From NCBI RefSeq assembly GCF_000174355.1, contig NZ_ACIS01000010.1:62001-126000 (forward strand): a DNA stretch of 64,000 bases, read 5' to 3'. The notes beneath the pieces were generated by a model. It saw only the letters and a list, made by a program, of their open reading frames with translations, searched no databases and was not told where the DNA came from. The position numbers and the translations under genes were made by a program. This document shows, piece after piece, positions 1-64,000 of the stretch (position 1 is the stretch's first letter; each line of letters starts with the position of its first letter). The DNA is from Pseudogulbenkiania ferrooxidans 2002. Lineage in GTDB: Bacteria; Pseudomonadota; Gammaproteobacteria; Burkholderiales; Chromobacteriaceae.

Positions 1-1241
1 TCGCCGAATTGCCGTTCCAGCAGCGCCTCCAGTTCTTCGACCACGCGCTGGTAGCCTTCCTGCTGCATGCGCTCGCGGAAGGCGTGCAGCGTGGCTTGCC
101 ACGCCGTTGAGGTGGCCTGGCGGGCGTCGAGCCAGTAGAGCGCCAGCGCCAGCATCAGGCCGTCCAGCCCGGCCAGGTGGATCTGCTCGGGCAGGCCGAG
201 GTAGGCCGGCACCGCCACGCCTTCCTGCAGCGCCACCAGGTGCTGCAGCAGGCCGTAGCTCTGGCCGAGGTTGTGCTTGATGCCGTGCTGGATCGCCTGC
301 TTCAACTCGGCCTGGCGCGCCGGATCGGCGGCACCGAGCAGGGCCAGGCAGTAGAGCGCGTGCAGTTCGGCCGGCAGGTCGAGCTTGCGTTGCCGGGTCT
401 CGGCCTTGCGCTCGTCGCGCCAGGCGTCGAGATGGGCCAGCGCCGCGCCGTAGCTGCCCTGCAGCAGCAGCGCGCTAAGCGCGCCGCCGAGGCTGTTGCC
501 GAGGCGGCCGAACAACGCCACGCGCTCGCCATCGCCGCGCCACAGCGCCTGGCGCAGCAGCCATTCGGCCAATTCGTCCCAATCGCTGTAGCCGCTGTCC
601 CAGCGCGACAGCGCGTAGTCGTAGCCGTGACGGAAGCCGTCGAAGCGCCAGCAGGCCTCCGGCAGGTAGTCGAGCAGCAGCGTCACCTGCACGTCGTCGG
701 CCAGGCCGTCGAACAAGGCGCGCCCGGCAGCGTCGGCGAACAGCCGCTTGGCCGGCGCCGGCGGCGTCTGCCCGCTGCGTTGCTGCAGCTCGTGCAACTG
801 CGCGAGCCAGCGCTGCGCCGGCCTGGCCTGGCCCGCGAGCACGGCGAGCCACAGCTGCAGCTGGCACTGCGCCGGGTCCGCGGCGCCCCAGTTCGCCTGG
901 CGGCTGCCGAGGTGCTCCGGCAGCAGCTTGCTCCAGCGCGCCAGTTCGCGCCGGTCCTGCAGCAAGGGCAGCAAGGCGGCGTTGCGCGCCGCCGGCACCA
1001 GGCGGTAGGGCAGGCCGGGGGTGCGCACGATCCACTGCCGGTTCTCCAGCTCGGCCAGCAGGGTGCCGAGGCGCACGCTGTCGAGCTCCTTGCCGTGGGC
1101 GTCGTGTACTTCGGCGCGGTGCAGCAGCGTCAGCAGGTTGGCCTTGGTCTCGCCGCCGGGCAGCAGCGCCAGCACGGCCAGCAGCGCCTGGTGGGCAGGG
1201 GTGAGCGCGGGCTCGATGTGGTGGGAAAACGAGTCGGTCAT
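1..1241 (-). CDS. N-terminal part of a large uncharacterised protein (cut by window edge)
   Basis: An open frame on the minus strand runs without a stop from an ATG at 1241 to the left edge, giving about 413 residues of an incomplete protein. It begins MTDSFSHHIEPALTPAH and is rich in Leu and Ala. Residues 12-90 look like a helical, winged-helix-type segment (LLAVLALLPGGETKANLLTLL). Later parts contain several Trp-rich helices. No catalytic motif is visible in this part, and I do not recognise the family. The N-terminal arm of a large helicase-like or ATPase-like protein is possible, but nothing seen here shows it. An uptake-like 12-mer sits just upstream of the start (1272-1283), and a dispersed repeat lies between it and hemL. 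Confidence 0.6.
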   Translation of the reverse strand, partial: MTDSFSHHIEPALTPAHQALLAVLALLPGGETKANLLTLLHRAEVHDAHGKELDSVRLGTLLAELENRQWIVRTPGLPYRLVPAARNAALLPLLQDRRELARWSKLLPEHLGSRQANWGAADPAQCQLQLWLAVLAGQARPAQRWLAQLHELQQRSGQTPPAPAKRLFADAAGRALFDGLADDVQVTLLLDYLPEACWRFDGFRHGYDYALSRWDSGYSDWDELAEWLLRQALWRGDGERVALFGRLGNSLGGALSALLLQGSYGAALAHLDAWRDERKAETRQRKLDLPAELHALYCLALLGAADPARQAELKQAIQHGIKHNLGQSYGLLQHLVALQEGVAVPAYLGLPEQIHLAGLDGLMLALALYWLDARQATSTAWQATLHAFRERMQQEGYQRVVEELEALLERQFG

Positions 1242-1271
1242 GGTCGGTGGGGCAGAACGGCGAAACGACAG

Positions 1272-1283
1272 GGTTGGCCGAAG
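1272..1283 (+). repeat. Uptake-like 12-mer GGTTGGCCGAAG
   Basis: Exact copy of the 12-mer, intergenic, 31 bases upstream of the start of the left-edge gene. Confidence 0.75.
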
Positions 1284-1321
1284 ACCCGGTACGGGGGCGA
1301 CGGCCAAGCTGTTCTAAAAGG

Positions 1322-1528
1322 AAGGTATTCCCAAAAGCATTAGGACCGAGAAAACGCAGCCTGGCAAGGCGAGCGTCTGCGAGGCTAAGGCGAAAGCCAG
1401 TAAGCGGGGCCGCAGCCCCTGCACAGAGGACGGCAAGCGCTCGCCGAGCGAATCTCCGCGTGCCAATCTATCGCTCAGCAAATCAAGGATTTGCACGCAG
1501 AATTGGCCAGCGAGAGATTCGCACGCAG
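1322..1528 (-). repeat. Dispersed palindromic repeat, copy A
   Basis: This fills most of the 335-base gap between the left-edge gene and hemL. Read on the minus strand it matches the 4208-4373 element: GCGTGCGAATCT, a GCCAAT block, the stem GCAAATC-N3-GATTTGC (1478-1494), AGCGAT, GATTGGCACGC, then a diverged tail with GCTTGCCGT and a C/T-rich stretch. No gene was found in the gap. Confidence 0.6.
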
Positions 1529-1576
1529 CCCGCGCAACGCCGCTGACAACGTTACCGGTTCTAAGGCGAAGTGGAA

Positions 1577-2854
1577 CTACAGCCGCGCCAAGGCGCGGCG
1601 CGCGGCGGCGATGGTGTCGTCGATCAGCGCGTCGCTATGGGCGATCGACACGAAACCGGCCTCGTAGGCGGACGGCGCCAGATAGATGCCTTCGTCCAGC
1701 ATGGCGTGGAAGAAGGCCTTGAAGCGGGCGATGTCGCAACGCGTGGCCTCGGCGTAGCTGGTCGGCACGGTGTCGCTGAAGTAGAAGCCAAACATGCCGC
1801 CGACGCTGTCGGTGCTCATCGCCACGCCGGCGTCGCGCGCGGCGTCGGCCAGACCCGCCGCCAGCTTGGCGCTGCGGGCGCCGAGGGTGTCGTGGAAGCC
1901 CGGCTGTTGGATCAGCTTGAGCGTGGTCAGCCCGGCCGCCACCGCCAGCGGGTTGCCGGACAGCGTGCCGGCCTGGTAGACGTTACCCAGCGGCGCGATC
2001 TTGGCCATGACGTCGGCGCGGCCGCCGAACGCCGCCAGCGGCATGCCGCCGCCCACCACCTTGCCCAGCGTGGTGAGGTCCGGGGTGATGCCGTGCAGGC
2101 CCTGGGCGCAGTTCAGCGCCACGCGGAAGCCGGTCATCACCTCGTCGTAGATCAGCAGCGCGCCGTGCTGTTCGGTGAGCGCGCGCAAGGCCTGCACGAA
2201 CTCGGCGGACGGCTTGATCAGGTTCATGTTGCCGGCGATCGGCTCCAGGATGACGCAGGCGATCTGGTCGCCGACTTCCTTGAAGGTGTCGGCCAGCTGC
2301 TGTACGTCGTTGTACTGCAGCACCAGGGTGTGCTTGGTGCAGTCGGCCGGCACGCCGCCCGAAGACGGGTTGCCGAAGGTCAGCAGGCCAGAGCCGGCCT
2401 TCACCAACAGGCTGTCGGAGTGGCCGTGGTAGCAGCCCTCGAACTTGACGATCAGGTCGCGCCCGGTGAAGCCGCGCGCCAGGCGGATCGCCGACATGGT
2501 GGCCTCGGTGCCGGAGCTGACCAGGCGCAGTTGCTCGACGGACGGCAGCAGCTTGCAGATTTCCTCGGCAATCTCGATCTCGCCCTCGGTCGGCGCGCCG
2601 AACGACAGGCCGCCGACGGCGGCGTCCTGCACCGCCTTGACCACTTCCGGATGGGCGTGGCCGAGGATGGCCGGGCCCCAGGAGCCGACGTAGTCGAGGT
2701 ACTGCTTGTCGTCGGCGTCCCAGAAATAGGCGCCTTCGGCGCGCTTGACGAAACGCGGCGTGCCGCCGACCTGGCCAAAGGCACGCACCGGCGAGTTGAC
2801 GCCGCCGGGGATCACTTGCTTGCCACGTTCAAACAGTTCGAGATTGCGGGACAT
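1577..2854 (-). CDS. hemL: Glutamate-1-semialdehyde 2,1-aminomutase
   Basis: HemL converts glutamate-1-semialdehyde to 5-aminolevulinate with PLP, the last step of the C5 route to tetrapyrroles in the cytoplasm. The 425 residues are the normal family length. The start [20 protein letters not shown] is typical. The substrate and PLP regions are present: [15 protein letters not shown] near residue 120, [10 protein letters not shown] near 245, and the PLP lysine in [11 protein letters not shown] near 270. A second heme gene, hemJ, lies 0.9 kb further on the same strand, with a CYTH gene between them. The identification is secure. Confidence 0.97.
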
Positions 2855-2888
2855 GATGGTTTCCTGATGAAAACTGACTATGCAGAGA

Positions 2889-2898
2889 TTGGCCGAAG
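2889..2898 (+). repeat. Partial uptake-like motif TTGGCCGAAG
   Basis: Ten of the 11 core bases, between hemL and the CYTH gene, 35 bases upstream of the hemL start. Confidence 0.5.
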
Positions 2899-2954
2899 CA
2901 CCAGAGTCTAGTGCAGCGGGCGGGCGAACCCAAGCCGCGCGAGGAAATAGACGC

Positions 2955-3425
2955 TCACGCCTTCGGCCAACGGGTGTACGGGTTCTTCGACAGGTGCGCG
3001 TTGGTGTAGCGCCCGTCGTGGGTGACTTCCTCGCCCAGCCACGCCGGCTTGGCGAACGGCGTGTCTTCCGCCGGCAGCTCGATCTCGGCCATCACCAGGC
3101 CGGCGTTTTCGCCGAAGAATTCGTCGACTTCCCAGACGAAGCCGCCGTGTTCGATGCGGTAGCGCAGCTTGTCGACCACCATCGGGCACATGCTGTCGAG
3201 GATGGTCTGGGCGTCGGCGAGCGGGATGGCGTATTCGAACTCGTGGCGCGACACGTCGGTGACGTGGCCCTTCAGTGTGAGCCAGGCCTGTTCGCCCACC
3301 ACGCGCACGCGCACCGTGCGTTCCTTCTCTACCGACAGGTAGCCCTGGCGGTAGCGCACGCCCTCGGCCAGTCCGCGCCAGCCGTCGTTGGCGACGCGAA
3401 AGCGCCGCTCGATTTCCATTGCCAT
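2955..3425 (-). CDS. CYTH-domain protein, probable inorganic triphosphatase
   Basis: The protein has 156 residues and is a single CYTH domain. The family hydrolyses triphosphate compounds in a metal-dependent tunnel. It begins MAMEIERRF, carrying the ExExR/K signature that binds metal and triphosphate. Further charged strands fit the tunnel: RVRVV near 39, LTLKG near 49, EFEYAIP near 63, RYRIEHG near 88 and MAEIELP near 112. Short bacterial CYTH proteins of this size mostly act on inorganic tripolyphosphate, but the substrate is inferred. A Shine-Dalgarno-like GAAGGAAA lies just before the start. An uptake-like 11-mer lies in the last codons (2961-2971). Confidence 0.85.
2961..2971 (-). repeat. 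Uptake-like 11-mer GTTGGCCGAAG
   Basis: Inside the 3' end of the CYTH gene, read in the frame giving Trp-Pro-Lys. Confidence 0.7.
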
Positions 3426-3557
3426 GTTGTTTCCTTCGGTTTTTTGTGTCCGCTATGCGAATGCTGTTTTGAATGCCGCTTCCGCGCGGCGGACGGGCAG
3501 GGGCCTGGCGCCAAGCCCCTTGCATCCCCAGCGTTCCCGAGTCTCGCGAAACCCCGC

Positions 3558-3656
3558 CAAGAAACCGGTTGCCAAGGCGCCGCCGGAACTCGCAATTCGC
3601 TAGCGTCGAATCGCTCGAACAACCGGCGGCTTAAACCCTTGGCAACCGGTTTCTTG
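3558..3656. repeat. 99-bp nested palindrome
   Basis: Two 20-base arms, CAAGAAACCGGTTGCCAAGG (3558-3577) and its exact complement (3637-3656), flank 59 bases. Inside them a second pair, GCCGCCGG/CCGGCGGC, is also inverted. It lies in the 304-base gap between hemJ and the CYTH gene, both on the minus strand. It could be a small mobile palindrome, an RNA hairpin or a processing site. It has no clear T-run and contains no gene. Confidence 0.8.
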
Positions 3657-3729
3657 ACGGCACGAGCCTGACGGGATTTATCTACTGCCGACTTACCCAA
3701 ATACAACACTTAGCTTGAACATCGTCTTT

Positions 3730-4146
3730 TTAAAAAGGCTTGACCACCACCAATATCACCACTGCCAGCAACACCAGCACCGGAAGTTCGTTGAACACCC
3801 GGAACCAGGTGTGGCTGCGCGTGTTGCGGCGCGCCGCGAAGGCCTGGCAGAAGCGGCCGCAGACGCCGTGGTAGAGCACCAGCCCGGCCACCAGCGCCAG
3901 CTTAGCGTGCAGCCAGCCGCCGCTGACGCCGTAGCCGAACATCAGCCACAGGCCCAGCGCCAGCGCCAGCACGCCGAGCGGGGTCATGAAGCGGTACAGC
4001 TTGTGCATCATCAGCAGCAGCCGGTCGTACTCGGCCGGGTGCTCGGCCATCGCCAGGTTGACGAAGATGCGCGGCAGGTAGAACAAGCCGGCGAACCACG
4101 CCACCACGAAGAAGATGTGGAACGCCTTGAGGTAGAGGTAGGTCAT
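3730..4146 (-). CDS. hemJ: Protoporphyrinogen IX oxidase, HemJ type
   Basis: A 138-residue membrane protein of the HemJ (UPF0093) family, which oxidises protoporphyrinogen IX to protoporphyrin IX in the inner membrane. Four hydrophobic segments are visible: near 8-25, 52-70, 80-96 and 120-137. The conserved N-terminal His in LKAFHIFFVVAWFAGLFYLPR and the Lys in LHAKLALV match the essential residues of the family. Length and order are normal. It lies on the same strand as hemL and belongs to the same pathway, though the CYTH gene and a palindrome lie between them. Confidence 0.93.
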   Translation of the reverse strand: MTYLYLKAFHIFFVVAWFAGLFYLPRIFVNLAMAEHPAEYDRLLLMMHKLYRFMTPLGVLALALGLWLMFGYGVSGGWLHAKLALVAGLVLYHGVCGRFCQAFAARRNTRSHTWFRVFNELPVLVLLAVVILVVVKPF

Positions 4147-4207
4147 TTACAGTCCGTTATTCCCATTCCATTTCATTCGTATCACTTTGTCGGCATCGCG
4201 GCGCGGA

Positions 4208-4373
4208 CTGCGTGCGAATCTATCGCTGGGCCAATCACTGCGTGCAAATCTTTAGATTTGCTCAGCGATGGATTGGCACGCAGTGATTCGCTCAGCGAGC
4301 ACTCGCCGTACTCAATGTACTGTCTCGTCGCTGCTCACTCGCCTTCGCGTTCTGCTTCTGAACTGGAACGGGA
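4208..4373 (+). repeat. Dispersed palindromic repeat, copy B
   Basis: Fills the gap between hemJ and the YjbR-like gene and runs into the latter's 3' end. The core is TGCGTGCGAATC, GGCCAATC, the stem GCAAATC-TTTA-GATTTGC (4244-4261), AGCGATGGATTGGCACGC, then GTACTCAATGTAC and a C/T-rich tail. It matches copy A in inverted orientation. Confidence 0.65.
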
Positions 4374-4715
4374 ATAAAAGGCGCGGCGCGCGCGCGGCAG
4401 CTTTTGCACCACCAGTTTCCACGACGTGGCCAGCCCTGCCTTGAGGTCGGTCATGGTCAGGGCGGAACAGTCGCTCACCGCGATCCAGCGCGCCCGCGCC
4501 AGGTAGGGGGCGGGGCGCACGCCGGGCAGGCCGCTCAGGGCGAGAAAATCGTCCGGCGCCACCTTGTACGCCACCACCTCGCGGTGAAAGGTGGCGAACA
4601 TCCTGCCGTCCACGCTGGCCACCCGCACGTCGCCCCATTTGACGTCGAGCGTGGCGCCGGGCAGGGCCAGGGCGCAGTGCTCCAGGTCGGCGAGGTCCGG
4701 TTTCACGTGAAACAT
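4335..4715 (-). CDS. MmcQ/YjbR-family protein
   Basis: The protein has 126 residues and begins MFHVKPDLADLEHCALALPG. The Leu-Pro-Gly-Ala segment, VKWGDVRVASVDGRMFATF and VAYKVAPDDFLAL match the small MmcQ/YjbR fold. Members are annotated as DNA-binding because of a cysteine-free double-wing fold; no biochemical role is established. The C-terminal residues (SRSSSEAEREGE) fall in the dispersed repeat and may be a repeat-derived extension. The first codons are formed by a parS-like site. The gene starts four bases after the stop of the M48 gene, so the two are probably co-transcribed. Confidence 0.8.
   Translation of the reverse strand: MFHVKPDLADLEHCALALPGATLDVKWGDVRVASVDGRMFATFHREVVAYKVAPDDFLALSGLPGVRPAPYLARARWIAVSDCSALTMTDLKAGLATSWKLVVQKLPRARRAFYSRSSSEAEREGE
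4699..4714. other. parS-like ParB-binding site
   Basis: GGTTTCACGTGAAACA matches the parS consensus TGTTTCACGTGAAACA at 15 of 16 positions. It overlaps the start of the YjbR-like gene, where it reads FHVK. Confidence 0.8.
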
Positions 4716-4719
4716 CGGC

Positions 4720-5529
4720 TCAGCGCCGACGCGCGGCTTCGTACAGCGGCATCACGCGCGGGATGCGCGCCGACAGCTCCTGCAGGCGGCTGCTGTCCGA
4801 CGGGTGGGTGGAGAGGAATTCCGGGCCGTTGCCGTTGCCCGTGGCCATCATCTTGCGCCACACGCTGAGCGCGGCGTTGGGGTTGTAGCCGGCGCGCGCC
4901 ATCAGCTCCAGGCCGATGACGTCGGCCTCGCTCTCCATGGTGCGGCTCTTGGGCTTGGTCAGCGCCAGATCGCCGGCCAGCGAGGCCAAGTCCATCGCGC
5001 CCTGTCCCAGACCGGCCAGCGCGCCGACCACCGACAGCCCCATCTGCTGGGCGTAGGCCTGGCTCATCTGTTCGCGCGAGTGCTCGCGCAGCGCGTGCGC
5101 CATCTCGTGGCCGATCACCGCCGCCAGTTCGTCGTCGGTCAGCGCCAGCTTGGTGATCAGGCCGGAATAGACCATAACCTTGCCGCCCGCCATGGCGTAG
5201 GCGTTGAGTTCGGGGGAATCGGCAACGTTGACCTCCCAGCGCCAGTTGCGCGCGTCGGGGCGGAACACCGGGGTCTGCGCGATCAGGCGGTTGGCGACGG
5301 TGCGCACGCGCGCGGTCAGCGCGGCGTTGTTGTTGAGCTTGCCGGTGCCGCGCACCTTGCTCACTTCCTGCGCGTACGACTTGGCGGAGGCCTGCTCCAC
5401 CTCCTGCGACGACAGCAGCATGGTCTGCTTGCGCTGGACGCCCACCGCCCCGGACTGGGTGGTGGAGACCTCGGCGCAGCCGGTCACGGCGACCAGCGTC
5501 GCCGCCATGAACGACAGTTTCCACGACAT
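4720..5529 (-). CDS. M48-family metalloprotease, lipoprotein
   Basis: The 269-residue precursor has a lipoprotein signal (MSWKLSFMAATLVAVTGC, lipobox VTGC), so the protein is expected on the periplasmic face of a membrane. The zinc site HEMAH lies near residue 140, and the third ligand is in the SEADVIGLELM segment near 195. The fold resembles the catalytic domain of BepA/LoiP-type envelope proteases that act on misfolded outer-membrane proteins. There is no TPR extension, so it is the short form. The start at 5529 was chosen because the signal peptide begins there and AAGGAAAA precedes it; longer frames upstream overlap rubredoxin. Confidence 0.9.
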   Translation of the reverse strand: MSWKLSFMAATLVAVTGCAEVSTTQSGAVGVQRKQTMLLSSQEVEQASAKSYAQEVSKVRGTGKLNNNAALTARVRTVANRLIAQTPVFRPDARNWRWEVNVADSPELNAYAMAGGKVMVYSGLITKLALTDDELAAVIGHEMAHALREHSREQMSQAYAQQMGLSVVGALAGLGQGAMDLASLAGDLALTKPKSRTMESEADVIGLELMARAGYNPNAALSVWRKMMATGNGNGPEFLSTHPSDSSRLQELSARIPRVMPLYEAARRR

Positions 5530-5561
5530 CTCGATTTTCCTTCGCATTGACGCGGCCGGGT

Positions 5562-5726
5562 TCAGAACTCGACCATTTCGAAATCTTCCTTGCGGGCGTC
5601 GCAGTCCGGGCAGGTCCAGTTCACCGGCACGTCTTCCCAGCGGGTGCCCGGCGCGATGCCGTCTTCGGGGCGGCCCGCCTCTTCCTCGTAAATGAAACCA
5701 CAAATAAGACACATCCAGCTGCGCAT
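5562..5726 (-). CDS. Rubredoxin
   Basis: A 54-residue protein with the two rubredoxin iron knuckles, CLICGFIY near residue 6 and CPDCDARK near 40, and the conserved [14 protein letters not shown] and FEMVEF segments. One iron is held by four cysteines, and the protein carries single electrons in the cytoplasm. It lies between the divergent thiD gene and the M48 protease. The partner enzyme is not evident from the neighbours. Confidence 0.95.
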
Positions 5727-5790
5727 CGCCTTTGGCCCCAGCTCAGTTAAAATACCGATTCTAAATCCTGACCGACAAAGAGGCTAAGCT

Positions 5791-6666
5791 TTGAGCACTC
5801 CATCCCCTCTGCCCGCCGTATTGACGCTGGCCGGCTCCGACCCGTCCGGGGGCGCCGGCATCCAGGCCGACATTCTGACGCTGGCGAGCCTCGGTTGCCA
5901 CCCCCTGTCGGTCATCACCGCCATCACCGTGCAGGACACCGCCGGGGTCAGCGACTTCCTGGTCATGGAGGCCGACTGGGTCAACGACCAGGCGCGCTGC
6001 CTGCTGGAGGACATCCCGGTGGCCGCGTTCAAGATCGGCATGATCGGCAGCATCGAAAACGTCGCGGTTATCGCCCAGTTGATGGCCGATTACCCCGATA
6101 TCCCGCTGGTATACGACCCGGTACTGGCCAGCGACGGCGGCGACGACCTCGCCGACGACGACATGATCGCCGCGCTGCGCGACATGCTGCTGCCGCAGGT
6201 CAGCGTGCTCACCCCCAACAGCATCGAGGCGCGCCGGCTCGCCGCCAACGACCCGGACGAGGAAGACAGCCTGACGCTCGACGACTGCGCCAAGCGGCTG
6301 CTGGCGCTGGGCTGCGAGCACGTGCTGATCACCGGCACCCACGAGAACACGCGCGAGGTGATCAACTCCCACTACAGCAAGGACCTCAAGGTGCGCCAGC
6401 ACCATTGGGAGCGACTGCCCGAGCGCTACCACGGCTCCGGCTGCACGCTGGCCTCGGCCATCGCCGGCATGCTGGCCGCCGGCGCACCGGTAGACGAGGC
6501 CATCACCGACGCCCAGGAGTACACCTACCAGACCCTGCTCAACGCCTTCCGCCCCGGCATGGGCCAGTACATCCCGGACCGGCTGTTCTGGGCGCGCGAA
6601 GTGGCGGAGGAAGAGGGCAAAGAGGCGGAACAGGACGGCGAAGGAGACGACGTTGGCCACGCTTGA
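5791..6666 (+). CDS. thiD: Hydroxymethylpyrimidine/phosphomethylpyrimidine kinase
   Basis: ThiD phosphorylates HMP and then HMP-P to give HMP pyrophosphate for thiamine synthesis. The 291 residues contain LAGSDPSGGAGIQADI near 12, the substrate loop VITAITVQDT near 42, and the anion-hole glycine region HGSGCTLASAIAGMLA near 215. The start is a TTG at 5791 after an AGAGG; the next Met in frame is far inside the fold. The C-terminus has an acidic tail of about 20 residues. It overlaps thiE, so the two are translated together. Confidence 0.95.
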   Translation: MSTPSPLPAVLTLAGSDPSGGAGIQADILTLASLGCHPLSVITAITVQDTAGVSDFLVMEADWVNDQARCLLEDIPVAAFKIGMIGSIENVAVIAQLMADYPDIPLVYDPVLASDGGDDLADDDMIAALRDMLLPQVSVLTPNSIEARRLAANDPDEEDSLTLDDCAKRLLALGCEHVLITGTHENTREVINSHYSKDLKVRQHHWERLPERYHGSGCTLASAIAGMLAAGAPVDEAITDAQEYTYQTLLNAFRPGMGQYIPDRLFWAREVAEEEGKEAEQDGEGDDVGHA

Positions 6667-7270
6667 GGGACTGTACGCCATCACCCCGGACACCGACGAC
6701 AGCGAGCGCCTGATCGAGCGGGTGAGCGACGTGCTGCCGCACGGCGTGCGCCTGCTGCAGTACCGCAACAAGAGCCAGGACCCGGTGCGGCGGCTCTGGC
6801 AGGCCAACCTGCTGGCGAGCCTGTGCCACAGCCACGGCGTCACCTTCATCGTCAACGACGACGTCGAGCTGGCACTGGCGGTCGGCGCCGACGGCGTGCA
6901 CCTGGGCCGTGACGACGCCGCCATCGCCGCGGCGCGCGCCCGGCTGGGAGCGGACGCCATCATCGGCGCCTCCTGCTACGACGATATCAAACTGGCCGAG
7001 GCGGCGGTGGCGGCCGGCGCCAGCTACGTCGCCTTCGGCGCGGTGTTTCCGTCCGGCACCAAGCCGCACGCGGTGCGCGCGCCGCTCGAGCTGTTCGCCC
7101 AGGCCAAGCGGCTCGGCGTGCCGAGCGCGGCGATCGGCGGCATCACCGCAGATAATGCCGGAGAGGTGATCAGTGCCGGCGCCGACATGCTGGCGGTGAT
7201 CGGCGCGCTGTTCGACGCCGCCGACCCGGCCCAAACCGCGGAACAGCTGGCGGCCGCGCTGCGGCGCTGA
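6653..7270 (+). CDS. thiE: Thiamine-phosphate synthase
   Basis: ThiE joins HMP pyrophosphate and the thiazole phosphate to give thiamine phosphate. The 205 residues are normal length. They include LLQYRNKSQ near 35 (substrate and Mg site), FIVNDDVELA near 64, GADGVHLGRDD near 76, VFPSGTKPHA near 130 and AIGGITADNAGEV near 160. The start is TTG at 6653, preceded by AAGGAGACGACG. It overlaps thiD by 14 bases. A third thiamine gene, thiC, lies separately at 24 kb behind a TPP riboswitch; no riboswitch was seen ahead of thiD. Confidence 0.95.
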   Translation: MATLEGLYAITPDTDDSERLIERVSDVLPHGVRLLQYRNKSQDPVRRLWQANLLASLCHSHGVTFIVNDDVELALAVGADGVHLGRDDAAIAAARARLGADAIIGASCYDDIKLAEAAVAAGASYVAFGAVFPSGTKPHAVRAPLELFAQAKRLGVPSAAIGGITADNAGEVISAGADMLAVIGALFDAADPAQTAEQLAAALRR

Positions 7271-7287
7271 GCCGGATCGCCACCGCT

Positions 7288-7303
7288 GGTTTCACGTGAA
7301 ACC
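7288..7303. other. parS-like ParB-binding site, perfect palindrome
   Basis: GGTTTCACGTGAAACC, 14 of 16 against consensus. The symmetry extends to a 22-bp perfect palindrome (7285-7306), between the thiE stop and its terminator. Confidence 0.78.
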
Positions 7304-7320
7304 AGCAGACCACCACGCCA

Positions 7321-7350
7321 AAAGGCGGGAGACTTTCTCCCGCCTTTTTT
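7321..7350 (+). terminator. Rho-independent terminator after thiDE
   Basis: Stem AAAGGCGGGAG / CTCCCGCCTTT around ACTTT, ending in six T. It serves thiDE on the plus strand and may also work for waaA from the other side. The rest of the gap to 7523 holds nothing recognised. Confidence 0.88.
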
Positions 7351-7523
7351 CATGTATCGACACCGGGATGGCCATGTCCCGACGCGAGCAACGAGAGTCG
7401 TGCCGCTTCATTCCCAGAAACGATAAAAATTCAGTTTGAATGTCAGAAAAAAATAGCGAGGAGGAGGTCGTGCCACGGCAGCGGCAGCGCGACGCCGCAG
7501 CAAAATCCGAGGGGAAAGGGAAC

Positions 7524-8786
7524 TCAGCGGCGCTCGAGGCCGTGCGCGATCAGCGCCACGATGCGCTCGCTGGCACCGCGATGGGCGGCGGTGAACCCCA
7601 GCGCCGCCTGGCGCATGCTCTGGCGACGGGCCGGGTCGGCCAGCAGCGCCAGCGCTTGCTGCACCAGCGCCGCGGCGTCGGCCACCTGCAGTGCGGCACC
7701 GGCTGCCAGCGCCTTGGCGCTGGCATCGGCGAAGTTGAACATGGACGGCCCGAACAGCACCGGCACGCCGACGCTGGCCGGTTCGATCAGGTTCTGCCCG
7801 CCCAGTGGCAGCAGGCTGCCGCCGACGAAGGCGACATCGGCGGCGGCGTAGTAGCCGAACAGCTCGCCCATGCTGTCGCCGATCCAGACCTGGGTGGTGT
7901 CGCGTAGCGCGGCATCGTCGCTGCGGCGCTGCACCGCGAAGCCCGCGGCTTCGGCCAACCCCGCCACGCTGGCGAAGCGTTCCGGATGGCGCGGCACGAT
8001 CACCAGCAGGACATCCGCCACGGCGCGGCCGGCGGCGCGCCAGGCGTCCAGGATCAGCGCTTCCTCGCCGTCGCGCGTGCTGGCGCACACCAGCACCGGG
8101 CGCGTGCCGATGCGCCGGCGGAACGCCGCGCCCAGCTCCAGCGCCGCCTCGGGCGCGGTGAAATCGTACTTGGTGTTGCCGCAGACGGCGACATCGACTG
8201 CGCCCAACTGCTGCAAACGGCCGGCATCGTCGGCGCTCTGGGCGGCAATGGCGCGGAATTGGCGTAGCGCCGGCGCCATCAGCCGGGCCACCTTGCGGTA
8301 GCCCCTGAGCGATTTTTCCGACAGCCGGGCGTTGGCGAGGAACAACGGCACCCGCTGCGCGTGCGCGGCGTGGATCAGGTTGGGCCACAGCTCGGTTTCC
8401 ATCAGCACGCCGAAGCGCGGACGGTAGCTCTGCAGGAAGGCGCGCACGGCGCGCGGGTAGTCGTAGGGCAGGTAACGCACTTCGGCGTCGGGGTAGAGCG
8501 CCTCGGCGGTGGCGCGGCCGGTCGGCGTCATCTGGGTGACGAGCAGCGGCGCGTCGGGCCAGCGCCGGCGCAAGGCCGCCACCAGCGGCAGCGCGGCGCG
8601 CGTCTCGCCCACCGACACCGCGTGCACCCAGATCGCCCCGGTGGCGGCGGGTACGACACGTTGGCCGAAGCGTTCGTCCCAGTGCTCGAGGTAGGCCGGC
8701 GCCTTCTTTGCGCGCTTTCTCAGGTAGCGGCGGATCAGCGGCGTGGCCAGCGTCCACAGCGCGCTATACAAGGTACGCCAGATCAC
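7524..8786 (-). CDS. waaA: 3-deoxy-D-manno-octulosonic acid transferase
   Basis: WaaA transfers Kdo from CMP-Kdo to lipid A precursor at the inner face of the inner membrane. The 420 residues begin with a short hydrophobic anchor region. The N-terminal half has the WVHAVSVGETRAALPL motif with the catalytic Glu near 60 and METELWPNL near 125. The C-terminal half has the nucleotide-binding GGSLLPLGGQNLIEPA near 310. The start is GTG at 8786, overlapping the waaC stop by four bases (GTGA), so the genes are coupled. Two uptake-like 12-mers lie inside it, read as LAE and as FGQ. Confidence 0.95.
   Translation of the reverse strand: MIWRTLYSALWTLATPLIRRYLRKRAKKAPAYLEHWDERFGQRVVPAATGAIWVHAVSVGETRAALPLVAALRRRWPDAPLLVTQMTPTGRATAEALYPDAEVRYLPYDYPRAVRAFLQSYRPRFGVLMETELWPNLIHAAHAQRVPLFLANARLSEKSLRGYRKVARLMAPALRQFRAIAAQSADDAGRLQQLGAVDVAVCGNTKYDFTAPEAALELGAAFRRRIGTRPVLVCASTRDGEEALILDAWRAAGRAVADVLLVIVPRHPERFASVAGLAEAAGFAVQRRSDDAALRDTTQVWIGDSMGELFGYYAAADVAFVGGSLLPLGGQNLIEPASVGVPVLFGPSMFNFADASAKALAAGAALQVADAAALVQQALALLADPARRQSMRQAALGFTAAHRGASERIVALIAHGLERR
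7949..7960 (-). repeat. Uptake-like 12-mer
   Basis: Exact 12-mer inside waaA, read Leu-Ala-Glu. Confidence 0.72.
8660..8670 (+). repeat. Uptake-like 11-mer
   Basis: Exact 11-mer inside waaA in the opposite orientation to the copy at 7949; on the coding strand it reads Phe-Gly-Gln. Confidence 0.72.
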
Positions 8787-9742
8787 GCCGCGCTCCGCAC
8801 CCGCACCAGCGCCGCCAGCACCTCGTCCACCGTCGGGCACTGCCCGGCGTTGCCCAGGTTGAGCGCGCGCGGACCTTCCACCACGCCGGTTCGGGCCGGA
8901 TCGGTATCGGTATAGAGCGCCACCAGCGGCACGTTCACGGCGTTGGCCATGTGGGTCAGCCCGGTGTCGACACCCACCACCGCCTCGGCGTGGCCGAGCA
9001 GGCCGGCCGCCTCCCTCAGCGACAGCTTGGGCGCCACCACCCCGGCGTGCATCTTGGCGGCCAGGCGTTCGGCGCGCTCCTTCTCCTTGGCCGAGCCCCA
9101 CGGCAGCACCGCCACCATGCCGTCCTGGCGCGCCAGGGTGTCGGCCAGCTGCACCCAGCGCTCCTCCGGCCATTCCTTGGAAGCACGGCTGGTGGCGTGC
9201 AGCAGCACGGCGTAGTCGCCCGGCAGCAGCCAGGCCGGCCGGGGGCCGGCGTGGATGCCGAAATCCGGTGCGCCTTCCGGCTGGTAGCCGAAGGTCAGGC
9301 CGAACAGGCGGCGGTTGCGCTCGATCGCGGAAAGCTGGCGGCTGACACGGTGCTTCTTGTCGTAGAACAGGCTGGCCAGCGGCTCGCGGATGCTCGACCA
9401 GCCGTAGCCGGCGAGCGGCGCGCGCGCCAGCTTGGCGGGCAGCGCGCTCTTGACCAGTCCCTGGGCGTCCAGCACCAGATCCCAGTGACGCGCCCGCAGC
9501 TGTTCGCGAAACACGCGCATTTCGGCCCAGGTGGAAGGGGACAGCAGGGATTTGCGCCAGCGCCGCCAGGCGATCGGAATCACCGCGCGTACCCCGGGAT
9601 GCAGCGCGGCGATATCGGCGAAGTTTTCTTCGGCCAGCCAGGCCAGACGCAGGTTGGGGTAATGCGCAAGCAGGTCGGTCACGGCAGGCCAGGTGTGGAT
9701 AAGGTCGCCCATCGACGAGGTGCGCACGATCAGCACATTCAT
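8783..9742 (-). CDS. waaC: LPS heptosyltransferase I
   Basis: A GT9-family enzyme that adds the first heptose to Kdo2-lipid A. The 319 residues start MNVLIVRTSSMGDLIHTWPA, the usual WaaC N-terminus with its acceptor-binding Asp. Later segments are LVLDAQGLVKSAL near 98, the donor-binding HATSRASKEWP near 188 and GVDTGLTHMANAV near 260. A second ATG lies one codon upstream. It is followed immediately by waaA. Upstream is the candidate origin, so waaC is transcribed away from it. Confidence 0.94.
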   Translation of the reverse strand: MNVLIVRTSSMGDLIHTWPAVTDLLAHYPNLRLAWLAEENFADIAALHPGVRAVIPIAWRRWRKSLLSPSTWAEMRVFREQLRARHWDLVLDAQGLVKSALPAKLARAPLAGYGWSSIREPLASLFYDKKHRVSRQLSAIERNRRLFGLTFGYQPEGAPDFGIHAGPRPAWLLPGDYAVLLHATSRASKEWPEERWVQLADTLARQDGMVAVLPWGSAKEKERAERLAAKMHAGVVAPKLSLREAAGLLGHAEAVVGVDTGLTHMANAVNVPLVALYTDTDPARTGVVEGPRALNLGNAGQCPTVDEVLAALVRVRSAA

Positions 9743-9794
9743 CATGGCCGGCATTGTACGAGCGGCCCTGTGGTTAACCAAGTAAAATCCACCG

Positions 9795-10240
9795 GCACGA
9801 ACTGTGGATAACCGCCTGTGGACAAGTTCTGGCGGATTTATCCACAATCTGTCCGTGAGTTGCCAGCTGAAACAATCCCATGCTCATCAACAGGGCAAGT
9901 AACTGAGTTAGCACGTCGTTTTTCAGCTTATCCACAAACTGAGGGCCCCTTCATCTGTTGTTTCATTTTATATAAGGGCGTCAATGAAAAGACCGATGGC
10001 GAGCAGAACACGCTGTCCACCACACGACACGCACAAGCTGCCGACAAGCTGTGGGTAAAGCGCTCAGGACAGACCGCTCACTATTTATCCACAACTGATG
10101 AAGGTGCTGACAAGGCAGTTGGCAACAGCCTTTCAAGCAAGATAATGCACTGATTTATAAAATGGAAAAGCACTTGTCCACAGGGGAAGGGCGACTTCTA
10201 CAGTTTCTTCGGTTTTTATATAAAAGGGCTAATAAGAAAC
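9795..10240. other. Candidate chromosomal replication origin (oriC)
   Basis: The intergenic region between divergent waaC and the WaaE-like gene carries four perfect DnaA boxes TTATCCACA at 9803-9811 (minus), 9838-9846, 9928-9936 and 10085-10093. One-mismatch boxes lie at 9817-9825, 10050-10058 and 10174-10182, and another at 10399-10407 inside the next gene. AT-rich stretches that could unwind lie at 9961-9975 and 10145-10235 (TTTATAAAATGG, TTTTTATATAAAAGG). Five parS-like sites in the window fit an origin-proximal position. The usual neighbour dnaA is absent. A DnaA-titrating or DnaA-regulated locus is the alternative. Confidence 0.72.
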
Positions 10241-10241
10241 C

Positions 10242-11000
10242 ATGAGCTCAGCACTGAGCGTCGTATTGATCACCAAGAATGCGGCACAACAGATTGCGGC
10301 CTGCCTGGAAAGCTGCCGTTTTGCCGACGAGATCGTGGTGGTGGATTCAGGCAGCAGCGACGACACTATTGCCATTGCCAAAAGCTATAACGCCAAAGTT
10401 ATCCACCAGGATTGGCTCGGATTCGGTCCGCAGAAGCAGTTTGCGGTGCAGCAGGCACGCCACGATTGGGTGCTGTGCCTCGATGCCGACGAATGGCTGT
10501 CAGCCAGATTGTCCAGTGAAATCAAAGACTTGCCGGACAATCCACAAGCGGCGGCCTACCGTTTTCCGCGCAGTAACAAATTCATGGGTCGTTTCCTGCG
10601 GCACGGCGAGGGCTACCCGGACCTCAGCCTGCGGCTGTTCGACCGGCGCCGGGCCCGCTGGTCGGACCACGCGGTGCACGAGTACGTCATCGCAGACGGG
10701 CCTGTGGAAAACCTCAAGGGCGACCTGATGCACGAGTCGGGCGAAGACATCGCGCTCTATCTCACCAAGCAGAACCGTTACACCGATCTGCAGGCACAGG
10801 CGCTGTTCGAGCGCGGCAAGCGCGTGGGTTGGCCGAAGCTGGTGTTCAGCCCGCTGCTGCGCTTCTTCAAGTTCTACCTGCTGCGCCAGGGCTTTCGCGA
10901 CGGCGTGCCGGGCCTGGTGCACATCAGCATCGGCTGCTTCAACAGCTACATCAAATACGCGAAGCTGATCGAGCTTCACCGTCTGGAGAACACGCAATGA
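10242..11000 (+). CDS. waaE: Family 2 glycosyltransferase, WaaE/KdtX type
   Basis: The 252-residue protein has the GT-A fold typical of LPS-core beta-1,4-glucosyltransferases that add glucose to heptose. It shows SVVLITKNAAQQIAACLES at the start, VVVDSGSSDDT near 33, the metal-binding DAD motif in VLCLDADEW near 78 and HAVHEYV near 147. Its place beside waaC and waaA, across the DnaA-box region, fits LPS inner-core assembly. The acceptor is inferred. An uptake-like 12-mer lies at 10827-10838. The stop overlaps the start of the next gene (ATGA). Confidence 0.85.
   Translation: MSSALSVVLITKNAAQQIAACLESCRFADEIVVVDSGSSDDTIAIAKSYNAKVIHQDWLGFGPQKQFAVQQARHDWVLCLDADEWLSARLSSEIKDLPDNPQAAAYRFPRSNKFMGRFLRHGEGYPDLSLRLFDRRRARWSDHAVHEYVIADGPVENLKGDLMHESGEDIALYLTKQNRYTDLQAQALFERGKRVGWPKLVFSPLLRFFKFYLLRQGFRDGVPGLVHISIGCFNSYIKYAKLIELHRLENTQ
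10827..10838 (+). repeat. Uptake-like 12-mer
   Basis: Exact GGTTGGCCGAAG inside waaE, read Gly-Trp-Pro-Lys. Confidence 0.72.
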
Positions 11001-11974
11001 AAGTATTGGTCACCGGCGCCGCCGGTTTCATCGGTCGCGCCGTGTGCGAAAAACTGCTGGACAAGGGCGGGGTCGACGTCGTGGCTGTGGATAACCTCAA
11101 CGACTACTACGCCGTCGAGCTCAAGCACGCCCGGCTCGCCACGCTGCAGAGCCGCCCGGGTTTCGCCTTCCACCGGCTCGACATCGCCGACTGGGACGGA
11201 CTCGAGGCGCTGTTCGCCGCCGAGCGCGTCGACTACGTGATCCACCTCGCCGCCCAGGCCGGGGTGCGCTACAGCATCCAGAACCCGCACGCCTACGCCC
11301 AGAGCAACCTCACCGGCTTCACCAACGTGCTGGAAGCCTGCCGCCGCCACCCGGTCAAGCACCTGGTGTACGCCAGCTCCAGCAGCGTCTACGGCCAGAA
11401 CGCCAAGGTGCCGTTCTCGGAGGACGACCGCGTCGACGCCCCGGTGAGCTTCTACGCCGCCACCAAGAAGGCCAACGAGGTGATGGCGCACAGCTACGCC
11501 CACCTCTACGCGCTGCCCACCACCGGCCTCAGGTTCTTCACCGTGTACGGCCCGTGGGGCCGCCCGGACATGGCGCCGTGGCTGTTCACCGAGGCCATCC
11601 TCAAGGGCGAAACCATCAAGGTGTTCAACCACGGCAAGATGCAGCGCGACTTCACCTACATCGACGACATCGTCGAAGGCGTGCTGCGCGTGATGGAGCA
11701 TGTGCCGCAGGGCGCCGACGGCCAGCCGCCGTACCGGCTGTTCAACATCGGCAATCACAACCCGGTCGAGCTGATGAAATTCATCCGCGCCACCGAAGCC
11801 GCCTGCGGGCGCGAGGCGGTGAAGGACTACTACCCGATGCAGGACGGCGACGTGCCGGTGACCTACGCCGACACCGCCAGGCTGCGCGCCGCGGTCGGCT
11901 TCTCGCCCGACACACCGCTGGCCGACGGCATGCAGCGCTTTGTCGCCTGGTACCGTGGCTACCACGGCGTGTGA
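10997..11974 (+). CDS. NAD-dependent sugar-nucleotide epimerase, UDP-glucuronate 4-epimerase-like
   Basis: A 325-residue short-chain dehydrogenase/epimerase. The Rossmann motif TGAAGFIG lies near residue 6, the NAD-binding DNLNDYYAVELKHARL near 33, the catalytic SSSSVYG near 120 and YAATKKANE (YxxxK) near 150. RFFTVYGPWGRPDMA and RDFTYIDDIVEG are characteristic of UDP-glucuronate/UDP-galacturonate epimerases. It probably supplies a nucleotide sugar for LPS or exopolysaccharide. The start overlaps the end of waaE by four bases, so they form an operon. Confidence 0.9.
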   Translation: MKVLVTGAAGFIGRAVCEKLLDKGGVDVVAVDNLNDYYAVELKHARLATLQSRPGFAFHRLDIADWDGLEALFAAERVDYVIHLAAQAGVRYSIQNPHAYAQSNLTGFTNVLEACRRHPVKHLVYASSSSVYGQNAKVPFSEDDRVDAPVSFYAATKKANEVMAHSYAHLYALPTTGLRFFTVYGPWGRPDMAPWLFTEAILKGETIKVFNHGKMQRDFTYIDDIVEGVLRVMEHVPQGADGQPPYRLFNIGNHNPVELMKFIRATEAACGREAVKDYYPMQDGDVPVTYADTARLRAAVGFSPDTPLADGMQRFVAWYRGYHGV

Positions 11975-12077
11975 ACCAGACCGCCGTGGCGACGCCGTAG
12001 AGGCCCGCCACGGCATTTCTGTTCTGCCGAGCGGTTCCGGCGTCCAAAATCAGGAAAACCGCGCAGCGGCCGTTTAC

Positions 12078-12102
12078 GGGCCAGAAAATGGCCCTGTTTT
12101 AA
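12078..12102 (+). terminator. Terminator-like hairpin after the epimerase gene
   Basis: GGGCCA-GAAAA-TGGCCC followed by TGTTTTAA. It sits in the 358-base gap after the epimerase. The rest of the gap (12103-12332) holds an uptake-like 11-mer and no gene I can support. Confidence 0.6.
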
Positions 12103-12262
12103 AGCTGTTCTTTTTGGATTTGTTAGCCATACTGCATGGTATGGACCGGGTGTTCATGCCGAATCGACCCCGTTGACCAGCTTCGCGATTGCTCCCTCGA
12201 ACCCATTTGCGTGCGCGCCGCTTGCAGGGTTCCCCGCCCATTGCCGCTGTCTGGCGTCCTGG

Positions 12263-12273
12263 CTTCGGCCAAC
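12263..12273 (-). repeat. Uptake-like 11-mer
   Basis: Exact 11-mer, intergenic, 60 bases ahead of the MIase-like gene. Confidence 0.7.
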
Positions 12274-12332
12274 GTCGTACTGCCTGGCGACCTTGACCGA
12301 CCCGCTAGCAATCAGGCAGTGGGAGGACATGT

Positions 12333-12896
12333 ATGGATAACAAGGTGGTGCCCCGGTGGCTGCTGGCGGTTGCGCTGGCGGCGCTGGGGCCGGCCGCTGG
12401 AGCCGCGCAATACCTGGTGATCGGCTCGGGCGCACCGGACTACGCGACGCCGTCGGAAGCGGTGGAGGCGGTGGAGGAAGAACTGCTGCCGACCTTCGAC
12501 GCGCTGATGAAGCTGGAGGCCGCCAGGAAGATCGTCGGCGGCATGCCGGTGGGCGACCGAACCTTCGCCTTCATCCTCGATGCCGCATCCAACGACGAGG
12601 CCGACCGCCTGCTGCGCGACCTACCGGCCTGGGGGCAGCTCAAGTGGGAAATCAAGCCGCTGCAGAGCTTCCAGGCGCGGGCCGAGAAGGAACGCAGCAT
12701 CGCCGATGCGCTGATGAAGAAGGTCACGGACCCGGCAACGGAACCGGCTGCCGCGCCGGCCCAGCCAGCCGCACCACCTGCACCACCCGCTCCGGCGGCG
12801 GCCCAGCCGTCCGGCACCACGGCCCAGCCGGCTCCCGCCGCGCCGCCGCCACCCGCTGCCGGTCCGGCCCCGGTCCAGGCCGCGGTGATGCTCTAG
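12333..12896 (+). CDS. Secreted protein with a muconolactone-isomerase-like domain
   Basis: The 187-residue precursor has a signal peptide (about residues 1-24, ending AGAAQ). Residues 25-115 resemble the ferredoxin-like MIase/Dabb fold: YLVIGSG, EEELLPTFDALMKLE, FAFILDA and LPAWGQLKWEIKPLQSF. The last 50 residues are a Pro/Ala-rich low-complexity tail. The function is unknown; the fold similarity is by eye only. A GGAGG precedes the ATG at 12333. It may be co-transcribed with the YdjC-type gene 97 bases downstream. Confidence 0.6.
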   Translation: MDNKVVPRWLLAVALAALGPAAGAAQYLVIGSGAPDYATPSEAVEAVEEELLPTFDALMKLEAARKIVGGMPVGDRTFAFILDAASNDEADRLLRDLPAWGQLKWEIKPLQSFQARAEKERSIADALMKKVTDPATEPAAAPAQPAAPPAPPAPAAAQPSGTTAQPAPAAPPPPAAGPAPVQAAVML

Positions 12897-12993
12897 ACCC
12901 CGAGGGGAGGAGGGCGGCAAGGCGAGATTAGTGCTCGCCGTGGCGGCCGCGAGCCGTTACAGTAGCCGCCTGTGTGTCGTTGATTGCTCGTCC

Positions 12994-13974
12994 ATGTTGC
13001 CCAAACTCCCCCTACTCGGCGCCGTACTGGCGTCTTTTGCCCTCAACTGCGCGGCCACCCCGCTGACGCGCTGCCTCGGTTATCCCGACGACGCCAAGCT
13101 GGCGATCGTCAACGCCGACGACGTCGGCATGCACCCCGACCTCGACCGCGCGGCGTTCCGCTTGCTCGACGAGGGCAAGATCCAGGATCTGTCGCTGATG
13201 GTGCCGGCGCCGCATTTTGCCGCGGCCGCGGCGGAGGTGCGCCAGCGTCACAAGGCGGTCGGGCTGCACCTGACGCTGACCGACGAATGGCAGGAGGATT
13301 ACGGCTGGGGCGCGGTGCTGCCGCGCGAGCAGGTGCCCTCGTTGTACAACCCGGAAGGCCGGCTGTGGGGCAACATCGAAGAACTGGCGGCGCACGCCGA
13401 CATCGACGACGTGCGGCGTGAACTCCTGGCGCAGATCCAGAAGGCGCGCGACGCCGGTCTCACCATCACCCACCTCGACACCCACATGGTGTTCTGGCGC
13501 ATCCGCAACGACTTCATCAACCTCTATCTGTCGCTGCCCAAGCTCACCGGCATCCCGGTGGTGCTGCAACTGTTGTGGCATCCGGTGGCGCAGCAACTGC
13601 CGCTGAGCAGGGGCGAGCAGCTGCGCGGCAACGTGGTGGCCGACAGCTACATCATGCAGTACAACCCGGAAATCCGGCCGCAGAACCTCGAAGTGCGCTA
13701 CGACGGCTACGACTTCGCGGTGCGCAACCTGCCGCCCGGCCTGCACCAGTTCGCCATCCACCCGGCCGAGGACACCCCGGACGCGCGCCAGCGCATCGGC
13801 GACATCATGCTGCGCCTGAGCGATTTCCAGGTGTGGGAAGGGCCGGAAATCCACCGCCTGATGCAGGAAAAGGGCATCCAGACCACCGACTACCAGCGGC
13901 TCCAGGCGCTGCAGGAAGCCATCAACCGGCAACCCCGCAACTGCCTCAACGAGACGCCGGCCGCCAGTCGTTGA
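12994..13974 (+). CDS. YdjC/ChbG-family polysaccharide deacetylase-like protein
   Basis: The 326-residue protein has an N-terminal signal-like segment (MLPKLPLLGAVLASFALNCA). The YdjC core follows: AIVNADDVGMHPDLDRA near 40 with the metal-binding Asp-Asp, KAVGLHLTLTDEW near 90 and ITHLDTHMVF near 165 with the metal His. The family removes acetyl groups from N-acetylated sugars. Export would place it in the periplasm, unlike cytoplasmic ChbG. The start at 12994 was chosen because the signal begins there. It converges on pqqD. Confidence 0.85.
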   Translation: MLPKLPLLGAVLASFALNCAATPLTRCLGYPDDAKLAIVNADDVGMHPDLDRAAFRLLDEGKIQDLSLMVPAPHFAAAAAEVRQRHKAVGLHLTLTDEWQEDYGWGAVLPREQVPSLYNPEGRLWGNIEELAAHADIDDVRRELLAQIQKARDAGLTITHLDTHMVFWRIRNDFINLYLSLPKLTGIPVVLQLLWHPVAQQLPLSRGEQLRGNVVADSYIMQYNPEIRPQNLEVRYDGYDFAVRNLPPGLHQFAIHPAEDTPDARQRIGDIMLRLSDFQVWEGPEIHRLMQEKGIQTTDYQRLQALQEAINRQPRNCLNETPAASR

Positions 13975-13996
13975 TCGGCCAACAATCAACACCGAC

Positions 13997-14015
13997 GGGC
14001 GCTGGTCGAGCGCCC
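13997..14015. terminator. Hairpin between convergent genes
   Basis: GGGCGCT-GGTCG-AGCGCCC lies between the ends of the YdjC-type gene (+) and pqqD (-). There is no T-run, so terminator function is uncertain. Confidence 0.4.
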
Positions 14016-14033
14016 ATTGCCGGTAGGGGGCGT

Positions 14034-14348
14034 TCAGTCGCGCGCGGGTTGCGCGCCGGCTACCATGAGCTGCAGCCAGCCCTTGGCGCAGGCGGTGTCG
14101 ACGAACGCCCGGGTGCCGCTCTCGATCTGTGCCGCGCTGTCGGGAAAGGCGGCCTGCAGGTCGGCGACGATATCGTCCACGCTGCGCTGGCCGTCGCAGC
14201 GTTTCAGGATTTCTCCGGCCGACACGTTGAGTTTGATCAGGCCTTCGGGGTAAAGCAGGATGTAGGCCTGCTGGCTCGCCTCCCAGCGAAACATGAAGTG
14301 CGGTGCCAGCCGGGGACGCGCGTGGTCGAGCGGGTGGGATGGGGTCAT
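14034..14348 (-). CDS. pqqD: PQQ biosynthesis peptide chaperone PqqD
   Basis: PqqD binds the PqqA precursor and presents it to the radical-SAM enzyme PqqE. The 104-residue protein carries the family signature RPRLAPHFMFRWEASQQAYILLYPEG, LIKLNVSAGEIL and the helical C-terminus DIVADLQAAF. The start MTPSHPLDHARPRL at 14348 has AGGAGCTACCGCC ahead of it; an ATG 24 bases upstream is less likely. It directly follows pqqA rather than pqqC as in the classical operon. Confidence 0.93.
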   Translation of the reverse strand: MTPSHPLDHARPRLAPHFMFRWEASQQAYILLYPEGLIKLNVSAGEILKRCDGQRSVDDIVADLQAAFPDSAAQIESGTRAFVDTACAKGWLQLMVAGAQPARD

Positions 14349-14372
14349 GGCGGTAGCTCCTGATCGGCGCAA

Positions 14373-14404
14373 GGGGGCGGCAGCGCTGTTGCCGCTGCCG
14401 CCCC
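14373..14404 (-). promoter_or_regulatory. Stem-loop between pqqA and pqqD
   Basis: Twelve-base stem GGGGCGGCAGCG / CGCTGCCGCCCC with a seven-base loop, six bases after the pqqA stop. A stem-loop after pqqA is usual and is thought to let the small precursor be made in excess over downstream genes. No long T-run follows. Confidence 0.7.
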
Positions 14405-14409
14405 GTGGC

Positions 14410-14484
14410 TCAGCGCACGTAGACGTAGGCGGTCACTTCGAAGCCAAGGCGGATTTCGCAGTAGGCGGGGGTTTCCCAGGTCAT
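14410..14484 (-). CDS. pqqA: PQQ precursor peptide PqqA
   Basis: A 24-residue peptide starting MTWETPAYCEIRLG and ending FEVTAYVYVR. The conserved Glu and Tyr with three residues between (E-V-T-A-Y) are the two that PqqE joins and that become PQQ. AAGGAGACCGTC stands ahead of the ATG. It lies 107 bases after the dihydroorotate-dehydrogenase-like gene on the same strand, so it may have its own promoter. Length and core match known PqqA peptides; the Cys at residue 9 is unusual. Confidence 0.93.
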   Translation of the reverse strand: MTWETPAYCEIRLGFEVTAYVYVR

Positions 14485-14591
14485 GACGGTCTCCTTCGGT
14501 TGCGGTGCGGCCCCATGCCGCTCCAGTAACGATTATTCGGCCCGGCCCGGACGCCAGCCAGCGGCAGCGGGCCAAAAACGGCTCGTGAAAA

Positions 14592-15329
14592 TCATGAGAC
14601 GGGCCGCGCCAGCCGCTCCTCGCACAGCATGGCGAGGCAGGCCGGGCCGTGCTCGGCGAACAGGCGATGCACCTGCACCCCGTGCGCCCCCGCCGCCAGC
14701 GCGGCACGCACGTCGGCGGCGCGGCGGATGCCGCCCACCGCGATCAGCGCCGGACCGCCGTGCAGCTGGTGTGCCAGGCCGCGCAGCGTCATGCCGTCCG
14801 GCTGGACCAGGATCAGGGCGTCGAACCCCGCCGTGGCGGCGGCGACGGCGAGGCGGACCGACGCCAGCGGCAGCTTGAGCGCGAGCGCCAGGCGGCGCCC
14901 GGAGGCCGCGGCGAGCCGGTCGCGTTCCCGCACCATGGCCGCCAGCGCCTGCCGCAGCAGCGCGTCGTGCTCCGCCGCCAGCAGCGGACGGTAGGCCCGG
15001 GCGCTGAGATTGCAGCTCAGGTAATCCGCCACCGGCGCCGCCTGCTGCAGGCCGTACAGCCAGTCGTCGTGCAGCGCTGGCGGCGCGGCGCCCGGTGTCA
15101 TGCCCAGGCCGATGCCGATGGCGCTGTCGCCACGTGCCCCGAGGCGGGCCAGCGTCGCGGCCAGCGCCGCCACGCCGGGCTGCTGCCCCGGCACCGGCTG
15201 CGGCGTCACGGTGCCGAACTCCACCGCGGCAAAGCCGGCCGCGAGCAGTGCCGCCGCCTGCGCCCCGCTCTTGTCGATGCCGCCCGCCAGCCCGGGGCGG
15301 CGGCCCCAATGAAACGGCGCCGTGTTCAC
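14592..15329 (-). CDS. Divergent dihydroorotate-dehydrogenase-like flavoprotein in the pqq operon
   Basis: The 245-residue TIM-barrel protein resembles class 2 dihydroorotate dehydrogenase but is about 90 residues shorter. GLAGGIDKSGAQAAALLAAG and EFGTVTPQPVPG match the FMN-binding N-terminal part, and GGPALIAVGGIRRAADVR matches the FMN-phosphate site. The substrate loop that reads N-x-S-S-P-N-T in PyrD is here NLSARAY: the catalytic Ser, the Pro and the second Asn are lost. It is therefore unlikely to oxidise dihydroorotate. The GTG start at 15329 overlaps the SerC-like stop (GTGA). An FMN oxidoreductase working in the pqq pathway is an inference from context. Confidence 0.8.
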   Translation of the reverse strand: MNTAPFHWGRRPGLAGGIDKSGAQAAALLAAGFAAVEFGTVTPQPVPGQQPGVAALAATLARLGARGDSAIGIGLGMTPGAAPPALHDDWLYGLQQAAPVADYLSCNLSARAYRPLLAAEHDALLRQALAAMVRERDRLAAASGRRLALALKLPLASVRLAVAAATAGFDALILVQPDGMTLRGLAHQLHGGPALIAVGGIRRAADVRAALAAGAHGVQVHRLFAEHGPACLAMLCEERLARPVS

Positions 15330-16411
15330 CCCTGTCTCCGGGCAAAGTCCGCCATGAACGCCACCAGGGCGGCGACACCGGCTTCCGGCATGGCGTTGTA
15401 GAGGCTGGCGCGCAGCCCGCCGACGTGACAGTGGCCGCGCAGATGCGTCAGCCCGGCCGCCTCGGCCTGCTGCAGGAAGGGCTCGGTGAGTCGCTCGTCC
15501 GTCAGCTGGAAACGCACGTTGCTCGGCGAGCGGTGGCCGTGCGCCACCGGCGCCCGGTAGAAGCCGCCGCTGGTGTCGATGGCGTGGTACAGCCGCTCGG
15601 CCTTGCGGCGGTTGGCCTCTGCCATTGCCGCCAGGCCGCCCGATTCCGCGATCCAGTCGAATACCAGTGCCGCGAGCTCGATGGCCCAGCCCACCGGGGT
15701 GTTCACGGTATTGTTCTCGGCCAGCTGCTGGCGATAGCAATAAGGGGCGGGGGCGTAGCGCGCCTCCCGTTGCAGCAGGTCCTCGCGCACGATCACCACG
15801 GTCAGCCCGGCCGGACCGATGTTCTTCTGGGCGCCGGCGTAGATCAGCCCGAAGCGCGATATATCCAGCGGGGCGGCGAGGAAGCAGGAGGTGGCGTCGG
15901 CCACCAGCGGCACGGCACCGGTGTTGGGCAGGGCGGGGTAGGCGATGCCTTCGCCGGTTTCGTTGGGGGTGATGTGGCAGTAGGCGCAGTCGTCCGGCAG
16001 CCGCCAGTTCTCCAGCGGCGGCGCGGCGAGCGGGGTGTCGCCCTGGTAGCGCGCCACCACCGCCACCTCGGCGAAACGGCGCGCCTCGCGGATGGCGCGG
16101 CCGGCCCAGTAGCCGGAGTCGGCGTAGGCGGCGCGACGCGACGGGCCGAGCAGGTTGAGCGGCACCATGGAAAACTGCTGCATCGCGCCACCGGCGAGGA
16201 ACAGCACGCGGTAGCCCGCGGGCAGGTCGAGCAGCGCCGCCAGGCGCTGCCGGGCGCGCTCCAGCGTGGCGCGGAACGCCGGGCTGGAGAACGGGCGCTC
16301 CAGCGCGCAGGCGCCGTCGGCGCCGCGTAGCAGCAGGGTGTCGTGTGCCCGCTCCAGCACGGCATCCGGCAGGCGCGCCGGGCCGGAGGCGAAGTTGTAG
16401 GCCGGGCTCAT
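15326..16411 (-). CDS. Divergent SerC-type PLP aminotransferase in the pqq operon
   Basis: The 361-residue protein aligns over its length with phosphoserine aminotransferase. The PLP site is intact: PLP lysine in AGAQKNIGPAGLTVVI, Trp in DSGYWAGRAIREAR, PNETGEG and the Asp in VADATSC. Residues that bind the substrate phosphate in E. coli SerC are replaced: SHRGKEF is PFSSPAF here (His41-Arg42 lost), GGGRGQF is GGAMQQF (Arg77 lost) and GHRVVGG is GHCHVGG (Arg329 lost). The carboxylate-binding Arg in GGLRAS is kept. An amino donor or acceptor other than phosphoserine is likely. It starts five bases after the PuuD-like stop. Confidence 0.85.
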   Translation of the reverse strand: MSPAYNFASGPARLPDAVLERAHDTLLLRGADGACALERPFSSPAFRATLERARQRLAALLDLPAGYRVLFLAGGAMQQFSMVPLNLLGPSRRAAYADSGYWAGRAIREARRFAEVAVVARYQGDTPLAAPPLENWRLPDDCAYCHITPNETGEGIAYPALPNTGAVPLVADATSCFLAAPLDISRFGLIYAGAQKNIGPAGLTVVIVREDLLQREARYAPAPYCYRQQLAENNTVNTPVGWAIELAALVFDWIAESGGLAAMAEANRRKAERLYHAIDTSGGFYRAPVAHGHRSPSNVRFQLTDERLTEPFLQQAEAAGLTHLRGHCHVGGLRASLYNAMPEAGVAALVAFMADFARRQG

Positions 16412-16415
16412 GGTC

Positions 16416-16922
16416 TCAGCCGAACAGGAAGCCGCCGTGCGTGCCCGCTGCCATGAAGAACAGCAGCGGCAGCGAAAGCATGGTGTTGGTGCGCGAGGAG
16501 AGATGGGTGATGCGCGAGCAGCGCAGCCGCTCCTCGACGCTGGCCGGCACCAGCCCCAGCACCTTCTTCTGATGCGGCCACAGCACGAACCAGACGTTGA
16601 GCATCATCAGCGTGCCGAGGTACAGGCCGACGCCGATCGGCGCCTGCGCCCCGTGCAGGGTCAGTGCCGACGCCAGGATGCCGCGCTGCCACAGCATCAG
16701 CAGGCCGGCGCACCAGGTCAGCACCGCCGCCCAGCGGAAGGTGCCGTGCTCGCGGTTGAGCAGCGCCTGGAAGCGCGGGCTCTGGTCGTCGGTCAGGTCC
16801 GCGGCGCTGAGCGGGCGCCAGCTTGGCCGCTGCACCACGCTGGAGTAGTTGTGGCCGACCCAGACGATGCCGGCGAGAAAATGCACCCAGCGCACCAGCA
16901 GGTCGAGTGTCATTGCGTCCAT
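16416..16922 (-). CDS. PuuD-like (urate-oxidase N-terminal) membrane protein
   Basis: A 168-residue protein with four hydrophobic segments, near 8-25, 62-80, 95-115 and 146-165. It resembles the membrane domain of PuuD-type urate hydroxylases: WVHFLAGIVWVGHNY with two His, REHGTFRWAAVLTW, and WPHQKK. The cytochrome c part of full PuuD is absent. The His positions could hold heme or a metal, but this is not shown. RBS GAGGAGACACC overlaps the end of the 31-residue gene upstream. Its place between pqqE and the SerC-like gene suggests a role in the same pathway, perhaps electron transfer. Confidence 0.72.
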   Translation of the reverse strand: MDAMTLDLLVRWVHFLAGIVWVGHNYSSVVQRPSWRPLSAADLTDDQSPRFQALLNREHGTFRWAAVLTWCAGLLMLWQRGILASALTLHGAQAPIGVGLYLGTLMMLNVWFVLWPHQKKVLGLVPASVEERLRCSRITHLSSRTNTMLSLPLLFFMAAGTHGGFLFG

Positions 16923-16931
16923 GGTGTCTCC

Positions 16932-17027
16932 TCAGCCGGCCAGCAGGCGCACCAGCAGGAACAGCAGCAGTGTGAGCAGCGCGCCCAGCAGCAGGGTGCC
17001 GCCGGCGCTGTCGTAGGGATGGCGCAT
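16932..17027 (-). CDS. 31-residue single-pass membrane protein
   Basis: The ATG follows the pqqE stop directly (TGAATG). The peptide begins MRHPYDSAGGTLLLGALLTL and has one hydrophobic helix (about residues 11-30). It ends nine bases before the PuuD-like gene. Short membrane peptides often serve as subunits of heme or oxidase membrane complexes, and a partnership with the PuuD-like protein is the simplest guess. No homologue is recognised. Confidence 0.65.
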   Translation of the reverse strand: MRHPYDSAGGTLLLGALLTLLLFLLVRLLAG

Positions 17028-18173
17028 TCACTCCTCCATGAAGCTGGTGCAGACGCCGTTGGCGGAACGCTTGATCAGCGGCTTGCGGAAGCGCTGTGGC
17101 GCCACCGCCTGCGTCACCGCCGCCTGCACCAGGACATGCTGCGGCGAGCGGCTGCAGGCCGGGTCGGTGTTGCCGGCGTCGCCGGTGAGCAGGAAGGCCT
17201 GGCAGCGGCAGCCGCCGAAATCTTTTTCCTTTTCGGAACAGGAACGGCACGGTTCCGGCAGCCAGTCGAGCCCGCGGTATTTGCGGAACAGCGGCGAGTC
17301 GTGCCAGATCCAGGCCAGGGATTGATCCCGCACCGAGTGGAATTCCAGCCCGGGAATCACGCGTGCCTCCTGGCACGGCATCGCCACGCCGTCGGGGGCG
17401 ATGGTGAGATGGATGGCGCCCCAGCCGTTCATGCACGCCTTGGGGCGGTCTTCGAAGTAGTCGGGGATGACGAAATAGATCGTCATGGCGCCGTCGAGCC
17501 GTTCGCGCCAGCGCTGGATCACCGCCTCGGCCCGCTGGATCTGCTCGCGCGTCGGCATCAGCTCGTCGCGGTTGAGCAGCGCCCAGTTGTAGTACTGGAT
17601 GTTGGCGAATTCGATGTACTCGACGCCGAGCTCGGCGGCCCACGCTACCATCTCGTCGATCAGGTCGATGTTGTGGCGGAATACCGGCATGTTGAGCACC
17701 ATCGGGAAGCCGTACGCCTTGATCAGGCGTGCCGCTTCCAGCTTGCGGGCGTGGGCGCGGGTGCCCACCAGCTGGTCGGTGAGCGCGGCGCGGGTCGCTT
17801 GCAGCGACAGCTGCACCTGCTTCAGGCCGGCCTGCTTGAGCGCCGCCATGCGCGCCTCGTTGAGCCCGACCCCCGAGGTGATCAGGTTGGTGTAGAAGCC
17901 CAGCTCGTCGGCGTAGGCCACCAGCTCTTCCAGGTCGGGACGCTGCAACGGTTCGCCGCCGGTGAAGCCCAGCTGCAGTGCGCCCAGCTCGCGCGCTTCG
18001 GCGAGCACGCGTTTCCATTCTTCGGTGCTGAGTTCGTGTTCGGTGTACTTGTCGAAATCCAGCGGGTTGTTGCACCACGAGCATTTCAGCGGGCAGCGGT
18101 AGGTCAGTTCCAGCGACAGCCACAGCGGTTTGCCCTGGCCATCCAGGCTGAGCCCGGTCGATTCTTTCGGCAT
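17028..18173 (-). CDS. pqqE: PqqA peptide cyclase (radical SAM)
   Basis: PqqE forms the carbon-carbon bond between Glu and Tyr of PqqA while PqqD holds the peptide. The 381 residues contain the radical-SAM cluster motif CPLKCSWC near residue 30, FTGGEPLQRPDLEELV near 70, and the SPASM region with CQEARVIPGLEF, EPCRSCSEKEKDFGGCRCQAF and DPACSRSPQH. All look canonical. It heads a tight operon with the 31-residue, PuuD-like, SerC-like and DHOD-like genes. A 260-base gap containing a TGTAGACCGG/GGCCGTACA inverted repeat (18222-18245) separates it from the upstream response regulator. Confidence 0.96.
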   Translation of the reverse strand: MPKESTGLSLDGQGKPLWLSLELTYRCPLKCSWCNNPLDFDKYTEHELSTEEWKRVLAEARELGALQLGFTGGEPLQRPDLEELVAYADELGFYTNLITSGVGLNEARMAALKQAGLKQVQLSLQATRAALTDQLVGTRAHARKLEAARLIKAYGFPMVLNMPVFRHNIDLIDEMVAWAAELGVEYIEFANIQYYNWALLNRDELMPTREQIQRAEAVIQRWRERLDGAMTIYFVIPDYFEDRPKACMNGWGAIHLTIAPDGVAMPCQEARVIPGLEFHSVRDQSLAWIWHDSPLFRKYRGLDWLPEPCRSCSEKEKDFGGCRCQAFLLTGDAGNTDPACSRSPQHVLVQAAVTQAVAPQRFRKPLIKRSANGVCTSFMEE

Positions 18174-18433
18174 GGTGCGCTCCTCTTTCCTCGGCAGGCC
18201 GGTGCGGGACGCCCGGCTCCTGTAGACCGGCGGACGGCCGTACAGCGCCGCCTGGCGAGGGCGTGCGACGGTTTCGTGCAGCGGTATCTGGGATCATTGT
18301 CGGCACGGTCACACGCGCGCGCGTCGGCGATGCCGGGAACGCGGCCTCACGGCATCCCGGCGCCGGGCCTCATGATTTTCGCTAGGACGGAGGGGGCGGC
18401 CGCCTGCGGCGGTCATGTCGTAATCGGTCTCGA

Positions 18434-19081
18434 TTAGACGTCGATCAGGCCGCAACGCACCGCGATCAGCGCCAATTCGGCGGCGTTCTGCACGTTGAGC
18501 TTCTGCTTGATGTGGTAGAGGTGGGTGCCGACGGTGCTCGGGCTCAGGTGCAGTTCCTCCGCCACCTCGTTGACCGAGTGTCCCTGGGCGAGCTGCAGGA
18601 AGATGGCGAATTCCTTGTCGGTGAGTGCTTCGGAGGGGTCGGCGGCACCGCCCAGCTGGGCCAGCGCCACCTGCTGCGCCAGCTGCGGATCGAGATAGCG
18701 CTGGTTGTTGCCGATCTGGCGCACCGCCTTGACGAACTCCTGCGGGGCGCTGCGCTTGCACAGGTAGCCCAGGGCGCCGATGCGCAGCGCGCGTACCGGC
18801 ATCGCCACTTCATGGTGCGCCGAGAGGATCAGCACGCGCGCCGCGGGATGGCGCGCGCGCAGCCGTTCGAGAGTGGCGAAGCCGCCCATGCCGGGCATGT
18901 AGAGGTCGAGGATCAGCACGTCGGGCCGGGTTTCTTCGTACAGGCGCAAGGCCTCCTCGCCGTTGTCGGCTTCGCCCAGCACCTGGGCCCCGGCGCTTTC
19001 CAGCAGCGTGCGCAGGCCCATGCGTACCAGCGCGTGATCGTCGACGAGCAGGATGCTCAAGCCGGCCAGCGATTGTTTCAT
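18434..19081 (-). CDS. LuxR/NarL-family response regulator
   Basis: The 215-residue protein has a receiver domain (residues 8-125; acidic DDH pocket, phospho-Asp in VLILDLYMPGMGG, Lys in LCKRSAP) and a LuxR-type HTH (about 148-210; EVAEELHLSPSTVGTHLYHIKQKL). No histidine kinase is beside it. Regulators of this type control PQQ-dependent alcohol dehydrogenases and pqq genes in other proteobacteria, and its place just upstream of pqqE on the same strand suggests the same here. The start at 19081 was chosen from GGGAGAG and because the receiver begins there. Confidence 0.88.
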   Translation of the reverse strand: MKQSLAGLSILLVDDHALVRMGLRTLLESAGAQVLGEADNGEEALRLYEETRPDVLILDLYMPGMGGFATLERLRARHPAARVLILSAHHEVAMPVRALRIGALGYLCKRSAPQEFVKAVRQIGNNQRYLDPQLAQQVALAQLGGAADPSEALTDKEFAIFLQLAQGHSVNEVAEELHLSPSTVGTHLYHIKQKLNVQNAAELALIAVRCGLIDV

Positions 19082-19246
19082 CGTGGACTCTCCCATAGGC
19101 GCTTGCCGAGGCGGGCGCGGCGGCGGCGCGGCCTCGGCAACGTACCGTGCCGTGAGCGGGACGGTTTCCGTCACCCTGCATGGTAGGGAGCGCGGCGGCG
19201 AGGCACTATTCGCCGGATGGGGTGGCGCGCCGGGAAAGAGGCACTA

Positions 19247-19274
19247 CGCGCCTAGTCCTTTCAGACTAGGCGCG
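19247..19274. terminator. Strong hairpin downstream of cfa
   Basis: CGCGCCTAGTC-CTTTCA-GACTAGGCGCG, an 11-base perfect stem between cfa and the response regulator (both minus strand). It has no T-run in the minus direction; an uptake-like 12-mer follows at 19277. Confidence 0.5.
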
Positions 19275-19276
19275 GT

Positions 19277-19288
19277 CTTCGGCCAACC
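19277..19288 (-). repeat. Uptake-like 12-mer
   Basis: Exact 12-mer, intergenic, two bases from the hairpin at 19247-19274. Confidence 0.72.
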
Positions 19289-19309
19289 TTTGACGATGCA
19301 GACGCCACC

Positions 19310-20527
19310 TCAGCGGCCGCGGTACATGTAGTCGCGCGACCACGCCAGCGTGGCGGCGTCCTGGCCGGCCTTCTGGCACAGCACCTGGAAGATAGACACC
19401 TTGTCGGTGCGGAAGGCGTAGGCGCAGCCGGCAAGGTAGAGGCGCCAGATGCGCCAGGTCTTTTCGTCCACTTCCTGGCGGATCGCCTCGCGGGCGGCCT
19501 CGAAGCGGCTGGCCCAGGCCGCCAGCGTGACGGCGTAGTGGCGGCGCAGGCTCTCCACGTCGATCGGCTCCAGCCCGCCTTCCTGCAGCGTGCGCAACAC
19601 CAGCGAGATATGCGGCAGCTCGCCGTGCGGGAACACGTACTTCTCGATGAAGTCGCCGCCGCCGCCGGCGGTGCCGTCGCTGGCCGCCGAGGTGGTGGTG
19701 ATGCCGTGGTTGAGGGCGAGGCCGCCATCGGCGAGCAGGCGGTTCAGCGTGCCGAAGTAGTCCACCAGGTTGGAGAGGCCGACGTGCTCGAACATGCCGA
19801 CGCTGGTGAGGCGGTCGAAGCGGCCGTCGACGTCGCGGTAGTCCTGCAGGCGGATTTCCACCTGCCGCTGCAGCCCTTCCTGGCGCACGCGTTCCACGGC
19901 GTGCTCGTACTGCGCCTCGGACAGCGTGATGCCGACGCAGCGCGCGCCGAATTCGCGCGCCGCCAGCCGTACCAGCGCGCCCCAGCCGCAGCCGATGTCG
20001 AGCAGGGTCTGGCCGGGCTGCAGTCGGATCTTGGTGAGGATGTGGCGGATCTTGGCGTGCTGGGCCTCCTCCAGCGTCTCGTTGCCGTGCGCGAAGTAGG
20101 CGCAGGAGTAGACCATGTCGCGGTCCAGCCACTGCGCGTAGAAGCGGTTGGAGACGTTGTAGTGGAAACGGATCGCCTCGCGGTCGAGCTCGCGCGTGTG
20201 GCGCACGTGGCCGGGCTGGAAGCTGGTGCCGGGCACCGGGTTCTCGGCCAGGGCGAAGGCGTAGCCCAGCTCGATGATGTCGTCCAGGGTGCCGTCCAGA
20301 TCGAGCTCGCCCTCGACGTAGGCGGTGGCCAGATGGTCCACCGACGGCGACAGCAACAGCGGCAGCGACTTCCACGAGCGCACGCGGATGGCCAGCCGGG
20401 GCTGTTCGAAGTCGCCCAGCGCCAGGCTCTGGCCGGAGGGCAGCACGATGGCGACGGGCAGGTTGAGATGGTGACGGAACGACTTGACCCACGCTTCGAC
20501 GGGGGCGGCCAGGGTGTGTTCGAGCAT
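19310..20527 (-). CDS. cfa: Cyclopropane-fatty-acyl-phospholipid synthase
   Basis: Cfa methylenates double bonds of membrane phospholipid acyl chains with SAM. The 405 residues show an N-terminal lipid-binding region, then FHYNVSNRFYAQWLD near 120, the SAM motif LLDIGCGWGALVRLAAREFG near 173, GITLSEAQYEHA near 198, GMFEHVGLSNLVDYF near 243, and a C-terminal region with WRIWRLYLAGCAYAFR near 360. Length is slightly above E. coli Cfa. It is a single gene; nothing links it to its neighbours. Confidence 0.94.
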   Translation of the reverse strand: MLEHTLAAPVEAWVKSFRHHLNLPVAIVLPSGQSLALGDFEQPRLAIRVRSWKSLPLLLSPSVDHLATAYVEGELDLDGTLDDIIELGYAFALAENPVPGTSFQPGHVRHTRELDREAIRFHYNVSNRFYAQWLDRDMVYSCAYFAHGNETLEEAQHAKIRHILTKIRLQPGQTLLDIGCGWGALVRLAAREFGARCVGITLSEAQYEHAVERVRQEGLQRQVEIRLQDYRDVDGRFDRLTSVGMFEHVGLSNLVDYFGTLNRLLADGGLALNHGITTTSAASDGTAGGGGDFIEKYVFPHGELPHISLVLRTLQEGGLEPIDVESLRRHYAVTLAAWASRFEAAREAIRQEVDEKTWRIWRLYLAGCAYAFRTDKVSIFQVLCQKAGQDAATLAWSRDYMYRGR

Positions 20528-20637
20528 GCTGCGGTCCTCATATCGCTGAAGCCTGGTGCCGGCGCGCGACCAGGCTGGTCAATTTCAGCGTAGTGCGCTT
20601 TTGCCAAGCGTGCCATGACGGGCGACGACCAGACAGC

Positions 20638-20661
20638 AAAACGCCGCCCAAGGGCGGCGTT
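20638..20661 (-). terminator. Terminator for the CNNM/CorC gene
   Basis: On the minus strand AACGCCGCCC-TT-GGGCGGCGTTTT, 30 bases after the stop. Confidence 0.85.
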
Positions 20662-20690
20662 GCAGGAAGATGCGGCACGATGCCGACGGC

Positions 20691-22013
20691 TCACGCTGCC
20701 GGCGGCTCTTCCTCCGGCGCCGACGCTGCCTGCAGGCGGCTGACCATGACCTTGTCGACACGGGTCTTGTCCATGTCCACCACCTCGAAGGCGAAGCCGT
20801 TCCACTCGAAACGGTCGGCCGCCACCGGCACCCGGCCCAGCTGGAACATCACCACGCCGCCCAGGGTATGGATGTTGCCGGTGTCCTCGCCGGGCAGCAG
20901 GCTGTCGATGGCGAAGTGCTCGCGCAGCTCGTCCGGCGCCACCATGCCGTCCACCAGCCAGCTGTGTTCGTCGCGCTGGATGATCAGCTGTTCGTCTTCC
21001 TGCGGACCGGCCGGCAGGCCGCCGACGATCGACTCCAGCACGTCGTGCAGCGTCACCAGGCCTTCCAGCTCGCCGTACTCGTCCACCACCAGCGCCATGT
21101 GGATGCGCGCGCGCTTGAACTGCTCCAGCAACTGCATCAGCGACACCGTGGCCGGCACGTAGAGCGGCGGGTGCATGCCGGCGGTGAAGTCGACGCTGCC
21201 GCCGGAGAGCAGGCGGTCGAGCAGGTGCTTGGCGTCGACGATGCCGATCAGCTGGTCCATGCCGCCCTTGCACACCGGGTAGCGCGAGTAGGGGTGCGAC
21301 TGCATCAGCTGGCAATTGCTGGTGTGGTCGTCCTCGATGTCGAGCGAGATGATGTCCTTGCGCGGCGTCATGATCGACGCCACCTTGCGGTCGTCGAGGC
21401 GGAAGATGTTTTCCACCAGCTCCTGCTCGGCACGGTCGAACACGCCTTCGTCGGCGCCCTGTTCCATCAGCACCTTGATTTCTTCCTCGGTGATCGAGGG
21501 CTCCTTGCTCTTCTTGGCGCCCATCAGGCGCAGGATGGCGTCGGTGAACAGGCTCAGCACGCGCACCAGCGGCGCGGTGGCGCGCGACAGCAGCTTCATC
21601 GGCCGCGCCAGCACGGCGGCGAAGAGTTCCGGGTTGTGCATGGCGAGGCGCTTGGGCACCAGCTCGCCGAACAGCAGCGACAGGGTGGTGATGGTCACCA
21701 CCATCACGCCGAACGCCAGCGGGTCGCTATACGGTGCGATCAACGGGTACTGCTTGAGCCAGGCGGCCAGGTGCTGGGCGATGGCTTCTTCACCGAACAC
21801 GCCGGACATGATGCCGATCGAGGTGATGCCGATCTGGATGGTGGAGAGAAAGCGGGTGGGCTCTTCGACCAGCTTGAGCGCGGCCTGCGCGCCCTTGTCG
21901 CCGTCGTCGGCCCATTGCTGAAGACGGACCTTGCGCGACGACACCAGCGCCAGTTCGGACATGGCGAACACGCCGTTGAGCAGGATCAGCAACAGTAATA
22001 TGAATATGTCCAC
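20691..22013 (-). CDS. CNNM/CorC-family (HlyC/TlyC) membrane protein
   Basis: The 440-residue protein has a DUF21/CNNM membrane domain (residues 1-180, hydrophobic segments at 3-22, 60-80, 98-118 and 130-150), a CBS-domain pair (about 210-335; MTPRKDIISLDI and VDEYGELEGLVTLHDVLESIVGG) and a CorC_HlyC domain (about 350-425). The family is linked to Mg/Co export and was once called hemolysin. The acidic Ala/Glu/Pro tail is short. Substrate is inferred. Confidence 0.9.
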   Translation of the reverse strand: MDIFILLLLILLNGVFAMSELALVSSRKVRLQQWADDGDKGAQAALKLVEEPTRFLSTIQIGITSIGIMSGVFGEEAIAQHLAAWLKQYPLIAPYSDPLAFGVMVVTITTLSLLFGELVPKRLAMHNPELFAAVLARPMKLLSRATAPLVRVLSLFTDAILRLMGAKKSKEPSITEEEIKVLMEQGADEGVFDRAEQELVENIFRLDDRKVASIMTPRKDIISLDIEDDHTSNCQLMQSHPYSRYPVCKGGMDQLIGIVDAKHLLDRLLSGGSVDFTAGMHPPLYVPATVSLMQLLEQFKRARIHMALVVDEYGELEGLVTLHDVLESIVGGLPAGPQEDEQLIIQRDEHSWLVDGMVAPDELREHFAIDSLLPGEDTGNIHTLGGVVMFQLGRVPVAADRFEWNGFAFEVVDMDKTRVDKVMVSRLQAASAPEEEPPAA

Positions 22014-22056
22014 GGTGGGGAAAAAGAGTTGCGGGACTCCAAGCTTAGGGCAAGGC

Positions 22057-22078
22057 CGGCCCGCTGGGAAGCGGGCCG
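22057..22078. terminator. Hairpin between ung and the CNNM gene
   Basis: CGGCCCGCT-GGGA-AGCGGGCCG, 13 bases past the ung stop on the minus strand. No T-run. Confidence 0.5.
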
Positions 22079-22091
22079 CTGAGGGACCGGG

Positions 22092-22814
22092 TCAAAACAG
22101 CAGCGATTGTTCGGCGGCGGGTGCCCACTCGATCACGCCGCGCCCGGCGGCGGCGAGCCAGGCGTTGGCCTGCGAGAAGTGGCGACAGCCGTGAAAGCCG
22201 CGGCTGGCCGACAGCGGCGAGGGGTGGGCGGCGCACAGCACCTTGTGGCGGCGCGTGTCGATGCGCTCCGCCTTGCCCTGCGCCCAGTTGCCCCACAGCA
22301 GGAACACGCAGCCGGGGTTCTCGGCGTTGACGGCGTCGATCAGCGCGTCGCTGACGTTCTGCCAGCCCAGCTTGCCGTGGCTGCCAGCCTTGTCGGCCTC
22401 CACCGTCAGCACGCTGTTGAGCAGCAGCACGCCTTGCCGCGCCCAAGGCGTCAGGTCGCCCGAAGCCGGCAGGCCGGTGCCGAGATCGGCGGCGATTTCC
22501 TTGTAGACGTTGCGCAGGCTGGGCGGAATGCGCACGCCCGGCGGTACCGAGAACGACAGCCCCATCGCCTCGCCGGCGCCATGGTAGGGATCCTGGCCGA
22601 GGATGACGACGCGCACGTCGGCCGGGGCGGCGTAGCTCAGGGCGTGGAAGATCTGCTCGCGCGGCGGGTAGAGGGTCTTGCCGGCGGCGGCTTCATTGGC
22701 GAGGGTGCGGTCGATCTGGCTCAGGGCCTTGAAACACGCAGGCGACCTCAGCACGGTCTCCCAGGCGGGATGGACGCGGGCGAGGGTGGGGGCGAGATAG
22801 TCGAGTTGCGGCAT
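22092..22814 (-). CDS. ung: Uracil-DNA glycosylase
   Basis: Ung removes uracil from DNA in base excision repair. The 240 residues carry the catalytic-water motif VVILGQDPYHGAGEAMGLSFSV near 66, LLLNSVLTVEADKAGSHGKLGW near 125, and the leucine-loop HPSPLSASRGFHGC near 195. All key residues are present. The start MPQLDYLAPTLARV at 22814 was chosen because homology begins there; a longer frame upstream is low complexity. Confidence 0.96.
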   Translation of the reverse strand: MPQLDYLAPTLARVHPAWETVLRSPACFKALSQIDRTLANEAAAGKTLYPPREQIFHALSYAAPADVRVVILGQDPYHGAGEAMGLSFSVPPGVRIPPSLRNVYKEIAADLGTGLPASGDLTPWARQGVLLLNSVLTVEADKAGSHGKLGWQNVSDALIDAVNAENPGCVFLLWGNWAQGKAERIDTRRHKVLCAAHPSPLSASRGFHGCRHFSQANAWLAAAGRGVIEWAPAAEQSLLF

Positions 22815-22922
22815 GGCGTTAGTTGTTGTCGCAGAAGAACGGGGGGCTTGGCACGCTTGCAAGCGGCTCGGCGTCGGCCGGGGGCCGGCTGGCGAGCGCG
22901 CTCCGAGGCTAAGACCGGTCAG

Positions 22923-22962
22923 CAAAAAGGCCGTTCCCGCACGGCGTGAGGGAAAGGCCTTG
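22923..22962 (-). terminator. Terminator after the rhodanese gene
   Basis: On the minus strand AAGGCC-TTTCCC pairs with GGGAAC-GGCC followed by TTTTT, about 20 bases after the rhodanese stop. Confidence 0.75.
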
Positions 22963-22982
22963 AGGAAGGAAATGGCGCGGGT

Positions 22983-23309
22983 TCAGTAGTGCGCCATGGT
23001 CGGATCGACGTCGCAGGCCCAGGCCTCGACGCCGCCACGCAGGCTGATCACCGGCTCGAAACCGGCATTGGCGAGGTAGAGCCCCACCTGGAAGCTGCGC
23101 ACGCCGTGGTGGCAGACGGTGACGATGGGCTGGTCATCCGGCAGCTCGCTCATGCGCAGCGGGATCAGGTTCATCGGGATGTGCAGCGAACCGGGAATGC
23201 GGCACAGCTGCACTTCCCAGTCCTCGCGCACGTCCAGCAGCACCGGCTGCTCGGCGCTGGCGTCGGCCAGCCACTGTGCCAGCTCGCCGGCGCTGATTTC
23301 CTTGACCAT
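22983..23309 (-). CDS. Rhodanese-like sulfurtransferase
   Basis: A single 108-residue rhodanese domain, similar to GlpE-size proteins. LLDVREDWEVQLCRIPGSLHIP and the active-site loop VTVCHHGVRSFQ with the catalytic Cys are clear, as is GGVEAWACDVDP at the end. It transfers sulfur from a persulfide; the acceptor is unknown. The ATG overlaps the stop of the upstream isoaspartate methyltransferase gene (TGATG), so the two are coupled. Confidence 0.92.
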   Translation of the reverse strand: MVKEISAGELAQWLADASAEQPVLLDVREDWEVQLCRIPGSLHIPMNLIPLRMSELPDDQPIVTVCHHGVRSFQVGLYLANAGFEPVISLRGGVEAWACDVDPTMAHY

Positions 23310-23968
23310 CAGAAGCTGAACCGTTCCGGCTCGACCGCCTCGGAGTGGGCCAGGCGCGGGATGCAGATTTCGAACAGGTTGGTCTCGCGGAAGACGGTTT
23401 CGCTCTCGCGCTCGATCAGCTTGGTGGTCATCACCGGCTCGTCGCCGACCACCAGGATCATGCGGCCGCCGACGGCCAGCTGTTGCTTCAGGCTGTCCGG
23501 CACCACCGGCAGCGAGCCGCCGACCAGGATGGCGTCGAACGGCGCCTGTGCGGCGTAGCCGTCGACACCGTTGCCTTCGACCAGAGTGGCGTTGCTGATG
23601 CCGGCCTTCTTCAGGTTCTTGGCCGCCATTTCCTTCATCACCGGGTCGAGGTCGACGCTGTAGACGTGGCGCGACAGGCTGGCCAGCAGGGCGGTGACGT
23701 GACCGCTGCCGGTACCGATTTCCAGCACCTTGTCTTCCGGCTTCAGGCCGAGGTCCTGCACCAGGCGGGCTTCCACCTTCGGCTGCAGCATCTTGTGGCC
23801 GTTGATGAGCGGCAGTTCGGTGTCGACGAAGGCCAGCGTGCGCTTGTCGTCCGGCACGAAATCCTCACGTTTCACGTGAAACAGCAGATCGAGTACTTTG
23901 GGGTCAAGCACATCCCACGGACGAATTTGCTGTTCGACCAGGTTGAAGCGGGCATTCTCAAAATCCAT
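23309..23968 (-). CDS. Protein-L-isoaspartate O-methyltransferase family protein
   Basis: The 219-residue SAM methyltransferase starts MDFENARFNLVEQQIRPWDVLD, the usual start of the betaproteobacterial form, with GGAGTG ahead of it. SAM binding is in VLEIGTGSGHVTALLASLS near 80, followed by VYSVDLDPVMKEMA and ILVGGSLPVVPDSLKQQL. This group lacks the N-terminal Thr-Ser motif region of E. coli Pcm, so repair of isoaspartate is not certain. A parS-like site is embedded near residue 30 (FHVKRED). Confidence 0.85.
   Translation of the reverse strand: MDFENARFNLVEQQIRPWDVLDPKVLDLLFHVKREDFVPDDKRTLAFVDTELPLINGHKMLQPKVEARLVQDLGLKPEDKVLEIGTGSGHVTALLASLSRHVYSVDLDPVMKEMAAKNLKKAGISNATLVEGNGVDGYAAQAPFDAILVGGSLPVVPDSLKQQLAVGGRMILVVGDEPVMTTKLIERESETVFRETNLFEICIPRLAHSEAVEPERFSF
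23868..23883. other. parS-like ParB-binding site
   Basis: CGTTTCACGTGAAACA, 15 of 16 against consensus, inside the isoaspartate methyltransferase gene and read FHVK. Confidence 0.8.
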
Positions 23969-24035
23969 CAGTTCACTCCGGAAGGGCTTTGTCGACAATA
24001 ACTTGCGATTATCCCATATTTACCGTACCTTCACA

Positions 24036-26185
<2,150 letters not shown>

Positions 26186-26210
26186 ACCGAGGCCGGTTTT
26201 GGCTGACGAG

Positions 26211-26243
26211 AACGGACCGCCAAGGCGGTCCGTTTTTTTTTTT
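26211..26243 (+). terminator. Terminator after thiC
   Basis: ACGGACCGCC-AA-GGCGGTCCGT followed by a run of ten or more T. Confidence 0.92.
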
Positions 26244-26336
26244 GCACCGACGGCGGAGGAGAGGGATGCCGCGTGACCCCGGTGCGGGCCATCCTGGGTG
26301 GATCCGCTGGCGAGGCGAATCAAAGGATGGCTTGTA

Positions 26337-26359
26337 AATATATCGTAATGCGATATATT
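26337..26359. promoter_or_regulatory. Perfect palindrome, candidate operator
   Basis: AATATATCG-TAATG-CGATATATT lies 36 bases ahead of the Yip1-like gene, whose downstream neighbour encodes a MarR-type regulator. A dyad of this size at a promoter fits binding of a dimeric winged-helix repressor; autoregulation by that protein is inferred. Confidence 0.6.
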
Positions 26360-26394
26360 AGAGAGGCCATCGCCGTAAACCAAGGAGCTTTGCC

Positions 26395-26958
26395 ATGAGT
26401 CTGCTTACGCCCGTTCGCATGCTGATATCGTCGGAAGACGGCTGGGATGAACTGGCCAGGAGCCATCCCTCGCTGGCGGCCAGCTTCGGCAAGGTGGTGC
26501 TGCCGGCGTCGCTGCTCAGCAGCGCGATGATCGTGTACGCCGCGTACTTTCACGGCGAGGTGTACGCGCCCGCGGTGCCCTTCCGCCAATGGTGCTACGT
26601 CGCGCTGCTGTTCCTGCTGGTGAGCTGGCTGTGCGTGCCCCTGATGGGTTACGTGATCCGGCACTCGGTGCGCAGCACCCGGCCGCTGGCGTACCGCGAC
26701 TGCTACCGTCTGGCGGCGATCGCCCCGCTGCCGATCTGGCTGTCCGCCCTGACGCTGATGGTGCCGAGCCCGCTGTTCAACCTGTTGGCGGGGGGCACCG
26801 GGCTGTTCGCCTCGGCCGGGCTGATTCTGCATGGGCTGGACGCCTTGTTCGAGCACGATCACTGGGTGCGGACGCTGTCGGTCACCTACACGGTGTTTTC
26901 GGTCGGGGCGCTGCTGTGGGCGCTGGTGATCGGGCTGCTGGTGCTGCCGCTGCTGTAG
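26395..26958 (+). CDS. Yip1-domain membrane protein
   Basis: The 187-residue protein has five hydrophobic segments (about 33-50, 62-85, 105-122, 125-145, 160-186) and the N-terminal LLTPVRMLISSEDGWDELAR stretch typical of bacterial Yip1/DUF1282 proteins. No catalytic residues are known for the family. It is followed 54 bases later by the MarR-type gene and shares its promoter region with the palindrome at 26337. Confidence 0.75.
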   Translation: MSLLTPVRMLISSEDGWDELARSHPSLAASFGKVVLPASLLSSAMIVYAAYFHGEVYAPAVPFRQWCYVALLFLLVSWLCVPLMGYVIRHSVRSTRPLAYRDCYRLAAIAPLPIWLSALTLMVPSPLFNLLAGGTGLFASAGLILHGLDALFEHDHWVRTLSVTYTVFSVGALLWALVIGLLVLPLL

Positions 26959-27012
26959 GGCGGGAGGGCGATTTGTGCTAGGGTGCCCCAGAATTCAGCC
27001 CGCGATCCAGCC

Positions 27013-27459
27013 ATGACCTTCCATTCCTCCCTGTCGAAACGCGATTTCGAGCATCTGGCCGATTTCCGTTACCGTTTGCGCCTGTTTCTGCGTTTCAGCG
27101 AGGAGCTGGCGCAACAGCATGGTCTGACCCCGCAGCAATACCAGCTGCTGCTGCAACTGCGCGGCTATCCGGGGCGGGACTGGGCCTCCGTGGCCGAGCT
27201 GGCCGAACGGCTGCAGTCGCATCATCACAGCGTGGTGGGGCTGGTGTCGCGCTGCGAGGCGCAAGGCCTGGTGCAGCGCCGTCCGGGAAGGGAAGACCGC
27301 CGCTGCGTCGAGGTGAGCTTGTTGGCCAAGGGTGAGGAACTGGTGGAAACACTGGCGCAGGCGCATCGCGACGAGCTGATCCTGCTCCGGCAGGGTGGAG
27401 GGCTTGCGTCGCTCGACCTGCTGCTGCAGACGCAGCAGGGGCTGGGGGAGGGCGCCTGA
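27013..27459 (+). CDS. MarR-family transcriptional regulator
   Basis: The 148-residue protein has the winged-helix core: LTPQQYQLLLQLRGYPGRDWASVAELAERL, recognition helix HHHSVVGLVSRCEAQGLV, and wing RRPGREDRRCVEVSLLAKGEEL. The family forms dimers that bind palindromes and often respond to phenolic or oxidising ligands. The ATG at 27013 was chosen because the fold starts right after it. It converges on cytochrome b561 across a shared terminator. Confidence 0.9.
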   Translation: MTFHSSLSKRDFEHLADFRYRLRLFLRFSEELAQQHGLTPQQYQLLLQLRGYPGRDWASVAELAERLQSHHHSVVGLVSRCEAQGLVQRRPGREDRRCVEVSLLAKGEELVETLAQAHRDELILLRQGGGLASLDLLLQTQQGLGEGA

Positions 27460-27484
27460 GCGGCGCTCAGGCGATCGGGCAAAG

Positions 27485-27512
27485 AAAAAGGTTGGCTTCG
27501 GCCAACCTTTTT
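27485..27512. terminator. Bidirectional terminator built from the uptake-like motif
   Basis: AAAAAGGTTGGC-TTCG-GCCAACCTTTTTT: a seven-base stem closed by a UUCG tetraloop, with A and T runs on both sides. It serves the MarR-type gene (+) and cytochrome b561 (-). Its 3' half CTTCGGCCAACC (27496-27507) is the uptake-like 12-mer. The same structure occurs at 53381-53410. Confidence 0.92.
27496..27507 (-). repeat. Uptake-like 12-mer inside terminator
   Basis: Forms the loop and 3' arm of the hairpin at 27485-27512. Confidence 0.75.
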
Positions 27513-27536
27513 TGTTGCGGCATCCCCATTGCCCGG

Positions 27537-28082
27537 TCAGCGCAGCGGGCCGGTGAGGCGGGTGAGGGTGTTGTCCTTGACGAAGCGGTGGTGCCATACC
27601 GCGGCGGCGGCGTGCCCGATCACCAGCCACAACAGCACGTTGCCGAGCGTTTCGTGCACTTCTTTCAGGTCGTGGGCGGTGGCGCGGTCCAGCGTGAACA
27701 GCACCGGCAGGGGTTGGCCGAAGAACGCCAGTTCGTGACCGCTGCCCTGCACGATCGCAATCCCCAGCAGCGGCAAGGCCAGCATCAGCGCGTACAGCAC
27801 CCAGTGCGCGAGCTTGGCCAGCGCCGCGCTGTGCCTGTGCGGCGCCGGGGTGATCTCGGGCACGCGGTTACCGAGACGCCACAGCAGGCGCGGCAGCACC
27901 AGCAGCAAGACGATCAGACCGGCCTGGAAATGGCCGAATTTCATGGCGTCGCGCAACGGCGTGCCCTTGGGAAAGACATCCTTGAATTCGATGAAGGCCA
28001 GGGCGGCGATGATGGCCAGGGCGGACAGCCAGTGCAGGGCACGGGCCAGCCAGCCATAACTGTGCTGGGAATTTTTCAACAT
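27537..28082 (-). CDS. Cytochrome b561 (CybB-type) di-heme membrane protein
   Basis: The 181-residue protein has four hydrophobic segments with heme-ligand histidines: ALHWLSALAIIAAL near 16, MKFGHFQAGLIVLLLVLPRLLWR near 48, LAKLAHWVLYALMLALPLLG near 90, and EVHETLGNVLLWLVIGHAAAAVWHH near 143. The family carries electrons from quinol or superoxide in the inner membrane. An uptake-like 12-mer lies at 27712-27723, reading Phe-Gly-Gln. Confidence 0.92.
   Translation of the reverse strand: MLKNSQHSYGWLARALHWLSALAIIAALAFIEFKDVFPKGTPLRDAMKFGHFQAGLIVLLLVLPRLLWRLGNRVPEITPAPHRHSAALAKLAHWVLYALMLALPLLGIAIVQGSGHELAFFGQPLPVLFTLDRATAHDLKEVHETLGNVLLWLVIGHAAAAVWHHRFVKDNTLTRLTGPLR
27712..27723 (+). repeat. 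Uptake-like 12-mer
   Basis: Exact GGTTGGCCGAAG inside the cytochrome b561 gene. Confidence 0.72.
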
Positions 28083-28330
28083 GATGTACTCCTGTTTACT
28101 TGCTGCCGTTAAGGGTAGGAGCGCCGTCTTAATGCAGACTTAACTCCACCTATCGCGACAGATGATCGAAAAATCGGGCTCATTTGTTGCCTTGGCGCAA
28201 CGGTACCGTTCCTGAGCCGGGGCACCGGGCGCACCGTGCCAGTGGTTCCCCGGCGGCGGTGGCGAGTGGCTCTGTCGCCGCGGCGCGGCCTGCGGCATGC
28301 TGTGGCGATCGTCCCCCGCAGGAGCCAACC

Positions 28331-28783
28331 TTGAGCACCGAACTGCACATCCGCGCCGTGAGCGCCGCCGACCACGCCGCCTGGCTGCCACTCTGGCTGG
28401 GCTATCAGGCGTTCTACAAAACCACGATTGCCGAGGCCACCAGCGCCGTCACCTGGCAGCGCCTGCTCGATCCGGCCGAACCGATGGCCGCCTATCTGGC
28501 CTGGCAGGGCGACGAGGCCGTCGGGCTGGTGCACACCGTCTACCACCGTTCGTGCTGGACCGTGGGCGACTACTGCTACCTGCAGGACCTGTACGTGGCC
28601 GAGGGGGTGCGTGGCCGCGGCGTCGGACGCCGGCTGATCGAGCACGTCTACCGTCAGGCGGCGGCGGACGGCTGTTCGCGTGTGCACTGGCTGACGCACG
28701 AGACCAACCGTGACGCCATGCAGCTGTACGACCGCATCGCCGAGCGTTCCGGCTTCGTGCAGTACCGCCGGTTGCTGGGCTGA
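28331..28783 (+). CDS. GNAT-family N-acetyltransferase
   Basis: The 150-residue protein has the GNAT fold: LHIRAVSAADHAAWLPLWLGY at the start, CYLQDLYVAEGVRGRGVGRRLIEHVYR with the acetyl-CoA pyrophosphate loop near 85, and THETNRDAMQLYDRIAERSGFVQYRR at the end. The start is taken as TTG at 28331, after AGGAGCCAACC. The acetyl acceptor is unknown. Confidence 0.87.
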   Translation: MSTELHIRAVSAADHAAWLPLWLGYQAFYKTTIAEATSAVTWQRLLDPAEPMAAYLAWQGDEAVGLVHTVYHRSCWTVGDYCYLQDLYVAEGVRGRGVGRRLIEHVYRQAAADGCSRVHWLTHETNRDAMQLYDRIAERSGFVQYRRLLG

Positions 28784-28795
28784 ACCCGGCGCCAG

Positions 28796-28807
28796 GGTTG
28801 GCCGAAG
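28796..28807 (+). repeat. Uptake-like 12-mer
   Basis: Exact GGTTGGCCGAAG, 13 bases after the stop of the GNAT gene. Confidence 0.72.
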
Positions 28808-28987
28808 CGGGCTGTCCCCACCGTGCAGGAGGGGCAGACGGCTTGCTTCGCGTCCGCCCGTTCGGTGCCGGGTGAGGCCATGCTAGGTGAGGAGTGGGGA
28901 GAAAAAATGGAGCAATTCGGGAGTTATTGGTGAAGTGTTGCCCGTCATGCCCACGCCGCCGCCCGTGGCCCATCGGGGTGTCGCCAT

Positions 28988-29016
28988 GAAAAACGGCAGC
29001 CTTAGGCTGCCGTTTT
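28988..29016. terminator. Bidirectional terminator
   Basis: AAAACGGCAGCC-TTA-GGCTGCCGTTTT between the GNAT gene (+) and the lipoprotein gene (-). Confidence 0.9.
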
Positions 29017-29031
29017 GTCGGGCCGGCGGGC

Positions 29032-29340
29032 TTAATGCTCCTGTAGCCCCTTGACCGCTTCCTTCACCGCCGAAGCTTGCTGCTTCAGCTTGTCCATCTG
29101 CTGTTTCAGTTCGGGTTTGAGGGCCGCCGCGGCGCTCCCGACCTTGTTGGCCGCCGTGCCTAGCGCGGCGCTGGCTTCCTGTTTCAGCTCGCCCACCGGG
29201 GCGCTTGCTGCCTCGACGGTGCTATGCACTGCGCCGATCGCGTCCGAGGCCGACTGCTGTAGCTTGGTCGTCTGTTTGTCGCTGCAGGCGGCAAGCCCCA
29301 GCGCCAGCGCGATTGCGAGGGGAAGGTAAGACTTCGGCAT
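29032..29340 (-). CDS. Small helical lipoprotein
   Basis: A 102-residue precursor with a lipobox (LALGLAAC, Cys at 19). The mature part is almost entirely helical and rich in Ala, Lys, Gln and Ser, with heptad-like spacing (KLQQSASDAIGAVHSTVEAA, then KPELKQQMDKLKQQASAVKE), consistent with a coiled coil in the periplasm. No family is recognised. The upstream gene ycaQ is on the same strand 88 bases away. Confidence 0.72.
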   Translation of the reverse strand: MPKSYLPLAIALALGLAACSDKQTTKLQQSASDAIGAVHSTVEAASAPVGELKQEASAALGTAANKVGSAAAALKPELKQQMDKLKQQASAVKEAVKGLQEH

Positions 29341-29428
29341 AGAGATTTCTCCGCGTCATCTGGAATAGGTCAGAGGCGATTCGCGCGGCGGAAGTTCCTC
29401 GGCGTGGCCCGGGAGGGCACGACCTCCT

Positions 29429-30652
29429 TCAGGCGCCTCCCGTTCCCGCCAGCGCGGCGGCCAGCCCGTCCGGTGCCTGTTGGACCGCCAGCTGCGGCGT
29501 GCCGTGCCAGGCGGCCAGCTTGGCGAGGGCGGCGCACAGGTCGGTGGTCAGGCGCTGCGTCACGCGCACTCCCGGCTCCAGGTACAGCGCCTTGACCTCG
29601 AACACCCCCTGCGCGCGGTGCGCCTTGGCGTCCAGCCGCCCCACCAGCCGGCCGCGCTGCAGGATGGGCAGCACGAAGTAGCCGTACTGGCGCTGCGGCG
29701 CCGGGGTGTAGCACTCCAGCCGGTAGTCGAAGCGGAACAGCTCGGCGGCGCGGCGGCGGTCCCACACCACCGGGTCGAACGGCGACAGCAGCGCCGTGGC
29801 GCTGGCCTTGAGCCGCTCGTCCGCTGCCAAGGCGAGTTCGTCGGCCAGGCTGGCGTGCACGAAGGCGTCGTGCTGCCAGCCCTCGATGCGCACCGGCAGC
29901 AGCTCGCCGGCGTCGGCCAACGCGTGCAGCGCGGCGTCGTAGCGGCCGCGCTTGAGGCGGTAGTAGTCCGCCACCCAGCCCGCCTTGACCACCCCCAGCG
30001 CGCGGCAGCTATGGCGGATCAATTCGTGCCGCGCGACTTGCGGCGGCGGCAGGTCGCGCGCGTCGTCCCAGTCCGGGCGCACCCGTTCCGCCAGGTCGTA
30101 GACGCGCTGGAAACGCTGGCGCGCCGACACCATCAGCCGCCCGGCGGTGAACAGCACCTCGAGGTGGCGCTTCTCCGGCTTCCAGTCCCACCAGCCGTCG
30201 CCCTTGCCGCCCTGCCGTGCGAAATCCGCCGAGCGTACCGGGCCGTTTACGCGGATGTGTTCGACCAGCTGTTCGATCTCGGCGCGGTGCTTGTCCATCC
30301 ATGCCACCGAGTACTTCCAGCCCATGCCCGCCGGGTCGAGCATGCGGTGGCGCAGCAGGCGGTAGTCCTCAGATGGCACGAAGCAGGCCTCGTGCGCCCA
30401 GTACTCGAACAGCGCGCCCTCGGCCAGTAATTCATCCAGCCAGGCCGGGTCGTAGGCGCCGAGCCGGCTGAACAGCACCAGGTAGGGGCTGCGCGCCAGC
30501 ACGTGGATGGTGTCGATCTGCAGCAGGGCCATGCGCCGGATCGCCGCCAGCACATCGCCCTTGCCGGCCCGGCGCCTGGGCGGCGTCAACAGGCCCTGGG
30601 CGGCCAGATGCAGGTGGCGGGCGGCGGTTGGCGAGAGGTGAACCGTGGTCAT
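29429..30652 (-). CDS. ycaQ: YcaQ-type (AlkZ-like) DNA glycosylase, winged-helix
   Basis: The 407-residue protein belongs to the HTH_42 family; members such as E. coli YcaQ unhook interstrand crosslinks and remove alkylated bases. RRMALLQIDTIHVLARSPYLVLFSRLG near residue 38 carries the Q-x-D catalytic motif (QID). FEYWAHEACFVP near 82 and the C-terminal RQYGYFVLPILQRGRLVGRLDAK near 318 are typical. Full family length; no break. Confidence 0.9.
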   Translation of the reverse strand: MTTVHLSPTAARHLHLAAQGLLTPPRRRAGKGDVLAAIRRMALLQIDTIHVLARSPYLVLFSRLGAYDPAWLDELLAEGALFEYWAHEACFVPSEDYRLLRHRMLDPAGMGWKYSVAWMDKHRAEIEQLVEHIRVNGPVRSADFARQGGKGDGWWDWKPEKRHLEVLFTAGRLMVSARQRFQRVYDLAERVRPDWDDARDLPPPQVARHELIRHSCRALGVVKAGWVADYYRLKRGRYDAALHALADAGELLPVRIEGWQHDAFVHASLADELALAADERLKASATALLSPFDPVVWDRRRAAELFRFDYRLECYTPAPQRQYGYFVLPILQRGRLVGRLDAKAHRAQGVFEVKALYLEPGVRVTQRLTTDLCAALAKLAAWHGTPQLAVQQAPDGLAAALAGTGGA

Positions 30653-30808
30653 GGCGATGGCATGGAGAGGGAGAAGGCATGACTATAGCAAATGGGGGAG
30701 GGGGAGCTTGGCGCTGTTTGCGTGTTTTGGCCTTCCCCCTGCCGCATCAGCGACTAAGCTGTCTGTGTGAGTCTTTATTCCCATTCCCCACACCACAAGG
30801 AGAACGAC

Positions 30809-31039
30809 ATGGATACCGGTAAGCACGAACTGCCGCAGCTGTTCCAGCAACTCGGCCTGGGCGGCGACGCCGCGACGATCGACGCGTTTCTGGCCAAGCA
30901 TCGGCTGGAGCACGGCATGGAGGTGGCCGACGCGCCGTTCTGGAGCGCGGCGCAGGCCGATTTTCTGCGCCAGGCGCTGGAAAGCGACGCCGAGTGGGCC
31001 GAGGCGGTGGACGAGCTGGCGACCTTGCTGAGCCAATAG
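30809..31039 (+). CDS. DUF2789-family protein
   Basis: The 76-residue protein begins MDTGKHELPQLFQQLGLGGD and contains FWSAAQADFLRQALESDAEWAEAVDELATLL, matching the compact helical DUF2789 family of unknown role. The ATG at 30809 follows AAGGAGAACGAC; an upstream Met in frame lacks a site. It stands alone. Confidence 0.85.
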   Translation: MDTGKHELPQLFQQLGLGGDAATIDAFLAKHRLEHGMEVADAPFWSAAQADFLRQALESDAEWAEAVDELATLLSQ

Positions 31040-31164
31040 CGTTGTGCCGGCGAGATGGCGCTGGCGGGGTGGTCGGCATGGCCTATGCTGGGGGTGAGCC
31101 TGACGGCGGCGGGTGCTGGTGCCGGCGCAAACGGGCTCTCGACAGCTAGGTAAGGAGACCCATC

Positions 31165-31479
31165 ATGATGATCGCCCGCTGGAGTATCGAGGCCAAGTTC
31201 GGCCACAAGCCCGAGGTGGTGGCGGAGATGCAGCGCTGGTTGCGCGAGATCGGTTCGCAGGTCGGCTGGACCCCCGAGCGGGTGCGGCTGTTGAACGGCT
31301 CGATCGGCGCCAGGGAGTCCACCATCCAGTCCGAGGTCGAGATCGCCGATCTGGCCGAACTCGACGCGGTATGGCGCAAGCTCGGCTCGCTCGACGCGCA
31401 CGCGGCGTGGAGCCGCGCGCTGGAGCCGCACGTGGTGTCCGGCACGCAGCGCTGGGACATCTTCCGCGTCATCGGCTAG
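31165..31479 (+). CDS. Uncharacterised 104-residue protein, ferredoxin-like fold likely
   Basis: It begins MMIARWSIEAKFGHKPEVVAEM after a clear AAGGAGACCCATC. Beta-alpha-beta pattern, with RESTIQSEVEIADLAELDAVWRKL in the middle and VVSGTQRWDIFRVI at the end, suggests an ABM/Dabb-type barrel, but no family is recognised. A strong hairpin follows 78 bases later. Confidence 0.7.
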   Translation: MMIARWSIEAKFGHKPEVVAEMQRWLREIGSQVGWTPERVRLLNGSIGARESTIQSEVEIADLAELDAVWRKLGSLDAHAAWSRALEPHVVSGTQRWDIFRVIG

Positions 31480-31556
31480 AGGGCGACCCCGGCGCGAGGC
31501 GGAAGGCTGCCAGGGAGTGGCTTTCCGGCTGCACCGATGTGGGTCGTCCCATGTCG

Positions 31557-31590
31557 GGCGGCCCCCCCGGCTTATGCCGGGGGGGCCGCC
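31557..31590. terminator. Very stable hairpin before rlhA
   Basis: GGCGGCCCCCCCGGC-TTAT-GCCGGGGGGGCCGCC, a perfect 15-base stem with a four-base loop. It lacks a T-run. It lies between the 104-residue gene and rlhA; the rest of the 276-base gap holds nothing else recognised. Confidence 0.6.
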
Positions 31591-31755
31591 ACCGGTTCCA
31601 TCATCGTCGCTGATGGCGGAACGCCGTTCCTTCGCAACGCTGCGCTACCTTGCTCAGTCAGGCTTCCGCCCTACACCTAAATCCCTGATTCCGCTATACT
31701 TCCGCCCCTGTCGCGTGACCGCGCGCACCCCCACCCCCAGCAAGGAAGCCGTCGC

Positions 31756-33741
31756 ATGAGTCTGTTGCCGCATCAAGTCGAACTGTTGTCCCCCGCCAAG
31801 AGCGCCGAGATCGGCCGCGAGGCGATTCTGCACGGGGCGGATGCGGTGTACATCGGCGGGCCGAGCTTCGGCGCGCGCCACAACGCCTGCAACAGTGTGG
31901 AGGACATCGCCGGGCTGGTGCAATTCGCCCACCGCTACCATGCGCGCATCTTCACCACGCTCAACACCATCCTGCACGACGCCGAGCTGGAGCCGGCGCG
32001 CAAGCTGATCTGGCAGCTGTACGACGCCGGCGTCGACGCGCTGATCGTGCAGGACATGGGCATCCTGCAGATGGACCTGCCGCCGATCCAGCTGCACGCC
32101 TCGACCCAATGCGACATCCGCGACGCCGACAAGGCGCGCTTCCTGTCCGACGCCGGCTTCAGCCAGATCGTGCTGGCACGCGAGCTGACCATCCCGCAGA
32201 TCGCCAAGATCGCACAGAGCGTGGCAGAGAGTGCCGACCCCGCCACCATCGAATACTTCATCCACGGCGCGCTGTGCGTGGCGTTCTCCGGGCAGTGCTA
32301 CATCAGCCACGCCGACACCGGGCGCAGCGCCAACCGCGGCGACTGCTCGCAGGCCTGCCGCCTGCCGTACACGCTGACCGACGAGAAGGGCGGCGTGGTG
32401 GCGTTCGACAAGCACCTGCTGTCGATGAAGGACAACAACCAGAGCGCCAACCTGGAAGCGCTGCTGGACGCCGGGGTGCGCTCGCTGAAGATCGAGGGAC
32501 GCTACAAGGACGTCAGCTACGTCAAGAACATCACCGCGCACTACCGCCTGCTGCTCGACGAGATCATCGAGCGCCGCCCGGAGCTGGCACCGGCCTCCAG
32601 CGGCAGCAGCGAGATCTTCTTCGCGCCGGACCCGGACAAGACCTTCCACCGCGGTGCGACCGACTACTTCGCCACCGGCCGCAAGCAGGACATCGGCGCC
32701 TTCGATTCGCCCAAGTTCGTCGGCGTGGCGCTGGGCACGGTGCACCAGGTGGGCGAGACCTGGCTGGAGATCGCCACCCCCGAGACCATGTCCAACGGCG
32801 ACGGCATCAACTTCATGAAGAAGCGCGAGGTGGTGGGCATGCAGCTCAACACCGTGAAGCAGGTCGGCAAGGTGCCCGGCGGCGACCTGCTATGGCGCTG
32901 CGAGCCGAACGACCCGAGCGTGCTGGCCGGCCTCAAGCCCGGCACCGACCTCAGCCGCAACCGCGACCACGCCTGGGAGCTGGCGCTGTTGAAGAAGTCG
33001 GCCGAGCGCCGTGTCGGGGTGTGGCTGACCTTGGGCGAGACGGCCGAGGGGCTGACGCTGACCGTCACCGACGAGGATGGCTGCAGCGCCAGCGCCAGCG
33101 CCGTGATCGCGCTGGAACCGGCCAAGGACGCCGCCCGTGCCGAGGCCGGGCTGCGCGACAACCTGGCCAAGCTCGGCAACACCATGTTCCTTGCCCACGA
33201 CGTGACGCTGAATCTGTCCCAGCCATGGTTCGTGCCGGCTTCGGTGGTCAACGGCCTGCGCCGCGACGCCATCGAGCAGCTGGACGCGGCGCGCCTGGCC
33301 GCCTGGCCCCGCCAGCCGCGCAAGGTGCCGGTGGAGCCGCCGGTGGCCTACCCGGAAAAGACGCTGAGCTATCTGGCCAACGTCTACAACGCGCTGGCGT
33401 GGGACTTCTATAAGAAGCACGGCGTGGAAGTGATCGAACCGGCCTACGAAGCTCACCAGGAGGAGGGCGAGGTGTCGCTGATGATCACCAAGCACTGCCT
33501 GCGCTTCTCCTACAACCTGTGCCCGAAACAGGCCAAGGGGGTGAAGGGGGTGATGGGGCAGGTGCGCGCCGACCCGATGGTGCTCAAGTCCGGCAACGAG
33601 ACCTACACCCTGAAGTTCGAATGCCGTCCGTGCGAGATGCACGTGATGGGCAAGATGAAGAAGCACATCCTCAAGTCCGCACCGCCGTCGGAAATCCCGG
33701 CCAGCGCGCCGCTCACCTTCTTCAAGCAGCGTCCGGTGTAA
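31756..33741 (+). CDS. rlhA: U32-family protein, 23S rRNA 5-hydroxycytidine synthase RlhA-like
   Basis: At 661 residues this matches the long U32 form (E. coli RlhA/YdcP, which hydroxylates C2501 of 23S rRNA) and not the shorter TrhP. The U32 signature EYFIHGALCVAFSGQCYISH near 170, the cysteine cluster NRGDCSQACRLPY near 196, LLSMKDNNQSANLEALLDAG near 218 and KIEGRYKDVSYV near 243 are present. The C-terminal part has KHCLRFSYNLCPKQ and FECRPCEMHVMGK. The rRNA target is inferred from family and length. Confidence 0.88.
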   Translation: MSLLPHQVELLSPAKSAEIGREAILHGADAVYIGGPSFGARHNACNSVEDIAGLVQFAHRYHARIFTTLNTILHDAELEPARKLIWQLYDAGVDALIVQDMGILQMDLPPIQLHASTQCDIRDADKARFLSDAGFSQIVLARELTIPQIAKIAQSVAESADPATIEYFIHGALCVAFSGQCYISHADTGRSANRGDCSQACRLPYTLTDEKGGVVAFDKHLLSMKDNNQSANLEALLDAGVRSLKIEGRYKDVSYVKNITAHYRLLLDEIIERRPELAPASSGSSEIFFAPDPDKTFHRGATDYFATGRKQDIGAFDSPKFVGVALGTVHQVGETWLEIATPETMSNGDGINFMKKREVVGMQLNTVKQVGKVPGGDLLWRCEPNDPSVLAGLKPGTDLSRNRDHAWELALLKKSAERRVGVWLTLGETAEGLTLTVTDEDGCSASASAVIALEPAKDAARAEAGLRDNLAKLGNTMFLAHDVTLNLSQPWFVPASVVNGLRRDAIEQLDAARLAAWPRQPRKVPVEPPVAYPEKTLSYLANVYNALAWDFYKKHGVEVIEPAYEAHQEEGEVSLMITKHCLRFSYNLCPKQAKGVKGVMGQVRADPMVLKSGNETYTLKFECRPCEMHVMGKMKKHILKSAPPSEIPASAPLTFFKQRPV

Positions 33742-33751
33742 TCCCCAGCTC

Positions 33752-33763
33752 CTTCGGCCAACC
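33752..33763 (-). repeat. Uptake-like 12-mer
   Basis: Left arm of the rlhA terminator. Confidence 0.75.
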
Positions 33764-33782
33764 TTCAGCGGTTGGCCGTTTT
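33752..33782 (+). terminator. Terminator after rlhA formed by inverted uptake-like motifs
   Basis: CGGCCAACC-TTCAGC-GGTTGGCCG-TTTTG. The left arm is a full 12-mer (33752-33763); the right arm is nine bases of a second copy facing it. Confidence 0.85.
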
Positions 33783-33842
33783 GCTATGGCCGCCTTTCGC
33801 ACCTACAACGGAAGCTGACCTGCGCCGCCCAAAGGAGCCGCC

Positions 33843-34019
33843 ATGCGTTCTCTCCTCGTCTTGCTGCTGTTGTCGCTCAGCGCCTGCAAACCGCCGTCGC
33901 CGGCCAAGATCGCCGCGCCGCAGCGCGAGATGCTGGACCAGGCCAAGGCGGTGCAGCATACCGTCGACGCCCAGAACCAGCAGATGCAGCAGCAGATCGA
34001 CGCCGCCGAAGACAAGTAG
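33843..34019 (+). CDS. 58-residue lipoprotein
   Basis: ATG at 33843, 11 bases after AAGGAG-type sequence. The signal MRSLLVLLLLSLSAC ends in a lipobox Cys at 15. The 43-residue mature part has a helical Gln/Asp/Ala-rich end (REMLDQAKAVQHTVDAQNQQ) that looks like a coiled coil. It resembles the 102-residue lipoprotein at 29032 in kind, not in sequence. Function unknown. Confidence 0.75.
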   Translation: MRSLLVLLLLSLSACKPPSPAKIAAPQREMLDQAKAVQHTVDAQNQQMQQQIDAAEDK

Positions 34020-34121
34020 CACGGCGGGCGACGCTTCGCTGCTGTCCGCCGTCTCATTCGTGCCACTTCCGGCCGACCGGCGAGCCATACTGGAAGTAGG
34101 GCATGGCGCAAGGAGACGACG

Positions 34122-34484
34122 ATGATCGAAATGCTGACGAGCCCCTCGCCACGGGTGGTGGCGATCAAGTTGCGCGGCACGCTGCACGACGCCGACTACC
34201 GCACGCTGGAGCCATTGGTCGAGGCGGCGCTGCGTGGTGGCAAGAAGGCGCGGCTGTACGCCCAGTTCGACGACTTCCACGGCTGGGACCTGCACGCCGT
34301 GTGGGACGACATGAAGTTCGGCACGCGCCACTACGCCGATTTCGAGCGTATCGCCGTGGTCGGCGACGAGACGTGGCAGGAATGGATGGTGAAGCTGGTA
34401 CGGCCGTTCACGCTGGCCTCGCTGCGTTATTTCCCGAGCGAGGAGACCTCGGCGGCCTGGGCCTGGATCCACGAGGAGTTGTGA
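34122..34484 (+). CDS. SpoIIAA-like STAS-domain protein
   Basis: The 120-residue protein has the pattern of the SpoIIAA-like (DUF3478) family: VVAIKLRGTLHDADYRTLEPLVEAAL, ARLYAQFDDFHGWDLHAVWDDMKFG, ERIAVVGDETWQEWMVKLV and the tail ASLRYFPSEETSAAWAWI. The role is unknown. RBS AAGGAGACGACG is directly ahead. Confidence 0.85.
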   Translation: MIEMLTSPSPRVVAIKLRGTLHDADYRTLEPLVEAALRGGKKARLYAQFDDFHGWDLHAVWDDMKFGTRHYADFERIAVVGDETWQEWMVKLVRPFTLASLRYFPSEETSAAWAWIHEEL

Positions 34485-34626
34485 TGGCCGGGCCGGGCGG
34501 CGGGCCTCGCTCGCGGCGGTGCGGCGCTACCCCTGCCGGGGCCAACGGGCCGGGCTGGCGCTGCGCGCCGGCCGGTTTCGCTGAACGTGCCACGGCGTGA
34601 CGGCACGGCCGGGTTTTGCCAACGCC

Positions 34627-34642
34627 GGTTTCACGTGAAACA
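34627..34642. other. parS-like ParB-binding site
   Basis: GGTTTCACGTGAAACA, 15 of 16 against consensus, intergenic, 32 bases ahead of the MazG-like gene. Confidence 0.8.
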
Positions 34643-34673
34643 CTGTCGCTCCATTCCCAAGGAGCCGCCTCGT

Positions 34674-35003
34674 ATGACCCACCCCTTGATCGACAGTAGC
34701 GGCCTCGCCGCCGCCCTGGACCAGTTCGCCCTCGAGCGCGATTGGCCGCGCTACCACACCGCACGCAACCTGGTGCTGGCGCTGACCGGCGAGGTGGGGG
34801 AACTGGCGGAAATCTTCCAGTGACTGTCCGACGACGAGGCGGCCAGGTTGGCCGAAGACCCGGCGCGCTTCACCCATCTGCAGGAGGAACTGGCCGACGT
34901 GCTGATGTACCTGGTGCGGCTGGCCAGCGTCACCGGCGTCGACCTCGACGCGGCGGTGCGCGACAAGCTGGTGAAGAATGCGCGCAAGTACCCGGCGCCC
35001 TGA
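34674..35003 (+). pseudogene. MazG-like nucleotide pyrophosphohydrolase with an in-frame TGA
   Basis: The frame encodes MTHPLIDSSGLAAALDQF, then ARNLVLALTGEVGELAEIFQ, a TGA stop at 34821, then LSDDEAARLAEDPARFTHLQ and EELADVLMYLVRLA. The EVGELAE and EELADVL helices are the paired metal sites of the all-alpha dCTPase/RS21-C6 family. In that family a Trp follows EIFQ, so TGG to TGA is the simplest change. Everything downstream stays in frame for 60 codons, so the loss is recent, a sequencing error, or the stop is read through. An uptake-like 12-mer lies at 34846. Confidence 0.85.
34846..34857 (+). repeat. Uptake-like 12-mer
   Basis: Exact GGTTGGCCGAAG inside the broken MazG-like gene, read Leu-Ala-Glu. 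Confidence 0.72.
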
Positions 35004-35021
35004 GCGCGCCGGCACGGTACC

Positions 35022-36236
35022 TTACAGAAAGCGCAGCGGGTCGACGCCCCACTGCTCCGGCGATTCGTGGCGCACGATGCGGTCGCCGCCGCCCTGGCCC
35101 AGGCCTCGCGCCAGGTCGATCAGCAGCGGCGTGATGTAGCTGTTGCTCTTGGTGCTGAAGAAGGCCTTGACCTTGGGGGTGAGCATATTGCTCTCGCTCT
35201 GCTCCACCACCACCGCCAGCTTGCCGCTTTCCAGCCGCACCAGCGTGCCCACCGGGTAGATGCCGGTGCTGCGCATGAACGCCTGCACCAGCGTCGGGTT
35301 GAAGTGGAACTTCGACCATTCGTAAATCTTGCGCAAGGCGTCGGTCGGGGTCATGCCGCGGTGGTAGCAGCGGTCCGAGGTGAGCGCGTCGTAGACGTCG
35401 ACGATCGCCGCCATCTGCCCCAGCTCGGAAATCTCGTCGCCCTTGAGGCCGCGCGGGTAGCCGCTGCCGTCGTGGCGTTCGTGGTGCTGCGCCGCCACCT
35501 CGATCGCGATGGCGGAGATGCCCGGAGTCTGGCGCAGGATCTTCTCGCTGGCCACCACGTGGCACTTCATCATGGCGAACTCGCTCTCGTTCAGCTTGCC
35601 CGGCTTGTTGAGGATGGCGTCGGGCACCGTCATCTTGCCGATGTCGTGCATCATGCCGCCCACGCCGGCGTGGTGCAGCATCCCGTGCTCCAGCTCCATG
35701 GCGCGCGAGAAGCTGACCATCAGCGCACCCACGCTGACCGAATGCAGGAAGGTGTAGTCGTCCTTGTTCTTGATGCGGCACAGCGCCAGCAGGGCGTCGT
35801 TGTTGCGCAGGATCGAGGTGGTCATCTTCTCCACCGTCGGTTCCACCCGCTCCAGCTGCACCTGCCGTCCCAGCCGCACGTCCTGCATGATGTCGCGCAC
35901 GATCTGGTGCGCCTCGGCGTGGATGCGCCGCGCCTGGCCGAACTCCTCGGCCGCGTCCACCCGGCGCGGCAACTGGCTCTTGCCCTCGGCAAAGGTGCGG
36001 ATTTCCTGTTCCAGCTGCTGTTTCACCTCGGCCACGGTGGGCGCGTGCGCCACGTCCAGCCCCTTGCCGGTATCGATGTAGAGCTGATGGATGCCGGCGT
36101 GGCGGATCTTGTCGATCTCACCCTCGCTGCCGATGACGAAGCGGTTGCGCAGAAAGGGATGGCTCATCCAGTCGCAGTTGAGGTCGTGGATGAACATGCC
36201 CGGCTTCAAGTCGGCGATATCGATGCACTTGATCAT
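35022..36236 (-). CDS. HD-GYP cyclic-di-GMP phosphodiesterase with DUF3391 domain
   Basis: The 404-residue protein has an N-terminal DUF3391 domain (1-130; IADLKPGMFIHDLNCDWMSHPFLRN) and an HD-GYP domain (about 145-320). The latter has the metal site in HSVSVGALM, MHDIGKMTVPDAILNKPGKL, and the GYP loop HHERHDGSGYPRGL. FHFNPTLVQAFMRSTGIYPVGTLVRLE follows. It is expected to hydrolyse c-di-GMP in the cytoplasm. The start MIKCIDIADLKPG at 36236 fits the domain edge; another Met 12 codons earlier is possible. Confidence 0.93.
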   Translation of the reverse strand: MIKCIDIADLKPGMFIHDLNCDWMSHPFLRNRFVIGSEGEIDKIRHAGIHQLYIDTGKGLDVAHAPTVAEVKQQLEQEIRTFAEGKSQLPRRVDAAEEFGQARRIHAEAHQIVRDIMQDVRLGRQVQLERVEPTVEKMTTSILRNNDALLALCRIKNKDDYTFLHSVSVGALMVSFSRAMELEHGMLHHAGVGGMMHDIGKMTVPDAILNKPGKLNESEFAMMKCHVVASEKILRQTPGISAIAIEVAAQHHERHDGSGYPRGLKGDEISELGQMAAIVDVYDALTSDRCYHRGMTPTDALRKIYEWSKFHFNPTLVQAFMRSTGIYPVGTLVRLESGKLAVVVEQSESNMLTPKVKAFFSTKSNSYITPLLIDLARGLGQGGGDRIVRHESPEQWGVDPLRFL

Positions 36237-36477
36237 GGCAAAAAACCGCAGTGGTATGTCGTTTTCATTCAATTGGCACCGAGGCAGAGGGACTAGGATC
36301 GCGGCGCCGGGAGAGTGGCGTCGTGATCATTAACCCGTCACGACGAATTTGATAAGAAATTATTGAAAATAAAGCGCATTTCTTGCCTGCATTCTGCGGT
36401 AATCGCCGAGTCGAGGGCAAGCCTGCGAGCACAGGGCCGGCAACAGGCCCACAACCCAAGCAGGGGAAACGTCAGCC

Positions 36478-38556
36478 ATGAGAACGAAAGAGAAGTGGGG
36501 AAAACTCAGCCGCAAGATCACCCTGATCGGCGGCTTGTCGGTGGCGCTGGGCTTTGCCGTGATGGTGGGGCTGATCGCCAAGATCAGCTACGACAGCGCG
36601 CTGGAGCAGGGCTACCAGCTGGCGTCGGAGCAGGCGCAGGGTTACGCGCGCCAGGTCGAGGCCGAACTGGGGCAGAACATGGTCCTGCCGCATCACCTCG
36701 CCGAGGCGGTGCTGGGGCTGAAGAAGACGGCGCCGCCCGAGCGCAAGGTGGTCGACGGCATGATCGTGACGATGCTCGACCACTCGCCGCAGAACATCGG
36801 GCTGTGGATGCTGTGGGAGCCCAACGCGCTGGACGGCCGCGACGACGCCTATCGCCTCGACTGGCCGCGCCACGACCCCACCGGGCGCTACACCCCCTAC
36901 GTCACGCGCGACGCCTCCGGCCACGCCAAGATGGACGTGATGCTGGACGCCGAGCGGGTCAAGGCCTTCCCGAAGTACAAGGACAACCCGCAGAGCTACC
37001 AGCCCGACTACGAGAAGCCGGGCTGGGGCGATTACTACTACGTGCCCAAGCAGCGCGGCCGCGACACCATCACCGAACCGTTCTTCTACGAGGTGCAGGG
37101 CAAGAAGGTGCTGGAGAGCTCGCTGGTGACGATGATCAAGGACCAGGACGACAAGTTTATCGGCGTCTCCGCCACCGACCTGGCGCTCGACGCGCTGCAG
37201 CAGCGCTACGGCTTCATCCGGCTGTACCAGACCGGTTACGTGCGGCTGGTGTCCGAGGGCGGCATGTACGTGGCCAACCCCGATCCGGCCAAGGTGGGCA
37301 AGCCGGTCGGCAAGGACGAGGCGCTGGGCGAGAAGCTGCTGCAGATCCGCCAGGGCGAGAACTTTGTGTTCGAGGCGGACGGTTTCACCCACTTCTTCTT
37401 CCCGGTCAAGATCGGCGACACCGGCCAGTTCTGGTCGCTCGGCGTCAGCATTCCCAGCGCCGCCATCACCGCGCCGGCGCTCAAGCTGCGCAACAGCGCG
37501 ATCCTGATCGGCGTGCTGGCGCTGATTGCCATCATCGCCATCCTGGCGCTGGTGGTCGGCGCGCTGACCCGCCCGCTCAACCAGCTGGCCGACACCATGG
37601 AGCAGCTGGCGTCGGGCCAGGGCGACCTCACCGCGCGCATCGCCATCGCCAACCGCGACGAGATCGGCCGCACCGCCACCGCCTTCAACCGCTTCATCGA
37701 CAGCCTGCACGGGATGTTCGTCGGGGTGCGCGAGCAGAGCCACGCGGTGGCCGAGGCGGCGGCGCGGCTGACGGCGTCGGCGGGCCAGGTTGAGCAGGCT
37801 TCGGCGGCGCAGTCGGACACCGCCAGCGCCACCGCCGCCGGGGTGGAACAGGTCAGCACCAGCGTGCAGCACATCGCCGATTCGGCCGGCCGCGCCGAGG
37901 AACTGGCGCGCCAGACCGGCTCCATCACCGACCAGAGCGTGGTCACGGTCAAGCGCGTGGCGGCCGAGATCGACTCGATGACCGGCGACATGCACGCGCT
38001 GGCCGAGCGCATGGGCGCGCTGGGCAGCCGCTCGGAAGAGGTCAGCAGCATCGTGCGCGTGATCCGCGACATCGCCGACCAGACCAACCTCCTGGCGCTC
38101 AACGCCGCGATCGAGGCGGCGCGCGCCGGCGAGCAGGGGCGCGGCTTCGCCGTGGTGGCCGACGAGGTGCGCAACCTCGCCGGGCGCACCGCCGAGGCGA
38201 CGCTGGAGATCGGCCGCATCGTCGAGGCCATCGGCCGCGAGACGCGCGACGCGGTGCGCGAGGTGGACGGCAGCCGCGAACGCGCGGTGAGCAGCGTCGG
38301 CGTCGCCCAGGCCGCCGACGGCAGCATGCAGCAGGTGTCCCACTGCAGCCAGCAACTGGTCGGCAACATCGTCGACATCGCCGCCGCCACGCGCGAGCAG
38401 TCCTCGGCCAGCGCCGAGATCGCGCGCCACGTCGAGCAGATCAGCGCCATGGCGCAGTCCAACCGCGACGTGGTGCAGGAGGTCTCGGCCGCGGCGGAGC
38501 AGTTGCACACGCTTTCGGCCAACCTCGAGCAACTGGTGGGTCATTTCCGCCTCTGA
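36478..38556 (+). CDS. Methyl-accepting chemotaxis protein, Cache sensor
   Basis: The 692-residue receptor has a first membrane helix near 17-37 and a periplasmic Cache-type sensor (about 40-345; [40 protein letters not shown]). A second helix lies near 342-365, then HAMP ([20 protein letters not shown]), and the signalling hairpin tip [20 protein letters not shown]. The ligand is unknown; dCache receptors often bind amino or organic acids. A near-copy of the uptake-like motif is at its 3' end. Confidence 0.93.
38513..38524 (-). repeat. Uptake-like motif, one mismatch
   Basis: TTTCGGCCAACC, 11 of 12, at the end of the chemoreceptor gene, read Ser-Ala-Asn. Confidence 0.5.
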
Positions 38557-38601
38557 GCGGGCCGGGTGCGGTGGCGCGGCGCCACCGCACCAAACGGGTG
38601 C

Positions 38602-38630
38602 TTATCAGCCGGCCGGTTTCGGCTTATAAT
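38602..38630 (+). promoter_or_regulatory. Sigma-70 promoter of pyrL-pyrBI
   Basis: TTATCA (38602-38607), 17 bases, TATAAT (38625-38630). Transcription would start near 38637, ahead of the leader peptide gene. Confidence 0.75.
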
Positions 38631-38656
38631 TCGACGGTTTTGTTCGGATCAACCCC

Positions 38657-38800
38657 ATGTGCCGCGTACGCTTTCTGTTCTGCGATGCCGCCTCCGCCCG
38701 CCAGGGCGGGAAAGACGCGTTGGCGTGCGCCGGGGAACCCGGGCGAGGCGTGTTGTCAAAATCAGCTCCTGAGACGTCAGGGGCTTTTTTTTATCTGTGA
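38657..38800 (+). CDS. pyrL: PyrL-type leader peptide of the pyrBI operon
   Basis: A 47-codon frame begins [16 protein letters not shown] and ends SGAFFYL before TGA at 38798. Its final Phe-Phe-Tyr codons are the T-run of the intrinsic terminator. This is the layout of E. coli pyrL, where slow RNA polymerase under high UTP lets the terminator form, and closely following ribosomes under low UTP prevent it. The peptide itself has no known function. Confidence 0.8.
38765..38792 (+). terminator. UTP-sensitive attenuator ahead of pyrB
   Basis: GCTCCTGA-GACG-TCAGGGGC followed by eight T, inside the end of the leader peptide gene and 104 bases before pyrB. It is predicted to stop transcription when UTP is plentiful. 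Confidence 0.88.
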
Positions 38801-38895
38801 GAGACCCGTTATCGCGTTTCCAGAGCAAAACTGCCCGCCCAGGCGGGCGGCAGGTTTGCTCTGTAAATGGAATCACACCGCGAGGAACCCGCACC

Positions 38896-39816
38896 ATGGC
38901 CAATCCCCTGTACCGGAAGCACATCATTTCCATCCCCGATTTCACCCGCGAGGAGCTCGAGCTGGTGGTGGAAACCGCCGGTCGCCTCAAGGCGGCGCCG
39001 CGACATGACCTGCTCGCCGGCAAGGTGGTGGCCAGCTGCTTCTTCGAACCGTCCACCCGTACCCGGCTGTCGTTCGAGACCTCGATCCAGCGCCTGGGCG
39101 GCACCGTGATCGGCTTCGCCGACGGCGCCAACACCTCGGCCAAGAAAGGCGAGACGCTGGCCGACACCATCCGCATCATCAGCTCCTACACCGACGCGGT
39201 GGTGATGCGCCATCCCCAGGAGGGCGCGGCGCGGCTGGCCAGCGAATTCTCGGCGGTGCCGGTGATCAACGGCGGCGACGGCGCCAACCAGCACCCGTCG
39301 CAGACCCTGCTCGACCTGTTCACCATCAAGGAATCGCAGGGCCGCCTGGAAAACCTGGCGCTGGCCTTCGTCGGCGACCTCAAGTACGGCCGCACCGTGC
39401 ACTCGCTGACGCAGGCGCTGTCGCTGTTCAACTGCCACTTCTACTTCGTGGCGCCGGAAGTGCTGGCGATGCCGGATTACATCTGCGAGGAGCTGGACGA
39501 GCGCGGCATCTCCTACACCCTGGCCGAGTCGCTGGAAGAGGTGATCCCGCACGTCGACATCCTGTACATGACGCGCATCCAGCGCGAACGCTTCGACGAG
39601 GCCGAATTCAAGCAGATCCAGGGCCAGTACATCCTCAAGGCCGAGATGCTGAACCACGCCCGCCCCAACATGAAGGTGATGCACCCGCTGCCGCGCGTCG
39701 ACGAGATCGAGGTGGCGGTGGATGACACCCCGCACGCCTACTACTTCGAACAGGCGCGTAACGGCGTCTTCGCGCGCCAGGCGCTGCTGGCGCTGGTGCT
39801 GAACGAAACCGTGTGA
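38896..39816 (+). CDS. pyrB: Aspartate carbamoyltransferase catalytic subunit
   Basis: PyrB joins carbamoyl phosphate and aspartate in pyrimidine synthesis. The 306 residues include [21 protein letters not shown] near 50 (carbamoyl phosphate), [15 protein letters not shown] near 77 and [27 protein letters not shown] near 262. It is the class of about 310 residues that assembles with PyrI, which follows directly. Transcription depends on the attenuator upstream. Confidence 0.97.
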
Positions 39817-39842
39817 GCCGATCGAGCAAGGAAAGGACGACC

Positions 39843-40301
39843 ATGCAATACACCCGCAACGTAGAAGCCCTGAAAGAGGGCACCGTGATCGACCACATCC
39901 CGGCCGGTCAGGGCTTGAAGATCCTGCGCCTGTTCCAGCTGGTGGAAACCGGCGAGCGCGTCACCGTCGGCCTCAACCTGCAAAGCCGCCACATGGGCAG
40001 CAAGGACGTGGTCAAGGTCGAGAACATCGCGCTCACTGAGGAGCAGGCCAACGAACTGGCGCTGTTCGCGCCCAAGGCCACGGTGAACGTGATTTCCAAC
40101 TTCGAGGTGGTGAAAAAGCACAAGCTGGAGCTGCCGGAAGAGATCGAAGGGGTGTTCGCCTGCCCGAACTCCAATTGCATTTCGCATAAAGAGCCGGTAA
40201 AGAGCTTTTTTTACGTCAGAACAGTGAAGAACGACACGAAAATGAAATGCAAGTATTGCGAAAAAGTCTTCACTAAGGATATCGTAGTCGAAGTGCGCTA
40301 A
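39843..40301 (+). CDS. pyrI: Aspartate carbamoyltransferase regulatory subunit
   Basis: The 152-residue zinc protein binds CTP/ATP and gives the holoenzyme its allosteric control. The N-terminal effector domain has [20 protein letters not shown]; the C-terminal zinc site is CPNSNC and CKYC, as in E. coli PyrI. The ATG at 39843 follows AAGGAAAGGACGACC. It lies 26 bases after pyrB. Confidence 0.97.
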
Positions 40302-40370
40302 GTCGTACTCAGGAGTGGAGAAACTACAAGTAAGCGCTGCAAAACGACAGTGCAACAAAACCAAACAAGA

Positions 40371-40401
40371 AAGCGCCGCGGATGACCGCGGCGCTTTTTT
40401 T
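40371..40401 (+). terminator. Terminator after pyrBI
   Basis: AAGCGCCGCGG-ATGA-CCGCGGCGCTTTTTTT. The rest of the gap to 40639 is GC-rich with nothing recognised. Confidence 0.92.
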
Positions 40402-40639
40402 ATGGCCGGCGCCGGTGGCGGCGCCGATCTCGTGCCGCGCCGCGTGGGTGGCGGTCAGCGGCCGCCGTGTGCGCCAAGCGCTTCACGCTCGCGGGACAGG
40501 GCAGCGCGACGGCGCCGGGCGCCCCGGACAAGCGGCGCCGGCCGGCTGTCCAGCTGCGCCACGCCGGCCTATAACGGGCAGGGAAGGCGCTGCGAAGCGG
40601 GGCGGGGCCACGTGCAGCAGAAAAAGGGGAGCGCGGACG

Positions 40640-41647
40640 ATGGTGTCGGAACTGGCCGGCCTGGGCCTGATGCTGCTGGTGATCCTGGTGGCGGCGGAGG
40701 TGTTCACCAACGCGCTGGAGCATCTGGGCGAGAAGCTGAGGATTTCCGAGGGAGTGACGGGGTCGCTGTTCGCCGCGGTGGGCACCGCCATGCCGGAGAC
40801 GCTGGTGCCGCTGCTGGCGATTTTCGGCGGAACCGCCAGCGGCGACGTCATGGTCAGCGAGGAGATCGGCGTCGGCGCCATTCTCGGCGCGCCGCTGATG
40901 CTGTCGACACTGTCGACCTGCCTGATGACGCTGTTCGCCTGGCAGAAACGGGGCGCGCAGGGCGCGCTGCGGCCGGAAAAGAGCGGCCTCAAGCGCGACC
41001 TCGATACCTTCCTCGGCGCCTTTTCCCTGGCGGCGCTGGCGATGTTCGTGCCGCACGAGCAGCCCTTCGTGCGCGCCGCCATCAGCGCCGTGCTGGTGCT
41101 GCTGTATTTCCTCTACATCCTGCGCACGCTGAAGGCCTCGGCGGCGCTGGTCGGCGAGGGGCACGCCACCCAGGCGGGCGATGCGATGTTCCTGGCGCGT
41201 GCCGGTCTGCCGACCAACTGGCTGACCATCCTGCTGCAACTGGGGCTGGGGCTGGGCTTGCTGGTGTACGGTGCCGACGGCTTCATCCAGCATGTCGACC
41301 GCGCCTCGCACCAGCTGGGCATCTCGGCGCTGCTGCTGGCGCTGATGGTGGTGCCGATCGCCACCGAGCTGCCGGAAAAGATCAATTCCATCCTGTGGAT
41401 CCGCAAGCGCAAGGACACCCTGGCGTTCGGCAACATCACCGGTGCCATGGTGTTCCAGGGCACGCTGCTGCCGGCCATCGGCATCGCGCTGACGCCGTGG
41501 GCGCCGCAGAAGGAAGTCTTCGCCGGCATCGCCATCACCCTGCTGGCGGCGGGCTGGCTGCGCTACCTGGCCGGCCGCATCCGGGTGTGGCACCTGCTGT
41601 TCAACGGCGTGCTGTACGCGGTCTACCTCGCCATCGGGCTGAGCTGA
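40640..41647 (+). CDS. CaCA-type sodium/calcium exchanger family protein
   Basis: The 335-residue membrane protein has ten hydrophobic segments in two halves. Each half carries the alpha-repeat acidic motif of cation/Ca exchangers: VGTAMPETLVPLLAIFGG near 50 and PIATELPEKINSILWI near 240. The transported ion is inferred. The start at 40640 was chosen because homology begins there and GGGGA lies ahead. Confidence 0.87.
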   Translation: MVSELAGLGLMLLVILVAAEVFTNALEHLGEKLRISEGVTGSLFAAVGTAMPETLVPLLAIFGGTASGDVMVSEEIGVGAILGAPLMLSTLSTCLMTLFAWQKRGAQGALRPEKSGLKRDLDTFLGAFSLAALAMFVPHEQPFVRAAISAVLVLLYFLYILRTLKASAALVGEGHATQAGDAMFLARAGLPTNWLTILLQLGLGLGLLVYGADGFIQHVDRASHQLGISALLLALMVVPIATELPEKINSILWIRKRKDTLAFGNITGAMVFQGTLLPAIGIALTPWAPQKEVFAGIAITLLAAGWLRYLAGRIRVWHLLFNGVLYAVYLAIGLS

Positions 41648-41712
41648 AGGACGGCGAGGCCGACGGAAAACCGGCCGGGCGTCCGGTTTTCCGTCGCAAG
41701 CGGGGAGGGCGC

Positions 41713-42225
41713 TCAGTCGCGCGGGCTGTCCGGGGCGTCGAGGTAGCGCTGCAGGAACACCAGGTCGAGCCAGCGGCCGAACTTGTAGCCGACCTGCGGC
41801 ATGTGGCCGACCTGGGTGAAGCCGAGGCGCTCGTGGAAACGCACCGAGCCCTCGTTGGCGGCGTCCACCCCGCCCACCATGACGTGCTTGCCCAGGGCCA
41901 GGGCGCGCGGCAACAGCGCCAGCAGTAGGTGCTCGCCGATGCCGCGGCCGCGGTGGTCGCGGTGGATGTGCACGCTGTGCTCCACGGTGTAGCGGAAGCC
42001 GGGAAAGGCGCGAAAATCGCCGAAGCTGGCGAAACCGACCACTTCGTCGCCGTATTCCGCCACCAGCACCGGGTAGCCCTGCGCCCGCCGTCCCTCGAAC
42101 CAGGCCTGGCGCTCTTCCAGCGTGCTGGGGAGGTCGCAGTACACCGCGGTCGAGGTGGCGATGACGTCGTTGTAGATGGCGAGAATCGGCGGCAGATCGG
42201 CGAGGCGCGCGTCACGGATGTGCAT
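41713..42225 (-). CDS. Phosphinothricin-acetyltransferase-like GNAT protein
   Basis: The 170-residue protein begins MHIRDARLADLPPILAIYNDVI. It has the family pattern EERQAWFEGRRAQGYPVLVAEY, FRYTVEHSVHIHRDHRGRGIGEHLLLALL (acetyl-CoA loop) and GFTQVGHMPQVGYKFGRWLDLVFLQ. Relatives acetylate phosphinothricin or methionine analogues. RBS GAGGAG precedes the ATG at 42225. Confidence 0.9.
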   Translation of the reverse strand: MHIRDARLADLPPILAIYNDVIATSTAVYCDLPSTLEERQAWFEGRRAQGYPVLVAEYGDEVVGFASFGDFRAFPGFRYTVEHSVHIHRDHRGRGIGEHLLLALLPRALALGKHVMVGGVDAANEGSVRFHERLGFTQVGHMPQVGYKFGRWLDLVFLQRYLDAPDSPRD

Positions 42226-42398
42226 GCTGGAGGTCTCCTCTGGGCGGGCGGCAGTGCTCTCTCGAGCCGTGCCGTTCTGGTGCGGAGTCGATGCTTGAGG
42301 ATTCATGCTAGGTGTTGGTTCCACGGCTGTCAAAAGGAGCCGGAAACTGGCACGAGGATTGCATTGTATCCAGCCGGATCGAGATTCCCGGAGTCAAC

Positions 42399-42638
42399 AT
42401 GTTCAAGTTCAAGTCGAAAGCCAAGCCGGAGGCCGTGGCCGGTATCACCAGCGAACTGGTGATGTTCAACTATTGCCGACCGGCGCGGGCGCGCCGGGTG
42501 GCGCTGGGCAGCGGCGGACGCGTCTGGCTGGTGGAGACGCTGGACCGGGTGCACGGGGTCTGGGTGTGGGAGGACGAGTGCAGCCAGGGCGACCAGGCGC
42601 TGGAGCAGGCGCGCCGGCTGAGCCTGATGCTGTCCTGA
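42399..42638 (+). CDS. Uncharacterised 79-residue protein
   Basis: It starts MFKFKSKAKPEAVAGITSEL with GGAG five bases ahead, and contains RPARARRVALGSGGRVWLVE and VHGVWVWEDECSQGDQALEQ. A small beta-rich cytoplasmic protein without a recognised family. It ends 34 bases before the 45-bp repeat at the edge of the T6SS island. Confidence 0.6.
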   Translation: MFKFKSKAKPEAVAGITSELVMFNYCRPARARRVALGSGGRVWLVETLDRVHGVWVWEDECSQGDQALEQARRLSLMLS

Positions 42639-42671
42639 GGTGCCGCGCTGGTGCGCGTGTGTCCCGCCCGG

Positions 42672-42716
42672 GACGAAAAAAAGGCGCGGAACCGGTCCGC
42701 GCCCAACACTCCTCGA
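42672..42716 (-). repeat. 45-bp terminator-bearing repeat, left copy
   Basis: Matches 48552-48596 at 43 of 45 bases. On the minus strand it forms GGCGCGGAC/GTTCCGCGCC followed by TTTTTTT, an intrinsic terminator for minus-strand transcripts, here the end of the T6SS effector operon. The conserved block extends beyond the hairpin (AACACTCCTCGA). Confidence 0.82.
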
Positions 42717-42884
42717 ACAACTCTGTGTGGACCTTGGCTACTCCCTGTTCCCGTGCGCGCGCGGGGGCAGGGAGAGCACCGCCAGCTCGCAGGGGCCGGC
42801 AATGGACACGGTGGAGCGAAGCGTTGGGTGGCAGTCTTTGCAAGCTGGTTCGTGGCCGGTTTTGACGTGTAGCATCATCCCGCC

Positions 42885-43246
42885 TCAAAACCCATTCGAC
42901 CGTGGTCGCAGCATGTCGGTGATGGACTCCCACAAGGCGATGACTTGTGCTTCGCTGAGTGAGGCCTTGCCGATGGCAGGGCCCAGGGGTTGTCGGCCAT
43001 CTCCATTGAACTGGTGCGCGGGTCTCGCTGGCGGGAACCGTTATACAGAACTGCCTTTGCCCAGGGGGGCGCGGCTACTTTGCCTGTGTGTGCGTATAGC
43101 CACATGTTATGGCCTTACCCATGCTTGCTTCCGCTCCGCTCGGCGGTTTCGTCAATGGGAAGTGCTTCCAGGATTGCTTCTTTTTCTATGAACTGCCCGG
43201 CGCTGAAACCGCCTTGTACTTGCGGGTCCCCACTTGGGAGTCTGAC
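42885..43246 (-). pseudogene. Decayed coding remnant downstream of the T6SS immunity gene
   Basis: The 608-base gap 42639-43246 holds the 45-bp repeat and pieces of broken frames. One minus-strand piece ends at 42885 with NGDGRQPLGPAIGKASLSEA and VIALWESITDMLRP, which reads like a genuine protein C-terminus. Upstream, in another frame, is AGQFIEKEAILEALPIDETA, then a stop. At least one frameshift or stop separates them. It may be an orphan effector or immunity remnant; the family is not recognised. Confidence 0.4.
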
Positions 43247-44011
43247 TTAGCGATCCTCGATCATGATCCAGCCATTATTCATGTCCTTGCACTTCGCCAG
43301 TGCCTTGCGGGCAATGGGAATGTTCTTGTACGCATTGGGATTGCCCAGACATCGGTCATCCTGGACCAGTTGTACACGGCCAGTGGCATCTTTTTGCAGG
43401 CGCAGCAACAGGGTTTGTTCCCGCCAGTCCTTGCCGATGTCCTGTGCCCGCTGCGCCAGTTTGCCGTCGGTCAGGTAGTAGCTGACGGTCAGCAGGAGGC
43501 CGTCAGCTCCCTTGCCCGCCCCGCCCAGAGCCCTGGTGCCATTGCAAAAGGTAGCGTGATTGTTTTCCGGTAGATTGATTTTGATGGAGGTGACCGGGTT
43601 GAGCTTCTTGTCATGCAGAAACAGGGCACACACCCCACCGCCGGGTATGGCGGGTCGGTTTATTTTCATGCGGACCTCTTCCCGGTTCCGACGTATTTGT
43701 TCCGCAGACTGATAATGTACTGACCACGCATAGTAATCCACACCATTCCAGAGCAGGTGAGCCCTACTCAGGTCTGCTAAGCCATTGGTCGGAGTGATAC
43801 CTTCGTTGCTGGCTGCAATATCCTGCAGCACACGCTGTTCCCAAGTTTGCTTGAATTTCTCTTGCTCTGGCGTGATTCGCTCTTCCATTGTCATCTGGTC
43901 TTGGTTTTTGGTTGAACCAGCGAATTTGGTATCCACGGCAAGCTCGGCCTGCGCGTAGGTCATTCCGAGTACACACAGGGCGCTAGCCAGCCATTTTGCA
44001 GTACTGTTCAT
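43247..44011 (-). CDS. Probable periplasmic immunity protein for the muramidase effector
   Basis: A 254-residue precursor with a Sec signal (MNSTAKWLASALCVLGMTYA, cleavage after AQA). The mature part has exactly four Cys (GGGVCALF, ATFCNG, DDRCLG, LAKCKD), enough for two disulfides in the periplasm. No enzyme motif is seen. Its ATG overlaps the effector stop by 29 bases, so the genes are coupled, as is usual for effector-immunity pairs. Muramidase effectors act on the wall and need periplasmic immunity. The role is inferred from context. GC content is visibly below that of the core genes. Confidence 0.65.
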   Translation of the reverse strand: MNSTAKWLASALCVLGMTYAQAELAVDTKFAGSTKNQDQMTMEERITPEQEKFKQTWEQRVLQDIAASNEGITPTNGLADLSRAHLLWNGVDYYAWSVHYQSAEQIRRNREEVRMKINRPAIPGGGVCALFLHDKKLNPVTSIKINLPENNHATFCNGTRALGGAGKGADGLLLTVSYYLTDGKLAQRAQDIGKDWREQTLLLRLQKDATGRVQLVQDDRCLGNPNAYKNIPIARKALAKCKDMNNGWIMIEDR

Positions 44012-45365
44012 AGGCTTCCTTCAGTTTGACGTCGTAATTGTAAGTTTTGTAGCTCGGGCCATTGTAATGTTTGGCAATATTGGCCCAGTCCTTGGCCTTG
44101 ACCGCGGCCCACAGGCCAGGATTTTTTTCGATAAATCCGGCCAACAGTTCGATCTGGCCGGCTTCGTTCCGGCACATCATCTGCACAAACGTTTCAACCT
44201 CGGTCGCGTTACATGCAGCATGATTGAATCCCATGACCTGGAATTTGCCCCACGAGGCGGATTTGAGTGCGGCTTCTGAATTCCGGCCGTAAGCATTGAT
44301 CAGGCGCAGATAATCCTGCCTGTTGTCGTAAATATCTTCATTGTCCACGCGGCCGTCGGGCAGGGCCTTGTCTTCCTGCTTCAGGTATTTGGCCTTGCGG
44401 TATGCCACTGGCCAGCAAATATCCGGATAGATGTCATATGGGCTTTTGCAACCTGGCACTCCCGGTCCGTGATAGCGCTTCTTTTTGCTATTGAAATGCG
44501 GCCCATTGGCACAGGTTAATCGGTGAAAGTGGTGCCGCTCGAAGACCAGTTTGGGGGCATGCACCTTGTGCGCATGGGTGTCGTTGATCACCCAGAATGC
44601 CGAGCGGCCACCGGACTCGACCTTGGCGATTGCCTTGAGCACGTTGACTTCGCACTTGAGATCGCGCGCTAAGTTGCTCCAATCATCTTTCGAGATCGGT
44701 TTTTCCTCAAAGGCCTGCATGTATTGCAGCAGTTGTTTTGGCAGATCGACACCGATCTCAATAACCGATTCCCCTTCCTTGCCTTTTTTCTTTTTCTTTT
44801 TGACATCGGGGTTATTGGGCACAGGGTTGCCAGCTGGTTTTTTCGGCAAATCAGGCTTGGCTTTGGAGGGCACTGGCTTTTTATCCGCAGGTGTCGGTGT
44901 GGTTGGTGCGCCGGCAGGATGTGGCTCCAACTGATCCTTGAACGATATATAGGGGCTAACCAGCGTGATCAGTTTTTCACCGTAACCAGATACGGTAGCT
45001 CCCAATCGCTGCCAGTTACCCATGAAGTCCTTGGCCAGGATCTCAACTGTGGAGTCAGCATGACGGGTCACCTTCTCATCTGACAGGCCATTTTTTTCGG
45101 CTTTCCCATGATGGGCCTTGCCGTCAATCACCAGTTGATATGCCAGGTTCTCTATTGGATGGCGCAATGCATCCAGAAACAGTACTCTGATTGAAAAGGC
45201 GGCGCGTTCGCTCAGATAAATGGGCTGGCCGACCTGCAGCCTGTTCGGATTTTGCAGCTTATTGAGCTTGATCAGCTTGGATAGCGGCACGCCCCGGCTT
45301 TTGGCGATGAGACTGAGCGTGTCGCCTTCTTGGACAATATGAATCTCAGTTGGCATCTGCGTCAT
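43983..45365 (-). CDS. LysM-muramidase T6SS effector
   Basis: The 460-residue protein has a LysM domain (about 4-52; IHIVQEGDTLSLIAKSRGVP) and a beta-rich middle domain (55-150). A linker with poly-Lys follows, then a C-terminal N-acetylmuramidase-type domain (about 215-455) with IAKVESGGRSAF holding the likely catalytic Glu, LVFERHHFHRLT, YLRLINAYGRN and ALKSASWGKFQVMGFNH. There is no signal peptide, consistent with delivery by VgrG. The ATG at 45365 has GAGG ahead of it and overlaps the vgrG stop by 20 bases. Hydrolysis of the neighbour cell wall is the expected action. Confidence 0.82.
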   Translation of the reverse strand: MTQMPTEIHIVQEGDTLSLIAKSRGVPLSKLIKLNKLQNPNRLQVGQPIYLSERAAFSIRVLFLDALRHPIENLAYQLVIDGKAHHGKAEKNGLSDEKVTRHADSTVEILAKDFMGNWQRLGATVSGYGEKLITLVSPYISFKDQLEPHPAGAPTTPTPADKKPVPSKAKPDLPKKPAGNPVPNNPDVKKKKKKGKEGESVIEIGVDLPKQLLQYMQAFEEKPISKDDWSNLARDLKCEVNVLKAIAKVESGGRSAFWVINDTHAHKVHAPKLVFERHHFHRLTCANGPHFNSKKKRYHGPGVPGCKSPYDIYPDICWPVAYRKAKYLKQEDKALPDGRVDNEDIYDNRQDYLRLINAYGRNSEAALKSASWGKFQVMGFNHAACNATEVETFVQMMCRNEAGQIELLAGFIEKNPGLWAAVKAKDWANIAKHYNGPSYKTYNYDVKLKEAYEQYCKMAG

Positions 45366-48248
45366 CTTCAACCTCGTGTTCTTGGCTGGACCAATCGGCC
45401 ATGCTTTCTTCCATGTGCCAGCTTTCTGCAAGCATCAACATATGGTTGACTTTCTCCGGTGAGCTGGCCGTGACGCTGGCTGACTCCGTGTTGTCCTGTG
45501 TGGCGTGTAGTACGGCTAATTGCTGGTTACCAAGTAGACTTCGAGATTGGTACGAAGCGGGAAATGGTAGCCACTCACCAGGAAAGGACGACCAATCAAG
45601 TTTCTGGCTATGACAAGGCGTATCTTTGCTAATTGGCATAGTTGTCATGGGGACATTCATGCTCGTCGGCCCGCTCAACGCATGCTCCGCCCCCTTCACG
45701 CTGACCGTGCCGGGGCAGTGGATGTCGATATTGCCGCCGGACAGCTTGATGTAGCCGCCGCCGCTGGTGAGCAGGATTTCTTCTTTGGCGATCACCACTA
45801 CCTTGCCCTTGCAGGAGGTGATGGTCACATCCCTGTCTGCAGTCAGCTCCATCGCATCGCTCTGCGCCTGGACCTGCACCTTGCCCTTGGCCGCGATCAG
45901 CTTGAGGCTGATTGAGTCCTTCACTCCGGCGACGAACAGGCTGATGTGCTGCCCCACGTTGTGCAGCCAGCGCCGGCCCGAGGTCTGCTGGGTGTCGCGC
46001 TGGGCTATTTGGTCGAGATTGGTGCCGGCGGCCAGGGTGAGGCTGTTGTCGGTGGTCGCGGCGAGGCCGGCCGGGGCACTGAGGATCATCAGCGGTTGTT
46101 GGCCACCCTGTTCTTTCGCGGTCTTGCCTTCTTTGTCGGGTTGCTGCCGGCCTCCCACGCTTTCAGTGCCTGCACGTGGTGTTGCAGGTGGCCGTCGGCT
46201 TTGTTCGCGCCTTTGCCGTTGTCGGGCTTGATCTCGGTGGGCCCGGTTTCGACAGAGTCGGCCAGCTGCGCGGTAGCGGTCTCGCCCAGCGATTGGCTCA
46301 GGCTCAGCGCGGCGTCGAGCTGGCTTTGCGCGCCGTCGCGCGCCAGTTGTTTGCCGGAGGCTGAGGGCTGCGCTTCGGTGCTGAGCAGCAGGCCGTGGCC
46401 GGCGCGGATGGCGCCGTGGCGGTCGGTGCGCAGTTCGAAGCCCTCGCCGCGCGGCGTGGCTTTGCCGTCGGTTCTGGGGTGGGTGAGGTAGCCCTGGTTG
46501 AGCTGCGTCTGGCCGTGCTCGCTGCTGAGCTTGGCGCGCACTTCGCCAGGTGTGTCGTCGAACAGCAGTTCGTTGTACTGGCCGCCCTGGTGCTCTTTCG
46601 ACTTGATGCCGGACAGGGTCTTGTTGGCCGGCAGGTTGCCGGCGCCGCTGAAGGCGGGCGGCGGGTGGCTGCCGTTGTACAGCACGCCGGTGATGACCGG
46701 GCGGTCGATGTCGCCTTCGAGGAAGTCGACCAGCACTTCCTGGCCGATACGCGGGATGAACTGGTGGCCCCAGCCGGCGCCGGCCGAGGGCATGGCGACG
46801 CGCAGCCAGCAGCTGGAGGTGTCGTCGAGGTTGGCGCCGATCGTCGGGTGTTCGTCGGGACGCTGCCAGTGGAACTGGACCTTGATGCGGCCGTGGGCGT
46901 CGGTGTGCACTTCTTCGTTGGCCGGGCCGACTACCGTGGCGGTCTGGGCGCCGCGCGCGGTGGGCTTGGCCAGCGTGGTGCCGGCGTAGGCCGGGGTGAG
47001 CGGCAGGCCGCGGCGCTGGGCGCTGAAGGTGGTGTGGTACGGAACGTCGCTTGCCGACGTGTCGGCCCCCGCGCCGGCGGTCGACGTTGGCCGAAGGCTG
47101 GGCGGCAGGGCCCGTGCCAGGTCGGTCGGCAGGTTGTTGCGGGCGGTGAAGGTCTGGCGCGTGACGATGAATTCGCGCTGTTCGGGAGCGTCTCCCTCGT
47201 GCGCCGGGTGATCGTCGAGGCGGAACCACTGCCCGGCGGCGAGCCCGCGCACCGAGCCGCCACCGTCGAAGCGCTTGGCCTGCGCGTCGTGCGCCTGCTG
47301 GCGCAGCCGCGCGTAGTGGGCGAGCTGGCCGGCGTAGTACGGGCCGGGGACGTCGTAGTCCTGCAGGCTGCTCTGCAGCCGCGTCCCATCGGAGCCCTGC
47401 TCGACGGCGCTGGACTCGCCGCTGTGGCCGGTGGCGACCGGCTGGTAGTCGAAGCTGGCCAGCGCCACGCCGCCGGGCACGATCCGGCGCGCGCCATCCC
47501 AACGGGTGAGGCCATCCTCTTCCTCGGTGGCATCGCTGCGGTGGAAGCGCACCCGCTCCACCCCGGCGGCCGGCGGCGAATACGGGTCGTCGAAGGCGAC
47601 GAGCTGGACCAGCGGGAGAGCCCCGCGCGACGCGGCGCGACCTTGCTCGCTCGCTCCCTCTCCATGCTCGAAGCGCCAGGCCAACCCTTCTTCGTGCAGC
47701 AGGCGCACGAGGAAGTCGTAGTCGCTCTCGCGGTATTGCAGGCAGTAACTGCGGGAGGGCAGCTCGCCCGCGAGCGCGAAGTCGAGACGCTGCACCGCCG
47801 CGAACACCGGGTTGGCGGCGGCGTGTTCGGCGAACACCTGGCGCACGATATCGGGCACAGAGAGGTCCTGGAACACCCGCGAGGTACGGCGCAGGCGCAG
47901 CAGCGCGAACGGCGGCTCGACGGTGAGGGCGTACTTGGCAAAGCCGCCGTCGGCCCCCAGGCTGTCGACAGCGCTGACCACACCGCCGCGCACCTGCTCG
48001 GTCCCGTCCGCCCCGGCGAGACCGAGCCGCACCGGCACGCCGAGCAGCGACTTCAGTTCGAGCCCGGCATCGGGCGACAGGCACTCGACGCGGTAGCGGT
48101 AGCTGTCGGAGACCGCCTCGTCGCCGTGCACGGCGAGTGGCAGCAGCGTCTCGCCCCAGCGCTGGCCGTCGCCCAGGTGCAGGGTGAGGAGGCGCTGCTC
48201 CTGGCTGAAGGCGGCGGCGAAGCTGGCGAGGAGGGAGTGAAAGGCCAT
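45346..48248 (-). CDS. vgrG: VgrG T6SS spike protein, frameshifted
   Basis: The first frame (48248-46089, 719 residues) holds the gp27/gp5-like part: MAFHSLLASFAAAFSQEQRL, then PDEHPTIGANLDDTSSCWLR and VLVDFLEGDIDRPVITGVLY. It ends abnormally after KAWEAGSNP. The next frame carries the DUF2345 tail to 45346 (GLAATTDNSLTLAAGTNLDQ, VVVIAKEEILLTSGGGYIKL). The break is at a run of three C on the coding strand (46138-46140); one more C would join both frames. A recent mutation, sequencing error or slippage are all possible. The last 300 bases are AT-richer, like the effector genes. Confidence 0.88.
47086..47096 (+). repeat. Uptake-like 11-mer
   Basis: Exact 11-mer in the GC-rich 5' part of vgrG, read Leu-Arg-Pro-Thr on the coding strand. 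None lies in the AT-richer effector and immunity genes. Confidence 0.68.
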
Positions 48249-48551
48249 GGGGAGTCAGACGATAGGGATCTTGTCGGGTAACAAAATATGACAAAAGAGA
48301 GAGGCGGCATTGTCTAGCATGGTTATGCATATGGCAATATGAGGCAGTAGGGAAAAACGAAGTCGGATCTGGACGGTGTGCTATCCCAACGGTGGCGGGG
48401 CAGGGGTGTTGGGTCTTGGATAAGTAGGAGTAAGGGAAGGGAAACAGCACCCCCTGCAAGGGGGGAACCGTCGGTAGCCTTTGGCAAGAGTCAGCGGTTT
48501 TTAGGGCAAGTGGGTGGCCAGATGCTTCCTTAATTGTTTGCCCGACTATCA

Positions 48552-48596
48552 GACGAAAAAAAGGCGCGGAACTCGTCCGCGCCCAACACTCCTCGA
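48552..48596 (-). repeat. 45-bp terminator-bearing repeat, right copy
   Basis: GGCGCGGAC-GA-GTTCCGCGCC with seven T on the minus strand, 48 bases after the indolepyruvate oxidoreductase stop, which it should terminate. The remaining gap 48249-48551 is the vgrG promoter region; a hairpin CCCCCT-GCA-AGGGGG lies near 48450, and no gene is seen. Confidence 0.85.
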
Positions 48597-48643
48597 CTAC
48601 TGTTGCTTCCCTAATTCCTATTGCAGTGTGAGGCCACGGAGAT

Positions 48644-51600
48644 TCAGGCCGCCACCACGCCCTTGACGACCTTCCCCTTGCCGGCGAAGGCAGCCAGCAG
48701 TTCCTGCTGCTTCTGCTGCGCAAAGGCGTAGCTGCGGTCCTTGATCGGGCCGAAGCCGCGGATGCCTTCGGCCAACTTGGCCAGCTCCACCGCGCTGGCG
48801 AGGTTGTCGGCCTTGAGCCCCTGGAGCAGGGTGTCGACCAGCGTTTCGAACTCGCCGATCAGGCGGCGTTCCAGTTTCCGGTCGGCCTGCCAGCCGAAGA
48901 CGTCGAGCGGGGTGCCGCGCAGGAAGCGCAGCTTGGCCAGCACCTTCATCGCCGGCAGCATCCACGGCCCGACGCTGATCTTCTTGGCCTTGCCGCCGGT
49001 CATCCAGCTGGCGCCGAGCTGGAAGTGCAGCGTGTAGTCGCCCTCGAAGGTGCCGTCCAGCGCGCGCAGGAATTCGCCGTCGCTGTAGAGCCGCGCCACT
49101 TCGTACTCGTCCTTGTAGGCCAGCACGTGGTAGTAGCTCTTGGCCACCGCCAGCGTCAGCGCCTGGCTGCCCGGCTTGACGCCTTCCTCGGCTGCCTTCA
49201 CGCGTTGCACCAGCGCCTTGTAGCGTTCGGCCAGGCCGGCGTTCTGGTAGGCGGTGAGCAGCTGGGCGCGGTGGTGCAGCACGGCGTCCGGTGTTTCACG
49301 TGGAACGAACTGCACCACGGCGTTGGGAGTGACCAGCGCCTCGACGCGCGCCGGGTCGTGCGCGGCGTGGCGGCCCCAGAAGAAGGCCTGCTGATTGAAG
49401 GTCACCGCGGCGCCGTTGAGGCGGATCGCTTCCATGATCGCTTCCTCGCTCACCGGCACCAGCCCCTTCTGCCAGGCGTAGCCCAGCATGAACATGTTGC
49501 TGGCGATGGCGTCGCCGAGCAGGGAGGTGGCGAGACGGGTGGCGTTGACCTCGGAGTAGTGGCCGGCGCCGACCGACTCGATGATGGCGTCCTTCATGCT
49601 GCGCGCCGGGAAGCGCTGGTCCGGGTTCTTCAGGAAGGCGCTTGTGGGCGACTCGAAGCTGTTGATGATGGCGTGGCTGAAGCCCTCGCGCATCTTGGCC
49701 AGCGCCTCTTCGGCGGCGGTCACCACCAGGTCGCAGCCGAGGATCAGGTTGGCGTCGCCGGCGGCGATGCGCACCGCGTGCAGCTGCTCCTTGTTGTCGG
49801 CGATGCGCACGTGCGACCACACCGAGCCGCCTTTCTGCGCCAGGCCGGCCATGTCGAGCACGGTGACGCCCTTGCCGTCGAGGTAGGCCGCCATGCCCAG
49901 CACCTGGCCGATGGTGACCACGCCGGTGCCGCCGACGCCGGTGACCATGATGCCGTAGGGGTGGTGCGCCGACGGCACCAGCGGCGCGGGCAACGGCGGC
50001 AGGCTGCCGAGGTTGGCCGAAGCCGCCGCCGGCTTGTGCAGCTTGCCGCCTTCGACGGTGACGAAGCTCGGGCAGAAGCCTTCCAGGCAGGAGTAGTCCT
50101 TGTTGCAGCTCGACTGGTCGATCTTGCGCTTGCGTCCCAGCGGCGTTTCCACCGGCATCACCGACAGGCAGCCCGACTTGACGCTGCAGTCGCCGCAGCC
50201 TTCGCACACGCGTTCGTTGATGAACACGCGCTTGGCCGGGTCGGGGTAGTCACCGCGCTTGCGGCGGCGACGCTTCTCGGCGGCGCAGGTCTGGTCGTGG
50301 ATCAGGATGGTGGTGCCTTCGGTCTCGCGCAGTTCCTTCTGCAGGCGGTCGAGCTCGCGGCGGTGGAACACCTCGACGCCTTCGGCCAACCCTTTCACGT
50401 TCTGGTACTTCTCCGGCTCGTCGCTGGTGATGACGATGCGCTTGACGCCCTCGGCGGCGAGCTGGCGCGTGATCATCGGCACGTTGAGCGGGCCGTCGAC
50501 GTGCTGGCCGCCGGTCATCGCCACGGCGTCGTTGTAGAGGATCTTGTAGGTGATGTTGACCTTGCCGGCGATGGCGGCGCGGATCGCCAGTAGACCGGAG
50601 TGGAAGTAGGTGCCGTCGCCCAGGTTGGCGAACACGTGGCGGGTGTTGGTGAACGGCGCCTGGCCGAGCCAGGCCACGCCTTCGCCGCCCATCTGGCTGA
50701 AGGTCTTGGTGTGCGGCTCGATCCAGGTGGCCATGTAGTGGCAGCCGATGCCGGCCAGCGCGCGGCTGCCGTCGGGCACCTTGGTGCTGGAGTTGTGCGG
50801 ACAGCCCGAGCAGTAGTGCGGCACGCGTGCGATCGCTTCGCGCGGCTGTACCAGCTGCGCTTCCTTGTCATCGTAGAACTTGAGGCGGTCGTGGATCACC
50901 GGGCTGTCGAAGATCAGCGCCAGGCGGCTGGCGATGGCGCGCGCGATCATGGCCGGGGTCAGCTCGCCCGCCGCCGGCAGCAGCCAGTCGCCGTGCGGCA
51001 GCGCCCATTCGCCCTTCTCGGCGAACTTGCCGACCACGCGCGGGCGCACGTCGTCGCGCCAGTTGTACAGCTGCTCTTTCAATTGGTATTCGATGATCTG
51101 GCGCTTCTCTTCCACCACCAGGATCTCGTCCAGCCCCTCGGCGAAGTGGCGCACGCCTTCCGGCTCGAGCGGCCAGGTCATGCCGACCTTGAAGATTCTG
51201 AGGCCGATCTCGGCCGCCAGCGCCTCGTCGATGCCGAGGTCGTCGAGCGCCTGCATCACGTCAAGGTAGCTCTTGCCGGTGGTGATGATGCCGAGGCGCG
51301 GCTGCGGCGAATCGAGCACGATCCTGTTGAGGTGGTTGGCGCGGGCGTAGGCCAGCGCGGCGTACAGGCGGTGGTGCAGCACGCGCTTTTCCTGCGCCAG
51401 CGGGGTGTCGGGCCAGCGGATGTTGAGGCCGTCCGGCGGCAGTGGGAAGTCGTCCGGGATCACCACATTGATGCGCTCGGGCGAGACGTCGACGATGGCG
51501 GCGCTCTCCACGGTGTCGGTGATGGCCTTGATCGACACCCAGCAGCCGGAGTAGCGGCTCATCGCCCAGCCGTGCAGGCCGAAGTCGAGCACTTCCTGCA

Positions 51601-52126
51601 CCCCGGACGGGTTGAGCACCGGGATCATGCTGGCGGCGAGGATGTGGTCGGACTGGTGCGGGAAGGTGGAGGACTTGGCGGCATGGTCGTCGCCCGCCAC
51701 CAGCAGCACCCCGCCGAACTGGCTGGTGCCGGCCACGTTGCCGTGCTTGATGACGTCGCCGGAGCGGTCCACGCCCGGGCCCTTGCCGTACCACATGGCG
51801 TACACGCCGTCGTACTTGGCGCCTTCGAACAGGTTGACCTGCTGCGTGCCCCACACCGCGGTGGCGGCGAGGTCCTCGTTGATGCCGGGGTGGAACACCA
51901 CGTTGTGTTGCTTGAGATACGGCTCGGCCTTCTGCATCGACAGGTCGACGTTGCCGAGCGGCGAGCCGCGGTAGCCGGTGACGTAGCCGGCGGTGTTCAG
52001 TCCGGCGGCGCGGTCGCGCTCCTGTTGCATCATCGGCAGGCGCACCAGCGCCTGGATGCCGGTCATGAATACTTGCCCGGTGGGCGCGGTGTACTTTTCT
52101 TCCAGATCGACATGGCGGATCGACAT
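48644..52126 (-). CDS. Indolepyruvate ferredoxin oxidoreductase family protein (fused alpha/beta)
   Basis: The 1160-residue fusion oxidatively decarboxylates aryl or branched 2-oxo acids to acyl-CoA with TPP and iron-sulfur clusters. The N-terminal half has GYRGSPLGNVDLSMQKAEPY, FHPGINEDLAATAVWGTQQ and the TPP region NLGDGTYFHSGLLAIRAAIA. CEGCGDCSVKSGC and CNKDYSCLEGFC bind clusters. The C-terminal gamma-type domain starts at MVTGVGGTGVVTIGQVLG. Single-polypeptide forms like this occur in aerobic proteobacteria. A parS-like site and three uptake-like motifs lie inside. Confidence 0.93.
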   Translation of the reverse strand: MSIRHVDLEEKYTAPTGQVFMTGIQALVRLPMMQQERDRAAGLNTAGYVTGYRGSPLGNVDLSMQKAEPYLKQHNVVFHPGINEDLAATAVWGTQQVNLFEGAKYDGVYAMWYGKGPGVDRSGDVIKHGNVAGTSQFGGVLLVAGDDHAAKSSTFPHQSDHILAASMIPVLNPSGVQEVLDFGLHGWAMSRYSGCWVSIKAITDTVESAAIVDVSPERINVVIPDDFPLPPDGLNIRWPDTPLAQEKRVLHHRLYAALAYARANHLNRIVLDSPQPRLGIITTGKSYLDVMQALDDLGIDEALAAEIGLRIFKVGMTWPLEPEGVRHFAEGLDEILVVEEKRQIIEYQLKEQLYNWRDDVRPRVVGKFAEKGEWALPHGDWLLPAAGELTPAMIARAIASRLALIFDSPVIHDRLKFYDDKEAQLVQPREAIARVPHYCSGCPHNSSTKVPDGSRALAGIGCHYMATWIEPHTKTFSQMGGEGVAWLGQAPFTNTRHVFANLGDGTYFHSGLLAIRAAIAGKVNITYKILYNDAVAMTGGQHVDGPLNVPMITRQLAAEGVKRIVITSDEPEKYQNVKGLAEGVEVFHRRELDRLQKELRETEGTTILIHDQTCAAEKRRRRKRGDYPDPAKRVFINERVCEGCGDCSVKSGCLSVMPVETPLGRKRKIDQSSCNKDYSCLEGFCPSFVTVEGGKLHKPAAASANLGSLPPLPAPLVPSAHHPYGIMVTGVGGTGVVTIGQVLGMAAYLDGKGVTVLDMAGLAQKGGSVWSHVRIADNKEQLHAVRIAAGDANLILGCDLVVTAAEEALAKMREGFSHAIINSFESPTSAFLKNPDQRFPARSMKDAIIESVGAGHYSEVNATRLATSLLGDAIASNMFMLGYAWQKGLVPVSEEAIMEAIRLNGAAVTFNQQAFFWGRHAAHDPARVEALVTPNAVVQFVPRETPDAVLHHRAQLLTAYQNAGLAERYKALVQRVKAAEEGVKPGSQALTLAVAKSYYHVLAYKDEYEVARLYSDGEFLRALDGTFEGDYTLHFQLGASWMTGGKAKKISVGPWMLPAMKVLAKLRFLRGTPLDVFGWQADRKLERRLIGEFETLVDTLLQGLKADNLASAVELAKLAEGIRGFGPIKDRSYAFAQQKQQELLAAFAGKGKVVKGVVAA
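48766..48776 (-). repeat. Uptake-like 11-mer
   Basis: Exact 11-mer near the 3' end of the indolepyruvate oxidoreductase gene, read Lys-Leu-Ala-Glu. Confidence 0.7.
49292..49307. other. Weaker parS-like site
   Basis: TGTTTCACGTGGAACG, 14 of 16, inside the indolepyruvate oxidoreductase gene, 40 kb from the candidate oriC. Confidence 0.55.
50011..50022 (+). repeat. Uptake-like 12-mer
   Basis: Exact GGTTGGCCGAAG in the linker-coding part of the indolepyruvate oxidoreductase gene, read Ser-Ala-Asn on the coding strand. Confidence 0.72.
50380..50391 (-). repeat. Uptake-like 12-mer
   Basis: Exact 12-mer in the indolepyruvate oxidoreductase gene, opposite in orientation to the copy at 50011, read Gly-Leu-Ala-Glu. 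Confidence 0.72.
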
Positions 52127-52243
52127 GTGGGTTCTCCTCCTGTGCTCGCTTGTGGCGTCAGCGGCAACCCGCCTTGTGGGCAGGCCTTCTCCTCTTACTG
52201 TTTTAGTTCAAGGATGCCGCGCGGTAGTTTCAGCGGACTATAG

Positions 52244-52265
52244 GTAACGTTAACGTAAACGTCAA
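52244..52265. promoter_or_regulatory. Candidate operator with repeated ACGT
   Basis: GTAACGTTAACGTAAACGTCAA contains the palindrome ACGTTAACGT and three ACGT steps, 118 bases ahead of the indolepyruvate oxidoreductase gene. It resembles the TTTACGT-type boxes of LiuR-like MerR regulators of amino-acid catabolism. The rest of the 332-base gap to rarD holds nothing else recognised. Confidence 0.45.
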
Positions 52266-52458
52266 AGAGATTGACGGATCGGCATGACCCGCGTTGCGTC
52301 TGTGCCAGTGCAGCAAGTGCTAACGCAGGTGACGATTGTTCGGCCACTTGAACAGTCTTGTCTGCCAGAGCCAATTGAAGGTAGAGCGGGCGGGCGTTAG
52401 GCTACAGGGATAAAAACGGCGTGTTGCGCCGATGACCCTCCCACATCGAGATTTTCCC

Positions 52459-53364
52459 ATGTCTTCATCCCATGAAACCGGGCGCGGCGTGCTGTTCGTG
52501 TTCGGTGCCTTCCTCATCTGGGGGCTGTTCCCGCTCTACTGGAAGCCGCTGCACGACGTGCCGGCGCTGCAGATCCTGTGCCACCGCATCGCCTGGTCGG
52601 CGCTGTTCGTGGCGCTGCTGCTGCTGGTGCAGCGCCAGTGGGGCTGGCTGGTTCCGTTCGTGCGCGAGCCGAAAAGGCTCGGCATCTTCGCCTTGTCCTC
52701 GGCGCTGTTGTCGACCAACTGGCTGATCTACATCTGGGCGGTGAACGCCGACCGCGTGCTGGACGCCAGCCTGGGCTACTTCATCAACCCGCTCATCAAC
52801 GTGCTGCTGGGGCGCTTGTTCCTCAGCGAGCGGCTGGTGCCGGTGCAAAAGGCGGCGGTGGGGCTGGCGGCGCTCGGCGTGCTGTGGCTGACCATCCTGG
52901 CCGGCACGCCGCCGTGGGTGGCGCTGGGCCTGGGGCTGTCGTTCGGCTGCTACGGGCTGTTGCGCAAGCAGGCGCCGCTGGCCTCGCTGCCGGGGCTGGC
53001 GCTGGAAACCTTCCTGATGCTGCCCTTGGCGCTGGGCGCGCTGCTGTGGTTCGAATGGCAGGGGCAGGGATCGTTCGGCCACGTCGACGGCCTGCACGAC
53101 GCGATGCTGGCCGGGGCCGGGGTGGTGACGGCGATTCCGCTGCTGTTGTTCGCCGCCGGCGCGCGCCGCCTCAAGCTGGCCACGGTGGGGGTGATCCAGT
53201 ACACCAGTCCGATCATGCAGCTGTTGCTCGGCGCCTGGCTGTTCCACGAGCCGTTCGGCGCCGGCCGGCTGGTCGGCTTCGGCTTCATCTGGGCCGGGCT
53301 GGCGCTGTATTCCGGCGCCGGGCTGCTGGACTACCTGCGCACCCGTAGCGTGAAGCCGGCCTGA
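52459..53364 (+). CDS. rarD: RarD-type DMT-family transporter
   Basis: The 301-residue membrane protein has ten hydrophobic segments typical of the EamA/DMT fold. The RarD marks are LFVFGAFLIWGLFPLYWKPL at the start, ILCHRIAWSALFVALLLLV near 40, WLIYIWAVNADRVLDASLGY near 93 and GVIQYTSPIMQLLLGAWLF near 245. The substrate is not known. The ATG at 52459 was chosen as the usual start. Confidence 0.9.
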   Translation: MSSSHETGRGVLFVFGAFLIWGLFPLYWKPLHDVPALQILCHRIAWSALFVALLLLVQRQWGWLVPFVREPKRLGIFALSSALLSTNWLIYIWAVNADRVLDASLGYFINPLINVLLGRLFLSERLVPVQKAAVGLAALGVLWLTILAGTPPWVALGLGLSFGCYGLLRKQAPLASLPGLALETFLMLPLALGALLWFEWQGQGSFGHVDGLHDAMLAGAGVVTAIPLLLFAAGARRLKLATVGVIQYTSPIMQLLLGAWLFHEPFGAGRLVGFGFIWAGLALYSGAGLLDYLRTRSVKPA

Positions 53365-53380
53365 TCGGGGTTCATGGCGC

Positions 53381-53410
53381 AAAAAAGGTTGGCTTCGGCC
53401 AACCTTTTTT
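53381..53410. terminator. Terminator after rarD built from the uptake-like motif
   Basis: AAAAAAGGTTGGC-TTCG-GCCAACCTTTTTT, the same structure as at 27485-27512. Confidence 0.92.
53393..53404 (-). repeat. Uptake-like 12-mer inside terminator
   Basis: Loop and 3' arm of the rarD terminator. Confidence 0.75.
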
Positions 53411-53524
53411 GTTTCCTGGGGGAGATGGGGCTGAGCCTGCCCAAGTGGGCGAGCGAGTCAAGGCAGGTTGAGTGCCGCCAGCGCACAGGAACCGCAATGT
53501 ACATACAGCCCATGAGGATTCCTG

Positions 53525-53587
53525 ATCGCTGAGCGAATGACTGCGTGCAAATCTCTGATTTGCTCAGCGATGGATTCGCACGCAGCA
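53525..53587 (+). repeat. Dispersed palindromic repeat, copy C (short)
   Basis: ACTGCGTGCAAATC-TCT-GATTTGCTCAGCGATGG and TTCGCACGCAG, the central part of copies A and B. The stem bases are conserved while the loop differs (TCT, TTTA, AAG in the three copies). Confidence 0.65.
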
Positions 53588-53625
53588 CCGCCGGCGCTCA
53601 AGATGCCAAGGCGCCGCCGCCTACT

Positions 53626-54417
53626 TTACTGGTTGGCGCGCACCCAGCGCAGCCACTGCGTGAACAGTTCCGGGTCGAGCGCGGCGATGGCGGAGCGGCT
53701 CCACGGCTGGTCGGCCCAGTAGTCGTCGGTGTTGAGCGTGGCGGCCTGGCCGCCGGCTTCTTCCAGGATCACCACGCCGGCGGCGTAATCCCACAGGCGC
53801 TGGCCGCCGTGCAGGTAGAGGTCGTAGCGGCCGGCGGCGAGGAAGCACCAGTCCAGCGTCGAGGCGCCCATATTGCGCTGGCTGCCGCACGGCGCCAGGC
53901 TGTTGAGGCGCGCCGCCAGCTTGCCCGAGCGCAGGTACTTCACCTCGACCCCGGCGATGGCGTCGCCCATGCAATTGGGCACCTTCTTCAGCGGCAGCGG
54001 GATGCCGTTCATGTGGGCGCCCTGGCCACGGCGGGCGTAGAACATCTCGTCGGACACCGGGTTGTAGATCACGCCCAGCTCGCTCTTGCCGTCGATCATC
54101 AGCGCCACCGAGATGGCGAAATACGGCAGGCCGTTGATGAAGTTGGTGGTGCCGTCGATCGGGTCGACCACCCACAGGCCGTCGCGGTGGGCCTGCCACA
54201 GCGCCTCCTGCTGGGCGCGGTCCATCTCCTCGCCCAGCACCGGATGCGGCAGGATGGTCGGCAGCAGCCGCACGAGCGCCTGCTGGCAGGCGAGATCGGC
54301 CTCGGTAAACAGCGTGCCGTCGACCTTGCGGCTGGAGCCCACGCGCAGGAAACGCGGCATCACTTCGGTCTGGGCGACTTCGCGCAGGGCCCGTATTACC
54401 TGGTCGACCACCTGCAT
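53626..54417 (-). CDS. suhB: Inositol-1-monophosphatase family protein SuhB
   Basis: The 263-residue protein is a Mg-dependent phosphatase fold with LGEEMDRAQQEA near 60, the metal motif WVVDPIDGTTNFINGLPYFA near 83 and LWDYAAGVVILEEAGG near 210. In enterobacteria SuhB also acts in rRNA antitermination. Length is normal. It diverges from rsmE across a 320-base gap containing repeats. Confidence 0.94.
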   Translation of the reverse strand: MQVVDQVIRALREVAQTEVMPRFLRVGSSRKVDGTLFTEADLACQQALVRLLPTILPHPVLGEEMDRAQQEALWQAHRDGLWVVDPIDGTTNFINGLPYFAISVALMIDGKSELGVIYNPVSDEMFYARRGQGAHMNGIPLPLKKVPNCMGDAIAGVEVKYLRSGKLAARLNSLAPCGSQRNMGASTLDWCFLAAGRYDLYLHGGQRLWDYAAGVVILEEAGGQAATLNTDDYWADQPWSRSAIAALDPELFTQWLRWVRANQ

Positions 54418-54504
54418 CCGTTTCTCCTTAACGATGAGCTGAGAGCTTGTGAATAGATCTACTGCGCGATCCCTGATCGGGGTTCATGCGCGGCTCTGCG
54501 CGGG

Positions 54505-54595
54505 CGAATCGCTCGTGGAGATTCGCTCAGCCACGATCCTCATGTACTTTATGTACAGTCCGGTTCCTGCGCTGCTCTTCACCCTGCAGAGGGCC
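54505..54595 (+). repeat. Dispersed palindromic repeat, copy D (diverged tail)
   Basis: GAGATTCGCTCAGCCACGAT, then GTAC-TTTAT-GTAC and a C/T-rich stretch. It matches the second half of copy B (GTGATTCGCTCAGCGAG, GTAC-TCAAT-GTAC). The surrounding gap 54418-54737 holds no gene. Confidence 0.5.
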
Positions 54596-54737
54596 GCCCG
54601 CGACGATTGCTTTCGCACGCTACGCGTCGGTGCTGTGGCCGAGTGAGCCGGGGCAGGGCCGGCGACGGCAAGAAGAGTATTGTTGCAACCGCAGCAAACA
54701 AAGCAAAATACCGGTATCGCCAAGGACTTTCAAGACA

Positions 54738-55466
54738 ATGCCACGCTTTTTTCTCGACGGGGAACTTGCCCCCGGCATGACCCTCGCGCTGCCCGACAGC
54801 GTGCTGCGCCACGTTCAGGTGCTGCGCCTCAATCCCGGTGACGCCATCACGCTGTTCAACGGCCGCGGCGGGGAATATCCCGCCACCCTGAGCCGGGTGC
54901 TGAAGCGCGACGCCGAGTGCGTGCTGGGCGAGTTTGCCGACGTCGCGCGCGAGTCGCCGGTGTGGCTCGGGCTGGCGCAGGCCATCTCCGGCGGCGACAA
55001 GATGGAATTCACGCTGCAGAAGGGCGTGGAGATGGGGGTCAGCGTGTTCCAGCCGCTGACCGCCGAGCGCTCGGTGGTGCGGCTCTCGGGCGAGCGCGCC
55101 GACAAGCGCGTGGCGCGCTGGCAGGAGATCGTCATCGCCGCCTGTGAACAGTGCGGCCGCAACAGCGTGCCCGAGGTGCGGCCGATCCTGACGCTGGCGG
55201 AATGGCTGCGCGAGCTGCCCGAGGCCGACGCCCGGCTGGTGCTGTCGCCGCTCGGCACGCAACGGCTGGCCGACATCGCCGCCGCCCCGGCCTCGGCCTG
55301 GCTGATGGCGGGCCCCGAGGGCGGGTTGTCGGCGCGCGAGGAGGGCGCGGCGATCGAGGCCGGCTGGACCCCGCTCAAGCTCGGCCCGCGCATCCTGCGC
55401 ACCGAGACCGCGGCGCTGGCGGCGGTGGCGGCGATCCAGACGGTGTGGGGCGACTACCGCGGCTGA
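54738..55466 (+). CDS. rsmE: 16S rRNA m3U1498 methyltransferase
   Basis: The 242-residue SPOUT-class enzyme starts MPRFFLDGELAPGMTLALPD. It has an N-terminal PUA-like domain, LGLAQAISGGDKMEFTLQKG near 80, and the knot motifs AWLMAGPEGGLSAREEGAAI and KLGPRILRTETAALAAVAAI. It methylates U1498 of 16S rRNA with SAM. The ATG at 54738 is the conserved start. Confidence 0.95.
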   Translation: MPRFFLDGELAPGMTLALPDSVLRHVQVLRLNPGDAITLFNGRGGEYPATLSRVLKRDAECVLGEFADVARESPVWLGLAQAISGGDKMEFTLQKGVEMGVSVFQPLTAERSVVRLSGERADKRVARWQEIVIAACEQCGRNSVPEVRPILTLAEWLRELPEADARLVLSPLGTQRLADIAAAPASAWLMAGPEGGLSAREEGAAIEAGWTPLKLGPRILRTETAALAAVAAIQTVWGDYRG

Positions 55467-55561
55467 GGCCGGGCGGCCCCGTTTCCGGACAAAAATCGGT
55501 CCCATCCCGCACCGCTGGCGATTAAGATGAAGAGTATGCCAGTGGCCGGGGGGGCCATGAC

Positions 55562-57910
55562 GTGCCGAAGCAGACTGTGCCAACGCCAGGGCGACCGTTG
55601 TTCCGCGCGCTGCCCTGGCTGATTCTCATCGTCGGTGTCGCGCTCACCGCTTTGCAGGCGCAGCACATGCGCACGCGCGAGGCGGCGCTGGCGCGGGCCA
55701 AGTTCGAGATTCGCGTCACCGAGCTGGTCAGTGGCTTCGAGCACCGCATGATAGTGCAGGCGCAGATCCTGCGCGGCGTGGCCGGGCTGTTTGCCGCCAG
55801 CGCCGAGGTCGAGCGCGACGAGTTCCGGCGCTACGTCCAGGGGCTCGAGCTGCCGCGCTACTACCCCGGCATCACCGGCATCGGCTACGTCGCCATCGTG
55901 CCGGCGCGCGACAAGGCGCGCCACGTCGCCGCGATGCGCGCCCAGGGCTTTGCCGACTACGATATCCGCCCGCCCGGGCCGCGTGACCCCTACACCGCGG
56001 TGATCTACGTCGAGCCCTTCGACTGGCGCAACCGGCGCGCGCTGGGGTTCGACATGTCGCTGGAGCCGACGCGCTTCGCCGTCGCCCGCCGCGCCGCCGA
56101 CGAGGGGCGGGCACTGATGACCGGCAAGCTCACCCTGTTGCAGGAAACCCGGCAGGATGCCCAGCCCGGCGTGCTGCTGTTCCAGCCGGTGTACCGCGCC
56201 GGGGCGCCGCTGGCCAGCGTGGCCGAGCGGCGCGCGGCGCTGCTCGGCTGGGCCTACTCGCCGCTGCGCGTGAGGCAGCTGCTGGAACGCTACCTGCAAA
56301 GCGAATACCCGCAGCTGTCGTCGCAAATCGCGCTGCAGGTGTACGCCGGCGACACGCTGCAGCCCGCCGCGCAGATGTACCAGCTGCACCCCGGCGCCGC
56401 GGCGCAGGGCGAGGCGGTGGTGCGGCGCGCCAGCCTGCATGGCAGCACCTGGACCTTCCGCGTCGAGCCCCTGGCGGGCTACTGGGGCGGCGAGGCGTTC
56501 GACGGCAACGCCCGCATCGTGCTGGCGAGCGGCATCGTGCTGACCCTGCTGCTGGTGGCCGCCAGCCAACTGCTCGGCCGCAGCCACCAGCGGCTGGCCG
56601 CCGCGCTGCGCGAAGCCTCGCTCGCCAACCGCCATCTGGCCGAGCAGCAGTCGCTGCTGCGCGCCATCTACGACAGTTCCAGCGTCGCCCTGTTCCTGAT
56701 GAAGCCCGACGGCAAGATCGCCCACGCCAACCAGCGCATGGCGGCGATGTTCCATACCCTGCTGCCGGAGCTGATCGGCCGCGATTACGATACCCTGCTG
56801 CCGCCCGCCGAGCAGGACGGCGCGCGCGACTGGCAGGCGCGGGTGAGCGCGCAGCAGGGCACCCCGGCCAGCATCGAGCGCTGCTACCGGCGTTTCGACG
56901 GCGGCGAGTTCTGGGGCGTGACCACCGGCTGCGCCCTGCACGATGCCGGGGGCAGGGTGCTCGGCATCGTCGGCGTCATCGAGGACGTCACCGAGCGGCA
57001 CAAGAACGAGGCGGGCATGCGCCTGGCCAGCACCGTGTTCATGGCGAGCCCGACCGGCATCATGGTGACCGACGCCGAGGAGCGCATCGTCTCGGTGAAC
57101 CCGGCCTTTACCCTCATCACCGGCTACAGCGCCGCGGAAATCATCGGCCAGACGCCGAAGATCCTGGCCTCCGGGCAGCACGACGCGGACTTCTATCAGG
57201 AGCTGTGGCGCAGCATCGGGCAGGACGGGTTCTGGGAAGGGGAATTGCTGAACCGGCACAAGCAGGGCCACTTGTACCTGGAGATGATCTCGATCAGCCG
57301 GGTGGTGGACGGCCAGGGCCGGGTGGTCAATTACGTGGGCATGTTCCAGGACGTCACCGAGCGGCGCCAGGCGGAAGAGCGCATCCGTCACCTGGCGCAT
57401 CACGACTACCTCACCGGGCTGCCCAACCGCGCCCACCTGCTGGAGCGCGCCAGCCAGGCGCTGGCGTTGGCGCGGCGCTACCAGCGCCGGCTCGCCATCC
57501 TGTTCCTCGACCTCGACCGCTTCAAGCCGATCAACGACCGCTACGGCCACGACGTCGGCGACGTGGTGCTGCGCACCGTGGCCGATCGCCTGCTGGCGCT
57601 GGTGCGCGAGTCGGACACGGTGTGCCGCCTGGGCGGCGACGAGTTCGTCATCCTGCTGGCGGAATACCATGACTTCGCCAGCGTCGAGCAGCTGGCGCAC
57701 ACCCTGCGCACGGCGATCGAACAACCTTGCGAGGTGGGCGCGCTGCGGCTCGCGGTCTCCGCCAGTATCGGCATCGCCACCTACCCGGAGCATGGCGACA
57801 GCGTCGGGGCCCTGATCCAGCGTGCCGACGCCGCGATGTACCGCGCCAAGACCGGCGCGGCGCCGCCGATCTGCATCGCCGGCGAACCGCTCGACCCCGC
57901 CGACGCCTGA
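55562..57910 (+). CDS. CHASE-PAS-PAS-GGDEF diguanylate cyclase
   Basis: The 782-residue protein has a membrane helix near 16-34, a periplasmic CHASE-type sensor (about 45-300; YVQGLELPRYYPGITGIGYV), and a second helix near 325-342. Two PAS domains follow (about 370-490 and 500-620), then GGDEF (625-770). The active site is RLGGDEFVILLAE, with an inhibitory RESD I-site five residues earlier. It should make c-di-GMP. No EAL domain is present. The start is GTG at 55562. It faces the exopolysaccharide-type gene pair that ends 75 bases away. Confidence 0.92.
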   Translation: MPKQTVPTPGRPLFRALPWLILIVGVALTALQAQHMRTREAALARAKFEIRVTELVSGFEHRMIVQAQILRGVAGLFAASAEVERDEFRRYVQGLELPRYYPGITGIGYVAIVPARDKARHVAAMRAQGFADYDIRPPGPRDPYTAVIYVEPFDWRNRRALGFDMSLEPTRFAVARRAADEGRALMTGKLTLLQETRQDAQPGVLLFQPVYRAGAPLASVAERRAALLGWAYSPLRVRQLLERYLQSEYPQLSSQIALQVYAGDTLQPAAQMYQLHPGAAAQGEAVVRRASLHGSTWTFRVEPLAGYWGGEAFDGNARIVLASGIVLTLLLVAASQLLGRSHQRLAAALREASLANRHLAEQQSLLRAIYDSSSVALFLMKPDGKIAHANQRMAAMFHTLLPELIGRDYDTLLPPAEQDGARDWQARVSAQQGTPASIERCYRRFDGGEFWGVTTGCALHDAGGRVLGIVGVIEDVTERHKNEAGMRLASTVFMASPTGIMVTDAEERIVSVNPAFTLITGYSAAEIIGQTPKILASGQHDADFYQELWRSIGQDGFWEGELLNRHKQGHLYLEMISISRVVDGQGRVVNYVGMFQDVTERRQAEERIRHLAHHDYLTGLPNRAHLLERASQALALARRYQRRLAILFLDLDRFKPINDRYGHDVGDVVLRTVADRLLALVRESDTVCRLGGDEFVILLAEYHDFASVEQLAHTLRTAIEQPCEVGALRLAVSASIGIATYPEHGDSVGALIQRADAAMYRAKTGAAPPICIAGEPLDPADA

Positions 57911-57962
57911 GCGGCGCGCTACATGGCCGGTGCCGCGCTCAGGCGCTCAGGCCGGCAGCGCG

Positions 57963-57974
57963 CTTCGGCCAACC
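57963..57974 (-). repeat. Uptake-like 12-mer
   Basis: Exact 12-mer between the convergent ends of the diguanylate cyclase and barrel genes. Confidence 0.72.
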
Positions 57975-57984
57975 TCGCAGCGGC

Positions 57985-58923
57985 TCAGAAGCGCGCGATC
58001 CATTCCCCCTGCAGGTAACGGTAGCGGTAATCCGGGCCGTTGAACGAGGCGCTCTGGCTGTAGCCGCCGCGCAGTCGCAGCGACTGCTGGGCGCGCAGCG
58101 GGCTTTGCAGGCCGAGTTCGAGCAGGCGGGTGTTGCTGCGCGGGTCGTCGTTGACCTGCTGGCGGCCGAGCCCGGCGGTGAGCGTGCCGGTCCAGCCCTG
58201 CAGGCGTTTGCGCCAGCCCACGGCGAGCATCGACTCGTCGTAGTTCTTGGGGTTGAAGTAGGCGCCGTCGACGTCGTCGCTGCTGCTGTGGTAGGTGCGG
58301 TAGCGCGCCTGCAGCGTCAGCCCGAGGTCGAGCCAGGGCTGGTAGATCAGCTTGAGGCGGCCGTGGCTGCGCTCGTTGCCGTCGGAGAAGTCCTGGCGCG
58401 CCGCCAGGCCCACCAGCGTCAGGTGTTCCCCCAGGCCCTGGTCCAGGCTGGCACCCCAGTAGTTGAAGTGCACGCCGCGGTCGAGCGAGTGCTGGGTTTC
58501 CACCCAGTCGCGGTTGACGAACAGCTCCAGCCCGGTGCGCTGCGCCAGGGCCCGACGGTAGCTGCCGTCCAGCGTCACCAGGTCGTGGCCGCCCTGGCGG
58601 AACAGGCCGGTGTCGATCTGCCAGCCGTTGGCGGTGGCCGGGTCGATCTGGCGGTGCAGCAGGGCGATTTGCTGGCCGTCGCGCTGCCAGTCGTGCTGGC
58701 TGTAGTGATGGTCGGTGTAGCGCACCCCGGTGAGGGCGTCGGCGTGCTGGTAGTCGGGCAGGTATTCCAGCGCCAGGCGGCGCGTGGTGAAGCCCTCGTT
58801 GTCGCGCGACAGGAAGAACGCCGCGCCGGCGCCCTGGTCGTCGTTGGTGGTCTCGGCGGCCTGGCCGAACGGGCTCGCGGCCAGCAGCAGGGCGAGCAGG
58901 GTGGGTTGCAGCAGCTTGTTCAT
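57985..58923 (-). CDS. Outer-membrane beta-barrel protein paired with a glycosyltransferase
   Basis: A 312-residue precursor with a signal peptide (MNKLLQPTLLALLLAASPFG, cleavage after QAA). The mature part alternates polar and aromatic residues in about 16 strands (TRRLALEYLPDY, LTLQARYRTYH, LRLRGGYSQSASF) and ends in a C-terminal Phe, a mark of outer-membrane barrels. It resembles YaiO or the barrel part of PgaA. The ATG overlaps the upstream stop (ATGA). Export of the polymer made by its partner is the likely role. Confidence 0.75.
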   Translation of the reverse strand: MNKLLQPTLLALLLAASPFGQAAETTNDDQGAGAAFFLSRDNEGFTTRRLALEYLPDYQHADALTGVRYTDHHYSQHDWQRDGQQIALLHRQIDPATANGWQIDTGLFRQGGHDLVTLDGSYRRALAQRTGLELFVNRDWVETQHSLDRGVHFNYWGASLDQGLGEHLTLVGLAARQDFSDGNERSHGRLKLIYQPWLDLGLTLQARYRTYHSSSDDVDGAYFNPKNYDESMLAVGWRKRLQGWTGTLTAGLGRQQVNDDPRSNTRLLELGLQSPLRAQQSLRLRGGYSQSASFNGPDYRYRYLQGEWIARF

Positions 58924-60257
58924 TTGCCCTCCGGCTGTACTTTGATGGGTGCGGTGTCCTTGGTGCCCCAGTGCTTGCGGGCATTGAACAGTTCGGCGAG
59001 GTAGCCCAGCAGGCAGGCCGGTTGCAGCAGCAGGCTGTAGCACAGGGTGTAGATCAGGAAGCCGCGCGTATTGCGCCGTACCTTGAGGCCGTGCAGGTCG
59101 AACATTTTGCGTTCCACCGAGAACATGATGAAGTTCATCAGCAGCGCCACCGGCAGCAGGGCCAGCGTCATCGGGCCGACGATCCAGTAGTGGCCGAACA
59201 GCGCCAGCACCAGCCCGGGGATGAAGCCGATGGTGAAGGCCAGGTCGAGCCAGGGGAACAGCAGGTTCCAGTAGATGAAGAAGGTCGGCAGCTGCGGCTT
59301 CAGCAGCAGGCTGGGGTGCTGCTTGAAGGCCTCGACCATGCCGCGCGACCAGCGCTTGCGCTGGCGCAGGAACTGGCGCGCCGTGGTCGGGGCGTTGGTG
59401 AACAGACAGGCGTCCTCGCTGTGGCCGACGCGGTGGCCGGCCTTGAGGATGGCCCAGGTCAGCACGATGTCCTCGCCGACGTTCTCCGGCCAGCCGCCCA
59501 CCTCGATCAGCGTGGCGCGGTCGTACAGCGAGAAGGCGCCCTGCGCCACCAGCGTGCCCTGGTACAGCGACTGCACGCGCTTGATGGCGGCGATGCCGTG
59601 GAAGTAGTCCCACTCCTGGCAGCGCGTCACCCAGTTCTCGCGTGAATTGCGCACCAGCACCGTGCCCGCCACGGCGCGCGTGTTGGGCGGGTCCTGGCGA
59701 TAGCGTTCGACGATGGCGCACAGCGCGTTGCGGTACAGGTAGGAGTCGGCGTCGACCGTCAGCACCAGCTCGTGGCGCGCCTGGGCCAGCCCCAGGTTGA
59801 GCGCGTTGGCCTTGCCGCCGTTCTTTTCCAGGTGCAGCAGGTGCAGCCACGGGTAGCGCGGCAGGCAGCGGCGCACGATGGCGGCGGTGTCGTCCTGCGA
59901 GCCGTCGTTGATCACGATCACCTGCAGTTCGCCCGGGTAGTCCTGGCGCTCGATGCTGACCAGCGTCTCCTCGATCGAGGCGGCCTCGTTGTAGGCGGCG
60001 ATCAGGATGCTCAGCGGCGGGTAGCTCTCCAGCGGCTGGCGGCGCGGGCGTTTGTCGAGCGCCAGGCTGAGTAGCAGGAAGGCGTTCATGAAGCCCGGCA
60101 CGATGGCGATGCCGCCGATCAGGAACCATGCCAGGTAACGGCCGAGGTGAGTGCCTAGTTCGGCAAACCAGGGTTGTGCCAGCCAGGCGGACAACGCGGT
60201 CCAGACGACCGCACCGCTGGTGGCCAGGGCGAATTTGCTGCGTACGGAAAGATACAT
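58920..60257 (-). CDS. Membrane family 2 glycosyltransferase, PgaC-like
   Basis: The 445-residue processive-type glycosyltransferase has two N-terminal membrane helices (14-32, 42-65). The catalytic domain contains LSILIAAYNEAASIEETLVS, NDGSQDD, VDADSY, GEDIVLTW and the QRKRW motif, followed by three or four C-terminal helices. It is closest in kind to PgaC/IcaA and YaiP. Neither a PgaB deacetylase nor a PgaD partner is nearby, so the product is not fixed. It forms an operon with the barrel gene. Confidence 0.87.
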   Translation of the reverse strand: MYLSVRSKFALATSGAVVWTALSAWLAQPWFAELGTHLGRYLAWFLIGGIAIVPGFMNAFLLLSLALDKRPRRQPLESYPPLSILIAAYNEAASIEETLVSIERQDYPGELQVIVINDGSQDDTAAIVRRCLPRYPWLHLLHLEKNGGKANALNLGLAQARHELVLTVDADSYLYRNALCAIVERYRQDPPNTRAVAGTVLVRNSRENWVTRCQEWDYFHGIAAIKRVQSLYQGTLVAQGAFSLYDRATLIEVGGWPENVGEDIVLTWAILKAGHRVGHSEDACLFTNAPTTARQFLRQRKRWSRGMVEAFKQHPSLLLKPQLPTFFIYWNLLFPWLDLAFTIGFIPGLVLALFGHYWIVGPMTLALLPVALLMNFIMFSVERKMFDLHGLKVRRNTRGFLIYTLCYSLLLQPACLLGYLAELFNARKHWGTKDTAPIKVQPEGK

Positions 60258-60490
60258 GGAGGGGATGTTCGGCTGGATTGACGACCGGCGGGCACGCCGG
60301 CCCGCCACCCGGACCCGCCGCCTGCCGTAGCCGGCACGAGTCGCGCAGCCGGGCATGTTATGTTATATGAAAAACAACATCCAGTTTAAAATGCGTTTGC
60401 GCTAACTGGACGGCATGAATGGCGCGAAAGGTGTCGTTTTTTTGTTGCCGCGCGAAGAGGCCGCCGCCGGCCGGCAGCGGCCGGGAAGCA

Positions 60491-61042
60491 TCAGGCCAGG
60501 CGGTACACCAGCTTGCCTTCGAACAGCAGCTCGCTGTCGGTCAGGCACAGCTGGCCGGCCGGCGGCAGGGCGCGCTCGAACACGAAGTGGCGGCCGTCGA
60601 TGTCGAGCCAGGCGTTGATCGGCGTGCCGTCGAACTGGCCCAGCACGTCGGGGGAGCGGGTGACGACGGCGTTGTCGGGCAGGCGGATGCCGGCCGGCGG
60701 CGTTTCTTCCGGCACCGACCAGTCTTCCTGCAGCTGCGGCTCGGGCAGGTTGCGCAGCGCCAGCTTGAGCCAGAGGCGGAACAGCCACAGCGGCAGGCGC
60801 ACGCGGTGCACGCGCTTGTCGTCGCTGATGACGCAGGCGACCGGGAAGCGGCGGTGGCATTCCGGGCACTCGGCCTCGGCCGCCAGCACGATCTTGTCGT
60901 GCAGCAGGCGGGCGATGCCTTCCATGTCGCGCGCCGTCACCATGCTGTGGCAGTGCGGGCAGGCCTTGGCGAAACGGCTGATGCGGTTGCCGTTGGGAAA
61001 GGCCAGGGGCAGGAAGCGGGAAAGTTTCTGGGGCGTCGTCAT
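60491..61042 (-). CDS. Uncharacterised zinc-ribbon protein
   Basis: The 183-residue protein has two Cys pairs, CPHCHSMV near 28 and CPECHRRF near 60, forming a probable zinc ribbon. Residues 80-100 are hydrophobic and aromatic (LPLWLFRLWLKLALRNL). The rest is predicted beta-rich. No family is recognised. Start MTTPQKLSRFLPLAFPNGNR. It lies alone in a 233-base and a 75-base gap. Confidence 0.7.
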   Translation of the reverse strand: MTTPQKLSRFLPLAFPNGNRISRFAKACPHCHSMVTARDMEGIARLLHDKIVLAAEAECPECHRRFPVACVISDDKRVHRVRLPLWLFRLWLKLALRNLPEPQLQEDWSVPEETPPAGIRLPDNAVVTRSPDVLGQFDGTPINAWLDIDGRHFVFERALPPAGQLCLTDSELLFEGKLVYRLA

Positions 61043-61117
61043 GGGTCTCGGGGTCCGGCTCGGCCGCCGCGCTGGATGCGGCGGCAGCCGGCCATTATAG
61101 CGCGTCGCGGCGCGCTG

Positions 61118-61972
61118 TCAGGAGATCGGCTGCGCCTGCAGGCGGGTGCGCAGGGTATGGCTTTCGCCCGGCGCCAGGAGGCGCGCGTCGCGGCCGGCGT
61201 TGGCGGTCTCGACGCACACGAAGTGGCGGTAACCGTCGTCCGGCAGGTCGGCCAGGCGGACCGACTTGGCGATCCACGGGTTCCACACCACGCTGCTGGC
61301 GGAGCCCGCGGCGCTGAGGGTGACGGTGCGTCCCCAGGCGGCGTCGTGCAGCGTGAGCGGGCCCTCGGGGTAGACGATGGCGTCGATCTCGTGCTCGAAG
61401 CGCAGCGGCTCGCTGCCGAAGCGTGACGGCTGTCCCTGCAGCTGGTCGAGGTAGCTGGCGCCGGCGAGGCCGGTGAGGGTGGCGCCGTCGATGTCGCCCA
61501 GCGCCAGGTAGCTGTGCAGCGCGGTGGAGAGCGTGGCCGGCGCGCTGCCGTGGTTGCGGGTGGTCAGCGCCAGCTCGACGGCGTCGTCGAGGCGCAGCTC
61601 GAGGCTGGCCTCCAGCGCGCCGTGGCGCGGGCCGGCCAGCCGCACGCTGAAGCCGTCGGCGTCGCGCGACACCTGCTGCAACACCCACGGCTGCTGGCGC
61701 GCCACGCCGTGCGCCGGCGCGCCGGCGTCGTCGGGATGGGCGCCGAACCACGGCCAGCACAGCGGAATGCCGCCGCGGATCGCCTTGCCGGGCTGGAACA
61801 CGGCGGCGGGCGACAGGTACAGCAGCGGCGGCTCGCCGTGGCGGGTGTAGTCGAGCAGCTGGCCGCCCAACAGCGAGAGCCGGGCGTCGAAGCGGTCGTG
61901 GGCGAGGGTGAGCAGGGTGACGCCGGGAGCGAGCTCGCTCAGGCTGGCGCCGTCGGGCAGGGTGAGGGACAT
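61118..61972 (-). CDS. D-hexose-6-phosphate mutarotase
   Basis: The 284-residue protein is a YeaD-type aldose-1-epimerase fold that interconverts hexose-6-phosphate anomers. GKAIRGGIPLCWPWFGAHPD near 63, PAHGVARQQPW near 86 (catalytic His), LSTALHSYLALGDI near 150 and VWNPWIAKSVRLADLPDDGY near 230 are characteristic. Full length. Confidence 0.93.
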   Translation of the reverse strand: MSLTLPDGASLSELAPGVTLLTLAHDRFDARLSLLGGQLLDYTRHGEPPLLYLSPAAVFQPGKAIRGGIPLCWPWFGAHPDDAGAPAHGVARQQPWVLQQVSRDADGFSVRLAGPRHGALEASLELRLDDAVELALTTRNHGSAPATLSTALHSYLALGDIDGATLTGLAGASYLDQLQGQPSRFGSEPLRFEHEIDAIVYPEGPLTLHDAAWGRTVTLSAAGSASSVVWNPWIAKSVRLADLPDDGYRHFVCVETANAGRDARLLAPGESHTLRTRLQAQPIS

Positions 61973-62067
61973 GGCGACTCCGGGGAAAAACGGGCGGGTA
62001 CGATGGTAGCGTAGCGGCGGCGTAGCCGCAGCGCTACATCGCCCGCCTCTCCCCGGGGTGGGCTTAA

Positions 62068-62205
62068 AACCTGTTTACGATCTGCTGCGCTTCGGCGATA
62101 CGGCGATAAAACCGACTTCGGAATGCTCATTTACTACTTGTAAACTCCGCTTCCTCAGCCGTTTTTGCCTCGTCTCGCTCTAGCTCGCGAGATCGTAAAC
62201 AGGTT
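62068..62205. repeat. 138-bp element with 16-bp terminal inverted repeats
   Basis: AACCTGTTTACGATCT (62068-62083) and its exact complement (62190-62205) enclose 106 bases. The middle holds TTTAC-TACTT-GTAAA and a C/T-rich stretch like those in dispersed repeats B and D. There is no coding frame. It looks like a small non-autonomous element or an extended repeat. Confidence 0.7.
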
Positions 62206-62218
62206 CTTAGAACCGCTT

Positions 62219-62281
62219 CACGCTCTTTTTGCGGCGGCGGCCGAGCACCACCGGCCCCGCGCGGCGCGCAAAAAGAGCGTG
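62219..62281. terminator. Long hairpin after hisP
   Basis: CACGCTCTTTTTGCG (62219-62233) and its exact complement (62267-62281) around 33 GC-rich bases. It begins ten bases after the hisP stop. The T-run lies inside the stem, so it may act from both sides. Confidence 0.5.
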
Positions 62282-62290
62282 TACCGCTGC

Positions 62291-63058
<768 letters not shown>

Positions 63059-63082
63059 TTCAATCTCTCCCAATACGGCGAA

Positions 63083-63796
63083 TCAATGCGCCTGCGGCTT
63101 GAGGAAGGCGAGCCAGCGCTGCTCGCCGCGGCGGAACAGCCAGACCAGCGCGAACACGATCACGGCGTACAGCGCGCCGGCGATGCCGAAGGCCTCGAAC
63201 GAGGCGTAGGTGGCGGAGTTGACATCGCGTGCCACCTTGAGGATGTCCGGCACCGTGGCGGTGAACGCCAGCGTGGTGGAATGCAGCATCAGGATCACCT
63301 CGTTGCTGTAGTACGGCAGCGCGCGGCGCAGCGCCGAGGGCAGGATGACGCGGCGGTACAGCGTGAAGCTCGACATGCCGTAGGCGCGCGCCGCCTCGAT
63401 CTCGCCGTACGGCGTGGCGCGGATCGCGCCGGCGAAGATTTCCACGGTGTAGGCGCAGGTGTTGAGCGCGAACGCCAGCAGCGTGCAGTTGATGCCCTCG
63501 CGGAAGAAGGCGTCCAGCAGCGGCTGGGCGCGCACCGACTCGATGCTGTAGATGCCGGTGTAGAACACCAGGAGCTGGATGTAGAGCGGCGTGCCGCGGA
63601 ACACGTAGGTGTAGAACCACACCGGGCCGCGGATCAGCGGATTGGGCGACACGCGCGCCACCGCCAGCGGCACCGCCAGCACGAAGCCGATGCCGATCGA
63701 CGCCACCAGCAGCCACAGGGTCATGGCGACCCCGGACAGGTGGTAGCCGTCGCTCCACAAATAGGCCTGCCAGTATTGCTGCAAAATCTCGTTCAT
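63083..63796 (-). CDS. hisM: Amino-acid ABC transporter permease (HisM type)
   Basis: The 237-residue permease has five or six hydrophobic segments and the EAA loop EIEAARAYGMSSFTLYRRVILPSALRRALP. The N-terminus GVAMTLWLLVASIGIGFVLAVP and FRGTPLYIQLLVFYTGIY fit the polar amino-acid group. It starts at 63796, overlapping the upstream permease stop by four bases (ATGA), and ends 25 bases before hisP. Confidence 0.9.
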   Translation of the reverse strand: MNEILQQYWQAYLWSDGYHLSGVAMTLWLLVASIGIGFVLAVPLAVARVSPNPLIRGPVWFYTYVFRGTPLYIQLLVFYTGIYSIESVRAQPLLDAFFREGINCTLLAFALNTCAYTVEIFAGAIRATPYGEIEAARAYGMSSFTLYRRVILPSALRRALPYYSNEVILMLHSTTLAFTATVPDILKVARDVNSATYASFEAFGIAGALYAVIVFALVWLFRRGEQRWLAFLKPQAH

Positions 63797-64000
63797 AGTG
63801 CGGCCTTTCTGACGCCGACCGAGTAGCGCCGCTCCAGCCAGAGCAGGGCGCCGTTCGATACCGTGGTGATGGCGAGGTAGATCAGCCCGCCTACCACGCA
63901 GAAATAGAACAGTTGCATCGAGCTCTTGCCGGCGTCCTGGGTCGCCTTGACGATGTCGGACAGGCCGATGATGGACACCAGGGCGGTGGCCTTGATCATC
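63793..64000 (-). CDS. hisQ: Amino-acid ABC transporter permease (HisQ type), C-terminal part
   Basis: The last 68 residues of a permease that enters from the right edge. IKATALVSIIGLSDIVKATQ is the segment after the EAA loop, then a hydrophobic helix LFYFCVVGGLIYLAITTVSN and the tail LERRYSVGVRKAAL. Its true start lies outside the window. Confidence 0.85.
   Translation of the reverse strand, partial: MIKATALVSIIGLSDIVKATQDAGKSSMQLFYFCVVGGLIYLAITTVSNGALLWLERRYSVGVRKAAL

Follow-up and report, generated by a model that had tools for sequence, protein, structure and literature searches.

A window of 64,000 nucleotides from Pseudogulbenkiania ferrooxidans 2002 was analysed, in which a cluster of PQQ-related genes is encoded on the minus strand. 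The order of transcription is a gene for a LuxR/FixJ-type response regulator with Response_reg and GerE domains (18434..19174), which lies upstream of the cluster, followed by pqqE2 (17028..18173), uoxN (16416..16922), serC2 (15326..16411), pyrD2 (14592..15329), pqqA2 (14410..14484) and pqqD2 (14034..14348, ATG at 14348). PqqE2, a radical SAM/SPASM peptide cyclase, and the peptide chaperone PqqD2 both scored above the curated cut-offs (TIGR02109, 505 bits, cut-off 381; TIGR03859, 96.6 bits, cut-off 46). The precursor peptide PqqA2, MTWETPAYCEIRLGFEVTAYVYVR, carries Glu16 and Tyr20 at the cross-link positions and ends in GFEVTAYVYVR, a C-terminus common to the cluster loci. UoxN is a membrane protein matching PF06181 (8.5e-13, profile positions 169-238 of 295), and PyrD2 is a short DHODH-like flavoprotein of 245 amino acids with a GTG start (PF01180). 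uoxN, serC2 and pyrD2 lie close together: 4 nt separate uoxN from serC2, and the stop of serC2 overlaps the start of pyrD2 by 4 nt. pqqB and pqqC were absent from the cluster in the window.

The window cluster as the sole PQQ set of the genome was ruled out by a full canonical pqqABCDE with a distinct PqqA (MRTWTTPKVIEVSLGCEINCYMCAER) on a third contig; its PqqE is 49% identical to PqqE2. The second, canonical serC that the initial annotation had suggested looking for was present on another contig. Its product contains the motifs SHRGKEF, GGASLQF and GHRAVGG and is 47% identical to SerC2, an identity from which there can be little doubt that SerC2 adopts the SerC fold.

The open reading frame of serC2 runs from 16411 to 15326 on the minus strand, starts with ATG and encodes 361 amino acids; the proposed reading frame was thereby found to be real. 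In a profile search the best whole-protein models for SerC2 were those of SerC. The score against NF003764 was 410 bits, above the cut-off of 253, and that against TIGR01364 was 362 bits, below the cut-off of 443.6. The initial annotation had described a SerC paralogue that lost the residues binding the substrate phosphate and kept the PLP motifs and the carboxylate Arg335. All motif exchanges listed there were found (PFSSPAF for SHRGKEF, GGAMQQF for GGGRGQF and GHCHVGG for GHRVVGG), as were the retained PLP residues Lys198, Asp174, Thr153 (in PNET) and Trp102 and the carboxylate Arg335. The phosphate of L-phosphoserine is contacted by Arg42, Arg328, His41 and His327 in the numbering of a review (PMC12011608), which we took to match Arg42, Arg329, His41 and His328 here. 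At these positions the SerC2 of the window contains F41, S42 and C329, and only His328 is retained.

A residue survey compared 37 distinct SerCs with a UoxN neighbour, hereafter cluster SerCs (38 rows, L103 and L199 being one genome), with 106 ordinary SerCs that have no such neighbour. The cluster SerCs were picked by the UoxN neighbour and not by the residues scored; E. coli positions were read off one alignment, and the E. coli SerC reference sequence was confirmed against PDB 1BJN. His41 and Arg42 were replaced in all 36 readable cluster rows, with Phe at position 41 and T, S, D or G at position 42 (mostly Phe-Thr/Ser), and were retained in 106 of the 106 ordinary SerCs. Arg329 was lost in 32 of the 37 cluster SerCs, and the ordinary SerCs had R (95) or K (11) there. 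The SerC2 copies of two plasmids showed the same change at 41-42 (PFGGPDY and PFTHADF). His328 was retained in both groups alike; Lys198, Asp174, Trp102, Thr153 and Arg335 were retained in 38 of 38 cluster rows and also in ordinary SerCs. The loss of Arg77, which had been part of the initial phosphate-site argument, did not hold up as a marker of SerC2, since ordinary SerCs carry mostly Ser or Thr at this position (S 71, T 23, R 9 and H 3 among the 106) and the genome's own canonical SerC has S. In five loci (L231, L232, L234, L240 and L263) SerC2 has kept Arg329 (GHR), with His41-Arg42 still absent; pqqB/pqqC were present at four of these five.

Cluster and ordinary SerCs fell on two sides of one branch in a quick tree (SH-aLRT 100). 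The dN/dS of serC2 between congeners was approx. 0.2, from which we concluded that the gene is under purifying selection. Compared with SerC (PDB 1BJN, 4XK1), SerC2 is likewise a class V aminotransferase with the PLP residues and the carboxylate Arg335, but it has His41-Arg42 and Arg329 replaced, belongs to a separate clade and is encoded in a PQQ operon. A role of SerC2 as a further phosphoserine aminotransferase, in the synthesis of serine or pyridoxal phosphate, would fit the NF003764 score above cut-off and the intact PLP residues and Arg335. This explanation is nevertheless very improbable, given that His41, Arg42 and usually Arg329 are replaced across the clade, that the TIGR01364 cut-off was missed, that the genome has a canonical serC and that the linkage is always to PQQ genes. 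SerC2 is very probably not a phosphoserine aminotransferase in vivo.

The survey was extended to PyrD2, with residues assigned the roles that they have in DHODH. The numbering follows an E. coli PyrD sequence that matches the parts of PDB 1F76 compared. The FMN-site residues Gly63, Asp65, Asn172, Lys217 and Gly296 were retained in 38 of 38 rows, whereas the catalytic Ser175 and Asn177 were each found in 0 of 38, the Asn111 region was deleted, and Asn246-Thr247 was replaced in nearly all rows. On these predicted roles PyrD2 shows the same pattern as SerC2, the FMN site being kept and the orotate site lost. The AlphaFold2 model of PyrD2 is a TIM barrel (pLDDT 90.9) with E. coli DHODH as top match (TM 0.81 by query). 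PyrD2 thus resembles the class 2 DHODH PyrD (PDB 1F76) in its barrel and FMN-site residues, but begins after the N-terminal quinone-tunnel part and has neither Ser175 nor the orotate-binding Asn residues.

UoxN resembles by sequence a part of the membrane domain (Urate_ox_N/DUF989) of PuuD, which according to genetics oxidises urate, apparently via cytochrome c, the catalase response to H2O2 not being raised (PMC4562309). In comparison to this cytochrome c urate oxidase, UoxN is about half the size, has four long helices in its model (AF2 pLDDT 87.5) and not eight, and contains no cytochrome c domain. H14, H24, H59 and H162 are invariant. A fold search of the UoxN model against the PDB gave no confident match. 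UoxN alone was rejected as a cluster marker, its family being a broad one with members in 123 of 369 genomes: matches within the cluster all exceeded approx. 200 bits, and the next-best three, which were checked, lay outside.

About 39 genomes or plasmids were found to carry the combination pqqA2-pqqD2-pqqE2-uoxN-serC2-pyrD2; they belong to the Beta-, Gamma- and Alphaproteobacteria. Carriers were the genus of the window, Dechloromonas sp. H13 and many genomes of its family, a Rhodocyclales MAG and four other genomes of the class; in Acidibrevibacterium fodinaquatile and Methylovirgula sp. HY1 the cluster is plasmid-borne. The family of the window falls together with Vogesella (Chromobacteriaceae); among 61 of its genomes searched, a close SerC2 occurred only in the window's genus (3 genomes). 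Of 399 genomes of the H13 family, 42 contained the PqqA2 motif; the reversed pattern, used as a control, had no hit. The gene order varied, with pqqA2-pqqD2 downstream of pyrD2 in the window and its congeners, and SerC2 was always linked with PQQ genes. No seventh enzyme, e.g. a protease, and no dedicated target enzyme recurred among the cluster neighbours.

A pqqAED-puuD-serC-pyrD cluster has been described in Hyphomicrobium denitrificans (Hden_0548-0553; Mol Microbiol 2025, PMC12423496); our literature search yielded no other paper on it. In the known pathway the last steps of PQQ synthesis depend on oxygen, and yet PQQ enzymes are in use under anoxic conditions in some denitrifiers; Klebsiella pneumoniae and Pseudomonas aeruginosa, which have the canonical genes only, make no PQQ anaerobically (PMC12423496). 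The same authors named other carriers, all denitrifiers, and put forward oxygen-independent PQQ synthesis as a speculation; the text contains no active-site analysis. The cluster of the window has likewise six gene kinds and is likewise a second set besides canonical pqqABCDE. It differs in that pqqA2 and pqqD2 follow pyrD2 and do not precede pqqE2, in the family of the host (Chromobacteriaceae), in having no FNR box and in the response regulator upstream. Neither the type of cluster nor the idea of anaerobic synthesis is therefore new. What this analysis adds is that the active sites of SerC2 and PyrD2 are re-aimed and that the cluster SerCs form a clade; a genome with a single PqqE, the plasmid-borne copies, the FNR boxes and the host of the window are likewise new.

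It is established that PqqE, together with PqqD, cross-links a Glu and a Tyr of PqqA. The only PqqE of Dechloromonas sp. H13 is a PqqE2-type enzyme, accompanied by pqqB, pqqC, a PqqA2-type peptide, PqqD2 and uoxN-serC2-pyrD2, which means that both branches probably share the Glu-Tyr precursor. In L241 and L244, PqqA2- and PqqE2-type genes adjoin pqqB/pqqC without uoxN-serC2-pyrD2 nearby, an arrangement suggesting that the PqqA2-type precursor feeds ordinary PQQ synthesis. Together with the loci that hold both gene sets and with the genome G062 (see below), these arrangements argue that the cluster acts upon the precursor of PQQ. We consider it quite probable that SerC2 acts on a PqqA-derived intermediate. 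The C-terminus AYVYVR of PqqA2 was discarded as the sign of a different product, since AYVYVR-type peptides also accompany pqqB/pqqC with no serC2 nearby (L238, L239, L241, L244, L256, L257 and L259).

The cluster could instead yield another PqqA-derived molecule or a PQQ derivative, with SerC2 deaminating the Glu-Tyr unit and PyrD2 and UoxN oxidising it to a new cofactor. PQQ retains both nitrogens, and its net formation needs no amino-group removal, so that no transamination is called for on the established pathway; in addition, most loci have no pqqB or pqqC in the cluster, which has a pqqA, pqqD and pqqE of its own. Against this stand the PqqA2 and PqqE2 types found with pqqB/pqqC alone in L241 and L244, the one PqqE serving both branches in H13 and the lack of a recurring dedicated target enzyme, and we regard such a new cofactor as unlikely.

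PqqC was retained in 39 of the 42 PqqA2 carriers, and we concluded that the cluster as a rule supplements the oxygen-dependent enzymes, without displacing them, and is seldom the sole branch. Seven loci combine pqqB/pqqC with cluster genes (L230, L231, L232, L234, L240, L242 and L248, the last ending at a contig edge). The genome G062 contains the cluster, with a gene for a PQQ alcohol dehydrogenase at a distance of 8 kb, and has PqqE2 as its only PqqE; no match to pqqB or pqqC was obtained in this MAG, which may be incomplete, so that their absence is no proof.

Of 30 operons in which pqqA2 runs into the cluster, 13 have a perfect FNR box (TTGATN4ATCAA) upstream of pqqA2, and none of the 19 pqqA2 genes placed otherwise has one, the two groups having been sorted by hand from gene orders (Fisher p 0.0006, a value that overstates independence because six of the loci are close relatives and the 13 are thus not independent). 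The frequency in random 330-bp stretches of the same loci was 0.6%. The boxes sit 108-250 bp upstream of pqqA2, and among their loci are a plasmid of the Alphaproteobacteria and members of several separate families in the class of the window. One more locus has a box with a single mismatch, and seven further loci (L235, L237 and L265-L269) contain the palindrome TTGACN4GTCAA at about the same position, approx. 183 bp upstream of pqqA2, possibly a variant Crp/Fnr-family site. A gene for a Crp/Fnr regulator precedes the Methylovirgula cluster. In five loci (L267:3242-4552, L262, L264, L265 and L269) a NIT-ANTAR gene (nitrate/nitrite sensing antiterminator) adjoins pyrD2; alternatively, this gene may head a nitrate assimilation operon.

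In the window neither an FNR box nor a sigma-70 promoter was found. The response regulator encoded upstream of pqqE2 has a 61% homologue ahead of the pqqE2 of Dechloromonas sp. H13; it is a likely candidate for the regulator of the window cluster and may stand in for the FNR box.

UoxN, SerC2 and PyrD2 could also be accessory to aerobic PQQ synthesis, in off-pathway rescue or flux control, and not replace PqqB/PqqC. The PqqC of 39 of 42 carriers and the seven loci with both gene sets speak for such a role, as does the absence of a perfect FNR box from those seven loci and from the window. The perfect boxes at 13 cluster operons, the NIT-ANTAR genes adjoining five clusters, the denitrifying carriers of the literature (PMC12423496) and the gene content of G062 speak against it, and an accessory role appears slightly less likely still than a new cofactor.

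The explanation that we favour as fairly probable is that SerC2 is a repurposed PLP enzyme outside serine synthesis, which would act on a PQQ intermediate in an alternative PQQ-forming branch, pqqA2-D2-E2-uoxN-serC2-pyrD2. In many hosts the cluster is probably an anaerobic complement to PqqB/PqqC. That it replaces these enzymes when oxygen is missing has, in our estimate, a somewhat better than even chance; a complete oxygen-independent route, in which the SerC- and PyrD-derived enzymes and the PuuD-like protein take the place of PqqB/PqqC and a PLP step is included, we put barely above even. The aminotransferase with a new substrate in a pqq operon, as initially annotated, was borne out in the intact PLP residues, the changed distal pocket and the linkage to PQQ genes; one of its three residue arguments, Arg77, was wrong, the operon is not the main pqq set of the genome, and the substrate is one that we infer.

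The scheme that we infer for the SerC2 branch, including its substrate, product, oxygen independence and order of steps, is as follows. PqqE2 and PqqD2 would join Glu16 and Tyr20 of PqqA2, as assumed from PqqE, and a protease would release the cross-linked Glu-Tyr unit. UoxN, SerC2 and PyrD2 would then do without oxygen the work of PqqB and PqqC. By analogy with the cytochrome c urate oxidase, UoxN may be a ring (tyrosine) hydroxylase or oxidase, or a membrane electron outlet. PyrD2 might dehydrogenate, via FMN, a reduced ring N-CH(COO-)-CH2 unit of a PQQ intermediate; this unit would suit PyrD2 because it resembles dihydroorotate and has the same kind of bond that DHODH oxidises. SerC2 would bind an alpha-amino-acid end through Arg335, and the Phe-Thr/Ser in place of His-Arg suggests that the distal part of the substrate is bulky, uncharged and not phosphorylated. 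The reaction of SerC2 is the least certain step, and as both nitrogens are still present in PQQ, there is no obvious place for a plain transamination; PLP-assisted ring closure, desaturation and temporary transamination are the options that we propose. If true, PLP chemistry would be a previously unknown step in the synthesis of a quinone cofactor.

The active-site signatures suggest that SerC and PyrD, two housekeeping enzymes, were re-aimed together with their cofactors kept, and they make a one-paragraph proposal (PMC12423496) testable. As markers of the pathway, F41-[TS]42 in SerC, the loss of Ser175 in PyrD and the FNR box can be used, and they help to avoid annotating serC2 and pyrD2 as serine or pyrimidine genes.

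Some further genes were observed beside the PQQ genes. On the Acidibrevibacterium plasmid, and only there, an M48 metalloprotease gene (L299:10423-11601) follows the cluster, a candidate for freeing the cross-linked unit from PqqA2. The PQQ cluster of the Methylovirgula plasmid is closely preceded by a second radical-SAM peptide system (CbpA/CbpB, L300:2980-4559). The G195 genome (2.4 Mb) contains three PqqE genes (C23:120880-121917, C27:29088-30119 and C23:131690-132721) and two PqqC genes. A gene for a TonB-dependent receptor was found near pqq in ten loci (L199:16005-18176; L126, L230, L239, L241, L244, L256-L258 and L260); in some of these it adjoins the response regulator, and the receptor possibly takes up PQQ or an alcohol-related substrate.
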